Shown: in pieces, positions 1-64,000 of the stretch
How positions within the stretch are numbered: the stretch's first letter is position 1
Layout of the letters: each line of letters starts with the position of its first letter
Assembly (NCBI RefSeq): GCF_003626595.1
Contig: NZ_RBAK01000016.1
Span: 62,001-126,000 of the forward strand
Origin: Micromonospora endolithica
Lineage (GTDB): Bacteria > Actinomycetota > Actinomycetes > Mycobacteriales > Micromonosporaceae
DNA: 64,000 nucleotides
Direction of reading: 5' to 3'
Translations under genes and position numbers: made by a program
The notes under the pieces: generated by a model
What the model was told of the DNA's origin: nothing
What the model saw: the letters and a program-made list of their open reading frames with translations, nothing else
Database searches by the model: none

Positions 1-47
1 CGGGCGCTCCACCCCACCACACACACTCGACGAAAGGCCGGTGTTCC

Positions 48-1334
48 ATGCACCGTACGGCACGAGGCGGTCTCGCGATCGCCACCACCATCGCCCTGCT
101 CCTGAGCGCCGCCGGCTGCGGTGACGACGGCGGTTCCGGCACCGGGGGCGGATCGGTTCCGGGCGTCACCGACACCGAGATCGTCGTCGGCACCCACATG
201 CCGCTGACCGGTCCGGCCTCCGCGGGCTACTCGAAGATCGCCCCGGCCACGAAGGCGTACTTCGACCACGTCAACGCCAACGGCGGCGTGCACGGTCGCA
301 AGATCACCTACAAGGTGATGGACGACGGGTACAACCCGGCGAACACCCAGCAGGTCGTGCGTCAGCTCGTCCTTCAGGACAAGGTGTTCGCGATCCTCAA
401 CGGCCTCGGCACGCCGACGCACTCGGGCGTGCTGGACTTCCTCAAGAGCAACCGGGTGCCCGACCTGTTCGTGGCCTCGGGCAGCCGCAGTTGGGACCAG
501 CCCGACAAGTATCCGTCCACGTTCGGCTTCAACCCGGACTACACGGTGGAGGGCAAGATCCTGGCCAACCACGTGAAGACCGCGCTGCCCGGCCAGAAGG
601 TCTGCTTCCTCGGCCAGGACGACGACTTCGGCCGGGACAGCCTGGCCGGCGTGGAGAAGGTGCTGGGCGCCGGCGGGGTGGCGGTCAAGCAGACGTACGT
701 CACCAGCAACACCAACGTGGCGCCGCAGATCGGCGCGTTCAAGGCGGCCGGCTGCCAGGTGGTCGTGCTGGCCACGGTGCCCGGCTTCACCGCCCTGTCC
801 ATCGGCACCGCGGCCCGGCTCGGGTTCAAGCCGCAGTGGGTGGTGTCCAACGTCGGCGCCGACCACCCGACGCTGGCCAAGCAGCTCGGCGAGGCGGCAC
901 CGCTGCTGGAGGGCATGATCGGCGCCAACTACCTGCCGATGCAGAACGCCACCACCGACCCCTGGATCCAGCTCTTTACGAAGATCAACAAGGAGTTCAA
1001 CGGGGACGCGCCGTTCGACGGCAACACCGTCTACGGCATGGCCGTCGGTTACCTCTTCGTGCAGGTGCTCCTCGCCGCCGGCAAGGACCTCACCCGCGAG
1101 TCGGTGGTGGAGGCGGTCCGCAAGGGTGGCTACCAGGGGCCCGGCCTCGCGCCGCTGCGGTTCTCCGCGACCGACCACTCCGGCTACGGCGGGCAGCGCC
1201 TGAACCGGGTCAGCGGGGGAGTGCAGAGCTACTTCGGACCGACGTACGAGACCGACGAGGGCGACGGCGCGGTACGCGAGTTCACCGCACAGCCGGCCCC
1301 GCCGCCGGCCAACGGCGTACCGACCGCGCCCTGA
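48..1334 (+). CDS. ABC transporter substrate-binding lipoprotein, branched-chain amino acid type
   Basis: This is a periplasmic-binding-protein-type receptor (Peripla_BP_6/LivJ class, 428 aa) that would capture a small amphipathic solute outside the membrane for an ABC importer. Residues 1-24 form a lipoprotein signal with lipobox LSAAGC, predicting lipidation at the Cys followed by a Gly/Ser-rich linker. The mature part starts with the family hallmarks TDTEIVVGTHMPLTGPAS and a later 'VYGMAVGYLFVQVL' helix. No permease or ATPase gene follows in the window; the next gene is convergent, so the cognate importer lies upstream or elsewhere. The neighbouring acyl-CoA genes suggest a fatty or aromatic acid ligand, but that is inference. 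ATG start with a GAAAGG ribosome site about 10 nt upstream. Confidence 0.88.
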   Translation: MHRTARGGLAIATTIALLLSAAGCGDDGGSGTGGGSVPGVTDTEIVVGTHMPLTGPASAGYSKIAPATKAYFDHVNANGGVHGRKITYKVMDDGYNPANTQQVVRQLVLQDKVFAILNGLGTPTHSGVLDFLKSNRVPDLFVASGSRSWDQPDKYPSTFGFNPDYTVEGKILANHVKTALPGQKVCFLGQDDDFGRDSLAGVEKVLGAGGVAVKQTYVTSNTNVAPQIGAFKAAGCQVVVLATVPGFTALSIGTAARLGFKPQWVVSNVGADHPTLAKQLGEAAPLLEGMIGANYLPMQNATTDPWIQLFTKINKEFNGDAPFDGNTVYGMAVGYLFVQVLLAAGKDLTRESVVEAVRKGGYQGPGLAPLRFSATDHSGYGGQRLNRVSGGVQSYFGPTYETDEGDGAVREFTAQPAPPPANGVPTAP

Positions 1335-1346
1335 CCCACCACAACG

Positions 1347-1388
1347 GGCCGGCCCGGTCGCGGCACGTCGCCGTCGACCGGGCCGGCC
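1347..1388. terminator. Bidirectional hairpin between convergent genes
   Basis: A perfect 14-bp stem (GGCCGGCCCGGTCG paired with CGACCGGGCCGGCC) with a 14-nt loop fills the gap between the end of the binding-protein gene and the end of the convergent thiolase gene. No U-tract is seen, as is common for actinobacterial terminators. Confidence 0.7.
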
Positions 1389-1406
1389 GGTCCGTGCCGG
1401 TCCTGG

Positions 1407-2627
1407 TCAGCTCAGTCGCTCGATCACCATGGCCATGCCCTGGCCACCGCCGACGCACATGGTGGCCAGCCCGATCTGCCGGTCGTGCCAGCGCAGTGAG
1501 TTGATCAGGGTGGTGGTGATCCGGGCGCCGGTCATGCCGAACGGGTGGCCGACCGCGATCGCGCCACCGTTGACGTTCAGCCGGTCCCAGTCCACGCCGA
1601 GTTCCTCGGCGCTCGGCACCACCTGCGCGGCGAACGCCTCGTTGATCTCGACCAGGTCGACGTCGCCGACGGACATGCCGGCGTGCCGCAGGGCCCGCCG
1701 GGACGCCTCCACCGGGCCGAGGCCCATGATCTCCGGGGAGAGGGCACTCAGGCCGGTGGAGACGATCCGCGCCAGCGGCGTGACCCCCAGCTCCCGCGCC
1801 CGCTCGTCGGACATCACCACCAGGGCGGCGGCGCCGTCGTTGAGCGGGCAGCAGTTGCCGGCGGTCACCGTGCCGTCCGGCCGGAACACCGGGTCGAGGG
1901 CGGCGACCGCGTCCAGGGTGACGCCGGCCCGGGGACCGTCGTCGGCGGTGACCGTGGTGCCGTCGGGCACCGTGACCGGGGTGATCTCGCGGGCCCAGAA
2001 CCCGTCGGCGATCGCCCGCTGCGCGAGCTGCTGGGAGCGTACGGCGAACTCGTCCTGCCGGCGCCGGGTAACCCCGCGCAGCTGCGCCACGTTCTCGGCG
2101 GTCTGTCCCATGGCGAGGTACACGTCCGGCAGGTCACCGTCCTTGCGCGGGTCGTGCCAGTCCGGCGCGCCGCCACCGGCGCGGCTCTCGGTGCGCTCCC
2201 GGGCGGTGTCGAACGCGGCGTTGGTGCTGCCCGGGTGCCCGTCGCTGCGACCGCCGCCGTAGCGGGAGACGCACTCCACGCCGGCGGAGACGAACACCCG
2301 GCCCTCGCCGGCCCGGATCGCGTGCAGCGCCATCCGGGTGGTCTGCAACGACGAGGAGCAGTAGCGGTTGACGGTGGTGCCGGGCAGGTGGTCGAGGCCG
2401 AGCAGGACCGCCACCACGCGGGCCAGGTTGTGCCCCTGCTCGCCGGCCGGTTGCCCGCAGCCCAGCATCAGGTCCTCGATCTCCTCCGGGGCCAGCTCGG
2501 GGACCTGGTCGAGGGCGGCGCGGACGATCGTGGCGGCCAGGTCGTCGGCGCGTACCTCGCGCAGGGAGCCCTTGTTGGCGCGGCCGATCGGGGAGCGGGC
2601 GGCGGCGACGATGACGGCGTCGGGCAT
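1407..2627 (-). CDS. Thiolase (acetyl-CoA C-acyltransferase)
   Basis: A 406-aa thiolase, which cleaves 3-ketoacyl-CoA with CoA to release acetyl-CoA (last step of beta-oxidation) or runs the reverse condensation. The family signatures are all present: the acylated Cys in VNRYCSSSLQT, NEAFAAQV, the His in GGAIAVGHPFGMTGAR, and the second catalytic Cys in MCVGGGQG near the C terminus. Length is normal for the family. The ATG at 2627 is preceded by GGAGAGGA at good spacing; the reading frame stays open far upstream but that part is not protein-like. It is divergent from the SDR at 2757 and probably acts in the same acyl-CoA degradation programme as the genes up to 15544. Substrate chain length cannot be read from the sequence. 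Confidence 0.92.
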   Translation of the reverse strand: MPDAVIVAAARSPIGRANKGSLREVRADDLAATIVRAALDQVPELAPEEIEDLMLGCGQPAGEQGHNLARVVAVLLGLDHLPGTTVNRYCSSSLQTTRMALHAIRAGEGRVFVSAGVECVSRYGGGRSDGHPGSTNAAFDTARERTESRAGGGAPDWHDPRKDGDLPDVYLAMGQTAENVAQLRGVTRRRQDEFAVRSQQLAQRAIADGFWAREITPVTVPDGTTVTADDGPRAGVTLDAVAALDPVFRPDGTVTAGNCCPLNDGAAALVVMSDERARELGVTPLARIVSTGLSALSPEIMGLGPVEASRRALRHAGMSVGDVDLVEINEAFAAQVVPSAEELGVDWDRLNVNGGAIAVGHPFGMTGARITTTLINSLRWHDRQIGLATMCVGGGQGMAMVIERLS

Positions 2628-2720
2628 GTCAGGTCCTCTCCGGACGGGGAATCTATTTGCATCGACAGTGCGGTCACCTTCGCGCCGTGTCAACGCGATG
2701 TGGCGCGGTCCTCGCGGTCG

Positions 2721-2768
2721 TTGACCCGCGGCGACCGGCCCCCTACTATCTGCACTGTGCATGCAGAT
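2721..2768 (+). promoter_or_regulatory. Leaderless promoter with overlapping inverted-repeat operator
   Basis: A -35 box TTGACC (2721-2726), a 17-nt spacer and a -10 box TACTAT (2744-2749) place transcription start at about 2756-2757, which is the GTG start of the SDR gene. An inverted repeat with arms ATCTGCA and TGCAGAT (2748-2768, 7-nt spacer) contains the palindrome TGCACTGTGCA and covers the -10 box and start codon, an ideal place for a repressor. The nearby TetR proteins are candidate binders; which one is not known. Confidence 0.6.
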
Positions 2769-3527
2769 TCTGGCCGGCTCGCCGGTCGCGTCGCTCTCGT
2801 CACCGGCGCCAGCCGCGGCATCGGCCTGGCCATCGCGCGGCGGCTGGTCGCCGACGGCGCGCGGGTCGGCCTGACCGCCCGGCGACCCGAGACGCTCGAC
2901 GAGGCGGTCGCCGCGCTGGGCGGGCCGGAGCACGCCGTCGCGGTGCCCGGCCGGGCCGACGACGCCGCGCACCGGGCGGACGCGGTGCGCCGGGTCACCG
3001 CCGCCTTCGGGCCGGTGGACGTCCTGGTCAACAACGCCGGCATCAACCCGGCGTACGGGCCGCTGGCCACCCTGGACCTGGCCGCGGCGCGCAAGATCCT
3101 CGACGTCAACCTGGTGGGTGCGCTCGGCTGGGTGCAGGAGGTCTGCGCCGCCGGCATGACCGAGCGCGGCGGCTGCGTGGTCAACGTCTCCTCGGTCGCC
3201 GGTCTCGCCCCGCCGCCGGGCATCGCCTTCTACGGGGTCAGCAAGGCCGCCCTCAACCACCTGACCGCGTGCCTGGCCGTCGAACTCGGCCCCACGGTCC
3301 GGGTCAACGCGGTCGCCCCCGGGGTGGTGAAGACCCGCTTCGCCGCCGCGCTCTACGAGGGCCGGGAGGAGCAGGTGGCGGCGGCCTACCCGCTCGGGCG
3401 GCTCGGCGTGCCGCCGGACGTGGCGTCCGCGGTCGCCTTCCTCGCCGGCCCCGACGCGGCCTGGATCACCGGGCAGACCCTGGTGTGTGACGGCGGCGCC
3501 ACGCTGGCCGGCCGGGCCACCGGATGA
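2757..3527 (+). CDS. Short-chain dehydrogenase/reductase (SDR)
   Basis: A 256-aa classical SDR that would oxidise or reduce a hydroxyl/keto substrate with NAD(P). Visible motifs are TGASRGIG (cofactor-binding glycines), NNAG, the catalytic Ser in VSSVAG, and YGVSK carrying the catalytic Tyr and Lys; the C terminus ends in the family-typical GQTLVCDGG. The GTG at 2757 is chosen because the promoter places transcription start on it and there is no Shine-Dalgarno sequence, so the mRNA is predicted to be leaderless. It is divergent from the thiolase gene and followed by a TetR gene in the same direction, suggesting a role as hydroxyacyl-CoA or alcohol dehydrogenase in the local catabolic pathway. 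Substrate unknown. Confidence 0.88.
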   Translation: MHADSGRLAGRVALVTGASRGIGLAIARRLVADGARVGLTARRPETLDEAVAALGGPEHAVAVPGRADDAAHRADAVRRVTAAFGPVDVLVNNAGINPAYGPLATLDLAAARKILDVNLVGALGWVQEVCAAGMTERGGCVVNVSSVAGLAPPPGIAFYGVSKAALNHLTACLAVELGPTVRVNAVAPGVVKTRFAAALYEGREEQVAAAYPLGRLGVPPDVASAVAFLAGPDAAWITGQTLVCDGGATLAGRATG

Positions 3528-3606
3528 CCGCCGACGCCTCCCGCCATCGCCGCCGGCCGGGCCGTGCCGGCGCGCGTCTAGACTCGGCCCTGCCGCCGGA
3601 GGGTCC

Positions 3607-4245
3607 ATGGCGGGGGTGAGGGGGCGAGGGCGGATGAACCGGACCGAGGTGCCGGAACGGGTCGACGGGCGGACCGCCCGCGCCGAGCGCACCCGGGCGG
3701 CGATCGTCGAGGCGCACCTGACCCTGATCTCCGAGGGTGATCTCCGGCCGACCGGCGAGCGGATCGCCGAGCGGGCCGGCGTCTCGCTGCGCACGCTCTG
3801 GACCAACTTCAAGGACATGGAGACGCTCTTCGAGGCCAGTGGCGTCGAGGTGCTCCGCCAGCAGGACGCCGCCCACCGGCCGATCTCGCCCGCGCTGCCG
3901 CTGGCCCGACGGGTCGACGCGTACTGCCGGCAGCGGGCCCGGCTGCTCCAGCTGATCGCGCCCTCGGCGCGGGCCGCCCAGATGCGCGAGCCGGTCTCCG
4001 AGCAACTGCGGCGCAACCGGCTCAAGCACATCGCGCGGGTCCGCGACGAGGTCGAGGTGCTGTTCGCCGCCGAGTTGGAGCGGGCCGGCGCGGGCCGGCG
4101 GCAACTGCTCGACGCGATCGTGTCGGTGAGCACCTGGCAGACCTGGTCGATGCTGCGCGACGGCCTGGGGCTGGGCGTCGACCCGGCGCGGGCGGTGATG
4201 GCCCGTACGGTGGGCGCGTTGCTGGCCGAGGTCGCCGAGCGCTGA
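3607..4245 (+). CDS. TetR-family transcriptional regulator
   Basis: A 212-aa TetR-type repressor. The N-terminal helix-turn-helix lies at about residues 20-68 (RTRAAIVEAHLTLI then GERIAERAGVSLRTLWTNFKDMETLFEA); the remainder is the helical ligand-binding and dimerisation domain. A weak -10 box TAGACT lies at 3579-3584. Two starts are possible: ATG 3607 after GGAGGG with short spacing, or ATG 3634 (203 aa) after GGGCGAGGG; 3607 is taken here. It lies 79 nt downstream of the SDR and upstream of a large LuxR-type regulator. It may control the SDR/thiolase divergent promoter, whose inverted repeat is a good candidate site; this is inference. Confidence 0.82.
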   Translation: MAGVRGRGRMNRTEVPERVDGRTARAERTRAAIVEAHLTLISEGDLRPTGERIAERAGVSLRTLWTNFKDMETLFEASGVEVLRQQDAAHRPISPALPLARRVDAYCRQRARLLQLIAPSARAAQMREPVSEQLRRNRLKHIARVRDEVEVLFAAELERAGAGRRQLLDAIVSVSTWQTWSMLRDGLGLGVDPARAVMARTVGALLAEVAER

Positions 4246-4290
4246 GCATCTCCTCTTTCCAACTGGTTACCGATAGGTGACACTAAATGC

Positions 4291-7041
4291 ATGGTTACTG
4301 CATCAAGAGTGCAATTAACCGTGCTGCGCGGTCGGGACGACGAGTGCCAGGCGATCCGTCGGCTGCTCGACGGGCTGGCCGACGGCGGGAGCGCCCTGGT
4401 GGTGCACGGTGAGCCGGGATCCGGCCGCAGCGCCCTGGTCGCGTACGCCCACCGGCTCGCCGCCGGTCACACGGTCCTCGCCGGCACCGGGCTGACCGAG
4501 GAGGCCGCCCTGCCGTACGCGGGGCTGCAGCGACTCCTGGATCCGGTGCTCGACCGGGTCGCCGCGCTGCCCGGCACCCCGGCGCGGGTGCTGCGCCGGG
4601 CCCTGACCGGCGGCGGCTGTCCGCCCGAGCGCCGGCTGGCGCTCAACCTCGCGGTGCTCAGGCTGCTCGCCGCCGTGGCCCGGGACCGGCCGCTGCTGTG
4701 CACGATGGACGACGTCGACCGGGGCGACCGGTCGACCGCCGAGACGCTGGCGTTCGTCGCCCGTCGGCTGGGCACGCTGCCGGTGGCCGTTCTGCTCACC
4801 GCGTCGACCACGCCGCCCGGCGGGCTGCCGGGCCACCGCCTGCGCCCTCTGGACGAGCCGGACAGCGTCGCCCTGCTGGCCGACCGGCTGCCCGAGGCGC
4901 CGGTGCCGGCGGTGGCCGCCGCGCTGGCCGCCGCCGCCGGCGGCAACCCGCAGGCGCTGGTCGACCTCGCCGGGGTGCTCACCGCCGAGCAGTGCCGGGG
5001 GGAGGAGCCGCCTCCCGCCGCGCCGCCGGCCGACGGCGCGCTGGCCCGCGCGTACCGGCGGCGGCTGGACGACCTGCCCGCCGAGACCCGGCGGGTGCTG
5101 CTGCTCGCCGCCCTCGCCGACGACGACGAGCCGGACACGCTGGTCCGGGCCGCCCGCGCCGCCGGCACGGCGGTGGCCGCCCTCGCGCCGGCCGAGGAGG
5201 CCGGGCTGGTCCTCCTCGAGGCGCACCGGATCACCTTTCCGCAGCCGGTGGTCCGCACGGTGGTCGCCGCCCTCGCGCCGCTGGCCGAGCGCCGCGCGGC
5301 GCACCTGCTGCTGGCCGGCGTCCTGGATGGGCCGGCCGACCGGCTGCGCCGGGCGACGCACCGCAGCGCCGAGGCGGCCGGACCGGACCCGGAGCTGGCC
5401 GCCGAACTGGAGCAGGCGGCGGTCGTCGGGGACGGGAACTGGACCCGCGCCTCGGTCGCGCTCCAGCGGGCGGCCGACCTCACCGCGGACCCGGCCCGGG
5501 CCGCCGAGCGCCGGCTGACCGCCGCCCGGTACGCCTGGCACGGCGGCGCGGCGGCGCGCACCCGGCTGCTGCTGGCCGGTCTGCGGGCCGTACCCGTCCC
5601 GGCGTCGGTCGCCGCGCGGGCCGCGTTGCTGCGCGGTGAGGTCGCGCTGCGGTGCGGACCCGTCTCGGCGGCCCTGCCGGAGCTGCTGGCCGCGGCGGAC
5701 GGCCTCGCCGGCACTGACCGGGCGCTGGCCCTGGCCGCCCTGGCCCGGGCCGGTGAGGCGGTCAGCTTCTCCGGTGAGCAGTACCGGTACACCGACATCG
5801 CCCGTCGCGCCGCGCAGCTGTCCCGCCCCGGCGACCCGCCGGACACCGAGCTGATCGGCCACTACCTGGCCGGGGTGGCCGCCACCCTGCGCGGCGACCA
5901 CGAGCAGGCCGGGCCCGCGTTGCGCCGGGCCGTCGTGCTCGGTGGCCAGTTGACCGGGCCGGCGCTGACCCCCGCGGCGCTGACCTGGGCGGCGGCGGCC
6001 GGGCTGCTGGTCGCCGTCGAGGGCGCGGCGCACCGGCTCGCCGACCGGGCGGTCGACCTCGCCCGGGCCCGGGGTGAGCTGTCCGCGCTGCCGCGCGCCC
6101 TCGAACTACGGGCCACCGCCGAGTACTGGCTGGGCCGGCACGAGGCGGCGACGGAGAGTTCGCGGGAGGGGCTGCGGGTGGCGCGGGCCACCGGTCAGGC
6201 CGACTCGGCCGGCGTACACCTGGGGATGCTCGCGGTGCTGGCCGCCGTCCGCGCGGACCGTGCCACGTGCCTGCGCCGGCTGCGCGAGACCGGTGAGTCG
6301 CCGGCACCGCACAGCCGGCCCCGGGCGCTGGCCCAGTGGGCGCTCGCCGTGCTCGACCTCACCGACGGTCGGCACGAGGCGGCCGCCGCGCGGCTGGCCG
6401 CGCTGGCCCGGCCCGGCACCGGCCGGGGTCAGATCCTGGTCCAGGTGATGGCCACCCCGTACCTGGTGGAGGCCGCCGCCCACCTGCCGCACCGGCCGGC
6501 CGCGACCGCCGCGCTGGCCGTCTTCGACCGCTGGGCCAGCAGCACCGCGAGCCCGTCGCGGCGCGCCCTGTCGGCGCGCTGTCACGCCCTGCTGGCCCGG
6601 CGCGGCAGCGCGGAGGCGCAGGAGCGGTTCCGGGCCGCGCTGCGGCTGCACCCGCTGGACGCGGGCACCTTCGAGCGGGCCCGGACCGCCCTGCTCTACG
6701 GCCGTGAGCTGCGCCGGGCCCGCCGCCCCCGGGACGCCCGGGAGCACCTGCACGACGCCTGGGAGGCGTTCACCCTGCTGGGCGCCACCGTCTGGGCCGA
6801 GCAGGCCACGGTGGAGCTGCGGGCGGCCGGCGAGTCGGTCGGCGCGGTCGACCCGGCCGCGGTGCGGCTGCTGACCGGGCAGCAACTGCGGATCGCGCAA
6901 CTGGTCGCCGAGGGGGCCACCAACCGGGAGGTCGCCGCCCGGATGTTCCTGTCCACCCGGACGGTCGACCACCACCTGCGCAACATCTTCCACCGGCTGG
7001 GCATCCGGTCCCGCACCGAACTGGCCCGCGCCCTGGCCTGA
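4291..7041 (+). CDS. LuxR-family large ATP-binding regulator (LAL type)
   Basis: A 916-aa regulator with an N-terminal AAA/STAND-type ATPase and a C-terminal LuxR helix-turn-helix. The Walker A is GEPGSGRSA at about residues 41-49 and a Walker B-like stretch is LLCTMDDVDRGD near 135. The middle is an Ala/Leu-rich helical repeat region like the TPR-like sensor domains of MalT/LAL proteins. The last 65 residues carry LTGQQLRIAQLVAEGATNREVAARMF and STRTVDHHLRNIFHRLGI, typical of DNA-binding LuxR domains. Members usually activate catabolic or secondary-metabolite genes after binding an inducer and ATP. The ATG at 4291 lacks a clear ribosome site; a GTG at 4321 just before LRGRDDE is an alternative. 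It is convergent with the alcohol dehydrogenase gene. Target genes are not shown by the sequence. Confidence 0.87.
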   Translation: MVTASRVQLTVLRGRDDECQAIRRLLDGLADGGSALVVHGEPGSGRSALVAYAHRLAAGHTVLAGTGLTEEAALPYAGLQRLLDPVLDRVAALPGTPARVLRRALTGGGCPPERRLALNLAVLRLLAAVARDRPLLCTMDDVDRGDRSTAETLAFVARRLGTLPVAVLLTASTTPPGGLPGHRLRPLDEPDSVALLADRLPEAPVPAVAAALAAAAGGNPQALVDLAGVLTAEQCRGEEPPPAAPPADGALARAYRRRLDDLPAETRRVLLLAALADDDEPDTLVRAARAAGTAVAALAPAEEAGLVLLEAHRITFPQPVVRTVVAALAPLAERRAAHLLLAGVLDGPADRLRRATHRSAEAAGPDPELAAELEQAAVVGDGNWTRASVALQRAADLTADPARAAERRLTAARYAWHGGAAARTRLLLAGLRAVPVPASVAARAALLRGEVALRCGPVSAALPELLAAADGLAGTDRALALAALARAGEAVSFSGEQYRYTDIARRAAQLSRPGDPPDTELIGHYLAGVAATLRGDHEQAGPALRRAVVLGGQLTGPALTPAALTWAAAAGLLVAVEGAAHRLADRAVDLARARGELSALPRALELRATAEYWLGRHEAATESSREGLRVARATGQADSAGVHLGMLAVLAAVRADRATCLRRLRETGESPAPHSRPRALAQWALAVLDLTDGRHEAAAARLAALARPGTGRGQILVQVMATPYLVEAAAHLPHRPAATAALAVFDRWASSTASPSRRALSARCHALLARRGSAEAQERFRAALRLHPLDAGTFERARTALLYGRELRRARRPRDAREHLHDAWEAFTLLGATVWAEQATVELRAAGESVGAVDPAAVRLLTGQQLRIAQLVAEGATNREVAARMFLSTRTVDHHLRNIFHRLGIRSRTELARALA

Positions 7042-7064
7042 CCGGCCGCCGTGGGGCGGGTTCC

Positions 7065-8138
7065 TCAGGGCACCACGACGGTGCGGGCGCCCTCGCCCCG
7101 GGCCATCCGGTCGAACGCCGCGGCCGCACCGTCCAGGGTGGTCCGGTCGGTGATCAGCGGCGTGAGGTCGAGGCTGCCGTCCAGCACCGCCCGGGCCAGT
7201 TCAGGCAGGTCCCGGTCCGGATCCGACGAGCCGTACACCGACGAGCGCAGCGTCCGCGCCGAGTGGAAGATCTCCAGCGCGCCGAGCTGTACCACGTCGT
7301 CCTTCGCGCCCATGCCCACCACGGTCACCTGGCCGCCGCGCCGGGCGGCCCGCCAGGCGGTACGGATGGTGGCCCCCCGGCCGACGCACTCGAACGCGTG
7401 GTCCACGCCCCGGCCCTCGGTCCGCTCCCGCACCGCGCGGCTGAGCGTGTCGTCGGCGACCAGGAACTCGGTGGCGCCCACCGCGCGGGCCAGCTCCGCC
7501 TTGGCCGGGGAGACGTCGACCGCCAGCACCGGGTCCGCGCCGGCCGCGCGGGCGGCCCCGACCACCGACAGCCCCACCCCGCCCAGGCCGATCACCGCCA
7601 CCGACTGGCCGGGCGTGACCGCGGCGGTACGCCGGACCGCCCCGACCCCGGTCAGTACGGCGCAGCCGAGCAGCGCCGCCGCCTCGAACGGCAGGGCCTC
7701 GGGAACCGGGATCACCGCCTGCTCGCCGACCACCACCTGCTCGGCGAGGGCGCCGAGACCGAGTGTCACGTGCAGCGCCTCGCCGGACGCGGTCCGGCCC
7801 CGGGCGACCGTGGGCGCGCCAAGGTGCGCGCAGAGCCACGGCTCGCCGTTGTCGCAGAACCAGCAGGCGCGGCACGGCGGCGCCCAGTTCAGCACCACGT
7901 GCGCGCCGACGGCCACCCGGGTCACGTCGGCGCCGACCTCGACCACCACCCCGGCCGCCTCGTGGCCGAGCGCGAGCGGATACCGGGCGGCGATGGTGCC
8001 GTTGACCATCGACAGGTCGGAGTGGCAGACCCCGGCCGCGCGGATGTCCACCCGTACCTCGCCGGGGCCCGGGGCGGGCAGCTCGATCCCGGTCACCTCC
8101 AGTGGCGCGCCGACCCCGCGCGCGAGCAGCGCCCTCAT
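7065..8138 (-). CDS. Zinc-dependent alcohol dehydrogenase (MDR family)
   Basis: A 357-aa medium-chain alcohol dehydrogenase. Catalytic zinc ligands are in GVCHSD and GHEAAG, the structural zinc Cys cluster is CRACWFCDNGEPWLC, and the NAD-binding motif is GLGGVGLSVVG. It would oxidise an alcohol to an aldehyde, and the immediately upstream gene encodes an aldehyde dehydrogenase. The ATG at 8138 overlaps the TGA of that gene by 4 nt (ATGA), so the two are co-translated in one operon. The pair is controlled by the promoter carrying the palindrome at 9578-9596. Together they would turn an alcohol into the carboxylic acid that the CoA ligase at 13991 could activate. The substrate is unknown. Confidence 0.9.
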   Translation of the reverse strand: MRALLARGVGAPLEVTGIELPAPGPGEVRVDIRAAGVCHSDLSMVNGTIAARYPLALGHEAAGVVVEVGADVTRVAVGAHVVLNWAPPCRACWFCDNGEPWLCAHLGAPTVARGRTASGEALHVTLGLGALAEQVVVGEQAVIPVPEALPFEAAALLGCAVLTGVGAVRRTAAVTPGQSVAVIGLGGVGLSVVGAARAAGADPVLAVDVSPAKAELARAVGATEFLVADDTLSRAVRERTEGRGVDHAFECVGRGATIRTAWRAARRGGQVTVVGMGAKDDVVQLGALEIFHSARTLRSSVYGSSDPDRDLPELARAVLDGSLDLTPLITDRTTLDGAAAAFDRMARGEGARTVVVP

Positions 8139-9553
8139 CGCTGGATGGCCTTGGTCTGGAGGAACTCGTCCAGCCCGTACCGGCCCAGTTCCCGACCGAT
8201 ACCGGACTGCTTGTAGCCGCCGAACGGGGCGAGCGGGTTGAACGGCGCGCCGTTGACGTCCACCGCGCCGGTCCGCATCCGCCGGGCCACCCGCAGGGCC
8301 CGGTCCTCGTCGGCCGACCAGACCGCGCCGGCCAACCCGTACCGGGAGTTGTTGGCCACCGCGACGGCGTGGTCGTCGTCGTCGACCGGGATGACCGCGA
8401 GCACCGGGCCGAAGACCTCCTCCTGGGCCAGGGCGCTGTCCGGGTCGACGTCGGCGATCACGGTGGGCGCGACGAACCAGCCCCGGTCGGGCACCGGCGC
8501 GTCCGGTCCACCGGCGACCAGCCGGCCGCCGTCGGCCAGCCCCCGGGCGACGTGCCCGCGTACCCGCTCCCGCTGGGCCGCCGAAACCAGCGGGCCCAGC
8601 CGGGTGTCCGGCGCGAACGGGTCGCCGAGCCGGTACGCCTGGGCGGCCTTTGCGGCCAGCGTCAGCGCCTCGTCGTACCGGGAGCGGTGCACCAGCATCC
8701 GGGTCCAGGCGGTGCAGGTCTGGCCGGAGTTGAGGAAGGCGTTGCCGACGCCGACCTTGACCGCGGTGACCACGTCGGCGTCGTCCAGGATCACGTTGGC
8801 CGACTTGCCGCCGAGTTCCAGCGCGACCCGGGCGATCCGGTCCGCCGCCAGGTGCGCGATCCGGGCGCCGGTCGCGGTGGAGCCGGTGAACGACACCAGG
8901 TCGACGTCCGGGTGCGCGGCGATGGCCTCGCCGACCACCGGGCCGGTGCCGGTGACCAGGTTGACCACGCCCGGTGGCAGGCCCGCCTCGTGGATCGCGT
9001 CGAACAGCAGGTACGACACCAGCGGCGTCAGCTCGCTCGGCTTGAGCACCACCGTGCAGCCGGCGGCCAGGGCGGGGGCGAGCTTCGCCATCACCTGGTG
9101 CAGCGGGTAGTTCCACGGGGTGATCGCGCCGACCACGCCGACCGGTTCCCGGACCACCAGCGAGTTGCCGACCGTCTCCTGCGCCGGCGGTCGGGCGGCC
9201 AGGTCCACGTAGCCGCGCAGCACGGTCAACGGCAGGCCGGTCTGCACCCGGGCGGCCAGCTTCAGCGGGGTGCCCAGTTCCCGGGCCACCGTCCGGGCGA
9301 TGTCGTCGGCCCGGGCGGTGAGCGCGGCGTGCAGCCGGTCAAGGTGGGCGGCGCGCTCGGCCGGCGCGGTCGCGGCCCAGCCGTCGAAGGCGGCGCGGGC
9401 GGCGGCCACGGCGCGGTCGACGTCAGCGGCGGTGCCCGCCGGTACGGTCGCCACGACCTCCTCGGTGGCCGGATTGTGCACCGGCAGTGTCGCGTCGGCG
9501 CAGGCGTCGACCCACCGGCCGTCGAGGTAGAAGTCGGTCCGTGCGAGATCCAT
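8135..9553 (-). CDS. Aldehyde dehydrogenase family protein
   Basis: A 472-aa NAD(P)-dependent aldehyde dehydrogenase of normal family length. The active-site Glu lies in LELGGKSAN, the nucleophilic Cys in NSGQTCTAWTR, and the cofactor loop in VSFTGSTATG; the C-terminal EEVFGPV signature is also present. It would oxidise the aldehyde made by the co-transcribed alcohol dehydrogenase. The ATG at 9553 is preferred over an in-frame GTG at 9565 because GAGGGG sits just upstream at proper spacing and the four extra residues are not conserved-looking. The promoter holds the 19-bp operator at 9578-9596, with -10 box TAGTTT lying inside the palindrome, so repression by the adjacent TetR protein is likely. 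Confidence 0.92.
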   Translation of the reverse strand: MDLARTDFYLDGRWVDACADATLPVHNPATEEVVATVPAGTAADVDRAVAAARAAFDGWAATAPAERAAHLDRLHAALTARADDIARTVARELGTPLKLAARVQTGLPLTVLRGYVDLAARPPAQETVGNSLVVREPVGVVGAITPWNYPLHQVMAKLAPALAAGCTVVLKPSELTPLVSYLLFDAIHEAGLPPGVVNLVTGTGPVVGEAIAAHPDVDLVSFTGSTATGARIAHLAADRIARVALELGGKSANVILDDADVVTAVKVGVGNAFLNSGQTCTAWTRMLVHRSRYDEALTLAAKAAQAYRLGDPFAPDTRLGPLVSAAQRERVRGHVARGLADGGRLVAGGPDAPVPDRGWFVAPTVIADVDPDSALAQEEVFGPVLAVIPVDDDDHAVAVANNSRYGLAGAVWSADEDRALRVARRMRTGAVDVNGAPFNPLAPFGGYKQSGIGRELGRYGLDEFLQTKAIQR

Positions 9554-9577
9554 CGCGCCCCTCACCCAGGTTGCCCG

Positions 9578-9596
9578 AAACTAGCAGTGCAAGTTT
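9578..9596. promoter_or_regulatory. TetR-type operator upstream of aldehyde dehydrogenase
   Basis: The sequence AAACTAGCAGTGCAAGTTT is a near-perfect palindrome (consensus AAACTwGCAsTGCwAGTTT; only the centre and one symmetric pair differ). It holds a -10-like TAGTTT on the minus strand, 25 nt before the aldehyde dehydrogenase ATG. The same motif recurs in front of the acyl-CoA dehydrogenase at 10377-10395, on the other side of the TetR gene. Confidence 0.7.
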
Positions 9597-9601
9597 GGAC
9601 C

Positions 9602-10267
9602 CTAGTACGCGTCGGCGACCGGCGGGAGGGGCGGCAGCGGGCCGACGTGCCGCTCGTAGGTGCGGGACAGCCCGTCGATGAGCGCGTCCAGACCGAGCGC
9701 GAAGGCGCCCTCGTCCACCCGTTGCTGGTGCTCGGCGAGGCGGTGGGCCTGGGTGAGGTGCGGATACTGCTCGGCGTAGAGGCCCGGGTCCTCGACGAAG
9801 CCCCGGGCGAACGAACCCAGCGCCGACCCGGCCACGAAGTAGCGCATCAGCGCGCCGATGTGGGTGGCCCGGGCCGGCGGCCAACCCGCCTCGACCAGAC
9901 CGCCGTAGACCGCGTCGGCCATGGCCAGCGCCGCCGGCCGCCGCCCGGGACCGCGGGCCAGGTACGGCACGATGTGCGGGTGTGCGGCCAGCGCGGCCCG
10001 GTAGGAGTGCCCCCACCGGCGCAGCGCCTCCCGCCAGTCGACGTGGCCGAAGAACGACACGTCCACCTGTCCGGTGATGCTGTCCGCGACCGCGTCGAGG
10101 ATCTCGTCCTTGGTGGCGAAGTGGTTGTACAGCGACGGTCCGCGCACGCCGAGGTCGGCGGCGAGCCGCCGGGTGGAGAACCCCTCCAACCCGTCGGCGT
10201 CGATGATCGCGGCGGCGGCCTCGACGATCCGTTGCCGGCTGAGCAGCGCCTGCCGAGGTCGGGGCAT
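9602..10267 (-). CDS. TetR/AcrR-family repressor of the flanking catabolic operons
   Basis: A 221-aa TetR regulator: the N-terminal DNA-binding domain spans about residues 5-52 (LLSRQRIVEAAAAII, then TRRLAADLGVRGPSLYNHFATKDEIL), followed by a TetR_C-type domain with WREALRRWGHSYRAAL. The ATG at 10267 follows a strong GGAGGAG; an upstream extension in the same frame is rejected for that reason. The gene ends 6 nt from the palindrome serving the aldehyde dehydrogenase promoter, and a matching palindrome overlaps the promoter of the acyl-CoA dehydrogenase at 10403. The layout argues that this protein represses both units and is released by an acyl-CoA or related metabolite. The ligand is inference. 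Confidence 0.88.
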   Translation of the reverse strand: MPRPRQALLSRQRIVEAAAAIIDADGLEGFSTRRLAADLGVRGPSLYNHFATKDEILDAVADSITGQVDVSFFGHVDWREALRRWGHSYRAALAAHPHIVPYLARGPGRRPAALAMADAVYGGLVEAGWPPARATHIGALMRYFVAGSALGSFARGFVEDPGLYAEQYPHLTQAHRLAEHQQRVDEGAFALGLDALIDGLSRTYERHVGPLPPLPPVADAY

Positions 10268-10365
10268 GTGCTCCTCCGTCCGGTGTCGCGGGTCGCGGTG
10301 TCCCGGGTCGGGCCGTCGCGGGTCGTGCTTTCCCTGGTCGGGGAGAAACTCTGCCACAGGAGGCC

Positions 10366-10395
10366 TGGACGGAATTTAACTTGCACCGCTAGTTT
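10366..10395 (+). promoter_or_regulatory. Leaderless promoter and TetR-type operator for the acyl-CoA operon
   Basis: The palindrome TAACTTGCACCGCTAGTTT (10377-10395) is the reverse-complement version of the site at 9578-9596 with two changes. Its end forms the -10 box TAGTTT (10390-10395); a weak -35 TGGACG lies at 10366-10371. Transcription start falls at about 10402-10403, the ATG of the acyl-CoA dehydrogenase, so a leaderless mRNA is expected and bound repressor would block the -10 box. Confidence 0.65.
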
Positions 10396-10402
10396 ATGGG
10401 CC

Positions 10403-11551
10403 ATGGACCTGCATCTGTCCGCCGAGCAGGCGGCGGTCCGCCGGCTCGCCGCCGAGTTCGTCGACCGCGAGGTCGTCCCGCACGCGGCGACCTGGGACCG
10501 GCGGGAGTCGGTCGACCCCGCCGTCGTCGGGAAGCTCGCCGACCTCGGCTTCCTGGGCCTGACCATTCCCGAGGCCGACGGCGGCTCCGGCGGCGACCAC
10601 CTCACGTACTGCCTGGTGCTGGAGGAACTCGGCCGGGGTGACTCCGCCGTCCGGGGCATCGTCTCGGTCTCCCTCGGCCTGGTCGCGAAGTCTCTCGCCG
10701 CGTACGGCTCGGCCGACCAGCGGGCCCGTTGGCTACCCCGGCTGTGTGCCGGCACCGCGCTGGGCTGCTTCGCGCTCACCGAGCCGGACAGCGGCTCCGA
10801 CGCCGCCGCGCTGACCACCCGCGCGGTCCGCGACGGCGACGACTTCCTGCTCACCGGCACCAAGACGTTCATCACCAACGGCACCACCGCCGACGTCGCC
10901 CTGGTCTTCGCCCGCACCGGCGGACCGGGGCACCGGGGCATCAGCGCGTTCCTGGTGCCCACCGACAGCCCGGGGCTGACCCGCCGGGAGATCCACGGCA
11001 AGCTCGGCCTGCGCGGGCAGGCCACCGGTGAACTGCGCTTCGACCAGGTCCGGGTACCGGCCTCGGCGCTGGTCGGCGAACCCGGCGGCGGCTTCCGGCT
11101 GGCCCTGGCCACGCTGGCCAAGGGCCGGATGTCGGTCGCCGCCGGCTGCGTCGGCATCGCCCAGGGCTGCCTGGACGCGGCCGTCGGCTACGCCGGCCAG
11201 CGCACCCAGTTCGGCAAGCCGATCGCCGGCCACCAGCTCGTGCAGCAACTGCTCGCCGCCATCGCGGTGGACACCGCCGCCGCGCGGCTGCTGGTCTGGC
11301 AGGTGGCCGACCTGATCGACCGGGGCGAGCCGTTCGCCACCGAGGCGTCGATGGCCAAGCTCTTCGCCAGCGAGGCCGCCGTCCGCGCGGCCAACAACGC
11401 GGTCCAGGTCTTCGGCGGGTACGGCTACATCGACGAGTACCCGGTCGGCAAGTACCTGCGCGACGCCCGCGTCGCCACCCTCTACGAGGGCACCAGCCAG
11501 ATCCAGCAACTCCTGATCGGACGCGCGCTCACCGGCGTCAACGCCTTCTGA
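10403..11551 (+). CDS. Acyl-CoA dehydrogenase
   Basis: A 382-aa FAD-dependent acyl-CoA dehydrogenase that would introduce an alpha,beta double bond in an acyl-CoA. The family signatures are FALTEPDSGSDAAA, the GTKTFITNG flavin region, and YEGTSQIQQLLIGR near the C terminus with the usual catalytic Glu. No ribosome site precedes the ATG, in keeping with the leaderless promoter described at 10366. It is the first gene of a five-gene unit (two acyl-CoA dehydrogenases, SDR, MaoC hydratase, CoA ligase) running to 15544, with the last three coupled by 4-nt overlaps. The order of enzymes fits a dedicated beta-oxidation-like pathway; the acyl substrate is unknown. Confidence 0.93.
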   Translation: MDLHLSAEQAAVRRLAAEFVDREVVPHAATWDRRESVDPAVVGKLADLGFLGLTIPEADGGSGGDHLTYCLVLEELGRGDSAVRGIVSVSLGLVAKSLAAYGSADQRARWLPRLCAGTALGCFALTEPDSGSDAAALTTRAVRDGDDFLLTGTKTFITNGTTADVALVFARTGGPGHRGISAFLVPTDSPGLTRREIHGKLGLRGQATGELRFDQVRVPASALVGEPGGGFRLALATLAKGRMSVAAGCVGIAQGCLDAAVGYAGQRTQFGKPIAGHQLVQQLLAAIAVDTAAARLLVWQVADLIDRGEPFATEASMAKLFASEAAVRAANNAVQVFGGYGYIDEYPVGKYLRDARVATLYEGTSQIQQLLIGRALTGVNAF

Positions 11552-11567
11552 CCGCAAGGAGCACACC

Positions 11568-12326
11568 GTGACCAGATTCGCCGACCGGGTCGCCGTCGTC
11601 ACCGGAGCGGGGCAGGGCATCGGCGCGGCCACCGCCCACCGGCTCGCCGACGAGGGGGCGGCGGTGGCGGTGGTCGACCTGGACGCCGCCCGCGCCGAGA
11701 CCGTCGCCGGGAAGATCGCCGCCGCCGGGGGCCGGGCGGTCGGCATCGGCTGTGACGTCACCGACCCGGACGCCGTCACCGCGATGACCGAACGGGTGGC
11801 CCAGACGTACGGCGGGCTGCACGTGCTGGTCAACAACGCCGGCATCACCCGCGACGACCTGCTGTTCAAGATGTCCCTGCCGGCCTGGGAGTCGGTGCTG
11901 ACCACCAACCTAACCAGCATGTTTCTCTGCTGCCAGGCGGCCCAGGGGCACATGGTGGCCGCCCGCTACGGGCGGATCGTCAACCTCGGCAGCCGCTCCG
12001 CGCTGGGTAACCGGGGCCAGGCCAACTACGCCGCGGCGAAGGCCGGGGTGCAGGGCCTCACCGCGACGCTCGCCGTCGAGCTGGGGCCGTTCAACGTGAC
12101 GGTCAACGCGGTCGCCCCCGGGTACGTGGCCACCGCGATGACCGCCGCCACCGCGCAGCGGGTGGGCAGCACCCCGGAGGACCACCAGCGGATGGTCGCC
12201 GAGCACACCCCGCTGCGCCGGGTCGCCCAACCGACCGAGATCGCCTCGGTGATCGCCTTCCTGGCCAGCGACGACGCCTCGTACGTCAGCGGCCAGACCC
12301 TGTACGTCAACGGCGGCGCGCGCTGA
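11568..12326 (+). CDS. SDR oxidoreductase, FabG-like
   Basis: A 252-aa SDR closest in appearance to FabG / 3-hydroxyacyl-CoA dehydrogenase proteins. It shows TGAGQGIG, the NNAG motif followed by ITRDDLLFKM (typical of FabG), SRSALGNRGQANYAAAKAG with the catalytic Tyr and Lys, and the C-terminal SGQTLYVNGG. It would oxidise a 3-hydroxyacyl-CoA to the 3-keto form after hydration by the MaoC protein at 13530. GTG start at 11568 with AAGGAG upstream. It lies 16 nt after the acyl-CoA dehydrogenase and 34 nt before the second one, so it belongs to the same operon. Confidence 0.9.
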   Translation: MTRFADRVAVVTGAGQGIGAATAHRLADEGAAVAVVDLDAARAETVAGKIAAAGGRAVGIGCDVTDPDAVTAMTERVAQTYGGLHVLVNNAGITRDDLLFKMSLPAWESVLTTNLTSMFLCCQAAQGHMVAARYGRIVNLGSRSALGNRGQANYAAAKAGVQGLTATLAVELGPFNVTVNAVAPGYVATAMTAATAQRVGSTPEDHQRMVAEHTPLRRVAQPTEIASVIAFLASDDASYVSGQTLYVNGGAR

Positions 12327-12360
12327 CCGGCACACCACCCGAACACCCGGAGGGGACACC

Positions 12361-13533
12361 ATGGACTTCGCTCTGTCCGACGAGCAGCGGGCCATCCGCG
12401 ACACCGCCCGCGACTTCATCACCCGGGAGGTGGTGCCGCTGGAGCAGGAGCTGCTGCGGCGGGAACGGGCGCACCGGCCCGGCCTGGAGCGCGCCGAGCT
12501 GCGCGAGTTGCAACTCAAGGCGCGCAAGTTCGGCTTCTGGGGCCTGGCCACCCCGGTGGAGTACGGCGGGATGGACCTGCCGGCGGTAACCCAGTCGCTG
12601 CTCTGGACCGAGCTGGGCCGCTCGTACGTGCCGTTCCGGTTCGGCGGCGAGGCGGACAACATCCTGTTCCACGCCAACGAGGAGCAGAAGCGCGAGTTCC
12701 TGGTGCCCACCATCGAGGGCGAACGGCTGAGCTGCTTCGCGATCACCGAGCCGGGCGCCGGCTCCGACGCGGCGAACATCAGGCTCAGCGCCCGCCGTGA
12801 CGGCGGCGACTGGGTGCTCAACGGCGAGAAGACCTTCATCACCGGCGGCCACGACGCCGACTTCGCCATCGTCATCGCGGTCACCGACCCGGAGCGGGGC
12901 GCCCGCCGGGGCGGCGCGACCGCGTTCCTGGTGGACCGGACGATGGGCTGGCGGTCGGAGTTCATCCAGACGATGGGCGAGGGCGGCCCGGCCGCGCTCG
13001 TCTTCGACGACGTCCGGGTGCCCGAGCGCAACATCCTCGGCGAGATCGGCCAGGGCTTCACCCTGGGCATGGAGTGGATCGGCAAGGGCCGCTACACCAT
13101 CCCCTCGCACGCCGTCGGCATCGCCGAACGGGCGCTGGGCATGGCGATCGACCAGGCGAACACCCGGGAGACGTTCGGCCGGCCGATCGGCGAGAACCAG
13201 GCGATCCAGTGGATGATCGCCGACTCGGAGACCGAGCTGGAGGCGGCCCGCTGGCTGGTCCTGCGCGCCGCCTGGACGGTGGACCAGGGCAGCGACCCCC
13301 GACACGCGTCGTCGATGTGCAAGCTCTACGCCGCCGGCATGGTCAACCGGGTGGTCGACCGGGTGCTCCAGATCCACGGCGGCATGGGTTACACCCGGGA
13401 GCTGCCCATCGAACGCTGGTACCGGCAGGTCCGGCTCTACCGGATCTTCGAGGGCACCGACGAGATGCAGCGGCTGATCCTCTCCCGCGACCTGCTGCGC
13501 GGCTACACCAAGATCGGAGGGCACCTGGCATGA
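12361..13533 (+). CDS. Acyl-CoA dehydrogenase, second copy
   Basis: A 390-aa acyl-CoA dehydrogenase distinct from the one at 10403. Visible signatures are CFAITEPGAGSDAANI, NGEKTFITGGHDADF and RIFEGTDEMQRLILSRDLL with the C-terminal catalytic Glu. The middle (NIRLSARRDGGDW) and an RGGATAFLVDRTMGW segment resemble dehydrogenases for branched or cyclic acyl-CoA rather than short-chain ones, but this is a loose impression. Two different dehydrogenases in one operon suggest either two oxidation steps on one compound or a heterodimer. ATG at 12361 with a GGAGGGG site; the stop overlaps the MaoC start (ATGA). Confidence 0.92.
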   Translation: MDFALSDEQRAIRDTARDFITREVVPLEQELLRRERAHRPGLERAELRELQLKARKFGFWGLATPVEYGGMDLPAVTQSLLWTELGRSYVPFRFGGEADNILFHANEEQKREFLVPTIEGERLSCFAITEPGAGSDAANIRLSARRDGGDWVLNGEKTFITGGHDADFAIVIAVTDPERGARRGGATAFLVDRTMGWRSEFIQTMGEGGPAALVFDDVRVPERNILGEIGQGFTLGMEWIGKGRYTIPSHAVGIAERALGMAIDQANTRETFGRPIGENQAIQWMIADSETELEAARWLVLRAAWTVDQGSDPRHASSMCKLYAAGMVNRVVDRVLQIHGGMGYTRELPIERWYRQVRLYRIFEGTDEMQRLILSRDLLRGYTKIGGHLA

Positions 13534-13994
13534 GGACGTTCGCCTCGATCGACGACCTGGCCGCGGCCGTCGGGCAGACCGTCGGCCCCGGCCCGTGGCT
13601 GCGGATCGACCAGGCCCGGGTGGACCTGTTCGCCGACGCCACCGACGACCACCAGTGGATCCACGTCGACCCGGAGCGGGCCGCCGCCGGACCGTTCGGC
13701 GGCACCGTCGCCCACGGCTACCTGACCCTGTCCCTGCTGCCGGAACTGGTCGGCCGGCTCTACCGGGTGCAGGGGGTGGGGATGGGCGTCAACTACGGCC
13801 TCAACCGGGTGCGCTTCCCGGCTCCCGTCCGGGTCGGCAGCGCGGTCCGCGCCACCGCCACCATCGGCGCGGTGACCCCGGTGGACGGCGGGGTGCAGGT
13901 GGTCACCACGGTCACCGTGGACAGCGACTCCGGCGGCAAGCCGGTCTGCGTCGCCGAGACGGTCAGCCGCCTCTACCGGGGCGCCGCCGGATGA
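13530..13994 (+). CDS. MaoC-family (R)-specific enoyl-CoA hydratase
   Basis: A 154-aa hot-dog-fold hydratase that would add water to a 2-enoyl-CoA. The hydratase-2 motif is clear at residues 28-62: FADATDDHQWIHVD followed by GPFGGTVAHGYLTLSLLP, carrying the conserved Asp and His dyad. Length fits stand-alone MaoC proteins. ATG overlaps the upstream stop by 4 nt, with GGAGG at 13516. It supplies the hydration step between the acyl-CoA dehydrogenases and the FabG-like SDR of the same operon. Confidence 0.92.
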   Translation: MRTFASIDDLAAAVGQTVGPGPWLRIDQARVDLFADATDDHQWIHVDPERAAAGPFGGTVAHGYLTLSLLPELVGRLYRVQGVGMGVNYGLNRVRFPAPVRVGSAVRATATIGAVTPVDGGVQVVTTVTVDSDSGGKPVCVAETVSRLYRGAAG

Positions 13995-15544
13995 CCGCCC
14001 TGTCGCTGGCCATGATCCTGGCGGAGTCGGCGCGCCGGCATCCGGACACCGTCGCGGTCGTCGACGGCGACATCCGGGTCACGTACGCCGAGCTGTGGCT
14101 GGAGGCCCGCTGTTACGCCGCCGGGCTGCGCGAGCTGGGTATCGGGCCGGGCGACCACGTGGCCCTGCTGGCGCCCAACGTGGTGGACTTCCCCCGGGTC
14201 TACTACGGCGTGCTCGCCGCCGGCGCGGTGCTGGTGCCGGTGCACCTGCTGCTGACCCCGGACGAGGCCGCGCACGTGCTGTCCGACAGCGGCGCGAAGC
14301 TGCTGGTCTGCCACACCTCGCAGCTGGCGATGGGCGCCGCCGCGGCGGACCGGGCCGGCGTACCGGTGGCCACCGTCGGCCGGGCGGCGGGCGGCGGCAC
14401 CGACGACACCCGGCTGGAGGACGTGAGCGGGTCGCTGCCGGCGCTGCCGTCGTACGTCACCCGGTCCGCCGAGGACGTCGCGGTGGTGCTCTACACCAGC
14501 GGCACCACCGGCGTGCCGAAGGGCGCCCAGCTCACCCACCTCAACCTGGTCCTGAACGCCACCGTCAACGTCTTCGACGCCAACGACTCCCGCACCGACG
14601 ACGTGGTGCTCGGCTGCCTGCCGCTGTTCCACAGCTTCGGGCAGACGGTGGCGATGAACGGCACCTTCCGGATCGGCGCGACCCTGGTGCTGCTCGCCCG
14701 GTTCACCGGGCCGGAGGCGGTGGACCTGATGCTGCGCGAGGACGTCACCGTGTTCCACGGAGTGCCGACGATGTACGTGGCGCTGCTCGCCGCCGCCCGG
14801 GACCGGCCCGTCCTGCCCCGGCTCCGGTTGTGCGTCTCCGGTGGGGCGTCGCTGCCGGTCGCCGTCCTGGAACGCTTCGAGGCGGCCTTCGGCACCACCG
14901 TCTACGAGGGGTACGGCCTGTCCGAGACCTCGCCCACGGCGACCACCAACCAGCCGTACTTCGGCACCCGGCCGGGCTCGGTCGGGCACCCGGTGTGGGG
15001 GGTGGAGGTGGAGATCGCCCGCGCCGACCTGGACGACCGTGTGGAGCTGGTGCCGACCGGCGAACTCGGCGAGATCGTCATCCGTGGGCACAACGTCTTC
15101 GCCGGTTATCTCGGCCGGCCCGAGGCCACCGCCGAGGCGCTAATCGACGGCTGGTTCCGCAGTGGTGACCTGGGCCGCAAGGACGCCGACGGCTTCGTCA
15201 CCATCGTGGACCGGAAGAAGGACCTGATCATCCGGGGCGGCTTCAACGTGTACCCGCGCGAGGTGGAGGAGGCCCTGGCCCGGCACCCGGCGGTCGGTCA
15301 GGTGGCGGTGATCGGCGTACCCCACCCGCTGCACGGCGAGGAGGTCTGCGCGGTGGTGGTGCCCGACCCGGCCGCCACGGACGTGCCCGGCGAGCAGGAC
15401 CTGGTGGACTGGGCGCGGGAGCACCTGGGCCGGCACAAGTACCCCCGCCAGGTCCGCTACGTCGACGCGCTGCCGGTCGGGCCGAGCCACAAGGTCCTCA
15501 AGCGGGAGTTGCGCCGCACCGTCGTGGCGTCGGGCACCGACTGA
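13991..15544 (+). CDS. Acyl-CoA synthetase (AMP-forming ligase)
   Basis: A 517-aa ANL-superfamily ligase that activates a carboxylic acid to its CoA thioester via an acyl-adenylate. Motifs in order: LYTSGTTGVPKGAQLTH (phosphate loop), LPLFHSFGQT, GYGLSETSPT, GWFRSGDLGRKDADGFVTIVDRKKD (adenylate and hinge), GGFNVYPREVEE, and a C-terminal Lys in HKVLKRELRR. The ATG overlaps the MaoC stop (ATGA), so it is the last gene of the acyl-CoA operon. It would act on the acid produced by the alcohol/aldehyde dehydrogenase pair, joining the two repressor-controlled units into one pathway (inference). It ends 6 nt from the convergent GH15 gene. Confidence 0.93.
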   Translation: MTALSLAMILAESARRHPDTVAVVDGDIRVTYAELWLEARCYAAGLRELGIGPGDHVALLAPNVVDFPRVYYGVLAAGAVLVPVHLLLTPDEAAHVLSDSGAKLLVCHTSQLAMGAAAADRAGVPVATVGRAAGGGTDDTRLEDVSGSLPALPSYVTRSAEDVAVVLYTSGTTGVPKGAQLTHLNLVLNATVNVFDANDSRTDDVVLGCLPLFHSFGQTVAMNGTFRIGATLVLLARFTGPEAVDLMLREDVTVFHGVPTMYVALLAAARDRPVLPRLRLCVSGGASLPVAVLERFEAAFGTTVYEGYGLSETSPTATTNQPYFGTRPGSVGHPVWGVEVEIARADLDDRVELVPTGELGEIVIRGHNVFAGYLGRPEATAEALIDGWFRSGDLGRKDADGFVTIVDRKKDLIIRGGFNVYPREVEEALARHPAVGQVAVIGVPHPLHGEEVCAVVVPDPAATDVPGEQDLVDWAREHLGRHKYPRQVRYVDALPVGPSHKVLKRELRRTVVASGTD

Positions 15545-15550
15545 GGGCGG

Positions 15551-17386
15551 TCACCGGCGGCCCTCGGCGTCCAGCAACTCGTTGAGGGCGACCGCCGTGG
15601 TGATCAGCGACAGGTGGCTGAACGCCTGCGGGAAGTTGCCGATCTGCTCGCCGGTCAGGGCGATCTCCTCGGCGTACAGGCGCAGGTGGTTGCTGAAGGT
15701 GAACATCTTCTCGAACACCAGCCGGGCGTCCTCCAGCCGACCGGAGCAGGCCAGGGCCGCGACGTACCAGAAGGTGCACATGTTGAAGGTGCCCTCGTCG
15801 CCGGGGAGGCCGTCCGGCGCGGCGGCCGGCTTGTACCGGTGCACCAGGCTGTCCGAGACCAGGTCCTCGTCGATGGCCCGCAGGGTGGACCGCCACATCG
15901 GGTCGGTGGGGGTCACGAAGCCCACCGACGGCATGATCAGCAGCGAGGCGTCGAGCACGTCGTCGCCGTAGCTCTGCACGAACGTCCGGCGGCCCCGGTG
16001 GTAGCCGCGCTCCATGATCTGGTTGTAGATGTCGTCCCGGTGCCGCAGCCAGTGGTTGATGTCGCCGGGGCGGCCGTGCCGGTGGGCCAGGCGCACCGCC
16101 CGGTCCAGCGCCACCCACGACATCAGCCGCCCGTACGTGTAGTCGCGCGGGTGGCTGCGGCTCTCCCAGATCCCGGCGTCGGGCTGGTCCCAGTTGTCGC
16201 AGAGCCAGTCGACCATCCGTACGGTGCTGCGCCACACCTGGTTCGAGGCGCGGATGCCCTGCTCGTCGGCGAGGTGCATGGCGTCCAGCGCCTCGCCGTG
16301 GATGTCCAGCTGGAGCTGGTCGGCCGCGCCGTTGCCGATGCGTACCGGCCCGGAACCCCGGTAGCCCTCGAAGTGTTCGAGCACCTCCTCTTCCAGGTCC
16401 GACGACCCGTCCACCCGATACATGATCTTGAGCGGGGCGGCGCTGTCGCCGGCCTCCCGGATCCGCTCGTCGAGCCAGTTCATGTACCGGCTGACCTCCT
16501 CGGTGAAGCCCAGGCCGAGCAGGGCGCGGACCGAGAAGGACGTGTCGCGTACCCAGGTGTAGCGGTAGTCCCAGTTGCGGGTGCCGCCGATCTCCTCGGG
16601 CAGCGCGGCGGTGGGCGCGGCGATCATCGCGCCGGTCGGCGCGTACGTCATCAGCTTCAGGGTGATCGCCGACCGTTCGACCATCTCCCGCCAACGGCCG
16701 GTGTAGCGGGACCGGTCCAGCCAGTGCCGCCAGTAGTCGCGGGTCTCCTCGAACATCTCGTCGATCTCGTCGATGGGGATGACCCGGGGCGGCTGGGCGG
16801 TGCCCGAGTCCAGCACGGCGCCGCCGGTCTCGCCCTCGTGCAAGGTCACGAACCCGACGACGTCGCCCTCGTCGGCGGCGGTCTCCCGTTCCCGGACGAT
16901 CCGCCGCACCCGCCCGACCGGGTTGAGGGTCAGCTCCAGCGAGGGGCTACGGAAGACGTAGCCGTCGTGCCGGATCTCCAGGTCGTGCCGGTCCCGGCCG
17001 TAGTTGAACCGGGGCCGGCACTCGACCTTGAAACGCATGCTGCCGCGGATCATCCGGACCATCCGCACCAGCCGGTGCCGGTTGGTCGCCCGCTCGCCGG
17101 TGACCGGCATGAAGTCGGTGATCTCCGCGACGCCGTCGGCGCTGATGAACCGGGTGATCAGGATGGGCGTGTCGGGCAGGTAGAGCTGCTTGCTCACGTA
17201 CCGGACGCCCTCCGGGGCGATGGCGAAGTAACCGCCCCGGCGGAAGTCCAGCAGGGCACCGAACACGCTGGGCGAGTCGAACCGGGGTACGCAGAACCAG
17301 TCGACGGTGCCGTCCCGGGTGACCAGGGCCGCGGTCTGGAGGTCGCCGATGAGGCCGTGGTCCTCGATGGCCGGGTACTTCTGCAT
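15551..17386 (-). CDS. Glycoside hydrolase family 15 protein (glucoamylase/trehalase-like)
   Basis: A 611-aa GH15 enzyme without a signal peptide, so cytoplasmic. The N-terminal beta domain begins MQKYPAIEDHGLIGD and VDWFCVPRFDSPSVFGALLD; the catalytic alpha/alpha barrel includes GGTRNWDYRYTWVRDTSFSVRALL, a DEGTFNMCTFWYV stretch and a C-terminal GNFPQAFSHLSLI, all typical of the actinobacterial group that contains GH15 trehalases and glucan hydrolases. It likely cleaves trehalose or an alpha-linked glucoside by inversion; the exact substrate cannot be decided here. It is a single gene convergent with the acyl-CoA operon. Confidence 0.9.
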   Translation of the reverse strand: MQKYPAIEDHGLIGDLQTAALVTRDGTVDWFCVPRFDSPSVFGALLDFRRGGYFAIAPEGVRYVSKQLYLPDTPILITRFISADGVAEITDFMPVTGERATNRHRLVRMVRMIRGSMRFKVECRPRFNYGRDRHDLEIRHDGYVFRSPSLELTLNPVGRVRRIVRERETAADEGDVVGFVTLHEGETGGAVLDSGTAQPPRVIPIDEIDEMFEETRDYWRHWLDRSRYTGRWREMVERSAITLKLMTYAPTGAMIAAPTAALPEEIGGTRNWDYRYTWVRDTSFSVRALLGLGFTEEVSRYMNWLDERIREAGDSAAPLKIMYRVDGSSDLEEEVLEHFEGYRGSGPVRIGNGAADQLQLDIHGEALDAMHLADEQGIRASNQVWRSTVRMVDWLCDNWDQPDAGIWESRSHPRDYTYGRLMSWVALDRAVRLAHRHGRPGDINHWLRHRDDIYNQIMERGYHRGRRTFVQSYGDDVLDASLLIMPSVGFVTPTDPMWRSTLRAIDEDLVSDSLVHRYKPAAAPDGLPGDEGTFNMCTFWYVAALACSGRLEDARLVFEKMFTFSNHLRLYAEEIALTGEQIGNFPQAFSHLSLITTAVALNELLDAEGRR

Positions 17387-17603
17387 GCCGGCCTCCCCTG
17401 TCGCCGATGTCCCTCCGATCGGAACCTAGGCCGCCGGCTCCGCCGTGGGGGCGGGTACCGCCGGAAGCCACTCCGCCGGGGGATGCGACACCACTTCCGC
17501 CTGGCGCGGACGGAAGTTGATTCCCGGCGTTCAGAAGTATCGACGGGCGTCACGAAAGACGGTTAGGCTGCGGTCGCCGATCGTCGCCGAGGAGGAGGTC
17601 CGG

Positions 17604-18263
17604 GTGTCCCGTCGCACCGGCAAGCCGTCGTACCTTCAACCGGCGCCCGCCCGGCGCGCAGCCGGCTTCCCGCGGGTGATCGTCGGTGTCGCGATCGGCC
17701 TCGCGCTGGCCCTGCTGGGCGGTCTGGGCGGCTGGAGCGTCGGCCGACCGGACGGGACCGAGGCCGCGATCGCCGACATCGAGGCCGCCGACGCCCGGCG
17801 GGACGCGCAGCAGATCGCCGAGTTGACCACCACGGCCCGCCAGGTCCGCGACGAGATCGCGCCGGTCCTCACCGCGATCGGCAAGGAGCAGCCGGACGCC
17901 GCCCGCGCCCGGGAGTTCCAGCAGGTCCTCCGGCGTGCGGCGGAACCCTTCGCCGACCCGCCGTCGGGCACCACCGCCACCAACGTCGCCCGCGGCGGCC
18001 TGCGCGGCGCGGTGGACCAGGCCGCCCTGGCGGTGGACAGCTTCGCGGCGGCGGCCGGCGCGCCGGCCACCCAGCGGGCGACCCTGACCGACCTGGCCCG
18101 CCGGCAGGCCACCAGCGCCGCCGCCGTCTGGGCCGTCGCGGCGACGCAGCTGGACCAGATCAACGTCCATGCCGGGTACGGCCACCAGCACGTCTTCCTC
18201 ACCACCGATCCGGCCAGCGGCGCCTTCACCCCGGACGGGGAACCGGAGGGCAGCGGCGGCTGA
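17604..18263 (+). CDS. Membrane-anchored protein of unknown function
   Basis: A 219-aa protein I do not recognise. It has a basic N terminus (SRRTGKPSYLQPAPARR), one membrane segment at about residues 27-48 (VIVGVAIGLALALLGGLGGW) and an outside part rich in Ala, Gln, Arg and acidic residues that reads as long helices (IADIEAADARRDAQQIAELTTTARQV, then DQAALAVDSFAAAAGAPATQRATLTD). The helical heptad-like outer part might form a coiled-coil bundle. The GTG at 17604 is chosen for the GGAGGAGG 5-6 nt upstream; a -10-like TAGGCT lies at 17564-17569. The 217-nt gap before it separates it from the divergent GH15 gene. Function is not inferable from context. Confidence 0.75.
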   Translation: MSRRTGKPSYLQPAPARRAAGFPRVIVGVAIGLALALLGGLGGWSVGRPDGTEAAIADIEAADARRDAQQIAELTTTARQVRDEIAPVLTAIGKEQPDAARAREFQQVLRRAAEPFADPPSGTTATNVARGGLRGAVDQAALAVDSFAAAAGAPATQRATLTDLARRQATSAAAVWAVAATQLDQINVHAGYGHQHVFLTTDPASGAFTPDGEPEGSGG

Positions 18264-18284
18264 GCCGTGCGCCGCCGCGTGCGG

Positions 18285-18797
18285 TCATCCGGGGCGCGGT
18301 GACCGTACCCGGGAGCGGTGGTGCCGCCGCCGGGCCAGCCCGTGGGCGTGGCCGAGCAGCCGGTCCACCTCGGCCCGGCTCGCCGGTCCGGGGTTCAGCA
18401 CGCAGGCCCAGCCGTGGGTGCCGTACACCGGATGCGGCACCACCCGGTCGAGGGCGGCGAAGTCGACCGACGCGCGGTGGGCCGGGAACTCCGCCGGCGG
18501 GTAGCCGAAGCGGCGGGTGAACTCCGCCCGGCCGAGTTCGACGCTGAGCCGGAACACCCCGGGCCGGTCCAGCCGGGACTCCTCGTCGAAGCCGGCGTGG
18601 TCGTGGTCGACGAGGGTGGCGAACGGCCGGCGGCGGTCCGGGCCCACGAAGAAGAACCGGTCACCCCAGGCCGCCGCCGGCGCACCGGACGCCTCGTCGG
18701 CGATCAGCACCTCGGCCTCGGGCAGCGCGGCGATCCACGCGGTGACGTCGTCGGCACTCCCGCTCGGCTCGGGTACGGGTGCGGGGAAGGAAGCCAT
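18285..18797 (-). CDS. DUF6194-like protein
   Basis: A 170-aa soluble protein resembling the DUF6194 group of actinobacterial proteins: a segment of the type RPFATLVDHDHAGFDEESRLDRPGVFRLSVELG, then FGYPP, then DRVVPHPVYGTHGWACVLNPG. The function of the family is unknown to me. The C terminus is Arg/His-rich. ATG at 18797; the upstream bases hold GATACGGT resembling a -10 box close to the start and a weak GGTGAAGG ribosome site. It is convergent with the anchored protein at 17604 and divergent from the MerR regulator at 18863, with 65 nt between starts. Confidence 0.75.
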   Translation of the reverse strand: MASFPAPVPEPSGSADDVTAWIAALPEAEVLIADEASGAPAAAWGDRFFFVGPDRRRPFATLVDHDHAGFDEESRLDRPGVFRLSVELGRAEFTRRFGYPPAEFPAHRASVDFAALDRVVPHPVYGTHGWACVLNPGPASRAEVDRLLGHAHGLARRRHHRSRVRSPRPG

Positions 18798-18862
18798 GAC
18801 CTTCACCGTATCGTTGAACCACCTGTGGATACTTCGACGGCATCCCCACCGGGGTAGGCGAT

Positions 18863-19585
18863 GTGAACCCTCAACACGGCCGACGGTCGTACCGGCCGGT
18901 CGACCTGGCCCGTGAGCACGGCCTGTCCACCCAGGCGGTGCGCAACTACGAGCGCGCCGGGATCCTGCCCGCCGCCCGCCGCACCGCCAGCGGATACCGC
19001 GTCTACACCACGTCACACGTCCTGGCGCTGCGCGCTCACGTCGCCCTCGTCCCCGCGTACGGGCACGGGGTCGCCGCCGAGATCATGCGGGCCGCCAACC
19101 GCGGCGACCTGGACGCCGCACTGCGCGCCGTCGACCACGGCCACGCCCAGCTCCTGCGCGACCGGGAGACGCTGGACGCCGTCGCGGCCACCGTCGACGC
19201 GCTCACCGCCGCACCCACCGCCGACCGACCCGACCCGCCGGCCCGACCGCTGCCGGTCGGCGCGCTCGCCCACCGGCTCGGGGTGACACCGGCGACCCTG
19301 CGCAAGTGGGAACGGGCCGGCATCCTGGTGCCGCCCCGTGATCCGATCAGCCGGCAACGCCTCTACCGTCCCGACGACGTCCGCGACGCCGACCTGGCCC
19401 ACCTGCTGCGCCGGGGCGGCTACCTGCTGGACCACATCGCGACCGTCCTGCACCAGGTACGCGCCGCCGCCGGGTCGGCCCCGCTGGCGGCGTCCCTGAA
19501 CGCCTGGCGGCAACGCCTGACCGCCCGGGGACGGGCCATGCTGGTGGCCGACGGCCGCCTGGCCGAACACCTCGACGCGACCTGA
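18863..19585 (+). CDS. MerR-type regulator with two helix-turn-helix domains (TioE-like)
   Basis: A 240-aa regulator made of two MerR-like DNA-binding modules in tandem. The first covers about residues 9-50 (YRPVDLAREHGLSTQAVRNYERAGILPAA with GYRVYTTSHVLALRA); the second covers about 132-180 (LPVGALAHRLGVTPATLRKWERAGILVPP with RQRLYRPDDVRDADLAHLLRRGGYLLDHI). Between them is a helical linker with a VDHGHAQLLRDRETLDAVAATVDAL coiled coil. This layout recalls the TioE group of actinobacterial regulators; the name is from memory and not checked. Having two DNA-recognition modules on one chain is unusual for MerR proteins, which normally dimerise through a C-terminal coil. GTG start. No effector-binding domain is visible. 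Confidence 0.82.
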   Translation: MNPQHGRRSYRPVDLAREHGLSTQAVRNYERAGILPAARRTASGYRVYTTSHVLALRAHVALVPAYGHGVAAEIMRAANRGDLDAALRAVDHGHAQLLRDRETLDAVAATVDALTAAPTADRPDPPARPLPVGALAHRLGVTPATLRKWERAGILVPPRDPISRQRLYRPDDVRDADLAHLLRRGGYLLDHIATVLHQVRAAAGSAPLAASLNAWRQRLTARGRAMLVADGRLAEHLDAT

Positions 19586-19672
19586 CCCCGCCCGCGTACC
19601 GATCGGGGTTTCCCGTCGTTCACGACGGTGACCGTCGTCGGTGGGTCGCGGGCCGCCCGACGGGCTGCCGCC

Positions 19673-20218
19673 CTAGCCTTCGACGATCGAGGCGGTGGCG
19701 GGGCGGGGCCAGGCAGCGGCGTGGGGCAGGCCGGGATGGACACCCGGCGGGCTTCCGATATCGGCGGCGAGCCTCTGCAGGACAGCGACGAACTGGGCAC
19801 GTTCCCCCGAGTCGAGCGTGGCGAGAACCTCCTCCTCGTGCTGGTCGGCGATGTCGCGGGCACGGGGTAGCAGTTCGTGCGCGGCCTCGGTCAGGTGGAT
19901 GGCGTGGGCGCGGCGGTCGCCGGGGTGGCGCCGGCGTTCCACCAGACCGCGTCTCTCGAGGTCGTCGAGCAGCCCGACCATCACCTTGCGGTGGATGCCC
20001 AGCGCGTCGGCGAGACGTTGTTGTGAACTGCCCTCGTTCCGCTCGACGTGCGTGAGGAGTCCGAAGTGGTTCGGCGCGATGCCCAGCGGTGCCAACCGCG
20101 CGGCGAAGGTCTGCGCGATGTGGAAGCCGAGCTGGGAGAGCAGGAAGTTCGCCCGGTCGGCCAGTGGCCGGCTCTGGCCAGGTGTGGGGTTGTCGAACAC
20201 ACCGCCAATGTACGCCAA
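19673..20218 (-). CDS. MarR-family transcriptional regulator
   Basis: A 181-aa MarR repressor: the winged helix spans about residues 50-115, with SSQQRLADALGIHRKVMVGLLDDLERRGLVERRRHPGDRRAHAIHLTEAAH carrying the recognition helix and the conserved DRR wing. Family members sense small phenolic or lipophilic ligands or oxidants. A TTG start at 20218 is taken because AGAGGA precedes it; a GTG at 20200 is the alternative. It is divergent from a two-gene unit of unknown function, and a 15-bp palindrome lies between the two starts at 20234-20248, a likely operator for control of both directions. Confidence 0.85.
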   Translation of the reverse strand: MAYIGGVFDNPTPGQSRPLADRANFLLSQLGFHIAQTFAARLAPLGIAPNHFGLLTHVERNEGSSQQRLADALGIHRKVMVGLLDDLERRGLVERRRHPGDRRAHAIHLTEAAHELLPRARDIADQHEEEVLATLDSGERAQFVAVLQRLAADIGSPPGVHPGLPHAAAWPRPATASIVEG

Positions 20219-20223
20219 GGTTA

Positions 20224-20253
20224 TTGTCCTCTACGGTAACAGTTACCGATACT
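20224..20253 (+). promoter_or_regulatory. Promoter with MarR palindrome
   Basis: On the plus strand a -35 box TTGTCC (20224-20229), an 18-nt spacer and a -10 box GATACT (20248-20253) form a promoter for the gene at 20274. The spacer holds the palindrome CGGTAACAGTTACCG (20234-20248; perfect arms of 7, one central base). A bound MarR dimer would block this promoter and the divergent marR-like gene. Confidence 0.65.
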
Positions 20254-20273
20254 CCTTATCCTGGAGGACAAGC

Positions 20274-20957
20274 GTGCCGACCCATCCGCCACCCCCGTTC
20301 GTCCACCCCGAGCCGTACGGTTTCGTCTATCTGGGCTTCCAGGCCGAGCCCGCGCAGCGGTCGCCCGTCCACACCGCCACGCCGCGTCGGCGCAGCGAGG
20401 TGGCACGCCTGGTACGGGCCGTGCCGGCGCTCGTGCGCCGCCCAGAGGTCGCCGCCGTCGGTGTCTTCCGGGCGGTGTTCGTCCCGCCCCTACCGGGCGC
20501 ACCCCGGTACGACCTCGCCATGCTCATCCGCACCGTGGGGATCGACCAGGTCGAGAGCGTACGCGGCTGCGCCGAGGTCGCCGCTCTCGACGGAGCGGAG
20601 ATCCTGGCCGGCGTGAACGTCGCCCGGATCGGTGACACCGAGGCCCGGACCGACGGCACCTTCCTGTTCAACCACTTCACCGCGGCCCCTCACACCGACG
20701 CCGAAGCGGTCTGGCGTTCCCTCACCGGCTGGTACACGGCCAAGACCGGAGTCGACAACTCCACCGCCCTGCGACCCACCGAACCGTCGCCCTTCGCGCT
20801 GGTCAACTACGTACGCCTGCCGGCCGGCCCGGTCCGCTTCCTGCTCGGGCAGCTCGTGCGGCCGAGCTTCCACCGTGTCGTACGGGCCACGCTGGACGCC
20901 CACGGGATGCGCGCCCTGCCCGTCTTCCACCAACTCGTGTACCGGGAGGGACCCTGA
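20274..20957 (+). CDS. Protein of unknown function, MarR-linked
   Basis: A 227-aa protein I do not recognise. It has no signal peptide or membrane segment. The middle reads as alternating strands and helices (EVAAVGVFRAVFVPPLPG, YDLAMLIRT, GAEILAGVNVARIGDTEARTDGTFLFNHFTA) and the end as LVNYVRLPAGPVRFLLGQLVRPSFHRVVRATLD; the repeated fold of about 100 residues recalls dimeric alpha-beta barrel (EthD/monooxygenase-like) proteins, a weak guess. GTG start with GGAGGA 5 nt upstream. The stop overlaps the start of the membrane protein gene by one base (TGATG), so the two are co-translated under the MarR-controlled promoter. Confidence 0.78.
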   Translation: MPTHPPPPFVHPEPYGFVYLGFQAEPAQRSPVHTATPRRRSEVARLVRAVPALVRRPEVAAVGVFRAVFVPPLPGAPRYDLAMLIRTVGIDQVESVRGCAEVAALDGAEILAGVNVARIGDTEARTDGTFLFNHFTAAPHTDAEAVWRSLTGWYTAKTGVDNSTALRPTEPSPFALVNYVRLPAGPVRFLLGQLVRPSFHRVVRATLDAHGMRALPVFHQLVYREGP

Positions 20958-21706
20958 TGCGCTTCACCCGTGTCGCCGGTATCGCCGGTGTCGGATTCGT
21001 CGTCATCCTGATCGCGGCCAACCTGATCCTCACCGCGGCGGGGTATCCCACACCGTCCGAGGCGGTCACCATCGACGAGATCACCACGGTTTTCGCCGTC
21101 GGAGGGGGATCGTTGCGTCTGGCGTCGGCTCTCCTGCCGGCAGCCTGGTTGCTGGCCACCGTCTTCGCCGTCGGGGTGTGCGGCCACCTCTGGCGCCACG
21201 AGCCGAGCCGGACCCACCCGTGGTCCCTCGTCGGCCTCGCCGGGATTCTCATGCAGTCGGCGGTGTTCACCGGGGTCGAGGCCACCCGACTCGCGCTGGC
21301 CGCCGCCGCTCGCCACGACGGCGGTGGCATCGCCGGCCTCTGGGGTCTCCACAACGCCCTGTTCGGTTTCAACCAGGTGTTCCTGGCTACCGCGCTGGTC
21401 GGGCTGTCCGCCTCGGGCATCCGGGCCGGGGTCATCGTCCGATGGCACGCCGGGACCGGGTTCCTCGCCGCCGCGCTGCTCTTCCTCGCTGCCACGACAA
21501 GTCCCTACGGCATCGAGGACGTCAACCCAGTGGCCCTGTTCGGCCTCGTCGGCTGGCTGCTCTGGTTGGTATGGATCACCGCCTACAGCGTCATCCTGAT
21601 CCGCGGCCGGCCCGGGAAGGCCGTCCTGAGCGGTGCGCCGCCGTCCGCCGTCCCGCCGCTGGGGCAACCTCCCCGAACCAGGAGCACCATTCCGGCACCT
21701 GAGTAG
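20957..21706 (+). CDS. Integral membrane protein of unknown function
   Basis: A 249-aa membrane protein with six to seven predicted helices: about 7-29 (VAGIAGVGFVVILIAANLILTAA), 58-79, 90-112, 125-148, 155-172 and 185-207, followed by a Pro-rich cytoplasmic tail. The helix pattern and the N-terminal start resemble DUF4386-like membrane proteins, which have no known activity; this match is tentative. It overlaps the upstream gene by one base and would be made with it when the MarR repressor is released, so a role in handling a toxic small molecule together with that soluble protein is possible (inference). Confidence 0.78.
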   Translation: MRFTRVAGIAGVGFVVILIAANLILTAAGYPTPSEAVTIDEITTVFAVGGGSLRLASALLPAAWLLATVFAVGVCGHLWRHEPSRTHPWSLVGLAGILMQSAVFTGVEATRLALAAAARHDGGGIAGLWGLHNALFGFNQVFLATALVGLSASGIRAGVIVRWHAGTGFLAAALLFLAATTSPYGIEDVNPVALFGLVGWLLWLVWITAYSVILIRGRPGKAVLSGAPPSAVPPLGQPPRTRSTIPAPE

Positions 21707-21809
21707 CTGTGGGCGTCCCGGCCGCCCGTGCGCCGTCGGGTGGCGCGGGTCCGGCATTCCCGGAAATGCGCCTGGGAACTACCGGGACGTCGGCCGATCC
21801 TTCCGACCG

Positions 21810-22847
21810 TCACGCGGCCCGGGGCGACCCGGCCGGTGGGGCGGCCGAGCTGTCCCGGACCACCAGCTCGGTGGCCAGTTCCACCCGGGGGGAGTCGATG
21901 CCCTCGCCCTGGGCCAGCCGCAGGACGGTACGGGCCGCCAGCCTGCCCATCTCGACCAGCGGTTGCCGCACGGTGGTCAGCGGCGGTGAGGCCCACCGTG
22001 CCTCGGGCAGGTCGTCGAAGCCGACCACGCTGACGTCGTCGGGGACGCGCAGGCCACGCCGGCGGATGGCTTCGAAGACGCCGAACGCCATCTGGTCGCT
22101 GGCGGCGAAGATCGCCGTCGGCGGGTCGTCGACGTCCAGCAGCGCGGTGCCGGCGGCGAAGCCGGCCGCGTGGTAGAAGTCGCCCGGCTGGATCAGCCGG
22201 TCGTCCACCGGAACGCCGGCGGCCTCCAGGCCGGCCCGGTAGCCGTCGAGGCGGGCGCGGCTGCACAGCATCTGGGGCGGCCCGGCGACGAACCCGATCC
22301 GCCGGTGGCCGAGGGAGAGCAGGTGCTCGGTGGCGGCGAGCCCGCCGGACCAGTTGGTGGCGCCGATGGTCGGCACGTCGGTGGCCGGCACGCCGGCCGG
22401 GTCGACCACGACCACCGGCACGTTCAGCCGGCGCAACTGGGCGTACAGCGGGGGAGTGACGTGGGAGGTGACGAAGATGACCCCGTCGGTGGCCCGGGCC
22501 CGCAGGTTCTGCAGCCACTGGCGGGCGGCGGTGGGCTGCCGGTGGATCGCGGAGACCACGGTGCCGACACCCGCGCCGTGCCCGACGTCCTCCACCCCGC
22601 GGATGATCTCCACCGCCCAGGGGCTGTCCAGATCGTTGAAGACCAGGTCGACGAGGCCGGCCGACTGCACGGTCCGGCTGGTGCGCCGGCGGTAGCCGTG
22701 GTGTCGCAGCAGTTCCTCGACCCGCTCGCGGGTCCCGGGAGCCACATCGGAGCGCCCGTTGAGCACCCGGGACACGGTCGGCACCGAGACCCCTGCTTCC
22801 CGCGCGATGGCGGTGATGGTCACCCTGCGCCCGTCGTCCGCGTCCAC
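21810..22847 (-). CDS. LacI-family transcriptional regulator
   Basis: A 345-aa LacI/GalR regulator. The N-terminal HTH is TITAIAREAGVSVPTVSRVLNGRSDVAPGTRERVEELL (residues 9-45) and the rest is the periplasmic-binding-like sugar domain with FVAGPPQMLCSRARLDGYR, AIFAASDQMAFGVFEAI and SVVGFDDLPEARWASPPLTTVRQP. GTG at 22847 is chosen because AAGGAGA lies about 7 nt upstream; the frame is open much further but the extension is not protein-like. It is divergent from the carbohydrate esterase at 23155, whose promoter carries an inverted repeat (22991-23003). It probably represses that esterase and perhaps the pectate lyases in response to an oligosaccharide. Confidence 0.9.
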   Translation of the reverse strand: MDADDGRRVTITAIAREAGVSVPTVSRVLNGRSDVAPGTRERVEELLRHHGYRRRTSRTVQSAGLVDLVFNDLDSPWAVEIIRGVEDVGHGAGVGTVVSAIHRQPTAARQWLQNLRARATDGVIFVTSHVTPPLYAQLRRLNVPVVVVDPAGVPATDVPTIGATNWSGGLAATEHLLSLGHRRIGFVAGPPQMLCSRARLDGYRAGLEAAGVPVDDRLIQPGDFYHAAGFAAGTALLDVDDPPTAIFAASDQMAFGVFEAIRRRGLRVPDDVSVVGFDDLPEARWASPPLTTVRQPLVEMGRLAARTVLRLAQGEGIDSPRVELATELVVRDSSAAPPAGSPRAA

Positions 22848-22949
22848 CCGCGTCTCCTTCACCTTCTCGGGAACGGGCCGGGCGCCGGCATCGGGATGCC
22901 CCGGATCGGCGCGCCCGTCCCACCGGTCATCTTGCCGCACCGGTGGGGG

Positions 22950-23003
22950 TTGACGACACGGCAGGTCGGTTCTAGCGTTCCCCCGAATTGCGGAAATGTT
23001 CCG
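22950..23003 (+). promoter_or_regulatory. Promoter and candidate LacI operator for the esterase
   Basis: A -35 box TTGACG (22950-22955), 17-nt spacer and -10 box TAGCGT (22973-22978) give a transcription start near 22985. Just after it lies CGGAAATGTTCCG (22991-23003), an inverted repeat with 5-bp arms, well placed for repression by the divergent LacI protein. Confidence 0.5.
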
Positions 23004-23044
23004 GAAGTCCGGGGCGCCTCCCGCCGTCGCCACGAAGGGGCTCG

Positions 23045-23158
23045 ATGACGCCAGTTCGTACCGCGCCCGTCCGGGCCGTCGCGGTCGGTGCCACGCGGCG
23101 CTTCGTCGACCCCCGGCGGACGCACCCGGAGTTCGCCGTGATCCCGGCAGCCGGTTGA
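23045..23158 (+). CDS. Short upstream ORF (37 aa) overlapping the esterase start
   Basis: An ATG at 23045 with AAGGGG at good spacing opens a 37-codon ORF whose TGA overlaps the TTG start of the esterase (TTGA at 23155-23158). The peptide contains TRRFVDPRRTHPEFAVIPAAG, which reads like the beginning of a secreted alpha/beta hydrolase, so it may be a remnant. Equally it may serve to couple translation into the esterase. Whether it is translated is unknown. Confidence 0.35.
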   Translation: MTPVRTAPVRAVAVGATRRFVDPRRTHPEFAVIPAAG

Positions 23159-24132
23159 GCACGCCGGTGTACACCGACCTGCCCGAGGAGCAGTTGCGGG
23201 CGTACCGCGGCGCGGTGCGGGAGCCGGTGGACTTCGACCGGTTCTGGGCCGACACCCTCGCCGAGTCCCGGGCCGCCGGCTCGCCGCCACGGGTCGAGCC
23301 GGTGGCGGTCGGCCTGACCGCCGTGGACGTGCACGACGTGATCTTTTCCGGCTTCGCCGGCCAGCCGGTCCGGGCCTGGCTGCGCCTGCCCCGGGCGGCG
23401 GACGGGCCGCTGCCCACCGTGGTGCAGTACGCCGGCTACGGCGGCGGGCGCGGACATCCGCTGGAGAACCTGCTCTGGGCCGCCGCCGGGTTCGCGCACC
23501 TGGCGATGGACACCCGGGGCCAGGGTTCGGGGTGGTGCCGGGGTGACACCCCGGATCCGGCCGCCGCCGGGCCGGAGGTTCCCGGGGTGGCCACCCGGGG
23601 CATCGGCGACCCGCGCACCTACTACTACCGCCGGCTGATCACCGACGCGGTCCGGGCGGTCGACGCGGCCCGGTCCCTGCCGGCGGTCGACCCGGCCCGG
23701 GTCGCGGTGCTCGGGCACAGCCAGGGCGGGGCGATGGCGCTGGCGACCGGTGCGCTGGTGCCGGACCTGCGGGCGGTGGTCGCCGCGGTGCCGTTCCTCT
23801 GCGACGTCCCGCGGGCGATCACGGTCACGGCGACCCACCCGTACCGGGAGATCCGCGACTACCTGGCGGTGCACCGGGACGCCGAGGACCGGGTGCTCGC
23901 CACGCTGTCGTACGTGGACGGGGTCAACTTCGCCCGGCGCTGCCTGCTGCCGGCGCGGTACTCGGTGGCGCTGATGGACGAGATCGTGCCGCCGTCGACC
24001 GTGTTCGCCGCGGTCAACGCGCACGCCGGGCCGACCGAGCTGTCGGTGTGGCGTTACAACGGCCACGAGGCGGGCGGCATCGACGACGACGCCGCGGCGC
24101 TGCGGTTCCTCGGCGCGCATCTGCGCGGGTGA
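23155..24132 (+). CDS. Acetylxylan esterase / cephalosporin-C deacetylase family esterase
   Basis: A 325-aa alpha/beta hydrolase of the AXE1/Cah family (CE7-like), which removes acetyl groups from short acylated oligosaccharides in the cytoplasm. It begins VYTDLPEEQLRAYRG and VDFDRFWADTLAES, both typical, and has MDTRGQGSGW, the nucleophile in GHSQGGAM (Ser about 189), the acid in LMDEIVPPSTVFAA (Asp about 275) and the His in YNGHEAGG (about 304). No signal peptide. The TTG at 23155 is taken because it fits the family's N terminus; GTG at 23167 is an alternative. Its place next to LacI and two pectate lyases suggests deacetylation of pectin or hemicellulose fragments. Confidence 0.85.
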   Translation: MSTPVYTDLPEEQLRAYRGAVREPVDFDRFWADTLAESRAAGSPPRVEPVAVGLTAVDVHDVIFSGFAGQPVRAWLRLPRAADGPLPTVVQYAGYGGGRGHPLENLLWAAAGFAHLAMDTRGQGSGWCRGDTPDPAAAGPEVPGVATRGIGDPRTYYYRRLITDAVRAVDAARSLPAVDPARVAVLGHSQGGAMALATGALVPDLRAVVAAVPFLCDVPRAITVTATHPYREIRDYLAVHRDAEDRVLATLSYVDGVNFARRCLLPARYSVALMDEIVPPSTVFAAVNAHAGPTELSVWRYNGHEAGGIDDDAAALRFLGAHLRG

Positions 24133-24165
24133 GCGCCCCGCGGCCGGGTCGGCCGCGGGGCGCTC
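24131..24165. terminator. Bidirectional terminator hairpin
   Basis: A perfect 15-bp stem (GAGCGCCCCGCGGCC with GGCCGCGGGGCGCTC) and a 5-nt loop start inside the stop codon of the esterase gene and lie between it and the convergent PL3 gene. Confidence 0.8.
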
Positions 24166-24175
24166 GGGCGTCGGC

Positions 24176-25555
24176 TCAGCGGTACGTGATGTCGGACGAG
24201 GAGTAGAGGCAGTTGACGCCGTCGGCGCCCTCGCCGATCTCGGTCGGCTCGCTGCCCTTGGCGACGCCCCGGTACTTCACGCAGATCCGGGTGTCCCGGC
24301 CCGGGTCGTCGAGGATGGTGATCCGGGTGAACCGGGCGGTGTCGCCCCAGTTGGTGTTGATGCCGGCCAGGGCGTCGGTGTCCCGGGCGGTGATGTTGTC
24401 CAGCACCACGTGGCGCTGGTACGAGGTGGAGCAGTTGCCGCAGGCCCGGTAGAGCTTGCCGGCGTTCTCCACCCGGAAGTTGCGGATGGTGACGGTGCCC
24501 GAGCCGTTGTGCTGGAACACCTTGTCGCTGGCGGAGCGGGCGCCGCCGCCGTCGACGGTGTACGCGGAGCCGCCCCGGAAGGTGGCGGCGTCCTCGCCGA
24601 CGTCCTCCCACCACACGTTGACCAGCGTGCAGTTGCCCTCGCAGTGCACGCCGTCGCCGGCCGGTGCGCCGATCACGACGTTGCGCAGCGTGGCACCGGC
24701 GGCGAGCACGAACATCGGGTCCTGGCTCTCGCTCTGTCCACCGTCGCCGATGCCGTAGTACCGCTTGAGCCCGCCGTCGAAGGTGCCGGACACCTGGACG
24801 GTCGCGTCCACCTTCTGGCTGCCGGTCGGCGTCGGCCAGTTCGCCGGCGGGTTGGTGGGCGGAGCGGTGGTCGGCGGCGGGTTGGTCGGCGGTGCCGTGG
24901 TCGACGGCGGCGTGCTGGGTGTGCCGGCACCGCCGGAGTCCACCGCGACGTCGTCGAAGCTGCCGCTGGCGTACGCGGTGACCAGGCCGATCCGGCCGGC
25001 GCCGACCAGGCTGTCGCTGCCCGAGCCGACCTGGGTGCCGTTGACGAAGCCGCGGATGGTGCTGCCGCTGGTCTCGATCCGCAGCGTGTACCAGGTGCCG
25101 GTGGCGGCGCCGGTCGACGCCGAACCGATCACGGTGATCTGGCTGCCGTTGACCGCCTGCAACTCGGCCCGACCGGAGCCGAGCAGGGCCAGCCGGTACA
25201 TCCTGGTGCTGCTGCTGGACCGGGCGGCGAGCCCGACCAGGCTGCTGGACGAGGTGAAGGACTGCGGCTTGACCCGCGCCTGCACCTGGTAGTCGGTCCA
25301 ACTGGTCTGCCCGGCGAACTGGCGGGCCAGTTCGCTGTCCCGGTTGGTCTGCTGAAGGACCCCGGAGCCGTCGGTGACGACCGACCAGGTGCCGCCGGAC
25401 TTGGACCAGCCGGAGGAGTTGCCGTCGTCGAAGTTGTCGGAGAAGACGGTGGCGGCGAAGGCCGAGGAGCCGAGGCCCGCGGCCAGGACGGTCGCGGTGG
25501 CGCCGGCGGTGAACGCCGCCGCCAGCGCCCGTCGGTGGGTACGTCTGACGTGCAC
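24176..25555 (-). CDS. Secreted pectate lyase, PL3 family, with N-terminal LamG-like domain
   Basis: A 459-aa secreted enzyme that would cleave polygalacturonate by beta-elimination. Residues 1-35 are a signal peptide (RRALAAAFTAGATATVLAAGLGSSAFA). Residues about 36-205 form a jelly-roll LamG-like domain (FSDNFDDGNSSGWSKSGGTW, SFDDVAVDSGG). A Pro/Thr linker with repeated PPTNPP follows at about 206-240. The C-terminal 220 residues are a PL3 domain: VSGTFDGGLKRYYGIGD, VHCEGNCTLVNVWWEDVGEDAATF, VFQHNGSGTVTI, and CVKYRG with a likely catalytic Lys. GTG at 25555 has AAGGAGG 6 nt upstream. It is codirectional with the PL1 gene but 79 nt downstream of it, and forms part of the pectin region. Confidence 0.92.
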   Translation of the reverse strand: MHVRRTHRRALAAAFTAGATATVLAAGLGSSAFAATVFSDNFDDGNSSGWSKSGGTWSVVTDGSGVLQQTNRDSELARQFAGQTSWTDYQVQARVKPQSFTSSSSLVGLAARSSSSTRMYRLALLGSGRAELQAVNGSQITVIGSASTGAATGTWYTLRIETSGSTIRGFVNGTQVGSGSDSLVGAGRIGLVTAYASGSFDDVAVDSGGAGTPSTPPSTTAPPTNPPPTTAPPTNPPANWPTPTGSQKVDATVQVSGTFDGGLKRYYGIGDGGQSESQDPMFVLAAGATLRNVVIGAPAGDGVHCEGNCTLVNVWWEDVGEDAATFRGGSAYTVDGGGARSASDKVFQHNGSGTVTIRNFRVENAGKLYRACGNCSTSYQRHVVLDNITARDTDALAGINTNWGDTARFTRITILDDPGRDTRICVKYRGVAKGSEPTEIGEGADGVNCLYSSSDITYR

Positions 25556-25634
25556 GTCATTCCTCCTTGCGAGGGGTGGTGGTGTGGTGCTCGGGTGCGC
25601 GTGGGTGGGGCGGGTGCTGCGGCTGACGGGACGG

Positions 25635-27023
25635 TCAGCGCAGCAGGCGGTCGGCTCCGGCGAGGGTGTCGACGGCGAGGGGGACCAGCGGCGCCGGCAG
25701 CACCGGTCCGCGGCGCAGCGTGGGCGTCCAGCCGGCATCGGGGCTCAGGTCCACCTCGTGGGTGGCGTTGTACGCGGCCACCAGGTCGACCGGTCGGGCC
25801 CGGTCGCCGGCGGTACGGACCCAGGTGCCCCGGGCGGTGACGGCGGTGCCGCCCCAGTCGTAGAGCAGGTCCTCGGCCGCGACACCCGCGCCGAGGCTGA
25901 AGAAGTTGTTCTCCGCGTACACGGCGGACCGCACGCCGACGCCGATGGCGTACTCGAACCCGTCGCCGGCCAGCCGGTAGTGGTTGTTCCACAGGTCGAC
26001 CTGGCCGAAGCGCACCCGGGGCAGCCGTTGCAGGGTGCCGTCGAACAGGTTGTGGTGCAGGGTGACGTTCAGCCGCCCGACGTCCGGGCCGACGGTGTTG
26101 GACGAGCCGATCAGCATCACCTTGTCCCGCCCGACGAACCGGTTCCACGAGGCGGTGACCAGGCTGGCGGTGTGCGTGATGTCCAGCGAACCGTCGTGCA
26201 CCTGGTACGGCCGGCCGAAGTGCACCGGCTGGGCGCTGTCCGGGTTGTCGCCGTCGGTGAAGGTGTTGTGGTCGATCCACACGTGCTCGCTTCGGCGCAC
26301 CGAGATCTGGTCGTACTGGGAGTTCCAGTTGCCGGCGTCGCCGTCGGTGGGCGACCAGGCCGGGAAGCAGTCCCGGGCGTCGTCCAGGGTCAGGTTGCGG
26401 ACGATCACGTTCGCCACGCTGTCGATCATCAGGGTCAGGCCGGTGAGCCGGGCGCCGCCCAGGCCGACGATCGTGGTGTTCGCGCCGACGTTGATCTGGG
26501 TCTGCCGGGTCTGGTTGGCCACCGAGCGCACCCGGGCCGCCTCCACCGGCCCGCTCGGCGCCACCCGCCCCCACACCGCCGGCTCGTACGCGGCCAGGTA
26601 GGCGTCGAGCGTGTACTCCGGGTCGGCCAGGTCGGCGCAGTCCAGCAGGGTGCCGTCGGGCCGCTCGAAGCCGTCCACGGTCCCGTCCACATAGATGATC
26701 TTCGGGATGGCGTTGGTCCGGTTGGTGGCGTTGTCACCGCCCAGCGCGTCGACCAGCTCGGCGCGGGTGGTGACCACGTGCACCTGGTCGGTCGTGGCGG
26801 CCGAGCCGCCCGTGGTGCCGGTGCCGTCGGCGGCCCAGCCGTCCCCGGCCGGCAACGCCTGCCGGCCGAGCAGCCGGGCCAGGGTCGGGATCCGGCTGCT
26901 CTCCCGTGCCGCCGGGTCGCCGGTCGGCGCGGCGGTCGCCGTCGCCGGGACGAACACCCCGGTCAGCGTGAGCGCCGCGACGACCAGCGCCGCGCCCGTT
27001 CCAGGTCTGCGCATGATGGTCAC
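25635..27023 (-). CDS. Secreted pectate lyase, PL1 family
   Basis: A 462-aa secreted PL1 polysaccharide lyase. A signal peptide covers residues 1-32 (GAALVVAALTLTGVFVPATATAAP). The right-handed beta-helix shows the calcium-site motif DQISVRRSEHVWIDHNTFTDG and the catalytic Arg region LQRLPRVRFGQVDLWNNHY, both classical. The insert between about 100 and 180 is longer than in minimal PL1 enzymes. GTG 27023 is chosen since AGGAA lies 6 nt upstream; ATG 27014 is an alternative that would still keep the signal. It provides endo-acting depolymerisation of pectate together with the neighbouring PL3 lyase, which uses a different fold for the same bond. Confidence 0.93.
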   Translation of the reverse strand: MTIMRRPGTGAALVVAALTLTGVFVPATATAAPTGDPAARESSRIPTLARLLGRQALPAGDGWAADGTGTTGGSAATTDQVHVVTTRAELVDALGGDNATNRTNAIPKIIYVDGTVDGFERPDGTLLDCADLADPEYTLDAYLAAYEPAVWGRVAPSGPVEAARVRSVANQTRQTQINVGANTTIVGLGGARLTGLTLMIDSVANVIVRNLTLDDARDCFPAWSPTDGDAGNWNSQYDQISVRRSEHVWIDHNTFTDGDNPDSAQPVHFGRPYQVHDGSLDITHTASLVTASWNRFVGRDKVMLIGSSNTVGPDVGRLNVTLHHNLFDGTLQRLPRVRFGQVDLWNNHYRLAGDGFEYAIGVGVRSAVYAENNFFSLGAGVAAEDLLYDWGGTAVTARGTWVRTAGDRARPVDLVAAYNATHEVDLSPDAGWTPTLRRGPVLPAPLVPLAVDTLAGADRLLR

Positions 27024-27056
27024 CGTCTGTTCCTGTCGTCTTATCCACACAGGACA

Positions 27057-27086
27057 ACGGTAGGGTTCGTACCGGAAGGTAATCAA
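27057..27086 (-). promoter_or_regulatory. Candidate promoter of the PL1 lyase
   Basis: On the minus strand a -35 box TTGATT (27081-27086) and a -10 box TACCGT (27057-27062) with an 18-nt spacer precede the lyase start. Just upstream, at 27087-27120, TGCA-containing half-sites (TGCAACG, TGCATATCG) could bind a LacI protein; no clean palindrome is seen. Confidence 0.4.
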
Positions 27087-27189
27087 TGCGTTCGATATGC
27101 AGGTTCGTTGCATTCGTCCGGGCGCAGCGACCGCCGCCCCGGGCATTCGCTGCCGGGGTACGCCCCGCTATATCCGATTCGTCAGGCGG

Positions 27190-28395
27190 TCACCCGCCGA
27201 GATCGTTTGCATCGTGTTGCGGTTCCGGGCCGGCCAGGTCGACCCGGTGCGGCGCGGCCGCCCACGGCACCCCGAACTCCGACGGCAGCGCCCCGGTGTC
27301 GGCGGCCTCGCGCAGCACCGCGTTCACCCCGCGCACGGTCAGCACCCGGTCCGCGCCCGTACCGCCGGCGTGCACCCGGTCCCCGTCCAGCAGGACCGGC
27401 TCGGGCGCGGTCCGGATCACCTCCATGACGGTGGTGAACGGCGCGGTCCGCGCCAGCGGCGCGATCAGCGCCACACCCGCCGGGTCGGCCCGGTGGTCGA
27501 GCAGGTTCTCCAGCAGCCCGCGCCGGCCGGGCACCACCCGGGGTGCCGGGTCGCCGGGCAGCGCCAGGCGGTCCGTCGGGTACTCCAGCACCGCCCGGCC
27601 CCGGGTACCGGTCACCACCACCTCACCGGGGACGAACTCCTCGGCGGCGAGGGTCACCGCCGCCACCACCGGCGGTCCCACCCGGGGCGTCACCCGCAGC
27701 ACGGCGGTGTCGTCCACCTCGATCGGTCGGACCCGGTAGCGCTCCAGCTCCACCCGGCGCGGCAGCACCGGGCCACCGGCCGCGGTGGCGGCGATCGCCA
27801 GGCTCTGCATCACCGCGTGCGCGAGTGGGTTCGCCAGCGCGCCGTCGAGCACCGGACGGCCGTGCAGGGTGCGCCGCCCGGCCCAGGGCGCCCGCGCGTA
27901 GTAGCCGTCGGTGCGCTGCCACGCGGCCACCGTGGACACCCGGGTCACCTCACCCAGCTCGCCGGCGGCCACCGCGGCGGTCAGCTCGGCCAGCGCCGCC
28001 GACCCGAGTGCCTGGAAGCCCACCTGACACACCCGGTCGGTGCCGGCCAGCGCGTCGGCGAGGTCCCGGTGCTCGGCCGCCGACAGCACCGGCGGCTTCT
28101 CCAGCAGCAGGTCCGCGCCGGCGGCCAGGACGTCCAACGCGATCGGCAGGTGGGTGTGCGGCGGTGTGCACACCACCACCACGTCCGGGCGTACCGTGCG
28201 CAGCATCGCCCGGTGGTCGGTGAGCACGGCGGTGCCGCGCGGCACCGGCGCCGCCGGGTCGGCGTCGACCGGGCGTACGTCCACCAGGGCGACCAACTCC
28301 ACCCGGCCGGTGTCGTGCAGTCCGGCGATGACCCGTCGGTGCCAGCGCCCGTGCCCGTTGGCGCCGACCACCGCGACCCGGGGAACCCCGGTCAC
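27190..28395 (-). CDS. Gfo/Idh/MocA-family oxidoreductase (distal gene of uronate operon)
   Basis: A 401-aa NAD(P)-dependent sugar oxidoreductase. The N-terminal Rossmann fold starts VPRVAVVGANGHGRWHRRVI, the family's EKP motif appears as LLLEKPPVLSAAEH at about residue 100, and the C-terminal alpha/beta domain follows. It would oxidise or reduce a sugar or sugar acid, possibly with an aldose or lactone intermediate. GTG at 28395 overlaps the stop of the mannitol dehydrogenase-family gene by 4 nt (GTGA), so it is the last gene of the operon that starts at 33954. The ending DANDLGG is next to the pectate lyase promoter region. Substrate unknown. Confidence 0.87.
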   Translation of the reverse strand: MTGVPRVAVVGANGHGRWHRRVIAGLHDTGRVELVALVDVRPVDADPAAPVPRGTAVLTDHRAMLRTVRPDVVVVCTPPHTHLPIALDVLAAGADLLLEKPPVLSAAEHRDLADALAGTDRVCQVGFQALGSAALAELTAAVAAGELGEVTRVSTVAAWQRTDGYYARAPWAGRRTLHGRPVLDGALANPLAHAVMQSLAIAATAAGGPVLPRRVELERYRVRPIEVDDTAVLRVTPRVGPPVVAAVTLAAEEFVPGEVVVTGTRGRAVLEYPTDRLALPGDPAPRVVPGRRGLLENLLDHRADPAGVALIAPLARTAPFTTVMEVIRTAPEPVLLDGDRVHAGGTGADRVLTVRGVNAVLREAADTGALPSEFGVPWAAAPHRVDLAGPEPQHDANDLGG

Positions 28396-29876
28396 CGGAC
28401 GCCGGTCAGGGTGCCGGCGACCCCGTGCCGCTCCAGGTCGGTGAGCCACGCGATCACGTCGGCGCGGACCTCCGCGTCCCCGGCCACCTCGGCGGGGAAG
28501 ACCTCGCGCAGCGCGAACAGCGCGTCGGCCACCCCGGTCGGGGTGCGCGGGGCCGCGTCCAGGGCCGCCCGGATCCGCCCGGCGAGCGGGTCGGCCAGCG
28601 GCAGCGCCGCGCCGTCGTCGGCGTACCCGAGGGTGAAGCGCATCCAGGCCGCCACCACCAGCGCCGCCCACCGCGCCGACCGACCCCGGGCCCGCAGGTC
28701 GGCGATCGTGTGCAGGACCCGCTGCGGCAGCTTCTGCGAGCCGTCCAGGGCGACCTGGAGCGTGCGGTGGTGGATCGCCGGGTTGGCGAAGCGGGCCAGG
28801 GCCTCCTCGCCGTACTCGACCACCGAGACCCCGTCGGGCGGGTCGAAGCTCGCCGCCACGTCCTCGGCGACCAGCCGGCGCAGCACCGTGGTCAGGTGCG
28901 GCAGCTCCAGCGCGTCGGCGATCGTCTCCCGGCCGGCCAGCGCACCCAGGTAGGCCGCCGCGGAGTGCACCCCGTTGAGGGCGCGCAGCTTCAGGCTTTC
29001 CCAGGGGCCGGCGTCGTCGGTGAGCACCGCGCCGGCCTTCTCCCAGGCCGGTCGTCCGCCGGGGAAGACATCCTCGATGACCCACTGCCGGTACGGTTCG
29101 GCGGCCACCGCCGCCCGGTCCTCCACCCCGAGGGCGTCGCGCGCGGCGGCGATAGTCTGGTCGGTGCTGGCCGGGACGATCCGGTCCACCATGGTCCCCG
29201 GAAAGGTCACGCAGTCGGCGATCCAGCCGGCCAACCGTTCGGGCGTGTCCGCGTACGCCATGGCCTGCTCGACCATGCCGCGCAGCCGGCGGCCGTTCGC
29301 GGGCAGGTTGTCGCAACTCACCAGGGCCAGCGGCGGACCCTGCGCGGTGGCGCGGGCGACCAGCCCGCGCAGCAGCAGGCCCGGCACCGTGCGCGGCGGC
29401 CGGTCGGTGCGCAGGTCGGCGGCGACCTCGTCGTCAGGGCGCAGCCGCCCGGTGACCGGGTCCAGGGCGTACGCCTTCTCGGTGACGGTGAGGGTGACCA
29501 CCCGGATCGCCGGGTCGGCCAGCAGCGCCACCACGGCGTCCGGGTCGGCGGCGGCCCGCCGCACCCCGGTCAGCGCCCCCACCACCCGGGTCGCGCACCC
29601 CTGCGCGCTGGTGCTGGTGACGCTGAACAGGTGGTCCTGCGCGGCGAGCACCTCGACCAGGTCCCGGCTGCGCGGGGCGACCCCGACGATGCCCCAGTCC
29701 CCGCCGGCCGCCGCCATCGCCTGCTCGGTGTAGACGGCCTGGTGGGCGCGGTGGAACGCGCCGAGGCCCAGGTGCACGATCCCGGTGTCGGCGGTGCCGG
29801 GGCGGACCAGCGGGCGGGCGTCCACCGGCAGCCGGCGCAGGCTGGCCAGGCCGAGCCGGGCCACGGCGGCGCTCAC
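28392..29876 (-). CDS. Mannitol dehydrogenase-family reductase (fructuronate/tagaturonate reductase-like)
   Basis: A 494-aa long-chain mannitol dehydrogenase-family enzyme. The N terminus carries the NAD-binding GIVHLGLGAFHRAHQAVY, the middle TVTEKAYALDPVTGRL and SCDNLPANG, and the catalytic Lys-Asn-His pattern is seen in SLKLRALNGVHSA. UxuB/UxaB proteins of this family reduce fructuronate to mannonate or tagaturonate to altronate; location beside a UxaC gene supports that role, and mannitol oxidation is the alternative. GTG 29876 overlaps the dehydratase stop by 4 nt (GTGA) and lacks a good ribosome site, so translation is probably coupled; GTG 29882 is possible. Confidence 0.87.
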   Translation of the reverse strand: MSAAVARLGLASLRRLPVDARPLVRPGTADTGIVHLGLGAFHRAHQAVYTEQAMAAAGGDWGIVGVAPRSRDLVEVLAAQDHLFSVTSTSAQGCATRVVGALTGVRRAAADPDAVVALLADPAIRVVTLTVTEKAYALDPVTGRLRPDDEVAADLRTDRPPRTVPGLLLRGLVARATAQGPPLALVSCDNLPANGRRLRGMVEQAMAYADTPERLAGWIADCVTFPGTMVDRIVPASTDQTIAAARDALGVEDRAAVAAEPYRQWVIEDVFPGGRPAWEKAGAVLTDDAGPWESLKLRALNGVHSAAAYLGALAGRETIADALELPHLTTVLRRLVAEDVAASFDPPDGVSVVEYGEEALARFANPAIHHRTLQVALDGSQKLPQRVLHTIADLRARGRSARWAALVVAAWMRFTLGYADDGAALPLADPLAGRIRAALDAAPRTPTGVADALFALREVFPAEVAGDAEVRADVIAWLTDLERHGVAGTLTGVR

Positions 29877-31177
29877 CGCCACACCGGCCCGTCCGGGAAG
29901 CGGAACTCCGCGACCGACTCCGGCTTCATCGCGGCGCTGTAGCCGGGCGCGGTGGGCAGCAGGTACCGCCCGCCCCGGGTGCGTACCGGGTCGACGAAGT
30001 GCTCGTGCAGGTGGTCGACGTACTCCACCATCCGGCCCTCCAGGCTGGTGCCGACCCGCAGGTAGTCGAAGATCGCCAGGTGCTGCACGTACTCGCAGAG
30101 ACCCACCCCGCCGGAGTGCGGGCAGATCGGCACCCCGAACTTCGCCGCCATCAGGATCTCGGCGAGCACCTCGTTGACCCCACCGACCCGGCACGAGTCG
30201 ATCTGCATGACGCCGATCGCCTCGGCCTGGAGCAGCTGCTTGAAGATGACCCGGTTGGCGGCGACCTCGCCGGTGGCGACCCGGCACCGGCCGCCGGTCA
30301 GCTCGGTGACCGCGCGGGCGATCCGGGCGTGCCCGAGGATGTCGTCGGCGTGCGTCGGCTCCTCGATCCAGTACGGGTCGACCTCGGCGAGGACCGCCAT
30401 GTGGGAGATCGCCTCGTCGACGTCCCAGACCTGGTTGGCGTCCATCATCAGCAGCGCGTCCGGACCGATCTCCGACCGGATGATCCTCGCCCGCCGCAGG
30501 TCGTCCTCCGGTGGACCGCCGACCTTCATCTTCATCGCCCGCCAGCCCTGCGCGTACGCCTCGCGGGTCAGCGCCCGGACCTTGTCGTCCGGGTAGCCGA
30601 GCCAGCCGACCGAGGTGGTGTAGGACGGGAAGCCGTCCCGGTCCAGCTCGGCGCGGCGCTCGTCCAGGCCCACCAGTCCCTTGTTCAGGATGGCGGCGGC
30701 CTCGTCCGGGGTCAGCGCGTCGGTGATGTGGTGGAAGTCGACGTTGGCCACCAGCTCGTCGGTGGGCAGCTCGGCGAGCAGCCGCCACAGCGGCCTGCCG
30801 GCCAGCCGCGCGCGCAGGTCCCACACCGCGTTGACCAGCGCGCCGGTCGCCATGTGGATGACGCCCTTCTCCGGGCCCAGCCAGCGCAGCTGCACGTCGG
30901 CGGTGAGCGAGCGCCAGAACGTCACCGGGTCGGCGGCGATGTCCTCCATCGTCCGGCCCCGCACGTGGTGCGCCAGCGCCCGCACCGCCGCGCAGGTGAT
31001 CTCGTTGCCGCGACCGTTGGTGAAGGTGAACCCGGCGCCGGTGACACCGGCGTCGGTGCGTAGCTCCACGTAGGTCGCCGAGTAGTCGCCCCGGTTGATC
31101 GCGTCCGATCCGTCGCCGCTGGCGGCGGTCGGGAAGCGGACGTCGTGCGCGTCGACGTCGGTGATGGTGACCGTCAT
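29873..31177 (-). CDS. Enolase-superfamily sugar acid dehydratase (L-fuconate dehydratase-like)
   Basis: A 434-aa enolase-superfamily dehydratase, matching the L-fuconate dehydratase pattern along its length. Key residues by the family scheme: Lys216 and Lys218 in AMKMKVGG, metal ligands Asp246 (MMDANQVWDVDEA), Glu272 (WIEEPTHADDILGHA) and Glu304 (VATGEVAANRV), Asp327 (QIDSCRVGGVNE), and His354 in CPHSGGVGLCEYVQH. It would dehydrate a sugar acid to a 2-keto-3-deoxy acid. In this operon the likely substrates are altronate, mannonate or L-fuconate; the sequence favours the fuconate type but does not exclude the others. ATG at 31177 overlaps the UxaC stop (ATGA). Confidence 0.88.
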   Translation of the reverse strand: MTVTITDVDAHDVRFPTAASGDGSDAINRGDYSATYVELRTDAGVTGAGFTFTNGRGNEITCAAVRALAHHVRGRTMEDIAADPVTFWRSLTADVQLRWLGPEKGVIHMATGALVNAVWDLRARLAGRPLWRLLAELPTDELVANVDFHHITDALTPDEAAAILNKGLVGLDERRAELDRDGFPSYTTSVGWLGYPDDKVRALTREAYAQGWRAMKMKVGGPPEDDLRRARIIRSEIGPDALLMMDANQVWDVDEAISHMAVLAEVDPYWIEEPTHADDILGHARIARAVTELTGGRCRVATGEVAANRVIFKQLLQAEAIGVMQIDSCRVGGVNEVLAEILMAAKFGVPICPHSGGVGLCEYVQHLAIFDYLRVGTSLEGRMVEYVDHLHEHFVDPVRTRGGRYLLPTAPGYSAAMKPESVAEFRFPDGPVWR

Positions 31178-32595
31178 GCGGATTCCCCGATCCTGAAGAC
31201 CTTCTTCGGCAGCCGGTACGCGAGGTCGACGATGGTCTCGGCGGCCTCGTCCTCGCCCAGGCGGTGCTCGGTGACCAGGCGGGCGAGGTACCCGGCGTCG
31301 ACCCGGCGGGCCACGTCGTGGCGTACCGGGATGGAGCAGAACGCCCGGGTGTCGTCGACGAACCCGGCGGTGTTGTAAAAGCCCGCCGACTCGGTTACCG
31401 ACTCGCGGAAGCGGCGCAGCACCTCCGGGGAGTCCAGGAACCACCAGGGCGCGCCGAGGTAGAGCGCGGCGTACCCGCCGGCGAGCGGGGCCAGCTCCCG
31501 GGTGAACGTGTACTCGTCGAGGGTGTAGAGCACCACCCGCAGCCGGGGGTCGTTGCCGTGCGCGTCCAGCAGCGGGGTGAGCGCGTGCAGGTACTCGGTG
31601 GCCTGCGGCAGGTCACCGCCGACGTCGCGGCCGTGCCGCGCGTACAGCCAGCGGTTGTGGTTGCGCACCGAACCGGGGTGCAGTTGTATGACCAGGCCGT
31701 CGTCCAGCGACATCCGGGCGAACTCCAGCAGCATGTGGGCCCGGAACGTCTCGGCGTCGGCCGCGTCGGCCTGGCCACGCCGGCCCTTGTCGTAGAGCGC
31801 CGCCGCCTGTGCCGGGCCCAGGTCCAGGGTGCGTGCGGTCGGATGGCCGTGGTCGGAGGAGGTGGCGCCCGCCGCGATGAACGCCGCCCGGCGCTGCCGC
31901 AGCGCGGCCAGGTAGCCGGCGTAGGTGCCGGTGTCCTCGCCGGTGATCTCGCCGAGCCGGGCGACGTTGCCCGCCCAGTCGTCGAACTCCATGTCCACCA
32001 CGTTGTCCGGCCGGAACGTGGTGATCACCCGGCCGCCCGGCCCGCCCCAGCCGTCGGCGGCCAGCTTGGCGTGCTGCCCGAGGTCGTCCAGCGGGGACTC
32101 GGTGGTGGCGAGCACCTCGATGCCGAACCGCTCGAACAGGGCGCGCGGCCGGAACGCCGGCTCGGCCAGCCGGGCGGCCACCTCGTCGTAGACCGCGTCG
32201 GCGGTGGCCGGCGACAGCGGCGTGGTCACCCCGAACACGTCGGTGAAGGTCTGCTCCAGCCACAGCCGTGACGGGGTGCCCCGGAACAGGTGCCAGTGCG
32301 CCGCGAACCGGCGCCAGATGGTCCGGCCGTCGGCCTCCACCGGGCTGCCGTCCCGGCTGGGCACGCCCAGGTCGGCCGGGGGCACACCCTGGCTGAGCAG
32401 CATCCGGGTCAGGTAGTGGTCGGGCACGATCAGCAGCCGCGCCGGGTCGGGAAAGGGGCGGTCCTCGGCCAGGATCGCCGGGTCGACGTGCCCGTGCGGG
32501 GAGATGATCGGCTGCGGCGCGGCCAGCGCGTACAACCGGCGGGCCACCGCCCGCTGGGCGGGGTCGGCGGGGAAGAGCAGGTCGTTCGTCGGCAC
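31174..32595 (-). CDS. uxaC: Glucuronate/galacturonate isomerase (uronate isomerase)
   Basis: A 473-aa uronate isomerase that converts D-galacturonate to D-tagaturonate and D-glucuronate to D-fructuronate, the entry step of intracellular uronate catabolism. The metal-binding start ISPHGHVDP (His34 and His36), FGIEVLATTESPLDDL, ITTFRPDNVVDMEF, LLEFARMSLDDGLVIQLHPGSVRNHN and a late DDTRAFCSIPVRHD region are typical. Length fits the family. GTG at 32595 with GAGGAG about 10 nt upstream. It is second in the operon and 30 nt after the first Gfo/Idh gene, with a 4-nt overlap to the dehydratase. Its presence ties the operon to the pectate lyases next door. Confidence 0.93.
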   Translation of the reverse strand: MPTNDLLFPADPAQRAVARRLYALAAPQPIISPHGHVDPAILAEDRPFPDPARLLIVPDHYLTRMLLSQGVPPADLGVPSRDGSPVEADGRTIWRRFAAHWHLFRGTPSRLWLEQTFTDVFGVTTPLSPATADAVYDEVAARLAEPAFRPRALFERFGIEVLATTESPLDDLGQHAKLAADGWGGPGGRVITTFRPDNVVDMEFDDWAGNVARLGEITGEDTGTYAGYLAALRQRRAAFIAAGATSSDHGHPTARTLDLGPAQAAALYDKGRRGQADAADAETFRAHMLLEFARMSLDDGLVIQLHPGSVRNHNRWLYARHGRDVGGDLPQATEYLHALTPLLDAHGNDPRLRVVLYTLDEYTFTRELAPLAGGYAALYLGAPWWFLDSPEVLRRFRESVTESAGFYNTAGFVDDTRAFCSIPVRHDVARRVDAGYLARLVTEHRLGEDEAAETIVDLAYRLPKKVFRIGESA

Positions 32596-32625
32596 GGATG
32601 GGGCTCCTCGGGAGGGGTTCTCGGC

Positions 32626-33954
32626 TCAGCTCAGGTCGAGCAGGTCGGCGACCCGGACCGGGTCGCCGGTGACCAGGGAGTGGTTCGCGGCCAGGCCGGT
32701 GAGCAGGGCGAGCGCACCGTCTCGGGCGGTCGCCGCCCGGCCCAGCGGGTCCGGCTCACCGCCGAGCAGCACCCGGTTCATCCGGACGTCGGCGCCGCCG
32801 TGGCCCTGCCGGGTGTGACCCTCCACCGGCACCGGGACCGGCGGTCGCCAGTACGGGCGCAGGGTCAGCGTCGCCCCGCCGGTCTCCTTCGCGGCCTCGT
32901 CGCCGTGCAGGGCGGCGCCCTTCAGCGCGCCGGCCGCGGCCGGGCTCACGTGGTCGCTCTCCACCACCTCCAGCTCGACGCGGCCCCGGCTGCCGTTGAC
33001 CATGACCCGGTAGCCCTCGTACGGCGCGTACGCGGTGAGGTGGTAGGTCATCGTGGCGCCGCTGGAGTAGCGGGCCAGCACCGCCATGTCGTCCTCGATA
33101 CTCACCCCGGGGGCGAAGACGTTGCGGTCGCGCTGGTAGCCGTCCTCGGCCTCGGCGTCGAGGTACAACTCGCGCAGCCGGGGGTGCCCGGCCAGCCGCA
33201 GCGCGAACGGGTCGTCCTCGGCGGCGGGGGAGCCGTGCGCGCGGTCGTAGTCGCGGGCGTAGCCGTGCCGGCGGCCGGTCTCCCCGTAGAAGAACAGCCT
33301 GCCGGCCGCGAAGACCTCCACCGGTGTGGCGTCCAGCCACCAGTTGACCAGGTCGAAGTGGTGGCCTGCCTTGTGCACCAGCAACCCGCCGGAGCGGGAC
33401 TTGTCGCGGTGCCAGCGCCGGAAGTAGTCCGCGCCGTGCCGGACGTCGAGCAGCCACTCGAAGTGCACCGAGCCGACCTCACCCACGGCGCCGTCGGCGA
33501 TCAGCTCGCGCAGCCGCTCGTGCAGCGGGTTGTAGCGGTAGTTGAACGCCACCCGCACCTGCCGGCCGGTCTCGGCGACCGCGTCCAGGATGCGCCGGCA
33601 GCCGGCGACGTCGGTGGTCATCGGCTTCTCGGTGACCACGTCGCAGCCGGCCCGCAGGGCGGTCTCCACGTGCTCGGCGTGGGTGTCGTCCACGCTGGTC
33701 ACCAGCAGCACGTCGACGCGTTCCTTGGTGAGCATCGCGGCCAGGTCCGCCGCCCGGTAGGTAGGCACCGGCGGGTGGCCCAGCTCGCCCAGCCACCGGT
33801 TGTGCGCGTCCATCCGGGCCTGGTTGACGTCGGCGAACGCCACCAGCTCGGCGGTGTCGGCGTGGTCACGCACCAGCGCCCGGACGAACATCTCGGCCCG
33901 GGACCCGGTGCCCACCAGGGCGTGCCGGATCCGCCCGTCGGTTGTGGACGACAT
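32626..33954 (-). CDS. Gfo/Idh/MocA-family oxidoreductase (first gene of uronate operon)
   Basis: A 442-aa oxidoreductase of the Gfo/Idh/MocA family. Rossmann start IRHALVGTGSRAEMFVRAL, then VTSVDDTHAEHVETALRAGCDVVTEKPMTT with the EKP motif, RVAFNYRYNPLHERL, and a substrate region SGGLLVHKAGHHFDLVNWWL carrying the family Lys/His. It is longer than simple members because of a C-terminal insert (RHGYARDYDRAHGS and later). ATG 33954 follows GGAAGGCGG; the frame extends upstream through the promoter and is not used. The palindrome at 33974-33991 lies just before it. It would act on a uronate or derived sugar; exact reaction unknown. Confidence 0.88.
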   Translation of the reverse strand: MSSTTDGRIRHALVGTGSRAEMFVRALVRDHADTAELVAFADVNQARMDAHNRWLGELGHPPVPTYRAADLAAMLTKERVDVLLVTSVDDTHAEHVETALRAGCDVVTEKPMTTDVAGCRRILDAVAETGRQVRVAFNYRYNPLHERLRELIADGAVGEVGSVHFEWLLDVRHGADYFRRWHRDKSRSGGLLVHKAGHHFDLVNWWLDATPVEVFAAGRLFFYGETGRRHGYARDYDRAHGSPAAEDDPFALRLAGHPRLRELYLDAEAEDGYQRDRNVFAPGVSIEDDMAVLARYSSGATMTYHLTAYAPYEGYRVMVNGSRGRVELEVVESDHVSPAAAGALKGAALHGDEAAKETGGATLTLRPYWRPPVPVPVEGHTRQGHGGADVRMNRVLLGGEPDPLGRAATARDGALALLTGLAANHSLVTGDPVRVADLLDLS

Positions 33955-33973
33955 GCCACCGCCTTCCCGCGAT

Positions 33974-34023
33974 GCTGCAAACCTTTGCAGCCGAAGTAAC
34001 CATGACCCGGGTGACCACGTCAA
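33974..34023 (-). promoter_or_regulatory. Promoter and LacI-type operator of the uronate operon
   Basis: On the minus strand a -35 box TTGACG (34018-34023), 17-nt spacer and -10 box GTTACT (33995-34000) lead to a start near 33988. The palindrome GCTGCAAACCTTTGCAGC (33974-33991; 8-bp arms, 2-nt centre) covers that start site and ends 20 nt before the ATG. It fits the TGCAAA-NN-TTTGCA type bound by LacI proteins, and the divergent LacI at 34205 is the obvious binder. Confidence 0.75.
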
Positions 34024-34128
34024 CGATCGATACGAAAGCGGTGGCATTTATTTGGTTTGTTGGCAGTTTGAGCACGTGGTGGGAGCGTGGTGGGAGCGTG
34101 GCCGCAACACATCTGTAATCATCGACCG

Positions 34129-34158
34129 TTGACAGCGGCACAACCGTTTGCATTAATT
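34129..34158 (+). promoter_or_regulatory. Promoter of the LacI and sugar importer operon
   Basis: A consensus -35 box TTGACA (34129-34134) is followed after 18 nt by TTAATT (34153-34158) as a -10 box. Between them, CAACCGTTTG (34141-34150) is a one-mismatch palindrome with a central CG and with the TTTGCA half-site also found in the uronate operator, suggesting autoregulation. Confidence 0.5.
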
Positions 34159-34204
34159 GGCGACACCTGACGTGACCCCAGCCACATTGGACGAAGGGCC
34201 CGCC

Positions 34205-35335
34205 GTGCCAGCCACCATCCGAGACGTCGCCCGGGCCTCCGGCGTGCACATCTCCACGGTCTCCCGCACGTTCTCGGCCCCGCACCTGGTCAATCCGGAG
34301 ACGCGGGGCCGGGTGCTGGCCTGCGCCGAGGAACTGGGTTACCGCCCCAACCGGGCCGCCCGCGCCCTGATCACCGGCCGTACGCACAACATCGGGCTGA
34401 TCATCGCCGACATCGCCAACCCGTTCTTCCCGCCGCTGATCAAGGCGGCGGAGAGCCAGGCGCGCCAGCGTGACTACCACGTGTTCGTGGCCGACACCAA
34501 CGAGGACCCGATCGCCGAGGAGGAGCTGGTCCACGCCCTCGCCAAGCAGGTCGACGGGGTGCTGCTGTGCAGCCCGCGGATGAGCAACAGCCTGATCGAG
34601 CAGCTCAGCCGCGAAGTCCCGCTGGTGGTGATAAACCGCCAGGTCGCCGGCCTGCCCTGCGTCACGATGGACGTCGGGCAGGGCACCCGGGCGGCGATGG
34701 AGCACCTGCTCGACGCCGGGCACCGGCGGATCGCGCTGCTCAGTGGGCCGCGCGGCTCGTGGACCAGCCGGGAGATCCGCCGCGCCGCCGGCGTGGCCGT
34801 CCGTGCCGGCGGCGGCGAGCTGACCGTGCTCGGCCCCAACCCGCCCACCGAGACCGGGGGCAGCGCGCTCGCCGAGCAGGTACGCCGGGCCGGTGTCACC
34901 GCCGTGCTCGCCTACAACGACCTGATGGCGATCGGCCTCATCGAGGGCCTGGACGCCCTCGGGCTGCGCGTCCCGCAGGACGTCAGCGTCGTCGGCATCG
35001 ACGACATCACCCTCAGCCGGCTCACCCGGCCCAAATTGACGACGGTGGCCACGCCAACCGCGGCCGCCGGCCGGACGGCCGTCGACATGCTCCTGCAACA
35101 CGACAGCGTCGCCACCCGCGGAGCCCGCGGCGGCGGCCGGAGCGGCACCATCGACGACCGTCGCACCACCGCACAGGTAATGCTCCGCACCGAACTGGTC
35201 ATCCGTGATTCGACCGCAGCCGCACCGGCTGACGGTCGGCACCGTCCCGACGCCGAGGTGGTTGCCCCGGGTCCGCATCGCCTTGCGGGCCCGGGGCGCC
35301 CGACCGTGGCCACCGGTGGCGTCGTCGCCTCCTAA
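34205..35335 (+). CDS. LacI-family regulator of the uronate/pectin locus
   Basis: A 376-aa LacI/GalR regulator. HTH at residues 3-40: ATIRDVARASGVHISTVSRTFSAPHLVNPETRG; the ligand domain includes TRTHNIGLIIADIANPFFPPLIKAAESQA at the hinge end, AVLAYNDLMAIGLIEGL, and VVGIDDITLSRLTRPKLTTVATP. A C-terminal extension (TRGARGGGRSGTIDDRRTTAQ and a Gly/Pro/Ala tail of about 35 residues) is longer than usual. GTG 34205 is taken because AAGGG sits 6 nt upstream and the HTH starts right after; a TTG at 34157 is unlikely. It precedes the binding-protein gene by 19 nt and faces the uronate operon, so it likely controls both uptake and breakdown. Confidence 0.9.
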   Translation: MPATIRDVARASGVHISTVSRTFSAPHLVNPETRGRVLACAEELGYRPNRAARALITGRTHNIGLIIADIANPFFPPLIKAAESQARQRDYHVFVADTNEDPIAEEELVHALAKQVDGVLLCSPRMSNSLIEQLSREVPLVVINRQVAGLPCVTMDVGQGTRAAMEHLLDAGHRRIALLSGPRGSWTSREIRRAAGVAVRAGGGELTVLGPNPPTETGGSALAEQVRRAGVTAVLAYNDLMAIGLIEGLDALGLRVPQDVSVVGIDDITLSRLTRPKLTTVATPTAAAGRTAVDMLLQHDSVATRGARGGGRSGTIDDRRTTAQVMLRTELVIRDSTAAAPADGRHRPDAEVVAPGPHRLAGPGRPTVATGGVVAS

Positions 35336-35354
35336 GCCCAAGGAGTGAGCGCAC

Positions 35355-36701
35355 ATGCACCCCGCAACGCCCCCCACCCATGGCACGATGGCCGTGCCCG
35401 TTCACCGTACCCCTGTGCCCCGACGCCGACTCCTGCGCCGGCTGCTGGCCGCGGCCGTCGCCGTACCACTGCTCCTCGGAGGTGCCGTCGCCTGCGGCGG
35501 CGACGACGAGGCCGGCTCCGACGGCAAGGTCGAGTTGTCCATCTTCTGGTGGGGCGGCGAGGCCCGGGCCCAGCTCACCGAACAGGCGCTGGCGCTCTAC
35601 ACCGAGAAGAACCCGAACGTCACGTTCAAGAAGACCTGGCAGGCCAACCAGGGTTACTTCGACAAGCTGGCCACCCTCACCGCCGGTGGAAACCCGCCGG
35701 ACATCTTCCAGATCGACGACAACTTCCTCACCGAGTACGCGGCCCGCAACACCACCCTCGACCTGACCGAGTACAAGGACAACGGCAAGCTCGACGTCTC
35801 CAAGTTCCCGGAGAGCCTCTGGCAGTACGGGGTGGTCGACGGCAAGCTCGCCGGCCTGGCCGCCGGAGAGAACACCCAGGGCCTGGTCTACAACAAGACC
35901 CTGTTGACCAAGAACGGTCTTCCCGAGCCGACCACCGGCATGAGTTGGGAGGAGCACATCGCCTGGGCCGAGCAGGTCGCCAAGAAGACCAAGGTTCCCG
36001 GGACCATGGACGCGAGCGCCGTGGACAAGGCCTTCTGGGTGTGGCTGCGTCAGCAGGGCAAGGACCTGTACAAGGGCAACGACCTCGGCTTCACCGTCGA
36101 GGATGTGACCAAGTGGTTCGAGCTGTGGAAGGGCGCCCGGGACCGGGGCGCCACCCCCACCCCGGACGTCATCCACGAGGGCAACGCCACCGACATCACC
36201 AAGCAGCTCGTGGTCACCGGCAAGGCCGGCACCTCCTGGGTGTGGGTCAACCAGATGCCGGAGCTGAAGAAGAACACCAAGGACGAGTTGGGCGTGGTCG
36301 CGTACCCGGGTGATCCGGGCGCGCAGTGGGCCCGTGCCGCGATGTACTGGTCGGTCTTCCGAGGCAGCAAGCACAAGGACGCCGCGGTCGACGTGCTGAA
36401 CTTCCTGTCCAACGACCCGGAGGCGGTCAAGCTGCTGGGCACCGACCGGGGGCTGCCGTCCAACCTCGAGCTACGCGACCAGGTCAGCCAGAGCGTCACC
36501 GACCCGGCGATGAAGCAGTCGATCGAGGTGGAGACCAAGCTCGCGGAGACCTTCGGTGCCGCGCCGCAGGTGCCGATCAAGGGCCACAGCAAGGTCCGCG
36601 CCGAGCTGACCAAGGCCGCCGAGGAAGCCCAGTACGGCCGGCTCACCCCGGCGCAGGCAGCCGAGCAGTTCTACGCCGCCTGCAAGTCCGCGATCGCCTG
36701 A
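35355..36701 (+). CDS. Sugar ABC transporter substrate-binding lipoprotein
   Basis: A 448-aa family 1 extracellular solute-binding protein. The basic signal and lipobox are RRRLLRRLLAAAVAVPLLLGGAVACGG, with lipidation at the Cys. The mature protein has FWWGGEARAQLTEQALALYTEKNPNVTFKKTW, NPPDIFQIDDNF, and a C-terminal EQFYAACK. It would bind an oligosaccharide outside the membrane for the two permeases that follow. ATG 35355 has AAGGAG upstream; an ATG at 35388 inside the signal is possible. It is the second gene of the LacI-led operon. Oligogalacturonide or a related uronic-acid sugar is the expected ligand by context. Confidence 0.92.
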   Translation: MHPATPPTHGTMAVPVHRTPVPRRRLLRRLLAAAVAVPLLLGGAVACGGDDEAGSDGKVELSIFWWGGEARAQLTEQALALYTEKNPNVTFKKTWQANQGYFDKLATLTAGGNPPDIFQIDDNFLTEYAARNTTLDLTEYKDNGKLDVSKFPESLWQYGVVDGKLAGLAAGENTQGLVYNKTLLTKNGLPEPTTGMSWEEHIAWAEQVAKKTKVPGTMDASAVDKAFWVWLRQQGKDLYKGNDLGFTVEDVTKWFELWKGARDRGATPTPDVIHEGNATDITKQLVVTGKAGTSWVWVNQMPELKKNTKDELGVVAYPGDPGAQWARAAMYWSVFRGSKHKDAAVDVLNFLSNDPEAVKLLGTDRGLPSNLELRDQVSQSVTDPAMKQSIEVETKLAETFGAAPQVPIKGHSKVRAELTKAAEEAQYGRLTPAQAAEQFYAACKSAIA

Positions 36702-36729
36702 ACAACGAGGTTCGGAGAGGAGCCGGCTC

Positions 36730-37710
36730 GTGGCCCTGACCACGGCGCCCGGACCCACCCGACGTGACACCGGTTCCGTCCGGCCCCCCGCCAAGCGCGG
36801 GGCCGGACGGAACCGGCACGGCGAAGGTCTGGCCGGATACCTGTTTCTGTCGCCCTGGCTGCTCGGCCTGATGGCTGTCACGGCGATTCCCATGCTGTTG
36901 TCGCTGTACCTCAGCTTCACCAACTACGACATCCTGACTCCCCTGTCGGAGGTCGAGTGGGTGGGGCTGGCCAACTACGAGCGGATGTTCACCAGCGATC
37001 CGTCGTACTGGCACGCGGTCCAGGTGACGCTGAAGTTCGCGCTGATCGCGGTGCCGCTGAAGCTGGCTGCCGCACTCGGCGTGGCCCTGCTGCTCAACCG
37101 GGCCTGGCGGGGGGTCGGCCTGTTCCGCAGCCTGTTCTACCTGCCCTCGCTGCTCGGCGGCAGCGTCGCGCTGGCCATCGTCTGGGTGAGCATGTTCAAC
37201 CGGGACGGCGCCTTCAACTCCCTTCTGAGTCTCTTCGGCATCGAGGGCAAACCCTGGGTCAACGACCCGGACTGGGCCCTGCAGACCCTGATGGTGCTGG
37301 CCATCTGGCAGTTCGGCGCCCCGATGGTGATCTTCCTGGCCGGCCTCAAGCAGGTCCCCACCGAGCTGTACGAGGCCGCCTCGGTCGACGGGGCGAGCAA
37401 GGTCAGCCAGTTCTGGAACGTCACCCTGCCGATGCTCTCTCCGGTCATCTTCTTCAACCTGGTGCTGGAGACCATCAACGGCTTCCAGGGCTTCACCGCC
37501 GCGTTCGTGCTGAGCAACGGCACCGGCGGTCCGGTCGACTCCACCCTGATGTACACGCTCAACCTCTACATCTCCGGCTTCACCAACCTGGAGATGGGTT
37601 ACGCCTCCGCGATGGCCTGGGTCTTCCTGCTCGCCATCGCGGTCATCACGGCCATCTTCTTCAGCACCGGACGCTTCTGGGTCCACTACTCCGACGGGGA
37701 GGACAGGTGA
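36730..37710 (+). CDS. Sugar ABC transporter permease, MalF-like
   Basis: A 326-aa inner-membrane permease with six predicted helices, the first after a basic Pro-rich N terminus (about 40-65, YLFLSPWLLGLMAVTAIPMLLSLYLSF). The cytoplasmic EAA loop is ELYEAASVDGASKVSQFWNVTLPMLSPVIFF, which contacts the ATPase. GTG start at 36730 after GAGAGGAG. It pairs with the permease at 37707, overlapping it by 4 nt. No ATPase gene is present in the operon, as is normal for actinobacterial sugar importers that share a common MsiK-type ATPase. Confidence 0.93.
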   Translation: MALTTAPGPTRRDTGSVRPPAKRGAGRNRHGEGLAGYLFLSPWLLGLMAVTAIPMLLSLYLSFTNYDILTPLSEVEWVGLANYERMFTSDPSYWHAVQVTLKFALIAVPLKLAAALGVALLLNRAWRGVGLFRSLFYLPSLLGGSVALAIVWVSMFNRDGAFNSLLSLFGIEGKPWVNDPDWALQTLMVLAIWQFGAPMVIFLAGLKQVPTELYEAASVDGASKVSQFWNVTLPMLSPVIFFNLVLETINGFQGFTAAFVLSNGTGGPVDSTLMYTLNLYISGFTNLEMGYASAMAWVFLLAIAVITAIFFSTGRFWVHYSDGEDR

Positions 37711-38594
37711 CGGCGACGGCAACCACGGCGGCGACCCGACCGCGCGCGCCACGCCGGGCCGGGCGCGGCCAGGCCGTGCGCCTGGTCATCCTGATCGCGA
37801 TCGTCGCGGTCGTGCTCTACCCGCTGTTCTGGATGATCGGTACGTCGGTCAAGAGCCAGGAGGAGATCGTCAACAACATCGGGCTGCTGCCCGAGACGTT
37901 CACCCCGGGCAACTACGTCGACGGGTGGTCGAACTTCGACCTGAGCTTCGGCCGGTTCTTCCTCAACAGCGCGATGGTCAGCCTGCTCACCGTGGTCGGC
38001 AACGCGGTGTCCTGCCTGCTCGCCGCGTACGCCTTCGCCCGGCTGCGGTTCCGGCTGCGCGGCGTCTGGTTCGCCGTCATGATCGGCACGTTGCTGCTGC
38101 CCGGGCACGTGCTGATCGTCCCGCAGTACATCCTGTTCCGCAGCCTGGGCCTGGTCGGCGGGGAATGGCCGTACCTGCCGCTGCTCATTCCGCAGTTCCT
38201 GGCCACCGAGGCGTTCTTCGTCTTCCTGATGGTGCAGTTCATGCGCGGCATCCCGCGGGAGCTGGACGAGGCCGCCAAGATCGACGGCGCCAACGCGTTC
38301 GGCATCTTCCGGCACGTGATCCTGCCGCTGAGCCGTCCGGCGCTGGTCACCACCGCGATCTTCTCGTTCATCTGGACCTGGAACGACTTCTTCCGGCAAC
38401 TGGTGTTCCTGTCCGACCTGGAGGACTACACGGTGCCGGTGGCGCTGACCCTGTTCATCGACTCCACCAGCCAGAGCGCGGTCGGGCCGATGTTCGCCAT
38501 GTCGGTGCTGTCGCTGCTGCCGGTCTTCCTGTTCTTCCTCGCCTTCCAGCGGATGCTGGTCGAGGGCATCAACACCAGCGGGCTCAAGGGATGA
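37707..38594 (+). CDS. Sugar ABC transporter permease, MalG-like
   Basis: A 295-aa partner permease with six predicted membrane helices. Typical features are LVILIAIVAVVLYPLFWMIGTSVKS near the N terminus, the cytoplasmic EAA loop IPRELDEAAKIDGANAFGIFRHVILPLSRPALV, and a C-terminal FFLAFQRMLVEGINTSGLKG, the hallmark ending of MalG-type proteins. GTG overlaps the upstream stop (GTGA) and its own stop overlaps the DUF624-like gene (ATGA). It forms the importer channel with the protein from 36730. Confidence 0.93.
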   Translation: MTATATTAATRPRAPRRAGRGQAVRLVILIAIVAVVLYPLFWMIGTSVKSQEEIVNNIGLLPETFTPGNYVDGWSNFDLSFGRFFLNSAMVSLLTVVGNAVSCLLAAYAFARLRFRLRGVWFAVMIGTLLLPGHVLIVPQYILFRSLGLVGGEWPYLPLLIPQFLATEAFFVFLMVQFMRGIPRELDEAAKIDGANAFGIFRHVILPLSRPALVTTAIFSFIWTWNDFFRQLVFLSDLEDYTVPVALTLFIDSTSQSAVGPMFAMSVLSLLPVFLFFLAFQRMLVEGINTSGLKG

Positions 38595-39220
38595 GGCCGC
38601 CGCAGGACGGGCCCGTCCGCTCCGACTGGCGGGACGTGCTCACCGACGCCACCGACCTGGCCCTGCTCGGCGTGCTGCTGAGCGTGGCCGCGCTGCCGGT
38701 GTTCACCGCGGGCGCCGCCGTCGCGACCGCCAGCGCGGCCGTGCACGACCGGCTCACCACCGGCGGTTGGCCCGGTGCCCGGCAGACGCTGAGCCGCTTC
38801 GTCCGGGCGGTCCCCGCCGGCGTCGCGGTGGGGGCGCTGGCACTGGCCGCGTTCGGGCTGCTCGCCCTCGACGTGGCCGCGCTCGCCGCCGGCCGGGTAC
38901 CCGGCGGCGGACCACTGCTCCTGGTCACCGTCGGGGCCGCCGCCGCGCTGGCCGGCTGGGCCGGCCTGGCCGTCGTGCAGGTGGGCGCCGGCCGGGGTTG
39001 GCGCGCCGCCGCCGGGGCGGCCACCGAGGTGTGCCGGGCCCACCCGGGCACCTGGGCCGCCGCGGGTGCCACCGCGCTGGTGGCCGCGCTGCTCGCGGTG
39101 CTGGTCACCCCGATCGCGCTGCCGATCCTCGCCGGGTACGCCCTGGCCGCCCTGCACGCGGTCGCCCGCCGCGTCGCCGGCACCCCCGCCGTCGCTCCCG
39201 CCCCGGCGCGGCCGCGGTGA
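38591..39220 (+). CDS. DUF624 (YesL-like) membrane protein
   Basis: A 209-aa membrane protein of the DUF624/YesL type: a cytoplasmic start (VRSDWRDVLTDATDLALLGVLLSVAALPVFTAGAAVATASAAVHDRL), four to five helices, and a helix pair near the end (WAAAGATALVAALLAVLVTPIALPILAGYALAAL). The family is repeatedly linked to sugar importers and, in Bacillus (YesL), to rhamnogalacturonan use; its activity is not known. ATGA overlap with the permease and GTGA overlap with the next gene make it part of the importer operon. It may assist assembly or regulation of the transporter (inference). Confidence 0.75.
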   Translation: MRPPQDGPVRSDWRDVLTDATDLALLGVLLSVAALPVFTAGAAVATASAAVHDRLTTGGWPGARQTLSRFVRAVPAGVAVGALALAAFGLLALDVAALAAGRVPGGGPLLLVTVGAAAALAGWAGLAVVQVGAGRGWRAAAGAATEVCRAHPGTWAAAGATALVAALLAVLVTPIALPILAGYALAALHAVARRVAGTPAVAPAPARPR

Positions 39221-40059
39221 CCGCCGACCCGCGCCTGTGCGTCGGCGACGTGCCGGTGGCCCGTTACGCGCTCGACCCGCCACTGGACGTCCGGCACGGC
39301 CGCCGGCCGTACCTGCACCCGGTGCGGACCCTCGGCGGCACCGTGGTCACCGACGCGTTCCCGGCCGACCACGTCTGGCACAACGGCGTCTCCCTCGCGG
39401 TGCCGGACGTCAACGGCACGAACCTCTGGGGCGGGCGCACCTACCGCCGCGACGAGGGCTACGCCTGGCGGGACGACCACGGGCGGATCGCGCACACCGG
39501 CTGGGAGGCCCGTGAGCCGCACCGGCTGGCCCACCACCTCCAGTGGCGCGATCCCAACGGCGTCGTCCTGCTCACCGAGCGCCGGGAGTTGACCGCCCGG
39601 CCGCTTACCGAGCGGGCGTGGGCGCTGGAGGTCGGGTACACGCTGACCGCTCCGGAGGATCGCGACGTCACCCTGGGCAGCCCGGCGACCAACGGCCGGC
39701 CCGGCGGGGCCGGCTACGGCGGGTTCTTCTGGCGGGCGGTCACCGCCGCGCCGGGCCGGGTTTTCACCTCGCGCGCCGACGGTGAGGAGGTGGTCAACGG
39801 CAGCACCGAGCCGTGGGTGGCGTTCGCCGGCACCGGCCCGGACTCGGCCGCGTACACCCTGGTCTTCTCGGGCCTGGCGCCCGGCGACCGGTGGTTCGTG
39901 CGGACGTCGATGTATCCGGGCATCTGCGTGGCGTTCGCGTTCGACCGGCCGCTGGTCCTGCCGGCCGGGACCGGTCGCACGGCCCGGCACCGGGTGGTCG
40001 TGGCCGACGGCACCCTGGATCGGGAGGTCGCCGCCGCGCTCGCCGCCGGGGACCGCTGA
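39217..40059 (+). CDS. DUF6807 (PmoA-like) protein
   Basis: A 280-aa soluble beta-rich protein matching the DUF6807 pattern: RPYLHPVRTLGGTVVTDAFPADHVWHNGVSLAVPDVNGTNLWGGRTY near the N terminus, WEVREP-like WEAREPHRLAHHLQW, and a GGAGYGGFFWRAV segment. The family often occurs beside Gfo/Idh oxidoreductases and sugar ABC importers, fitting its place here, but no reaction is established to my knowledge. The conserved His/Asp/Trp cluster in DHVWHNG suggests a ligand-binding or catalytic site. GTG overlaps the DUF624 stop by 4 nt, so it ends the importer operon. Confidence 0.75.
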   Translation: MTADPRLCVGDVPVARYALDPPLDVRHGRRPYLHPVRTLGGTVVTDAFPADHVWHNGVSLAVPDVNGTNLWGGRTYRRDEGYAWRDDHGRIAHTGWEAREPHRLAHHLQWRDPNGVVLLTERRELTARPLTERAWALEVGYTLTAPEDRDVTLGSPATNGRPGGAGYGGFFWRAVTAAPGRVFTSRADGEEVVNGSTEPWVAFAGTGPDSAAYTLVFSGLAPGDRWFVRTSMYPGICVAFAFDRPLVLPAGTGRTARHRVVVADGTLDREVAAALAAGDR

Positions 40060-40092
40060 CGGCGGCCGATCCTGTCGGTGGGTGGGCCTACC

Positions 40093-40515
40093 GTGTCGGG
40101 GGTGACCAGTTACGGGGATGTGCCGCCGGAGGTCCTCGACCAGCTCCGCCCGATCTGCCAGGCGTTCCCGGAGAGCTACGAGGAACCCGCGTGGGCCGGG
40201 GTCCGCTGGCGGGTGCGGCAGCGGACCTTCGCCTACACGCTCACCGTCGATCCCGGCCATCAGCGGTCCTACGCGCGGGCCGCCGCCGTGGACCGGCCGA
40301 CCTGCGTGCTGACCTTCCGGGCCGGCGGCGACGAGCTGCGCGCCCTGCTCGCGGCCGGGCCGCCGTTCTTCGCGGCGCCCTGGCCGGCCGACGCGGTCGG
40401 CCTGCGGCTGGACGGCGTCGTCGACTGGGAGGAGGTGGCCGAGTTGCTGACCGAGAGCTACTGCCTGCTCGCGCCCCGGAAGCTGGCCGCCCGGGTCGAC
40501 CGTCCGGCGGGATGA
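40093..40515 (+). CDS. MmcQ/YjbR-family protein
   Basis: A 140-aa protein of the MmcQ/YjbR type, a small cyanobacterial/actinobacterial-widespread family with a DNA-binding-like fold and no settled function. Typical parts are ICQAFPESYEEPAWAGVRWRVRQRTFAYTLTV, and the C-terminal DWEEVAELLTESYCLLAPRKLAARVD. GTG 40093 is used; GTG 40102 (137 aa) is equally possible, since a TACCGT -10-like box at 40089 might give a leaderless start there. It stands alone after the importer operon and converges on the polymerase IV gene. Confidence 0.75.
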   Translation: MSGVTSYGDVPPEVLDQLRPICQAFPESYEEPAWAGVRWRVRQRTFAYTLTVDPGHQRSYARAAAVDRPTCVLTFRAGGDELRALLAAGPPFFAAPWPADAVGLRLDGVVDWEEVAELLTESYCLLAPRKLAARVDRPAG

Positions 40516-40550
40516 GGCGTCTGCCCGAGACGGCCGGGATGCGCACGGAG

Positions 40551-41744
40551 TCAGTCCGGCAGCAGGGGCATCTCCACGCCCGGCGCGCGGCCGAGCAGCG
40601 CCGCCCGGGTCAGCGCCGCCGACCCGAACCGGTCCCGCACCGCGTCGACCGCCGCGTCCAGGTCCGCCCCCGGATCCCGGTCGAAGGGCAGCGGCGGCTG
40701 GACCGGCGCGTCGTCGAGGTTGCCCACCGAGACGCCGATCAGCGTGATGCCCCGCCGGTCGATCTCCGGCGACGCCGCGCGCAGCAACGCCCGCGCCGCA
40801 CCGAGCAGCGGTGCGGTGTCGGCGGTCGCCTTGTCCACCGTGTGCGAGCGGGTGGCGCGGGTGTAGTCGGCGAACCGTAGCCGCAGCACCACCGTCCGAC
40901 CCGAGCGGGACGCCGCCCGCATCCGCCGGGTCACCCGGTCGACCAGCCCGGCGAGGATCGCCTCCAGCTCGGCGGGGGAGTGCGGCGTCCGCCCCAGGGC
41001 GTGCTGCGCGCCCATCGACGAGCGGCGCCGGCCCACCTGCACCGCCCGTGGGTCGCGGTTGTGGGCCAGCGCGTGCAGGTGCCGGCCGGCACCGCCGCCG
41101 AGCAGCGACACCAGGGTCGCCTCGCCGAGCCGCGCGACCTGACCGACGGTACGCACCCCGCGCTCCCGCAGCTTGGCCGCGCTGACCGGGCCGACCCCCC
41201 ACAGTCGCTCGACGGGCAGCGGATGCAGGAACGCCATCTCGTCGGCCGGTCGCACCACCAGCAGGCCGTCGGGTTTGGCCACGCCACTGGCCACCTTCGC
41301 CAGGAACTTCGTCCGGGCCACCCCGACGGTGATCGGCAGGCCGACCCGCTCCCGGACCGCCACCCGGAGTCGGGCCGCGATGTCCGCCGGCGCCCCGGCC
41401 AGCCGACGCAACCCGGCCACGTCGAGGAACGCCTCGTCCACCGAGAGCCCCTCGACCAGCGGGGTGGTGTCCCGGAAGATCTCGAACACCGCGCGGCTGG
41501 CCGCCGTGTACGCCGACATCCGCGGCGGCACCACGACGGCGTCCGGGCACAGCCGGCGGGCCTGGTGACCGCCCATCGCGCTGCGGACGCCCCGCGCCTT
41601 CGCCTCGTAACTGCACGCCAGCACCACCCCGCCGCCCACGATCACCGGCCGGCCGCGCAGGCGCGGATCGTCCCGCTGCTCGACGGAGGCGTAGAACGCG
41701 TCCAGGTCGGCGTGCAGGATGGTGGCCTCGGTCGACACGAACAC
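40551..41744 (-). CDS. dinB: DNA polymerase IV (Y family)
   Basis: A 397-aa Y-family translesion polymerase. Catalytic acidic residues are in LHADLDAFYASVEQ and LSVDEAFLDVAG, with the palm and thumb helix-hairpin-helix VERLWGVGPVSAAKLRERGVRTVGQVARL and a little-finger domain (LGRTPHSPAELEAILAGLVDRV). There is no obvious C-terminal beta-clamp motif of the QLxLF type; QPPLPFD near 355 may fill that role. GTG at 41744 is used since FVSTEATILHADLDAF fits the family start. The LexA-type box at 41738-41751 covers this start codon, so induction by DNA damage is likely. Confidence 0.93.
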   Translation of the reverse strand: MFVSTEATILHADLDAFYASVEQRDDPRLRGRPVIVGGGVVLACSYEAKARGVRSAMGGHQARRLCPDAVVVPPRMSAYTAASRAVFEIFRDTTPLVEGLSVDEAFLDVAGLRRLAGAPADIAARLRVAVRERVGLPITVGVARTKFLAKVASGVAKPDGLLVVRPADEMAFLHPLPVERLWGVGPVSAAKLRERGVRTVGQVARLGEATLVSLLGGGAGRHLHALAHNRDPRAVQVGRRRSSMGAQHALGRTPHSPAELEAILAGLVDRVTRRMRAASRSGRTVVLRLRFADYTRATRSHTVDKATADTAPLLGAARALLRAASPEIDRRGITLIGVSVGNLDDAPVQPPLPFDRDPGADLDAAVDAVRDRFGSAALTRAALLGRAPGVEMPLLPD

Positions 41745-41751
41745 ATGTTCG
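41738..41751. promoter_or_regulatory. LexA binding site (SOS box) on the dinB start codon
   Basis: CGAACACATGTTCG is a 14-bp sequence with perfect CGAAC/GTTCG arms and a 4-nt centre, matching the actinobacterial and Gram-positive GAAC-N4-GTTC LexA site. The GTG start codon of the polymerase (41742-41744, minus strand) lies inside it, so LexA would block transcription start or early elongation. Confidence 0.75.
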
Positions 41752-41805
41752 CACGCCCACCCCCGCCAGCACGACTGACCAGCGCCAACGCCCCTCCGTC
41801 CCGGG

Positions 41806-43377
41806 TCAGGGGATGGCGGTGGGGGAGGGTGGGGCGGTGCTGCCCTGCGGGGCTTCCGGGACCATCAGGCGGATGATCTCGGCGCGGTCGGCGGCCGAGG
41901 GCAGGCCCCACTCGCGGCGGTAGCCGTACACCTCGTGCAGCGGGGTGGAGGAGGTGCGCCCGTCGAGGATCTCGACGGCGTCGGTGTCGATCAGCCCGGG
42001 ATGCTCCACCCCGCACGCCTCGGCGACCTTGACCAGGTCGCGCCGCAGCGTACTGATGTAGTTGGCGGCGCGGACCGACTTCAGGGTCGGGTCCAGACCT
42101 CGGGCCAGCCACGGGTTCTGGGTGGCCACGCCGGTCGGACAGGTGTCGGTGTGGCATTTCTGGGCCTGGATGCAGCCGATCGCCAGCATCGCCTCCCGCC
42201 CGACGTTGACCATGTCGCAGCCGAGCGCGAACGCCACCACGGCGTTGTCCGGCAGGCCGAGCTTGCCGGCGCCGACGAAGACGACGTCCTCGTGCAGGTC
42301 CCGCTCCGCGAAGACCTGGTAGACCCGGGCGAAGCCCTGCTGGAACGGCAGCGACACCGAGTCGGTGAAGATCAACGGCGCGGCGCCGGTGCCGCCCTCG
42401 CCGCCGTCGACGGTCACGAAGTCCACGCCCCGGCCGGTGTCCCGGATCAGCGTGGTCAGCTCGGTCCAGAAGCCCAGGTCGCCGACGGCGGACTTGATGC
42501 CGACCGGCAGGCCGGTCTCGGCGGCGAGCAGTTCCACCCAGTCGAGCAGGCTGTCGCAGTCGGAGAACTCGGCGTGCCGGGACGGGCTCACGCAGTCCTG
42601 GCCCTCCGGGATGCCCCGGGTGGCCGCGATCTCCGCCGACACCTTCGCCCCCGGCAGCAGTCCACCCAGGCTGGGCTTCGCGCCCTGGCTCAGCTTGATC
42701 TCCAGTGCGCGTACCGGCGCGCCGGCCACCAGGTCCTTGAGCCGGGCGAGGTCGAAGCGCCCCCGCGCGTCCCGGCAGCCGAAGTACGCGGTGCCGAGCT
42801 GGAACACCAGGTCGCCGCCGTTACGGTGGTACCGCGACAGCCCGCCCTCGCCGGTGTTCTGTAGGCAGCCGGCCAGCGCCGCGCCCTTGTTCAGCGCGGT
42901 GATCGCGTTGCCGGACAGCGAGCCGAAGCTCATCCCGGAGATGTTGACCACCGACTCCGGCCGGAACGCCTTCGCCCGGCCGCGGGCACCGCCGAGCACC
43001 TTCGCCGCCGGCAGGCGTACGTCGTGACCCGCCGTCGGCGACGACGGCGGCACCGCCCGGCCGAACGTCCGGTGCTTGATGATCGGATAGCCCGGCGTGT
43101 ACTCGATGTCGTTGTCGGTGCCGAACCCGAAGTAGTTGTTCTCCCGCTTCGCCGAGGCGTAGATCCAACGCCGCTGGTCGCGGGTGAACGGCCGCTCCTC
43201 GTTGTTGCCCGCCACGATGTACTGCCGCAGCTCCGGCCCGATCGACTCCAGCAGGTAGCGGGCCCGCCCGATCACCGGGAAGTTGCGCAGCAGCGCGTGG
43301 TCGCGTTGCAGGACGTCACGGGCGGCGAGGCCGGCGAGGGCGGCGACGACGGGCACGGCTCGAGCGGTCCACTTCAT
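41806..43377 (-). CDS. FMN-binding glutamate synthase family protein
   Basis: A 523-aa protein corresponding to the FMN/central domain of glutamate synthase large subunits, without amidotransferase or GXGXG domains. It has an N-terminal hydrophobic stretch (WTARAVPVVAALAGLAARDVL) that may anchor it. Visible are YFGFGTDNDIEYTPGYPIIKH, NISGMSFGSLSGNAITALNKGAALAGCLQNTGEGG, KLSQGAKPSLGGLLPG, VDGGEGGTGAAPL, and a Cys cluster ACIQAQKCHTDTCPTGVATQNP, which in the family binds a 3Fe-4S centre. The stand-alone protein is common in actinobacteria; its substrate is not settled. It is not followed by a small subunit gene. Confidence 0.9.
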   Translation of the reverse strand: MKWTARAVPVVAALAGLAARDVLQRDHALLRNFPVIGRARYLLESIGPELRQYIVAGNNEERPFTRDQRRWIYASAKRENNYFGFGTDNDIEYTPGYPIIKHRTFGRAVPPSSPTAGHDVRLPAAKVLGGARGRAKAFRPESVVNISGMSFGSLSGNAITALNKGAALAGCLQNTGEGGLSRYHRNGGDLVFQLGTAYFGCRDARGRFDLARLKDLVAGAPVRALEIKLSQGAKPSLGGLLPGAKVSAEIAATRGIPEGQDCVSPSRHAEFSDCDSLLDWVELLAAETGLPVGIKSAVGDLGFWTELTTLIRDTGRGVDFVTVDGGEGGTGAAPLIFTDSVSLPFQQGFARVYQVFAERDLHEDVVFVGAGKLGLPDNAVVAFALGCDMVNVGREAMLAIGCIQAQKCHTDTCPTGVATQNPWLARGLDPTLKSVRAANYISTLRRDLVKVAEACGVEHPGLIDTDAVEILDGRTSSTPLHEVYGYRREWGLPSAADRAEIIRLMVPEAPQGSTAPPSPTAIP

Positions 43378-43428
43378 GTCCGCGTTGTTTCTCCGCCCGC
43401 GGGGCAGGTCAAACGGCGTTCGTGCCGC

Positions 43429-43842
43429 TCACGTCGACGGGGTGGTGATGTTGACCATCCAGGGGGTGCCGAACCGGTCCTCGCACTGCCCGTACTCGTC
43501 GCCCCACATCTGCTTCTCCAGCGGCACGCCGACCGTGCCGCCGACGCACAGCTGCTCCCACCAGCTCCGCAGCTCGTCGGCGTCGTCCCCGCTCAGGCAG
43601 ACGGTGTGGTCGTTGCCCCGCCGCAGCTCCTCGCCGGGCGGCAGGTCGGAGGCCATCAGCACGTGACCGGCGGCGGTACGCAGCAGGCCGTGCATGATCT
43701 GGTCGGCGTACGCCGGGTCCTGCGTCCCGAACTCACCGAAGGTGGTCAGCGTGAGGTCCCCGCCGAACACCCGCCGGTAGAACTCCATCGCCTCGCGGGC
43801 GTCGCCGGCGAAGGTCAGATACGGGTTGAGCTGCGCTGTCAT
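43429..43842 (-). CDS. VOC-family (PhnB/glyoxalase-like) protein
   Basis: A 137-aa small vicinal-oxygen-chelate protein of the PhnB/3-demethylubiquinone type: it begins LNPYLTFAGDAREAMEFYRRVFGGDLTLTTFG and ends MWGDEYGQCEDRFGTPWMVNI, matching the family. The function of these proteins is usually unknown. ATG at 43842 has a GAGGAGG ribosome site that overlaps the left arm of the hairpin at 43851-43891, which may restrain its translation. It is downstream of the amidase gene and 51 nt upstream of the flavoprotein start. Confidence 0.85.
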   Translation of the reverse strand: MTAQLNPYLTFAGDAREAMEFYRRVFGGDLTLTTFGEFGTQDPAYADQIMHGLLRTAAGHVLMASDLPPGEELRRGNDHTVCLSGDDADELRSWWEQLCVGGTVGVPLEKQMWGDEYGQCEDRFGTPWMVNITTPST

Positions 43843-43850
43843 GACGTCCT

Positions 43851-43891
43851 CCTCGTGGTGCGACGACCGGGGTCATCGTCGCACCACGAGG
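43851..43891 (-). terminator. Hairpin after the amidase gene, reaching into the next ribosome site
   Basis: A perfect 16-bp stem (CCTCGTGGTGCGACGA with TCGTCGCACCACGAGG) and a 9-nt loop lie 41 nt after the amidase stop. Read on the minus strand, the last arm includes the start of the GAGGAGG site of the VOC gene, so it may act both as terminator and as a brake on VOC translation. Confidence 0.6.
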
Positions 43892-43932
43892 CGTCACCGC
43901 CCGGCGCACACGCCGGGCGGACGGGCGGCCGG

Positions 43933-45063
43933 TCAGCGGCGGAAGGACCGCCGGACCACCCCGCCGACCAGGACGCACCAGGTGTCGGTGGTGACCTTGC
44001 CGTTGCGCGGCAGCCGGTGCAGCTCCTGCAACTCCTGGACGGCCTTCCGGGTGGCGTGGTCGTACTCGCCGGTGACCGTGACGTCGGGGTAGCCCCGGAA
44101 GACGAGCAGGTCCTGGATGGCGGTGACCGGCAGGCCGGACGCGTGCTTGTCCAGTTCCGGGGCGAGGGTTTCCCAGGTCGGCGCGGTGAGGGTGGCGTCG
44201 ACGTCGACCGGGATGCCGTTGCGGGCCTGCCAGTCCTGCACGGCGGCGACGGTGGCGGCGTCGAACACCCCGGTGGTCGGCACGGCGTAGCCCCGGTGGG
44301 CCAGCAGGTACTGCGCGAGGCGGACCGTCGGCGCGCTGACGAACCGCCACAGGTCCGGCCAGCGGCGGGCCGGCACGTCGGCCAGGTCGGTGCCGAGCGC
44401 GGTGAAGACCCGCCGGCGCAGGGTGGGGAACTGTCGGTAGAAGGCGGCGCCCGGGCACTGGGTGGTGCGGAAGTCCCAGTGGCCGAAGATGTCGTGGGCG
44501 TGCAGCCCGTACTGCCGGCAGATCGTCACGCAGAGCTTCACCAGCGAGTCGAGCAGCGCCTCCGGCGGTGTCTCGGTGACGTACGTGCCCTCGTTCTCGA
44601 TGCCGATGGCCCGGCCGTTCTCGCCCGGGCAGTGCGCGGAGACCATCTGCCGGTCGCCGGCGGCCAGCCGCTCCAGACTGCCGCGCCGCCCCTCCAGCAC
44701 GTACCCGCCGCGGCTGATCGTGAAGTGCTGCCCCGTGTCGGACCAGCCGTTGCCGTCGATGTGCAGGTCCTGGCAGTCGCGGGCGAGCTTGACCGCCTGC
44801 GCCTGGGAGTAGTCGGTGACGTTGGGGAACGCCATGTGGTGCACGATGATCTTGTTGGTGGGGATCGTGCTGACCGACAGCGGGTCCTTGGGCGGCCGGG
44901 CGCCCCACTCGTCGCAGCTCAGGATCCAGTCCAGGTCGGTGCCGGGATCGGCCCGCGCGGCGCTGGGCAGGGCGAGTTCGGTCCCGACGACCGCGACGGT
45001 GGCGGCGCCGAGGCCGGCCCGCAGCAGGGTCCGGCGGTCCAGTTCGGAACGGTCGACGGGCAT
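43933..45063 (-). CDS. Exported N-acetylmuramoyl-L-alanine amidase with peptidoglycan-binding repeats
   Basis: A 376-aa exported protein. The N terminus SELDRRTLLRAGLGAATVAVVGTELALPSAARA is a Tat-type signal with an RR pair. The amidase_2/PGRP domain at about 46-210 includes WGARPP, IIVHHMAFPN (zinc His), IGIENEGTYV and FGHWDFRTTQCPGAAFY. Two C-terminal peptidoglycan-binding modules follow (about 235-295 and 310-370: YLLAHRGYAVPTTGVFDAATVAAVQDWQ and LLVFRGYPDVTVTGEYDHATRKAVQELQ). It would cleave the stem peptide from MurNAc outside the cell. ATG 45063 has GAGGAGA upstream; a longer open frame to 45120 is not used. Confidence 0.92.
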   Translation of the reverse strand: MPVDRSELDRRTLLRAGLGAATVAVVGTELALPSAARADPGTDLDWILSCDEWGARPPKDPLSVSTIPTNKIIVHHMAFPNVTDYSQAQAVKLARDCQDLHIDGNGWSDTGQHFTISRGGYVLEGRRGSLERLAAGDRQMVSAHCPGENGRAIGIENEGTYVTETPPEALLDSLVKLCVTICRQYGLHAHDIFGHWDFRTTQCPGAAFYRQFPTLRRRVFTALGTDLADVPARRWPDLWRFVSAPTVRLAQYLLAHRGYAVPTTGVFDAATVAAVQDWQARNGIPVDVDATLTAPTWETLAPELDKHASGLPVTAIQDLLVFRGYPDVTVTGEYDHATRKAVQELQELHRLPRNGKVTTDTWCVLVGGVVRRSFRR

Positions 45064-45188
45064 GACATCTCCTCGGCGTCCGGTGGAGGGGGCCGGGAGC
45101 CCTCTGAAAATCAGCTCCATTCCCCCTGCGTCCCGTGGAGGATATTGCCAACCGTGCGCCCGGCGCCAGACCCCGGGCCGCGGCGGAT

Positions 45189-45932
45189 TCAGAGCACCTG
45201 GGACAGGAAGCGGCGCAGGCGGGGGTGCTCGGCGGACTCGAAGATCCGCGCGGGTTCGCCGGCCTCCAGCACCACGCCCCGGTCCATGAAGGCCACCGTG
45301 TCGGCGACCTCCCGGGCGAAGCCCATCTCGTGCGTCACCACGATCATCGTCATGCCCTGCGCGGACAGGTCCGCCATCAGCGCCAGCACACCCTTGACCA
45401 ACTCCGGGTCCAACGCCGAGGTGGCCTCGTCGAAGAGCATCACCTGCGGCTGCAACGCCAGCGCGCGGGCGATGGCCACCCGCTGCTGCTGCCCGCCGGA
45501 CAACTGCGCCGGCCGGGCGTCGGCCTTCGCGGCCAACCCCACCAGCTCCAGCTGGGCGCGGGCGACCGCCACCGCCTCGTCCTCGCCCAGTCGCCGGACG
45601 CGCCGCAGCGCGAGGGTGACGTTGCGCAGCACACTCAGGTGCGGGAAGAGGTTGAACTGCTGGAACACCATGCCGACCCGCTGCCGCAGGGCGTCCGGGT
45701 CGTCGCCCCGCACACTGCGCCCGTCGAGCAGCACGTCGCCGCGGTCCGGCTCGATCAGCCGGTTGACCGTCCGCAGCAGAGTGGACTTGCCGGAGCCGGA
45801 CGGGCCGATGACGCAGGCCGTCGCGCCCCGGGGCACGTCCAGGTCGACACCGCGCAGCACCCGGTTCGACCCGAAGGACAGGTGCACGTCGCGGACCCGC
45901 ACGCTGACGCTCTCGCTCGTCGCCACGGTCAT
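45189..45932 (-). CDS. Amino-acid ABC transporter ATP-binding protein
   Basis: A 247-aa ATPase of the polar amino acid (GlnQ/HisP) type that powers the importer with the permease upstream. Walker A is GPSGSGKST, the Q-loop VGMVFQQFNLFPHL, signature LSGGQQQR, Walker B MLFDEATSALD, and the switch His in IVVTHEMGFA. ATG 45932 overlaps the permease stop by 4 nt, and GGAAGGAAG precedes it. It is the last gene of the riboswitch-controlled operon and so likely serves uptake of methionine, cystine or a related compound. Confidence 0.93.
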   Translation of the reverse strand: MTVATSESVSVRVRDVHLSFGSNRVLRGVDLDVPRGATACVIGPSGSGKSTLLRTVNRLIEPDRGDVLLDGRSVRGDDPDALRQRVGMVFQQFNLFPHLSVLRNVTLALRRVRRLGEDEAVAVARAQLELVGLAAKADARPAQLSGGQQQRVAIARALALQPQVMLFDEATSALDPELVKGVLALMADLSAQGMTMIVVTHEMGFAREVADTVAFMDRGVVLEAGEPARIFESAEHPRLRRFLSQVL

Positions 45933-46702
45933 CGGGGGCTTCCTTCCACCGCGCCGGCCAGCGCGAGATCGTCGTCGTCGCCGTCCGGTGCGCCGGCCGG
46001 GCGGCCCTGCCGCAGCCGCCGGTCGATGGCGTTGACGGCGTGGGTCAGCGGCACGGTCAGCGCCAGGTAGAACAGGCCGGCCAGCAGCAGCGCCGACTGG
46101 TTACCGGTGTTCGCCGCGTAGTCCTGCCCGATCCGGAACAGTTCCCGCTGGCTGGCCAGCAGGCCCAGGAAGTAGACCAGGCTGGAGTCCTTGATCAGCG
46201 CGATGAGCTGGTTCACCCAGGCCGGCAGGACCCGGCGTACGCCCTGCGGGATGATCACCACCCGCATCGCCGTACCCCAGGACAGGCCCAGCGCGCGGGC
46301 CCCCTCCAACTGCGCGGCCTCCACCGACTGGATGCCGGAGCGGAAGATCTCCCCGATGTACGCCGCCGCGATCAGCGACAACGCCAGGATGCCCAGCGGG
46401 TACGGGTTCGGGCCCCACACCCGCATGCCCAGCGGGGCGAGGCCGACGCCGATCAGCAGGATCGTCGCCGCCGCCGGCAGGCCCCGGAAGATGTCGGTGT
46501 AGACGCGGGCCGGCCAGCGCAGCCACCGCGTACGCGAGATGCCCGCGACGGCCAGCGCCATGCCCAGCACCGAGCCGAGCAGGGCGGCGGAGACCGCCAG
46601 GATCAGCGTGTTGGGCAGCCCGACGGTCAGCATCTCGGGCAACGCCTCGCGCATGGAATCGACGTCGAAGAACGTCTCCCACAGGGTGCGCAACGGATCC
46701 AT
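45929..46702 (-). CDS. Amino-acid ABC transporter permease
   Basis: A 257-aa permease of the HisMQ/TcyB type with five or six helices, starting DPLRTLWETFFDVDSMREALPEMLTVGLPNTLILAVSAALLGSVLG. The EAA-like cytoplasmic loop is AQLEGARALGLSWGTAMRVVIIPQGVRRVLPAW. An acidic tail (DGDDDDLALAG) is unusual but harmless. ATG at 46702 after GGAGAGA. A terminator-like hairpin separates it from the upstream binding-protein gene, which probably makes the binding protein more abundant than the permease. It overlaps the ATPase gene by 4 nt. Confidence 0.92.
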   Translation of the reverse strand: MDPLRTLWETFFDVDSMREALPEMLTVGLPNTLILAVSAALLGSVLGMALAVAGISRTRWLRWPARVYTDIFRGLPAAATILLIGVGLAPLGMRVWGPNPYPLGILALSLIAAAYIGEIFRSGIQSVEAAQLEGARALGLSWGTAMRVVIIPQGVRRVLPAWVNQLIALIKDSSLVYFLGLLASQRELFRIGQDYAANTGNQSALLLAGLFYLALTVPLTHAVNAIDRRLRQGRPAGAPDGDDDDLALAGAVEGSPR

Positions 46703-46746
46703 CGTCTCTCCTACCGCCCCGCTCGTTCGTGTCCGGTGGTGGGTTG

Positions 46747-46792
46747 GGAAGGGACCCCTGTACAACGCCAGGCGTTAACAGGGGGCCCTTCC
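46747..46792 (-). terminator. Long imperfect hairpin between binding protein and permease
   Basis: Arms GGAAGGGACCCCTGT and ACAGGGGGCCCTTCC pair with one mismatch, and the loop holds a second stem AACGCC/GGCGTT; a T-run (46793-46795) borders it. It starts 3 nt after the binding-protein stop on the minus strand and would partly terminate transcription before the permease gene. Confidence 0.65.
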
Positions 46793-46794
46793 TT

Positions 46795-47640
46795 TCATGC
46801 CTTCGGCGGGGCGACCGCGCCGCTGCCGGGCGTGAAGTCGGCCGGGACGGGGCGGCCGGGGTAGTACTGCGTCTGGAGCTTCGTCCAGGTGCCGTCGGCG
46901 ATCACCTCGTCCAGGGCCTTGTTCAGCGCCTCCCGCAGCGCGTCGTTGTCCTTGGCGAACGCGTACGCCGTCGGGGCCGGGCTGAGTTCCTTGGCCGCGA
47001 CCGTGATCGTGCCCCTGCTGTCGGCGGCCGACTTCTCGCCGATCTCGGCGGGAGCGATCCAGGCGTCCACGGTGCCGGCCTTGAGCTGGTTGATCGCACC
47101 GTTGTAGTCGGGCACCCGCACCGGGTCGAGGCCCTTGCCGGTGGCGTAGTCGTCCTGCACGGTGCCCTGCACGACCACGACCCGCTTGCCGCCGAGCTGG
47201 TCGAAGCCGGTGAGCGTCGAGCCGGCCGGGACGTCCAGGCCGAAATAGCCGAAGTCGTAGCCGTTGCCGAAGTCGACGGTCTTCTTCCGCGCCTCGGTGA
47301 TGGTGATCGAGGAGCTGCCGACGTCGAACGTGCGGTTGGCGACCTGGGACAGCAGCGCGGAGAAGTCGGTGCCGACGAACTCCACCCGCAGGCCGAGCTT
47401 GCCGGCCGCCGCGACCAGCAGGTCGTTGTCGTACCCGGTGAACTTGCCGTCGGAGAGGAAGACGTTCGGCGGCGCGTCGGTGAGCGTGCCGGCCCGCAGC
47501 ACCCCCGGCTGGAGCAGGCCGTACGGGTTGTCGGCGGCGGACGACGCGGAGTCGTCGCCGCAGGCGGTGAGGGTGGTCGCGGCGAGTACGGCGGCGACGC
47601 CGAGGGCGGCGGCACGGGTCAGGGCAGGAAGAAGTCGCAC
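46795..47640 (-). CDS. Amino-acid ABC transporter substrate-binding lipoprotein
   Basis: A 281-aa family 3 solute-binding protein. Signal and lipobox are LGVAAVLAATTLTACGDD, lipidated at the Cys. Mature features are GVLRAGTLTDAPPNVFLSDGKFTGYDNDLLVAAAGKLGL, FDVGSSSITITEARKKTVDFG, and VPDYNGAINQLKAGTVDAWIA. The fold is that of polar amino acid and cystine receptors. GTG at 47640 has GGAG about 7 nt upstream. The mRNA leader carries a SAM-IV riboswitch and a cysteine-type leader peptide, which points to methionine, cysteine, cystine or a related sulfur compound as ligand. Confidence 0.92.
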   Translation of the reverse strand: MRLLPALTRAAALGVAAVLAATTLTACGDDSASSAADNPYGLLQPGVLRAGTLTDAPPNVFLSDGKFTGYDNDLLVAAAGKLGLRVEFVGTDFSALLSQVANRTFDVGSSSITITEARKKTVDFGNGYDFGYFGLDVPAGSTLTGFDQLGGKRVVVVQGTVQDDYATGKGLDPVRVPDYNGAINQLKAGTVDAWIAPAEIGEKSAADSRGTITVAAKELSPAPTAYAFAKDNDALREALNKALDEVIADGTWTKLQTQYYPGRPVPADFTPGSGAVAPPKA

Positions 47641-47748
47641 AGGTGTCTCCGGGAGGTCGGGTGGGCGGCGGGCGCGGGCGTGCGCCACCGGCGGTCCGCC
47701 GGGAGGGCGTACCGCGGGAAGGGGTGCGGCGGAAGGGAAGCGGCGCGG

Positions 47749-47838
47749 TCAGCTACACGCGGCGCTGTGGACCCGCATCAGGTCGACGTGCCGACGACGG
47801 ATCAGCACCGGCGAAGGGACGCAACGGGAAGTGGACAT
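47749..47838 (-). CDS. Sulfur-response leader peptide (29 aa)
   Basis: A 29-aa ORF (ATG 47838, RBS GAGGAG) in the leader of the importer mRNA. It contains RRRHVDLMRVHSAACS at the C terminus, closely like the actinobacterial leader peptides placed before cysteine and sulfur genes, with a Cys codon near the stop as the sensing codon. The role is likely attenuation by ribosome stalling when cysteine is low. It is too short to have been a conventional gene call. Confidence 0.75.
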   Translation of the reverse strand: MSTSRCVPSPVLIRRRHVDLMRVHSAACS

Positions 47839-47885
47839 GGTTCTCCTCAACGGGCCGGGTCGGCCTGGGGAACCAGGCCACGCTT

Positions 47886-47988
47886 GCACCGGAACGACTC
47901 CGGTGCCTGGTCCTCACCCGGGGCACCCCTACGTGGACGAGGGTTGCCGGCCAGCGAGCCGGGGCTTGACGCTGGCGCTCATGACCTG
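47886..47988 (-). promoter_or_regulatory. SAM-IV riboswitch
   Basis: On the minus strand the RNA starts GGTCATGAGCGCCAGCG (from 47986) and runs through CAAGCCCCGGCTCGCTGG, CCGGCAACCCTCG, GGGGTGCCCCGGGTGAGGACC, the SAM-IV aptamer layout with P1 closed by GGTC and GACC (47983-47986 with 47909-47912). A further hairpin GCACCGGA/TCCGGTGC (47886-47906) matches the outside stem of this class. A -10 box TAGTGT (47995-48000) places transcription start at its 5' end. High SAM should lower importer expression. Confidence 0.88.
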
Positions 47989-48062
47989 CCGACGACACTA
48001 GCAGCGGCCCACGGCGGATCGTCCAGCCGTTATGACCGTCCTCACCCGCCGGGCCGGCCTGC

Positions 48063-48755
48063 TCACTCCTCGATCGCGCCGCCGACGCGCCGCAGGTGGG
48101 CCCGGAACGTGTACCCGGGATCGGCCGCGCGCCGGTCCAGGTAGTCGGCGAAGCCGGTCTGCCCCCGCAGCGTCTCCCCGGCCCGGATCCGCCGGGCCTG
48201 CGCGCGCTCGGTGCGCCGGATCCCCTCCGCCACGGCCCGGATCTCCCCGGCCCGGGCGACCGGCAGGAACATCGCCCCGTCGTCGTCGGCGACGACGACA
48301 TCGTCGCCGGTCACCAGGTGCGGCCCGAACCGGGCGCTGGTCAGCGTCGCCGGCTCCCGGTCGTCCAGCCGGGTCGGGCCCAGCGGCAGGCTCCCGTAGC
48401 TGAACACCGGCAGGCCGATCTCGATCAGTTCCGGGGTGTCCCGGTGCAGGCCCCACACGACCAGCCCGGCCAGGCCCGCCGCGACCGCCTCCAGCACGGC
48501 CAGGTCGCCCACGCACGCCTCGTCCGTCCGGCCCGCGTTGTCGATCACCAGCACGTCGCCCGGGGCGGCGTCGCCGTAGGCCTCCAGGAAGACGTCCACG
48601 CTGCCGTGGTGGCGGACCGGCCGCGCCCGACCGGCGAGCCGGTGGCCGGGCACGACCGCCCGCAGGCCGGCCGGCGCCGCCCGGAGCGGCACCCCCAGGC
48701 GTACGCAGGCGTCGGCCAGGGCCGGCGTGGACAACTCGGCGAAGGGGTCGGTCAT
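48063..48755 (-). CDS. RraA-family protein
   Basis: A 230-aa protein of the RraA/HMG aldolase fold: STPALADACVRLGVPLRA at the N terminus, VPGHRLAGRARPVRHHGSVDVFLEAY, then APGDVLVIDNAGRTDEACVGDLAVLEA and GLHRDTPELIEIGLPVFSYGSLPLGPT with the metal-site pattern. Family members include aldolases for 4-hydroxy-4-methyl-2-oxoglutarate and RNase E inhibitors; actinobacterial members without partners are usually annotated only to family level. ATG 48755 follows GGGAGGA. It is codirectional with the riboswitch-controlled importer but 77 nt upstream of the riboswitch and appears to be a separate unit. Confidence 0.85.
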   Translation of the reverse strand: MTDPFAELSTPALADACVRLGVPLRAAPAGLRAVVPGHRLAGRARPVRHHGSVDVFLEAYGDAAPGDVLVIDNAGRTDEACVGDLAVLEAVAAGLAGLVVWGLHRDTPELIEIGLPVFSYGSLPLGPTRLDDREPATLTSARFGPHLVTGDDVVVADDDGAMFLPVARAGEIRAVAEGIRRTERAQARRIRAGETLRGQTGFADYLDRRAADPGYTFRAHLRRVGGAIEE

Positions 48756-49051
48756 CGCGTCCTCCCGGTGGTGGTGAGCCGTCATCGTGCGGGGCGGCGC
48801 GGCCCGGGGACGAGGCCCAATCCGCACCCGCTGGACCGGCCGGCCCGCTGCACCGCCGGCGGGCGCTTGCGCCCGGCTGGTACCAGTGACCCTGTGTCCG
48901 TGACCGACCATGCCGCCGGGACGCCGGGCCGGGCCGCCGACCGGGGAACCGGAAGCACCCGTTGCGCCGATGGCCGGCCGCCGCGACGCGACCACAATGA
49001 CCAGCAGGGCGGGTGGCGGGACCGTCCACCCGGGGCGGGAGAGGTGCGCAC

Positions 49052-50719
49052 GTGACCGGTTGGCGGCTCTCCGGCTACACCACGGTCCGACAGCTCGGCG
49101 CCGGTGCGTCGGGCCGCGTCGACCTCGCCGTCCACGACGCCACCGGCACGCCGGTGGCGGTCAAGTATCTGACCGCCGGCATCGGCGACGATCCCTCCTT
49201 CCGGGACACGTTCCGCGCCGAGGCGCGGCTGCTGGCCGACATCGACGACCCGCACGTCTCGCGGCTGTACGAGTACGTCGAGTCGCCGGCCGGCGCGGCG
49301 ATCGTGATGGAACTGGTGAACGGCGTCTCGCTGCGACAGATGCTGCGCGCGCACGGGGCCACCACCGGTGAGTCCGCGCTGTGCGTCCTGAAGGGGTCAC
49401 TGGCCGGGCTGGGCGCCGCCCACGACCGGGGCGTCGTGCACCGCGACTACAAGCCGGAGAACGTGCTCGTCACCGCCGAGGGTGCGAGCAAGCTGGCCGA
49501 CTTCGGCATCGCCATGCCGGTCGGCGAGGACTCCGGCGGCAGCGTCACCGGCACCCCCCGCTACATGGCGCCGGAACAGTGGACCGGGGCGCCGGCCAGC
49601 CCGGCCTGCGACATCTACGCGGCCACCGCGACCTTCTACGAGTGCGTCACCGGTCGGCCGCCCTACGACGGCCGGGACCTGTTCACGCTGCGCCGCCAGC
49701 ACGCCGAGGACCCGGTCCCCACCGACCTGGTGCCCCCGCCGCTGCACGAGCTGCTACGCCTGGGCATGGCCAAGCGGCCCGACGAGAGACCACAGCCCGC
49801 CCAGGTCTTCCTCGCGGTGCTGGAGCAGGTCGCCGCGGACGCGTACGGGCCGCGGTGGGAGGAGCGGGGGCTCGCCGAACTGGCCCGGCGGGCGGCCCTG
49901 CTCGCCGCGCTGTTCCCGTTCCCCGACGGCACCGCCGGCGCCACCAGCGTGGCCAGCACCCGGCTGGGCGGGGGCGCCGGCCGGTTCGGCCACCTGCGTA
50001 CCGGCCGGGCCCGACCGGCCCTGCTCGCCGCCGGCGTCGTGGTGGCGTTGCTGCTCGGCGGCGCCGGCCTCAGCTACGCCGCCCGCGACGCCCCGCCGGC
50101 CACCGCGGTCGGTGACCCCGAGTCGGTCGCCGGCACCACGGTCGGACCCCCCGCCGGCCCGGCGCCGGTCACCGGCACGGTGGCACCGACCGGCACCGCC
50201 GGTCCCCCGGCGGGGACCACCCCGACCGCCCCGACCACCGCCGCCGCGCCGGCTTCGCCAGACGAACCGACCGGCGGCACCGCGCCGACCACCCCCGCCG
50301 CCCCACCCACCTCGGCACCGGCGACGACCCGCCCGACGGTCACCACCAGCCCGCCGCCCCCACCGGACCGGGTCGCGCCGACGGTCGAGAAGGTCGGTGC
50401 CGACCCGACGGTCCTCGACCCGGCCGGTTGCCCGTACGGGCCCACCGCCAGCACGGTCACCGCCGTGGTCACCGACGACCGCTCCCCGGCCGGGCAACTG
50501 CGGGTCAGCCTCCGGTACACGGTGGAGAAACGCGGCGGCGCGGTCACCATGACCTCCGTCGGGCGCTCGCGGTTCACCGGCGTCCTCGGCGACCTGCCCC
50601 GACCGGGCAGCACCACCCGGATACCGGTCACCGTCGTCGCGGTCGACGCCGCCGGCAACACCTCGGCGCCGAGCCCGCCGCTGTACGTGACCCTCTACTC
50701 CTTCTGCACCCCCGGCTGA
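49052..50719 (+). CDS. Transmembrane Ser/Thr protein kinase with extracellular domain
   Basis: A 555-aa Hanks-type kinase. The kinase lobe spans residues 7-260: Gly loop LGAGASGRV, Lys38 in VAVKYL, Glu57, HRDYKPEN (Asp132, Lys134, Asn137), DFG at 150-152, and GTPRYMAPEQW. A juxtamembrane part leads to one membrane helix at about 323-344 (PALLAAGVVVALLLGGAGLSYAA), then an outside Pro/Thr-rich stretch (about 350-440) and a beta-sandwich-like domain with Cys460 and Cys552 that could pair. GTG 49052 with GGGAGAGG. The two following genes carry cytoplasmic threonine motif arrays, making them likely substrates. The linker VTSPPPPP region is unstructured. Confidence 0.93.
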   Translation: MTGWRLSGYTTVRQLGAGASGRVDLAVHDATGTPVAVKYLTAGIGDDPSFRDTFRAEARLLADIDDPHVSRLYEYVESPAGAAIVMELVNGVSLRQMLRAHGATTGESALCVLKGSLAGLGAAHDRGVVHRDYKPENVLVTAEGASKLADFGIAMPVGEDSGGSVTGTPRYMAPEQWTGAPASPACDIYAATATFYECVTGRPPYDGRDLFTLRRQHAEDPVPTDLVPPPLHELLRLGMAKRPDERPQPAQVFLAVLEQVAADAYGPRWEERGLAELARRAALLAALFPFPDGTAGATSVASTRLGGGAGRFGHLRTGRARPALLAAGVVVALLLGGAGLSYAARDAPPATAVGDPESVAGTTVGPPAGPAPVTGTVAPTGTAGPPAGTTPTAPTTAAAPASPDEPTGGTAPTTPAAPPTSAPATTRPTVTTSPPPPPDRVAPTVEKVGADPTVLDPAGCPYGPTASTVTAVVTDDRSPAGQLRVSLRYTVEKRGGAVTMTSVGRSRFTGVLGDLPRPGSTTRIPVTVVAVDAAGNTSAPSPPLYVTLYSFCTPG

Positions 50720-50761
50720 CCGGGGCGACCACGTCGACCACCAGGACGGAGGCGGGCCGCG

Positions 50762-51997
50762 ATGAGCCAGCCGCACGACGCCACCGAGGCGCTGCCCACC
50801 CGACGGATGCCCGCCGCCGGTGACCCGACGGTGCGCCTGGACGCGCACCCCGCGGCGTCCCCGCCGGACGAGCCGACCGTCCACCTGCGGTCCGACCGGG
50901 CCACCGGCCACGGCACCCCGGAGGAGGCCACCATCCACCTGACCGCCGACCAGGCGACGACCCGGCTGGTCGTGCCGTCCGGCCCGGACGACGCGGCGAC
51001 CGCGCGGCTCGCCGTGCCACCGGGTCCGGACGAGGAGGCGACGACCCGGCTGGTCGTGCCGTCCGGCCCGGACGACGCGGCGACCGCGCGGCTCGCCGTG
51101 CCACGCGGTCCGGACGAGGAGGCGACGACCCGGCTGGCCGTGCCGCCCGGCCCCGACGACACGGCCACCGCGCGGCTGGCCCCGGCCGACGAGGCGACCA
51201 CCCGGCTGGCTGCGTCCACGGCCGACGAGGCGACCACCCGGCTGGTCGGCACGGGTCCTTCCGGAGCGGGGGAGGCCACCGTCCACCTACCGGCCGACGT
51301 CGGCGCGACGTACCCCGCCGCGACCGGACACCTCGACGCGACCGTCCACACCGGCCCGGGACGGTCCACGGCGCACCGGCCGGGGGAGCCGACCGGGGTG
51401 AACCGCACCGGCACGTACGGGCGGCCGACGTCGGCGGCGTCCACCGGGACCGGCGCGGCGCGGGTGGGCGCGTCGGGGCGTACCGGATCGGGTGTGGCCG
51501 CCCAGGCGGGCGGTGAGGTGCGGTTCGGGCCCGGCGTGCCCACCACGCCGCCGCCCGCGCCCGCCTGGCCGGTCTCGCCGCCGCCCCGCCGCCGGCCGGT
51601 CTGGCGCCGGCTGACCTCGCTGCTGTCCGGCCTGCTCACCGTGGTCCTGGTGGTCGTCGTCGGGCTCTACCTGTGGCAGCGGCTGCGCCCCCTGGAGGTC
51701 GACGGTGTGACGGTGGCGACGCCGCCGCCGGCCGGATGCGACGCCACCGTGGACGTGGTGGCGACGGTGGCCACCAACGGCCGGGCGGGGGAGATCCGCT
51801 ACCAGTGGCTGCGCTCCGGCAGCACCCCGGGGACGCTGCTCACCGAGCGGGTCGGCTGGGGTCAGCGGAGCGTGACGCTGACGTTGCGGTGGGCGTTCAG
51901 CGGCGTCGGTGCCGCCAGCGAGACCGCCACCGTCAACATCGTCTCCCCGTCCGCGATGCAGGCGCAGACCCCGGTCCGGTACGACTGCCGGGGCTGA
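50762..51997 (+). CDS. Membrane protein with cytoplasmic array of TxxL threonine motifs
   Basis: A 411-aa protein I do not recognise as a named family. Residues 1-275 are cytoplasmic, low-complexity and acidic, with 12 T-x-[RH]-L motifs, each with an acidic residue or Gln/Ala/Thr before it: Thr23, 39, 57, 66, 80, 94, 108, 122, 136, 146, 158 and 173. Six of them are exactly 14 residues apart. A basic Pro-rich stretch (PPPRRRPVWRRL) leads to a membrane helix at about 286-304, followed by an outside Ig-like domain with Cys326 and Cys409. The T-x-x-L form is the phosphothreonine motif preferred by FHA domains. It lies 42 nt after the kinase gene. Confidence 0.8.
   Translation: MSQPHDATEALPTRRMPAAGDPTVRLDAHPAASPPDEPTVHLRSDRATGHGTPEEATIHLTADQATTRLVVPSGPDDAATARLAVPPGPDEEATTRLVVPSGPDDAATARLAVPRGPDEEATTRLAVPPGPDDTATARLAPADEATTRLAASTADEATTRLVGTGPSGAGEATVHLPADVGATYPAATGHLDATVHTGPGRSTAHRPGEPTGVNRTGTYGRPTSAASTGTGAARVGASGRTGSGVAAQAGGEVRFGPGVPTTPPPAPAWPVSPPPRRRPVWRRLTSLLSGLLTVVLVVVVGLYLWQRLRPLEVDGVTVATPPPAGCDATVDVVATVATNGRAGEIRYQWLRSGSTPGTLLTERVGWGQRSVTLTLRWAFSGVGAASETATVNIVSPSAMQAQTPVRYDCRG
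50954..51178 (+). repeat. 42/84-bp tandem coding repeat of the TxxL array
   Basis: Five 42-bp units (residues 65-134) plus a partial sixth. Copies 50954-51037 and 51038-51121 (84 bp each) differ at only one or two positions, showing recent duplication; the third is more diverged. Every unit gives one threonine motif. Confidence 0.85.
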
Positions 51998-52081
51998 CGC
52001 GTCCCGCGGGTCCGGTGTTTCCGGCGCGGGTCACCCGGGTAGGTGCGGCCGGACAACGGATGCGCGTAGTGAGGACGAGGG

Positions 52082-53074
52082 ATGACAGACAGATTCGGCG
52101 ACGCGGTGGGCGACGCCCTGCGCTCGGTGATGCTCTTCCTGCCGAAGGCCGTGGCCTTCGTGGCGATCCTGGTGGCCGGCTGGCTGATCGCCAAGGCGGT
52201 GCTGAAGATCGTGGACAAGGTGCTGGAGCGGGTCGGCTTCGACAAGGCCGTGGAGCGCGGCGGGATCCGGCGGGCGCTGGCCCGCTCCCGCTACGACGCC
52301 AGCGACATCGTGGCGAAGCTCGCCTACTACGGGGTCCTGCTGGTCACCCTCCAGCTGGCCTTCGGCATCTGGGGCCCGAACCCCATCTCCGACCTGATCG
52401 CCGGCGTCGTCGCCTGGCTGCCGCGTGCCTTCGTCGCGATCGTCATCGTGGTGGTCGCCGCCGCGATCGCCAACGCGGTGCGGGACATCATCGGCGGTGC
52501 CCTGGGCGGGCTCTCCTACGGCCGGATCCTGGCCACCATCGCGTACGTGTTCATCCTCGGTCTCGGCGTCATCGCCGCGCTGAACCAGATCGGTGTCGCC
52601 ACCGCGGTCACCACCCCGGTGCTGGTCGCCGTGCTGGCCACCGTCGGCGGCATCCTCGTCGTCGGGGTCGGCGGTGGCCTGGTCCGCCCGATGCAGAGCC
52701 GCTGGGAGTCCTGGCTGACCCGCGCCGAGCAGGAGTCGCAGCTCATCGCCACCCACGCCCGCGCCTACCAGGCCGGCCGCCGGGACACCGCGGCACACCT
52801 GGCCGGCGCGTCCGACACCACCCAGGTGGTGCCGCCCGCCGCCGGGGACACCGGCCTCTCCGACGTGGAGGCGACGCAGGTGGTGCCGCGTCCCGCCGAC
52901 GCCGACATCACCCAGCCGGTGCCGCGCGGCGCGGCCGGCTCCACGTCCGGTGCGGACACCACCCAGGTCAGCTCGCGGGCCGGGAGCATCCCGACGCAGC
53001 CGACCGCCGAGGACGCCGAGGACGCCGAGGCGACCATGGTCATCCCGACCGATCCGGAGAAGTACCGCCGCTGA
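52082..53074 (+). CDS. Mechanosensitive-channel-like membrane protein with threonine-motif tail
   Basis: A 330-aa membrane protein of the small conserved-TM-helix/CmpX-MscS-like type, with four or five helices: about 16-40 (VMLFLPKAVAFVAILVAGWLIAKAV), 80-96, 106-133 (VVAWLPRAFVAIVIVVVAAAIANAV), 147-170 and 176-200. After TRAEQESQL the C-terminal 85 residues are cytoplasmic, acidic and unstructured, with Thr247 and Thr265 (TQVVP), Thr277 (TQPVP), Thr294 (TQVSS) and Thr318 (TMVIP) in the same setting, each after an acidic residue. These look like kinase acceptor sites. ATG 52082 has GACGAGGG upstream. It is the third gene of the kinase module. Confidence 0.82.
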   Translation: MTDRFGDAVGDALRSVMLFLPKAVAFVAILVAGWLIAKAVLKIVDKVLERVGFDKAVERGGIRRALARSRYDASDIVAKLAYYGVLLVTLQLAFGIWGPNPISDLIAGVVAWLPRAFVAIVIVVVAAAIANAVRDIIGGALGGLSYGRILATIAYVFILGLGVIAALNQIGVATAVTTPVLVAVLATVGGILVVGVGGGLVRPMQSRWESWLTRAEQESQLIATHARAYQAGRRDTAAHLAGASDTTQVVPPAAGDTGLSDVEATQVVPRPADADITQPVPRGAAGSTSGADTTQVSSRAGSIPTQPTAEDAEDAEATMVIPTDPEKYRR

Positions 53075-53097
53075 CCGGCCGGCCGACCACCGCGCAT

Positions 53098-53128
53098 CGG
53101 GGTGGGACCCGTCGAGGGTCCCACCCCG
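53098..53128 (+). terminator. Terminator after the kinase module
   Basis: A 13-bp stem (CGGGGTGGGACCC with GGGTCCCACCCCG) with a 5-nt loop lies 24 nt after the channel-like gene. Confidence 0.8.
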
Positions 53129-53285
53129 CCGCGTGTCCGGGGCGAAAGCCGTGGACCGGCCCCGGACCGCCGTCTACGATCGCGGTCATGACGTGGCGAT
53201 GTTGATCCAGAACTAGAGGCCGCTGCCGTGGGCCACCCCGGCCGCCGTACGTCCGGCGACCGCTTCGATCCCACGGGAAGGCCTC

Positions 53286-54539
53286 ATGACCCTCACCTCG
53301 GTACGTCCGCCCGACCGCCGGGTCCGCCGGCTGGCGGCGACCCTCTACGGATACGCGTTCCTCAGCGAACTCGTCCTGCTCTACCCGGTGTACGCGCTGC
53401 TGTTCAGCGACACCGGCCTCACCGTCTGGCAGATCTCCACGCTGTTCGTGATCTGGTCGGCGTCCAGTGTGTTGCTGGAGGTCCCCTCCGGCGCGCTGGC
53501 CGACGCGGTGTCCCGACGGCTGCTGATCTGCCTGGCGCCGCTGGTCACCGGCGCCGGTTTCGCGCTGTGGGTGCTCGCCCCGTCGTACCCGGCGTTCGCC
53601 CTCGGCTTCCTGCTCTGGGGCGCCGGCGGCGCGCTGGCCTCCGGTGCCCTGGAGGCGCTGGTGTTCGACGAGCTCGACCAGTTGGGCGCCGCCGGCCGGT
53701 ACGCCCGCACCGTCGGCCGCGCGGAGACCGCCGGCACCGTCGCGGTGCTGCTGTCGATCGTGCTCGCCGGCCCGGTGCTCGCCCTCGGCGGCTACCTGGC
53801 CGTCGGCGCGGCCAGCGTGGCGACCTGCGTGGCCGCGGCGGCACTCGCGACCCGGTTCCCGGAACACCGCCGGCCCGCCGTGACCACCCCGACCGGTCCC
53901 GCCGGCGACTCCGACGACCCCGACGACGACCTCGGCTGGTGGGCCAGCCTGCGCGCCGGGCTCGCCGAGGTCCGCCTGGACCGGGGCGTACGCGCGGCGG
54001 TCCTGCTCGTCGCCGCCGTCAGCGGTGTATGGGGCGTGCTGGACGAGTACACCCCGCTGCTGGCCCGGGACACCGGCGTGGCCGAACCGACCGTGCCGCT
54101 GCTGCTCCTGCTCACCTGGATCGGGGTCAGCGTCGGCGGGCTGCTCGCCCCGGCGGGGGAGCGCTGGGGTCGCCGGGGGTACGCGGTCCTGCTGGTGGCC
54201 TCCGCGGTCGCCCTGGCGGCCGGCGCGCTGCTCGGTCATCCGGCCGGCTTCGTGCTGATCGGTGCCGCGTTCTGCGGTTTTCAACTCGCCACCGTGCTCG
54301 CCGGGGCCCGGTTGCAGGCCCGGATCAGGGGTGCCAGCCGGGCCACCGTCACCTCGCTGTCCGGCATGGCCACCGACGTCACCGTCATCGCCCTGTACGC
54401 CGGCTACGGCCTGCTCGCCACCGGGGCCGGCAACGCGGTCGCGTTCGCGGTGGCCGCCGTGCCGTACCTCCTGGTCGCGGTGCTGGTGGTGAGGCGGGCC
54501 GGCACGGGCTCGCGGCGGGCGACCCGGTCGGCGGAGTGA
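53286..54539 (+). CDS. MFS transporter
   Basis: A 417-aa major facilitator protein with about 12 helices. The N-terminal half holds LYGYAFLSELVLLYPVYALLFSDTGLTVWQI and the loop-2 motif SGALADAVSRRLLI, and the central cytoplasmic loop is acidic (PAGDSDDPDDDLGWW). It looks like a drug or small-molecule efflux-type MFS protein; substrate unknown. ATG 53286 follows GGAAGG. It is monocistronic, with hairpins before (53098) and after (54543). Confidence 0.88.
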   Translation: MTLTSVRPPDRRVRRLAATLYGYAFLSELVLLYPVYALLFSDTGLTVWQISTLFVIWSASSVLLEVPSGALADAVSRRLLICLAPLVTGAGFALWVLAPSYPAFALGFLLWGAGGALASGALEALVFDELDQLGAAGRYARTVGRAETAGTVAVLLSIVLAGPVLALGGYLAVGAASVATCVAAAALATRFPEHRRPAVTTPTGPAGDSDDPDDDLGWWASLRAGLAEVRLDRGVRAAVLLVAAVSGVWGVLDEYTPLLARDTGVAEPTVPLLLLLTWIGVSVGGLLAPAGERWGRRGYAVLLVASAVALAAGALLGHPAGFVLIGAAFCGFQLATVLAGARLQARIRGASRATVTSLSGMATDVTVIALYAGYGLLATGAGNAVAFAVAAVPYLLVAVLVVRRAGTGSRRATRSAE

Positions 54540-54542
54540 CTC

Positions 54543-54583
54543 CTCGGCCCGGCGGCGGTCGCGGTGACCGCCGCCGGGCCGAG
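54543..54583. terminator. Bidirectional terminator hairpin
   Basis: A perfect 18-bp stem (CTCGGCCCGGCGGCGGTC and its complement) with a 5-nt loop lies between the MFS gene and the convergent VOC gene. Confidence 0.85.
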
Positions 54584-54590
54584 CCGGTGG

Positions 54591-54977
54591 TCAGCCCCCC
54601 ATGCTGAGGTAGGACCACTGGTGGCCGTCCGGGTCCCGGAAGCCGCGCATGTAGAGCCAGCCCTGGTCCTGGCCGCCGCCGAGCGACTCGCCCCCGGCGG
54701 CCACCGCCCGGTCGACGAGGTCGTCGACCTGCTGCCGGCTCTCCGCCGAGAGGCCGATGATCACCTCGCGGCTGGTCGCCGGGTCGGTCACCGGGACACC
54801 GGTGTAGGCGGTGAAGGCCGGCGGAACGTGCAGCATGAGCCGGGTGTCGGCGCCGAGGGTGAGTGCGATGCTCGTGCCGTCCGGGGCCGGGTCGTCGGCG
54901 GTGAAGCCGAGGGCCCGGAAGAAGGTGACGGCGACGGTCAGGTCGCGCACCGGCAGGTTGACGAAGGTGATGGTCAT
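54591..54977 (-). CDS. VOC-family protein
   Basis: A 128-aa VOC/glyoxalase-like protein: it starts ITFVNLPVRDLTVAVTFFRALGFT and ends GFRDPDGHQWSYLSMGG, as in predicted lactoylglutathione-lyase-like proteins of actinobacteria. The start overlaps the upstream gene's stop by 4 nt (ATGA). It is thus co-translated with the SRPBCC/DUF4287-type protein. Chemistry unknown. Confidence 0.87.
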   Translation of the reverse strand: MTITFVNLPVRDLTVAVTFFRALGFTADDPAPDGTSIALTLGADTRLMLHVPPAFTAYTGVPVTDPATSREVIIGLSAESRQQVDDLVDRAVAAGGESLGGGQDQGWLYMRGFRDPDGHQWSYLSMGG

Positions 54978-55888
54978 CGCGGGTCCCCGTCCGTCTCCAG
55001 GAGCTGCTTGAGCGCGGCGAGCCGGTCCCGCCAGTACGCCTTGAGGTCGGCCGCCCGCCGCGGGTCGGTCACCTTCTCGTGCTGCACGGTCACCTTGGAC
55101 TTCGTCGGGCCCACCGCGACGAACCCGACCACGATGCGGGTCGGTCCGCCCGCCCAGTCGGCACGGAACGTACGCGGCGCGGTGGCCGTCCGGACCCGCA
55201 CCTCGACCTCGGGCAGCCACCGCGCCCGCAGTGCCTCGTCGGCGAAGGCGTCGAACAGTCGCTCGACGGGCACCGCGACGGTCCGGCTGCCGCCCGTGGA
55301 GTACCCGCCGTCGCGGCCCTGGCCCGGTGCGCGCAGCCCGCGGGCCTGCTCGTAGCCGACCGTGACGGTCTGCGCCCACCAGCCCGGCACCCGGTGCGTG
55401 GTCACCAGCCAGGCGGCGATCTCGCCGTGGGTGCGGGCGTCGGCCGTTCCCGCGCCCGACCGCCCGGCGGTGTCGTCGCCCGACCGCCCGGCGGTGTCCT
55501 CGCCCGACCGGCCGGCGGTGTTCTCGTCGTCGAGCAGGGCGAACCACTCGTCCCAGCCCCGGCCGGTGCGCTCGCGCAGCAACGCGTCCGGGATCCGCTC
55601 CCGCTGTCCGGCGACGGCGGCCGTCGGGTCCGGCCCGGCTGTTCCGTGTTCGGCCGTTGCGCGTGCCGCCGGGCCGCGCGGGATGGTGGCCGGGTCGGTG
55701 GTGGCCCCGGACGGGTCGTCCGGGGCCGCTGCGGTGGCCGCCCCCCGGTGCGCCGGATCGCTGTCGGCCGGTGCCCGCGTGCCGGCGGCGACCCGGGTCA
55801 GCAGGTGCCGGCGTGCGGTGGTGTAGCTCTCACCGGTCTTGGTCATCCGGGCGCGCACCCGGGCCTTGAAGGCGCGGTGACTGGTCAT
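54974..55888 (-). CDS. DUF4287/SRPBCC-like protein with DTAGRSG repeats
   Basis: A 304-aa soluble protein. The N terminus (FKARVRARMTKTGESYTTARRHLL) is basic; residues about 45-95 are low-complexity Ala/Pro/Thr. Residues about 100-185 (LRERTGRGWDEWFALLDDE and THGEIAAWLVTTHRVPGWWAQTVTVGYEQARG) fit the DUF4287 domain. Between its halves lies a threefold DTAGRSG-type repeat. The C-terminal 110 residues (VPVERLFDAFADEALRARWLP and TRIVVGFVAVGPTKSKVTVQHEKV) look like a START/SRPBCC domain of the AHSA1 kind. ATG 55888 after GGGAGC. It is co-translated with the VOC gene. Confidence 0.78.
   Translation of the reverse strand: MTSHRAFKARVRARMTKTGESYTTARRHLLTRVAAGTRAPADSDPAHRGAATAAAPDDPSGATTDPATIPRGPAARATAEHGTAGPDPTAAVAGQRERIPDALLRERTGRGWDEWFALLDDENTAGRSGEDTAGRSGDDTAGRSGAGTADARTHGEIAAWLVTTHRVPGWWAQTVTVGYEQARGLRAPGQGRDGGYSTGGSRTVAVPVERLFDAFADEALRARWLPEVEVRVRTATAPRTFRADWAGGPTRIVVGFVAVGPTKSKVTVQHEKVTDPRRAADLKAYWRDRLAALKQLLETDGDPR
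55454..55525 (-). repeat. Three 24-bp tandem coding repeats
   Basis: Units of GCCCGACCGCCCGGCGGTGT plus four bases repeat three times with one or two changes and encode the GxDTAGRS-type repeats inside the DUF4287 domain of the 54974 gene. They read as a recent in-frame expansion. Confidence 0.8.
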
Positions 55889-56109
55889 CACGTGCTCCCT
55901 GTCCACGGCACGGTCGCAGGGACTCACGCTCCCGTCGACCCCGCCGGAGTGGGGCACATGGTGTGGCGTCCCGAGGGCTCGGGCCCCCTCTGCCTCCGCG
56001 GAGCCGGTGGCGTGAGCACCGGGAGGGAGGTGTGGCGCAGGACGGCGCCGAAGCCCATCCTAGCGACGTCACCCGGGTCGCGCACGCCCTCGCCGGTCAG
56101 CTCGCTCCG

Positions 56110-56140
56110 GCGCGTCGCCCCGGCGGCCGGGGCGACGCGC
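56110..56140 (-). terminator. Terminator after the ychJ-like gene
   Basis: A 14-bp stem (GCGCGTCGCCCCGG with CCGGGGCGACGCGC) and 3-nt loop lie 2 nt after the stop of the gene at 56143. Confidence 0.8.
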
Positions 56141-56142
56141 GG

Positions 56143-56550
56143 TCAGGTCGGCTCGGCGTCCAGGTAGACCCAGCGGCCGTCCTCGCGGACGAACCGGCTG
56201 CGTTCGGTGAGCTGGCCGGGGTGCCCGCCCGCGCGGTACCGGGCGCGGAACTCCACCGTGCCGGTGCTGTCGAACAGGCCGCCCCGGTCGGTGCCGACGA
56301 CCTCCAGGCCGGTCCACCGCTCGCCCGGGTCCAGGCGCAGCCGTGCCGGCCGGGTCGAGGAGTGCCAGCTGCGCAGCAGGTACGCGGTGTCCCCGACGGC
56401 GAAGGCGGCGTAGCGCGACCGCATCAACGCCTCGGCGGTCGGCGCGTCCGCCTCGCCCCGGTGCAGCCGGGCGCAGCAGTCGTCGTACGGCAATCCCGAT
56501 CCGCACGGACAGGCCCCGCCGCCGGCCGCCGAATCCGGTCGTCTTCCCAC
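56143..56550 (-). CDS. YchJ-family SEC-C protein
   Basis: A 135-aa YchJ-type protein. The SEC-C zinc motif CPCGSGLPYDDCCARLHRG is near the N terminus, followed by LMRSRYAAFAVGDTAYLLRSWHSSTRP and an NTF2-like domain (GTVEFRARYRAGGHPGQLTERSRFVREDGRWVYLDAE). Function is unknown; the family is widespread. GTG 56550 with GAGGATG at suitable spacing. It is a single gene, with 104 nt to the CorA gene. Confidence 0.88.
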   Translation of the reverse strand: MGRRPDSAAGGGACPCGSGLPYDDCCARLHRGEADAPTAEALMRSRYAAFAVGDTAYLLRSWHSSTRPARLRLDPGERWTGLEVVGTDRGGLFDSTGTVEFRARYRAGGHPGQLTERSRFVREDGRWVYLDAEPT

Positions 56551-56654
56551 CCGCTCATCCTCGCGCAGCGCCGACCCGGCCCGGGATCCGCCCCTCCGCG
56601 CGGCCGTTTTCGAGGCTGGGCCGCAGCGCGCCACCCCCGCAGCGCGGCGGGACG

Positions 56655-57749
56655 TCACAACCAGTTGGACCGGCGGAAGAGGCGGTGCAGGGTCACCGCG
56701 GCGAGGGCCATCAGGCCCAGCGCGCCCCAGTAGCCGTAACGCCAGGCCAGTTCCGGCATGTGGGCGAAGTTCATGCCGTACACCCCGGCGATGCCGGTCT
56801 GGGTGGCCGCGATGGCGGCCCACGCGGCGATCTTGCGCATGTCGTTGTTCTGGTCGACGGCGAGTTGCGTCAGTCGCGACTGGAGGATGGAGGTGAGCAG
56901 GTCGTCGTAGGAGCTGACCCGGTCGACGGCGCGGGCCAGCCGGGCGTCGACGTCGGCGAACCGGCGGCGCAGGCCGCGCGGCGGGCCGTCCGCCGGTGTG
57001 TCCAGCAGGACCCGCAGCGGCGCCTGCAACGGCAGGACCGCCCGCTTGAACTCCACCACCTCGCGCTTGAGCTGGTAGAGGTGCTGGATGTCGGCGGAGC
57101 GGTCCCGCGCGAACACCGACTCCTCGGCCCGCTCCAGGTCCCGCTCGACGTGCGCGGCGACCTCCAGGTAGAGGTCGACCATCCGGGCGCAGACCGCGTA
57201 CGCCACCGCCCACGGTCCCTCGGCCAGGACGTCCGGTCGGCGCTGGATCTCGTCGCGCACCGTGGCCAGGGCCCCGACGGCGCCGTGCCGGACGGTGATG
57301 ACGAACCGGTCGCCGAGCAGGACCAGCACGTCACCGGTGTCGACGACCTCGGAGGTGTCGGTCAGCTCACCGTGCCCGACGTATCCGGCGGTGCGCAGCA
57401 CCAGCAGGGTCACCGTGCCGTCCTGCCGTACCGCCGGGCGGTGCCCGTCGGCCAGGGCGTGCTCCACGGTCAGGTCGTCCAGGCCGAAGGTCCGGCCCAC
57501 GGCGGCCATCACGGCCGCACCCGGGTCGTGCAGGCCGAGCCAGACGAAGGCGTCGCGGCGGTGCCGTGTCCGGGCGTACGCGTCGGCGTAGTGCGGGCGG
57601 CCCGGCTCCCGCCGTCCGTCGAGGTAGACCGCGCAGTCGACCACCGCGTCCGGGTTGGCCCGCCGGGGTGTCGGGCCACGTGGTGCGGGGACCGCCCGCC
57701 CGAGCAGCCGGGTCACGAACTCCGGCAGTCGCACCCGTTCCCGTTGCAC
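56655..57749 (-). CDS. corA: CorA-family magnesium/divalent-cation channel
   Basis: A 364-aa CorA-type channel. A large cytoplasmic funnel (about 1-300) includes DAFVWLGLHDPGAAVMAAVG and a long stalk helix with VSSYDDLLTSILQSRLTQLAVDQNNDMRKIAAWAAIA. The pore signature YGMNFAHMP lies between the two C-terminal helices (AWAAIAATQTGIAGVY and YGYWGALGLMALAAVTLHRLF). It imports magnesium or a related ion. GTG 57749 is used with GGAGGT 7 nt upstream. Confidence 0.93.
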   Translation of the reverse strand: MQRERVRLPEFVTRLLGRAVPAPRGPTPRRANPDAVVDCAVYLDGRREPGRPHYADAYARTRHRRDAFVWLGLHDPGAAVMAAVGRTFGLDDLTVEHALADGHRPAVRQDGTVTLLVLRTAGYVGHGELTDTSEVVDTGDVLVLLGDRFVITVRHGAVGALATVRDEIQRRPDVLAEGPWAVAYAVCARMVDLYLEVAAHVERDLERAEESVFARDRSADIQHLYQLKREVVEFKRAVLPLQAPLRVLLDTPADGPPRGLRRRFADVDARLARAVDRVSSYDDLLTSILQSRLTQLAVDQNNDMRKIAAWAAIAATQTGIAGVYGMNFAHMPELAWRYGYWGALGLMALAAVTLHRLFRRSNWL

Positions 57750-57846
57750 CGTCCACCTCCGTCGCGCCGGCCACCCGCGTCCGACACCGTACGCAGCTCC
57801 GCCGCGCCGTCCCGCACCGGATCCACGGTGGCGGTGGCGGGGCGGG

Positions 57847-58521
57847 TCAGGGGATCCGGGTGGCGAAGACGACGACGTTGTCGACGTAGTTGCCGCTGGA
57901 CCGGTCGAACCGGCCGCCGCAGGTGATGACCCGCAGGCCGGCGGAGGTGCTCGGGCCGTAGACCTCGTCGGTGGGGAAGCGGTCCTTGGGATACGAGGCG
58001 ACGGACTCGACGACGAAGCTGGCCACCCGGCCGTCCACCCGGGACACCCGGACCGTGTCGCCGGGGCGTAGCCGGCCGAGGTCGAAGAAGACCGCCGGAC
58101 CGGCGGCCGAGTCGACGTGTCCGACGAGGACCGCGTTGCCGGTCTCGCCGGGGCTGGCACCGTGCCGGTACCACCCGGCGACGGTGGGTTTGTCCACCGG
58201 TGGCACCTCCAGCGTGCCCCGGTCGTCGACGCCGACCGCCACCAGCGGCGCGTCCACCCCGATCGCCGGGATCGACACGGCGACCGGATCTGCGCGGGGC
58301 AGCGGGGGCACCGCCGGGCCGGGTCGTGCCGGGCCGGGCGTGCCGGCCCCGGAGGGCCGGGGCGGGTTGCTGGACAGCACCGTCACCCCGGTGCCGACCA
58401 TCCCGAGTCCGAGGGCGCCGAGCAGCGCGACGAGCGCCCAGCCGAACCTGTCGCGGGACAACGGCCCACCTCTCGTACGCGGTGACCCGGGTGCCCGCTC
58501 CGGTCGGACCGGTGCGGGCAC
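57847..58521 (-). CDS. Class F-type sortase
   Basis: A 224-aa sortase with one N-terminal membrane helix (about 26-48, FGWALVALLGALGLGMVGTGVTVL), a Pro-rich spacer, and the catalytic domain: IGVDAPLVAVGVDDRGTLEVPPV, the catalytic His in LVGHVDSAAGPAVFF, Cys in LRVITCGGRFD and Arg in the same stretch. It would join a cell-wall protein to peptidoglycan or act as a transpeptidase in the wall. GTG 58521 has GGAGAA upstream. It lies 37 nt after the secreted protein gene at 58559, likely its substrate. Confidence 0.85.
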   Translation of the reverse strand: MPAPVRPERAPGSPRTRGGPLSRDRFGWALVALLGALGLGMVGTGVTVLSSNPPRPSGAGTPGPARPGPAVPPLPRADPVAVSIPAIGVDAPLVAVGVDDRGTLEVPPVDKPTVAGWYRHGASPGETGNAVLVGHVDSAAGPAVFFDLGRLRPGDTVRVSRVDGRVASFVVESVASYPKDRFPTDEVYGPSTSAGLRVITCGGRFDRSSGNYVDNVVVFATRIP

Positions 58522-58558
58522 CCGTTCTCCAGGGATGGAGACGTGCGGGTCGTGACCC

Positions 58559-59050
58559 TCAGGCGGTGGCCGCCACGACGGCGTGCCGACGACGGCGGGC
58601 CAGGATGAGGGCGCCGCCGGCGGCGGAGCCGAGCAGTGCGGCACCGGCGGCGACCGAACCGCCGCCGCCGGTGCCGCCCCCGGCGCCGGCCGGCGCGCCG
58701 CCGATCGGTGTGACGGCGAACGTGGCGCTACCCGCCGCGCTGCCGTCACCGCAGGTGGCGGCCACCGTGTAGGTGCCCAGGGTGAAGCCCGCGGTGAAGA
58801 GTTCGGCGCTCAGCCCGCCGCCCGCGGCGGCGGTGGTGGACCGGACGTTCTGGTCCCGGTCCGGGCCGGTCACGCGGAAGAGCGCGTCACCGGATTTCGG
58901 GTTGCAGGTGGTGGCGGTGAGCACGACCGTGCCGCCGACCGGGGTGCTGGCCGGTGACACCGTGGTGTCGGCCAGCGCGGCGCCGGGGAGCAGCAGCGTG
59001 CCGAGGCCCACGCCGACCGCCGCGGAAACGAGAACTCTCTGTGCCTTCAT
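58559..59050 (-). CDS. Secreted surface protein with C-terminal membrane anchor, likely sortase substrate
   Basis: A 163-aa exported protein: signal peptide at residues 1-27 (RVLVSAAVGVGLGTLLLPGAALA), a short Ig-like domain with Cys48 and a later Cys (TYTVAATCGDG), a Gly-rich linker, then a C-terminal helix AGAALLGSAAGGALILARRRRH with basic end. This is the layout of a sortase substrate, though no clear LPxTG is seen (SVAAG precedes the helix). The adjacent sortase supports the call. ATG 59050 after GAGGGAAG. Confidence 0.75.
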   Translation of the reverse strand: MKAQRVLVSAAVGVGLGTLLLPGAALADTTVSPASTPVGGTVVLTATTCNPKSGDALFRVTGPDRDQNVRSTTAAAGGGLSAELFTAGFTLGTYTVAATCGDGSAAGSATFAVTPIGGAPAGAGGGTGGGGSVAAGAALLGSAAGGALILARRRRHAVVAATA

Positions 59051-59328
59051 ACGCGTCTTCCCTCACTTTTCGTCCGCTGACTGCGTGGGACGTCGTTCGG
59101 GTGGCCAACTCCGTGACTAGCACCGGTGTGCCCAACACTAGGAGGGTTGGGCCCCCGATCCGGTGAAAATGAGAATTCTTCGTTGCCGTCACGTGTCCAC
59201 CCGGCGGACCCGGATGCCACCGCAGGGCCCCGCCGCGTGCCTCGCGAGGTCCGCGCGGTACGCGCCCTGCGGCGACCTTCGTCGGCCCCGACCGGGACCG
59301 GTGTGCACGGCTGTGGCGGGTGGGACGG

Positions 59329-60009
59329 TCAGCGCGGACCCTGCTGGCCGGGACGGACCAGACCCGACTCGTACGCCAGCACGACCGCCTGGACCCGGTC
59401 GCGCAGCCCGGTCTTGGCCAGGATCCGCTTGACGTGGGTCTTCACCGTCGACTCCTCGATCACCAGCCGGGCGGCGATCTCCGCGTTGGACAGGCCGCGC
59501 GACACCAGGTCCAGCACGTCGCGCTCGCGGGGGGTCAGCTCACGCAACCGCCGGTCCCGCGCCGGATCGGCCGGCTCGGCGTCGTGCCGCACCATCCGGC
59601 CGATCACGGTACGGGTGACCGAAGGGGCGAGCAGCGCCTCGCCGTCGGCGACGGTATGGATGCCGGCGATGAGCTGTTCCGGGCGGATCCGCTTCAGGAC
59701 GAAGCCGGACGCCCCCGCCCGCAGCGCGCCGAAGACGTACTCGTCGTCCTCGAAGGTGGTCAGGATCAGCACCTTCGCCCGGTACCGCCCGGTGACGATC
59801 TCCCGGGTCGCCGCGACGCCGTCCATCCGTGGCATCCGGACGTCCATCAACACCACGTCCGGGTCCAGCGCGCGGGTCAACTCGACCGCCTCCCGGCCGT
59901 CGGACGCCTCGCCGACCACGTCGATGCCGTCGTCGACGGACAGCACCGCCCGCAGCCCGGCGCGCATCAGGTCGTCGTCGTCGACCAGCAGCACCCGCAG
60001 CCGGCTCAC
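59329..60009 (-). CDS. Response regulator, NarL/LuxR type
   Basis: A 226-aa response regulator. The receiver domain has the acidic pocket VLLVDDDDLMRAGL and the phospho-acceptor Asp in PDVVLMDVRMPRMDG, plus the Lys in GFVLKRI. The C-terminal LuxR HTH is LTPRERDVLDLVSRGLSNAEIAARLVIEESTVKTHVKRILAKTGLRDRVQAV. GTG overlaps the kinase gene's stop (GTGA), so the two-component pair is co-translated. Target genes are unknown; the MMPL transporter beside the kinase is a possible target. Confidence 0.93.
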   Translation of the reverse strand: MSRLRVLLVDDDDLMRAGLRAVLSVDDGIDVVGEASDGREAVELTRALDPDVVLMDVRMPRMDGVAATREIVTGRYRAKVLILTTFEDDEYVFGALRAGASGFVLKRIRPEQLIAGIHTVADGEALLAPSVTRTVIGRMVRHDAEPADPARDRRLRELTPRERDVLDLVSRGLSNAEIAARLVIEESTVKTHVKRILAKTGLRDRVQAVVLAYESGLVRPGQQGPR

Positions 60010-61175
60010 CGCGCCGAACCCGCGTACGGCAGGTGCGCCCGCAGCCGGAACGTCCCGCGCTCGGCGGCGGTCTCCAGGGTCCCGCCGAGCAGGAGCGCGC
60101 GCTCCCGCATGCCCACGATCCCGTGTCGGCCGCCGGTGGTCGCCCCGTCCGGCGCCGAGGCCGGGTTGCAGACCGTGATGTCGACCGCCTCGGCTCCGCA
60201 GTGGACGGTGACCTCGGCGCTGCCGTCACCGTGCCGGGCGGCGTTGGTCAGCGACTCCTGCAGGATGCGGTAGGTCGCCCACGCCACGCTGCGGGGCAAC
60301 GGCTCCGGCGGCGGGCGTACCTCCGCCTCGATGCGCAGCCCGTCGAGGCGGTGCCGGTCCAGCAGCTCCTCCAGTGCCCCCGGGTCCGCCGGGACCGGCA
60401 CGTCGGCGTCGTCGTCGCGCAGCGCACGGACCATCCGCTCCATCTCCACGATCGTGGCGCGGGCGACGTCCTCGACGGTGCCCAGGGCGCGCAGGGACCG
60501 TTGCGGGTCGCGGGCGTGGGTCAGCCGCGCCGCGCCGGCCTGTACCAGGATCACGTTGATCGCGTGGCCGGCCGAGTCGTGCAGTTCGCGGGCGATCCGG
60601 GTGCGTTCCTCGGCCACCGCCAGGCGGCGTTCCCGCTCCACCTCCCGGGCGGCCCGGGTGGCGCGCTCCTCCAGGGCGGCGATGCGTTCCCGGCGGACCC
60701 GGGTCAACTCGCCGGCCAACCACGCCCCGGCGAACGCCAACGCCCAGAACAGGATGCCCGACGCCGTGCTGTGGCTGCGGTACCCGGCCGCCGCGTACAC
60801 GCCGGCCGCCACCGGCACGAAGATCCCCACCGCCGCCCGGGCCGCCCAGCGCCGGTCCGGCCGGGGATCGCCGCCGTACGTGTCGGCGAGGGTGTAGACC
60901 GCCACCACGCAGCCGAACGGGAAATCCAGCGGATAGCCCAGCGCCAGCAGCGCGCCGGTGCACGCCGCGATGGCCAGGTAGACCAGCAGTGGCGCCCGGC
61001 GGCGGGCCAGCAGCGGCAGCGACGCGCCGAGCACCAGTGCGACGCCCGGGGCGTCGAGGCCGGTGGCGTCCGGCGTCGGGGTGCCGAGCCCGTCCAGGGT
61101 CAGCACCAGCAGCGACGCGACGAGCACCAGCGCGGCGACGCCGGCGTCCACGGCCTGCTCTCGACGGGTCACCAC
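60006..61175 (-). CDS. Sensor histidine kinase (NarL-group partner)
   Basis: A 389-aa membrane histidine kinase. Five to six helices fill residues about 10-150 (DAGVAALVLVASLLVLTLDGL onward, LAFAGAWLAGELTRV). A HisKA_3 dimerisation segment with the phospho-acceptor His is RTRIARELHDSAGHAINVILVQAGAARL, followed by HATPase_c boxes VAWATYRILQESLTNAARHGDG and GGRHGIVGMRERALLLGGTL. Start is GTG 61175 or the next GTG 61172. It has no large extracellular domain, so it probably senses membrane stress or a lipophilic compound. It is divergent from the MMPL gene. Confidence 0.9.
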   Translation of the reverse strand: MVTRREQAVDAGVAALVLVASLLVLTLDGLGTPTPDATGLDAPGVALVLGASLPLLARRRAPLLVYLAIAACTGALLALGYPLDFPFGCVVAVYTLADTYGGDPRPDRRWAARAAVGIFVPVAAGVYAAAGYRSHSTASGILFWALAFAGAWLAGELTRVRRERIAALEERATRAAREVERERRLAVAEERTRIARELHDSAGHAINVILVQAGAARLTHARDPQRSLRALGTVEDVARATIVEMERMVRALRDDDADVPVPADPGALEELLDRHRLDGLRIEAEVRPPPEPLPRSVAWATYRILQESLTNAARHGDGSAEVTVHCGAEAVDITVCNPASAPDGATTGGRHGIVGMRERALLLGGTLETAAERGTFRLRAHLPYAGSAR

Positions 61176-61334
61176 CCGAGGTTAACCGTGGCTGGCGCCG
61201 CCGCGGGTCACCCCGGGGAAGCATCCTCCGTCCCCCCGTGGGGGTACCCCGGAATCCCCTCCCGGGGCGTCGTCACGCGGCGTCCACCGTTCGTAGCGTT
61301 GCCGCCGTCAATCCGGATCGAGGAGGTCGTCACC

Positions 61335-63515
61335 GTGCTTGTCGAACAGAATCCGTCCCCCGGGACGGCGCCGCCGTCCCGGCCGAGCCGGTTCGCGCGG
61401 CTGGCCGGATGGTCCACCCGGCACCGCTGGTGGGCGCTGCTGTCCTGGCTGGTCGTCCTGGTCGCGGTGAGTGTCGGCGCGCAGGCGGTCGGCGCGGACT
61501 ACCGGGACGACGTGTCGTTGCCCGGCACCGAGTCGCAGCGGGCGCTGGACACACTGCGGGAACGGTCCCCGCAGGCCGCCGGTAGCACCGTGCAGATCGT
61601 GGTGGCCGACCCGGACGGGCTGCGGACACCGGAGAACGAGGGTCGGGTCGAGGGCATGCTGGCCCAGGTCCGCGCCCTGCCGTCGGTGGCCGACGTGCGC
61701 AGCCCGTTCCGCGACCCCGGCGCGCTCAACGGCGACGGCACCGTCGGGTACGCCACGGTGACCCTGGACGGGGAGACGGCCGACGTGCCCGCGCAGGACG
61801 TACGCGAGCTGGTCGACACCGCCCGGCAGATCGACGGCGACGGGCTGCGGGTGGAGGTGGGCGGCGACGCGGTGGTCGCCGGCGAGGAGGGCGGTGGCGG
61901 GCCGGCGGAGGGGCTCGGCCTGCTCGCCGCGCTGGTCATCCTCGTGCTGCTGTTCGGGTCGGTGCTGGCCGCCGGCCTGCCGATCGTCATCGCCGTGTTC
62001 GCCGTCGGTACCGCGATGGGCCTGGTGGCGCTCGCCTCCCACGTGGCCACGGTCGCCAGCTACACCACGCCGCTGATGGTGCTGGTCGGGCTCGGCGTCG
62101 GTATCGACTACGCGTTGCTGCTCTTCTCCCGCTACCGGGGCGAACTGCTCGCCGGCGCCACCGGGGAGCAGGCGACCCGGCGGGCGGTGGACACCGCCGG
62201 GCGTACCGTCCTGTTCGCCGGCACCACCGTGATCCTCGCGCTGCTCGGTCTGGTGGTGCTGGGACTGGGCTCGTTGCAGGGTGTCGCGGTGGCGGTGGCG
62301 CTGACCGTGGCCACCACGATGGTCGCGGCGCTGGTGCTGCTGCCGGCCCTGCTGGCGGTGCTGAGCCGGCGGATCGAGCGGGCGGTGCGCCGCCGGGCCG
62401 AGCGGGGCCGCCACGACGGGGCCCGGTGGGCCGCCTGGTCGACGTTCGTGCAGCGCCGTCCGTGGACCGCGGCACTGCTGGCGCTGGTGGCCCTGCTCGC
62501 CCTCGCGGCCCCGGTGCTGGGCATGCGGCTGGGCATCGCCGACCCCGGCAACGGCGACCCGGCCAAGACCAGCCGGCAGGCGTACGACCTGCTGGCCCGC
62601 GGCTTCGGGCCGGGCTTCAACGGCCCCCTCGTGGTCGTGGTGGACGCCTCCGACGCGGCCGGCGCCGACCCGCGGGCGGCGGCGGAGCGGGCCCGGCCGG
62701 TGCTGGCCGGCACGCCCGGGGTGGCCGGGGTGAGCACGCCGTTCCCCACCGCGGACGGCCGGACCGCCACCATGGTGGTGTTCCCGGACGCCAAGCCGCA
62801 GGACGCCCGGACCGCCGACCTGGTGCGGCGGCTGCGGGCCGACGTGCTGCCCCCGCTGCGGGCCGACAGCGGCGCGGCGTTCCTGGTCGGCGGCACCACC
62901 GCCGCCACGGTGGACTTCTCCGCCGCGGTCGCCGAGCGGCTGCCGCTGTTCGTCGCGGTGGTGGTCGGCCTGTCGTCGCTGCTGCTGGTGCTGGTGTTCC
63001 GGTCGCTGCTGATCCCGGTGAAGGCGGCGGTGCTCAACCTGCTCAGCGTCGGCGCCGCGCTGGGCGTGGTGACCCTGGTGTTCCAGCAGGGATTCCTCGC
63101 CGACGTCCTGGGTGTCCAGCCCGGCCCGATCGAGGCGTTCGTGCCGGTGCTCATCTTCGCCATCGCGTTCGGGCTCTCGATGGACTACGAGATCTTCCTG
63201 CTGGCCCGGATGCACGAGCACTGGGAGCAACACCACGACGCGCCGGCGGCGATCCGGCACGGGGTCGCGACCACCGGCCGGATCGTCACCGCCGCCGCCG
63301 CGATCATGGTGGTCGTCTTCGGGTCGTTCCTGTTCGACCCCGGCCGGATGCTCAAGCAGTTCGGGCTCGGCCTGGCCGTGGCCGTGCTGGTCGACGCCCT
63401 GGTGATCCGGTGCCTGATCGTGCCGGCGGTGATGCAGCTGTTCGGCCGCTGGGCGTGGTGGCTGCCCGCGCCGCTGGCCCGCCGGCTGCCCCGGGTGGCC
63501 CTCGAACACCGCTGA
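61335..63515 (+). CDS. MMPL-family RND-type transporter
   Basis: A 726-aa MMPL-family protein with 11-12 helices in two halves. First helix about 28-50 (HRWWALLSWLVVLVAVSVGAQAVG), a large loop, then GVGIDYALLLFSRYRGEL with its conserved GxxxDY motif; the second half holds AFGLSMDYEIFLLARMHEHWEQH with the same motif. These exporters move lipids or drugs with proton force. GTG 61335 after AGGAGG. It is divergent from the two-component genes, 159 nt away, and may be under their control. Confidence 0.92.
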   Translation: MLVEQNPSPGTAPPSRPSRFARLAGWSTRHRWWALLSWLVVLVAVSVGAQAVGADYRDDVSLPGTESQRALDTLRERSPQAAGSTVQIVVADPDGLRTPENEGRVEGMLAQVRALPSVADVRSPFRDPGALNGDGTVGYATVTLDGETADVPAQDVRELVDTARQIDGDGLRVEVGGDAVVAGEEGGGGPAEGLGLLAALVILVLLFGSVLAAGLPIVIAVFAVGTAMGLVALASHVATVASYTTPLMVLVGLGVGIDYALLLFSRYRGELLAGATGEQATRRAVDTAGRTVLFAGTTVILALLGLVVLGLGSLQGVAVAVALTVATTMVAALVLLPALLAVLSRRIERAVRRRAERGRHDGARWAAWSTFVQRRPWTAALLALVALLALAAPVLGMRLGIADPGNGDPAKTSRQAYDLLARGFGPGFNGPLVVVVDASDAAGADPRAAAERARPVLAGTPGVAGVSTPFPTADGRTATMVVFPDAKPQDARTADLVRRLRADVLPPLRADSGAAFLVGGTTAATVDFSAAVAERLPLFVAVVVGLSSLLLVLVFRSLLIPVKAAVLNLLSVGAALGVVTLVFQQGFLADVLGVQPGPIEAFVPVLIFAIAFGLSMDYEIFLLARMHEHWEQHHDAPAAIRHGVATTGRIVTAAAAIMVVVFGSFLFDPGRMLKQFGLGLAVAVLVDALVIRCLIVPAVMQLFGRWAWWLPAPLARRLPRVALEHR

Positions 63516-63522
63516 GCGAGCG

Positions 63523-63553
63523 GCCGGCGCACGGGACGCGCCCGTGCGCCGGC
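63523..63553. terminator. Bidirectional terminator hairpin
   Basis: A 13-bp stem (GCCGGCGCACGGG with CCCGTGCGCCGGC) and 5-nt loop lie between the MMPL gene and the convergent SRPBCC gene; a second overlapping stem CCCGGTGCCGG/CCGGCACCGGG follows. Confidence 0.75.
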
Positions 63554-63569
63554 GCCCGGTGCCGGTGGT

Positions 63570-64000
63570 TCAGCCCGCCGGCACCGGGTCGGGCAGCGGG
63601 TCGCCGGTCTCCAGCAGGGTCTTCACGCTGGCCAGCAGCTCCGGCCAGCCGCCGCCGTCGCCGAGCTGGCCGCTGATCGCCCGGTACATCTCGCTGTCCG
63701 GGTCGAAGTCGTCGTGCACCACGGTGAGCTTCACGAAGCCGCCGTACCGGGCGATCTCGAAGCTCACCTTCGAGCGGCGCTCGTCCTGCCGGGCGGCCAG
63801 TTCCTCGGCCGACCAGCCGAAGTGCGCGGCGTGCTCGGCGGAGAAGCCGTGCCAGCTGTAGGACAGCAGCCGGTGCGGCTCGGCGGCCAGCACGTGCTGG
63901 CCGAGGTCCCGGAACTCGCCGCCGGGGGAGTCCTGCCACAGCACCGGGGAGCCGACCCGCCAGTCCGAGCGCAGCGCGACGCCGCCCCAGTAGCGGCGGG
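63570..64000 (-). CDS. SRPBCC-family protein, truncated by the window edge
   Basis: The frame stays open to the end of the window. The visible 143 codons include YWGGVALRSDWRVGSPVLWQ, HRLLSYSWHGFSAEHAAHFGW, SFEIARYGGFVKLTVVHDDF and LGDGGGWPELLASVKTLLETG, typical of AHSA1/SRPBCC proteins (START-like cavity). Its start is outside the window. It is convergent with the MMPL gene. Confidence 0.85.
   Translation of the reverse strand, partial: RRYWGGVALRSDWRVGSPVLWQDSPGGEFRDLGQHVLAAEPHRLLSYSWHGFSAEHAAHFGWSAEELAARQDERRSKVSFEIARYGGFVKLTVVHDDFDPDSEMYRAISGQLGDGGGWPELLASVKTLLETGDPLPDPVPAG

Follow-up and report, generated by a model that had tools for sequence, protein, structure and literature searches.

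Organization of the locus

In the present study, we analysed a stretch of 64,000 nucleotides from Micromonospora endolithica, here called the window, in which a Ser/Thr kinase gene is followed by the gene of a membrane protein bearing an N-terminal array of threonine motifs (the array protein) and by a gene for a multi-TM protein (Table 1).

Table 1. Features of the kinase-array locus and its neighbour, in positions of the window
Feature	Position	Strand	Evidence
Ser/Thr protein kinase, transmembrane, 555 aa	49052..50719	+	Pfam Pkinase 6.2e-43, catalytic motifs, one TM segment
Kinase outer beta domain, predicted, Ig-like (aa 439-555)	50366..50716	+	AlphaFold2, Foldseek, Pfam matches in relatives
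Array protein (411 aa) with a threonine-motif array at the N-terminus, a single TM helix and an outer domain	50762..51997	+	
T-x-[RH]-L motif array, T23 to T188	50828..51334	+	13 matches versus shuffle mean of 0.24
DNA tandem repeat, 42/84 bp unit, within the array	50952..51181	+	Tandem Repeats Finder
Single TM helix of the array protein (aa 284-302)	51611..51667	+	Hydropathy; basic residues on the N-terminal side
Outer beta domain of the array protein, predicted	51674..51994	+	AlphaFold2, seven strands
Multi-TM protein containing PF05552 helices; a non-obligate neighbour of the pair	52082..53074	+	PF05552 5.3e-17
T-Q/M-x-V/I motif tail of the multi-TM protein	52814..53044	+	4 strict matches plus TMVI; tails of relatives

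The kinase matches the Pkinase family over residues 9-252 and carries the catalytic motifs VAVK, HRD, DFG and GTPRYMAPE, and its one hydrophobic segment lies at residues 323-341. No PASTA family was matched by the kinase in Pfam, and identity with the PASTA kinases (PknB/Stk1) was rejected, as NF033483 gave 188 bits against a cut-off of 450 in a match confined to residues 9-263. The outer domain was modelled by AlphaFold2 with a mean pLDDT of 93.9 and nearly all strands. Its Foldseek matches to Ig/Fn3 folds were weak, with one at E <0.001 (best 8e-4). In addition, 11 of 28 relatives of this domain match Invasin_D3 and some weakly match Big families; the window's own domain matched neither.

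The array protein matched no Pfam family above the cut-off and no NCBIfam family. Within its residues 1-275, the count of T-x-[RH]-L never rose above 3 in 2000 shuffles, and the 17 T-x-x-[LVI] matches compare with a shuffle mean of 4.75 and a maximum of 12. The array given in the preliminary description was thus found again, with 13 motifs and not 12, the extra one being T188. Five K/R are present in the 15 residues before the TM helix and two after it. With the basic residues on the N-terminal side of the helix, the threonine array probably faces the cytoplasm and the C-terminal domain is probably outside. This outer domain was predicted with a mean pLDDT of 90.9, and all of its Foldseek matches had E >0.001 (best 4e-3), CARDB being among them with a TM-score of about 0.6. 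Homology of the two outer domains was rejected (profile comparison probability 0.3%), and the models suggest at most a broad beta fold in common.

The DNA of the array contains a tandem repeat with an 84-bp unit in 2.7 copies (94% matches). The motif copies of the window are therefore not independent, and tandem duplication inflates the motif count in the window; for this reason, the motif tests described below rely on relatives with diverged spacers. A similarity search of the own genome for a second array protein returned no hit besides the protein itself and an antisense match attributed to chance (E 0.7), in a kind of search that would overlook an array of different sequence.

In the third protein, PF05552 (conserved TM helix) was matched in two stretches. 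No MscS core domain was found among the Pfam matches up to E 1, and the NCBIfam msc model gave 43.6 bits against a cut-off of 100. With PF05552 only, the protein was not assigned to the MscS mechanosensitive channels, and "channel", as used here, is a loose name. Residues 211-330 hold 4 T-[QM]-x-[VS] motifs, a number reached by 0 of 2000 shuffles, and 6 T-x-x-[LVI] motifs, where the shuffles average 2.0 and 5 of the 2000 attain 6. Five T-[QM]-x-[VS] motifs had been described earlier; four fit strictly, and the fifth, at T318, reads TMVI with I at +3.

Co-occurrence of the kinase and array genes

The array protein was matched in 46 of 101 genomes of the genus (a profile of the C-terminal part gives the same number), in 21 of 101 genomes of the family and in 36 of 394 genomes of the class, two of the latter within the genus; the first pass of these screens scored part of each genome's candidates, and the absences may include misses. 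Three of the 46 genus matches were short remnants (G110, G113, G181). The relatives at 53 named loci belong to Micromonospora (with Verrucosispora), Actinoplanes, Paractinoplanes, Streptomyces, Kitasatospora and Actinacidiphila.

Of the 101 genus genomes, 47 contain the kinase outer domain. The kinase is present in each of the 43 genomes that have a full array gene; four hold the kinase without the array, and 54, including the three remnant genomes, hold neither. The earlier claim of a transmembrane kinase beside a membrane protein with a motif array was borne out. The array-less kinase genomes are those of loci L132 and L134, where the channel gene lies directly downstream of the kinase, and G134 and G146. 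The kinase gene was directly upstream of the array gene in all 23 genus loci. In other genera of the family, it shared a strand with the array-protein relative at a distance of up to about 4 kb in 15 of 17 loci, and L056 and L060 carry such a relative with no kinase near. Outside the genus, the kinase was nearby in 9 of 9 class-level loci examined, taken from 34 matching genomes. Among the named loci, 51 of 53 have the kinase or its outer domain, and in the remaining two, open remnants (64 and 37 residues) immediately precede the channel gene. At locus L054, both the kinase and the array genes appear frame-shifted, by error or decay.

A tree built from 44 channel genes requires 8 changes of the kinase and 9 of the array. 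In 5 independent pairs that differ in the kinase across well-supported branches, the array followed in 4.7 on average and never went the opposite way; with 5 pairs, the sign test cannot go below 0.0625. These findings indicate that the kinase and the array gene form a real two-gene unit, with partners that are adjacent and co-inherited, as is the case for a cognate pair such as PknF-Rv1747.

We also asked whether the Amidase_2 gene at 43933-45120 goes with the pair. It lies close by in 10 of the 23 loci of the genus, but elsewhere only in one of the 6 Streptomyces-type loci and in none of the Actinoplanes-type (15), other-family (17) or class-level (9) loci, and because of this rarity outside the genus the link was dropped. 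The Amidase_2 protein carries peptidoglycan-binding domains, and its gene adjoins the pair in one Actinacidiphila locus (L193).

Separate inheritance of the channel gene

The search for the three-gene order was fruitful within the genus, as the channel gene follows the kinase and array genes in 21 of 23 loci. Outside the genus, no channel gene was found beside the pair in the stretches examined at 38 loci (17 from other genera of the family, 15 Actinoplanes-type and 6 Streptomyces-type). The channel gene itself was matched in all 101 genus genomes, with 11 of the best matches above E 1e-115, which is the level of the paralogue. In most of the pair-less loci compared, it still stands before an MFS gene, often with the amidase upstream.

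In 18 channel-only loci, which are a choice from the pair-less genomes (L125-L131, L133, L135-L144), every tail holds 3 to 12 motifs (mean 6.4). The 49 complete tails of full loci, in which some genomes are counted twice, hold 0 to 8 (mean 4.2). Two kinase-only loci have 4 and 6 tail motifs, two remnant loci have 3 and 4, and the channel paralogue of the own genome (L198) has one. Retention of the motifs in pair-less loci means that the kinase is not needed for keeping them, and the earlier proposal that this kinase marks the channel tail found no support, since channel and motifs persist in 18 of 18 loci where kinase and array are missing. Hence, the channel gene is inherited separately from the kinase-array pair and is a neighbour only. 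We also observed that, in the loci examined, the tails are richer in T-Q-V-V (up to 12) where the pair is missing, which may be compensation or a lineage effect.

Conservation of the threonine motifs

The Micromonospora-type set comprised 31 N-termini, namely that of the window and those of 30 named loci, with two from Verrucosispora and one from a further member of Micromonosporaceae. The acidic-T-x-x-hydrophobic motif occurs 3 to 16 times in them, the window having the highest count, and 28 of the 31 exceed all 200 shuffles. The 15 Actinoplanes-type loci have 0 to 6 motifs, with none in 2 of them; 2 of 15 exceed all shuffles, and in 9 of 15 the count was reached by at least 10 of 200 shuffles. 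The six Streptomyces-type loci have 1 to 5 motifs, and none is above all shuffles. Around the threonines of the Micromonospora set, the preferred residues are D/E at -2 (3.6-fold), P at -1 (2.4-fold), hydrophobics at +1 (2.1-fold), R/H/K at +2 (3.0-fold) and hydrophobics, mostly L, at +3 (2.9-fold). In the offset control, a hydrophobic residue was found at +3 in 261 of 634 cases, as compared with 37 to 66 at +2 and at +4 to +8; position +1 was also high (195 of 635).

In ten aligned pairs, some of which have a member in common, the motif threonine was retained in 77 of 84 cases and other threonines in 96 of 123. In seven disjoint pairs, counted both ways, which makes the p-values too small, the motif threonine was kept in 116 of 124 cases versus 142 of 191 for other threonines, and the +3 hydrophobic in 108 of 123 versus 130 of 209 for other hydrophobics; for the acidic residue, the values of 127/157 and 75/102 did not differ significantly (p 0.17). 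Furthermore, the codons of T (ACC/ACG) and of the +3 residue (CTG/GTC/CTC/CTA) vary, and array length and spacers are variable among relatives while motifs of the [DE]-x-T-x-x-[L/V/I/F] type stay, in differing number. Threonines with a hydrophobic residue at +3 have thus been retained by selection, which is what an FHA-docking platform of the MviN-FhaA kind would call for.

The class-level relative L213 carries six E-x-T-[RE]-V-L units, a separate expansion on the same membrane anchor, so that a different repeat unit follows the same grammar as the array of the window. The class-level relatives L218 and L219 have a short N-terminus only, with a single SATVLGSHWF stretch, which means that the pair can do without the array. 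The stretch EYSAT[VA]LGSHWF is kept in L215, L216, L218 and L219, even where the array is missing, and is perhaps a candidate for a fixed docking site.

Pseudokinase-like relatives in sister genera

In the other genera of the family, 15 of 17 relatives (L055-L069) were read as having a pseudokinase-like N-terminus in place of the array; the exceptions were L052, of the array type, and L054, whose frame looks shifted. Four typed examples matched Pkinase at 6.6e-5 to 0.012, below the curated cut-off, and one such domain matched PDB kinases at 3e-7. By reading, HRD is replaced by HGD, HGA or HGE, and DFG is missing. As far as sequence goes, this domain would be a bacterial pseudokinase, with a kinase fold and lost catalytic residues. 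The linker behind it holds, under a rough rule, one to three acidic T-x-x-hydrophobic sites in 11 of 15 loci and none in 4 (ESTTLLPG and EETVQLAG are examples), and it frequently contains an ATR[LM]G stretch without the +3 hydrophobic.

FHA proteins in the genome and the genus

FHA domains read the hydrophobic residue at +3 from the phosphothreonine. The pT+3 position is labelled in the available part of PMC5549992. The own genome holds 5 FHA stretches, on contigs C4, C5, C10 and C11, and the preliminary description had called for a check of FHA-domain genes near the pair, which came out negative, as none of the five is on the window's contig (C16). One stretch sits in a protein of 150 residues with DVTSTLNL at the N-terminus, which we take, by inspection, to be of the GarA type; another FHA protein of the genome is, on the same footing, presumably FhaA-like. 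Each of the 101 genus genomes carries between 3 and 7 FHA stretches, the average being 4.49 with the array and 4.34 without it (p 0.24). An extra FHA gene travelling with the array was rejected, as the array genomes show no excess.

Discussion

The pair is most likely a kinase together with its multisite substrate, as judged from the order of the genes, their joint inheritance and the retained motifs. Our search of titles and abstract openings found no Micromonospora phosphoproteome, and among the open-access papers searched in the same way, it found none on this gene pair. The reading that we favour, and hold to be on balance probable, is a membrane signalling unit in which the array would be phosphorylated by the kinase and would serve as a docking site for FHA proteins. 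The kinase would sense something outside through its beta domain and would phosphorylate the threonines of the array on the cytoplasmic side of the membrane. Once phosphorylated, these threonines would then hold conserved FHA proteins (GarA-like, FhaA-like) at the membrane, with a strength that may be set by the number of phosphorylated sites, and this number would change by tandem duplication. The motif tail of the downstream multi-TM protein would probably be phosphorylated by another kinase, if at all.

The same pairing and motif evidence fits a kinase-substrate unit without FHA docking, in which multisite phosphorylation would alter the charge or shape of the tail, set a threshold or buffer the kinase, with the outer domain or the kinase itself receiving the signal. 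We consider this rather unlikely, and it gains from the fact that no FHA gene is nearby or enriched and that the predicted outer beta domains of both partners could touch. Simple charge switching would not need the hydrophobic residue at +3, the position that FHA domains read, but a preference of kinases themselves for Leu/Val at +3, as described in the accessible sections of PMC7164672, would explain this residue equally well. The earlier reading went further and had one kinase mark both arrays and gather FHA proteins at a membrane channel. The three-gene order within the genus speaks for it, as do the T-x-x-hydrophobic motifs after acidic residues in both regions. However, the channel motifs persist, in more copies, in the channel-only loci, the channel gene is missing beside the pair at the 38 loci examined outside the genus, the tail motif (TQVV/TQPV) is unlike the array motif (TV[HR]L), and an MscS core domain match is lacking, so that we hold this reading to be very improbable.

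The array could also be a functionless low-complexity repeat whose apparent conservation comes from recent duplication and shared ancestry. The tandem repeat of the window and the wide range of motif number among the 31 loci agree with this, but the motif threonine and the +3 residue outlast other threonines and hydrophobics, their codons vary, and the distant relative L213 repeats the grammar with another unit; this explanation is already disfavoured and seems improbable. Returning to the unit with FHA docking, it may tentatively be extended, with considerable doubt, to an evolvable phosphothreonine antenna, in which duplication would tune the number of docking sites from none or few to about 16, giving a graded multivalent FHA switch that would replace the pseudokinase scaffold of the sister genera. 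If this is true, the array protein would be a cognate multisite membrane substrate of a kinase with a valency differing between species, and the natural variants would allow the number of docking sites to be tested in bacterial phosphothreonine signalling. It would also suggest that, on the same membrane anchor, a motif array can take the place of a pseudokinase scaffold and vice versa.

Comparison with known systems

Phosphothreonine sites of M. tuberculosis are given, in the part of PMC7164672 at hand, with acidic residues at -1 and at -3 to -6, Pro at -1 and +2 and Leu/Val at +3. The array motif agrees partially with them: it shares Pro at -1 and Leu at +3, whereas its acidic residue is found mainly at -2, which is not among the positions given in that part. 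MmpS3 of M. tuberculosis, likened here by description and not by sequence, has 16 phosphosites in the same part of PMC7164672 and so is a counterpart of the array protein as a putative multisite substrate, with the difference that no cognate kinase neighbour is claimed for it. The array protein, moreover, has one TM helix. MmpS3 is likewise a single-pass membrane protein.

For a mechanism in the style of a kinase and FHA docking, PknF-Rv1747 and PknB-MviN-FhaA of M. tuberculosis are precedents, as far as the available parts of the sources describe them. PknF and Rv1747 are encoded in a two-gene operon (PMC3908365, in part) and show clustering (excerpts of PMC9312465 and PMC8573418). The likeness lies in the placing of a kinase next to a membrane protein, in phosphorylation of the cytoplasmic part of that protein and in a kinase-driven multivalent assembly at the membrane; in the present pair, phosphorylation and assembly are putative. 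Rv1747 has two FHA domains and an ABC transporter, whereas the array protein matches neither and has many motifs instead. An FHA ABC transporter of the Rv1747 type was rejected, as Pfam found no FHA domain or ABC ATPase in the array protein or the third protein.

In the PknB-MviN-FhaA system, according to the portion of PMC12599244 at hand, the phosphorylated cytoplasmic part of a membrane protein recruits an FHA protein. The pseudokinase-like domain that stands in the array's place in sister genera recalls MviN-FhaA, since MviN carries such a domain as well. MviN is a flippase with a pseudokinase, whereas the array protein has one helix, an array and no pseudokinase, and would recruit FHA proteins only on our reading. 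Membership of the MviN family was rejected, as no flippase or pseudokinase family of Pfam was found in the array protein.
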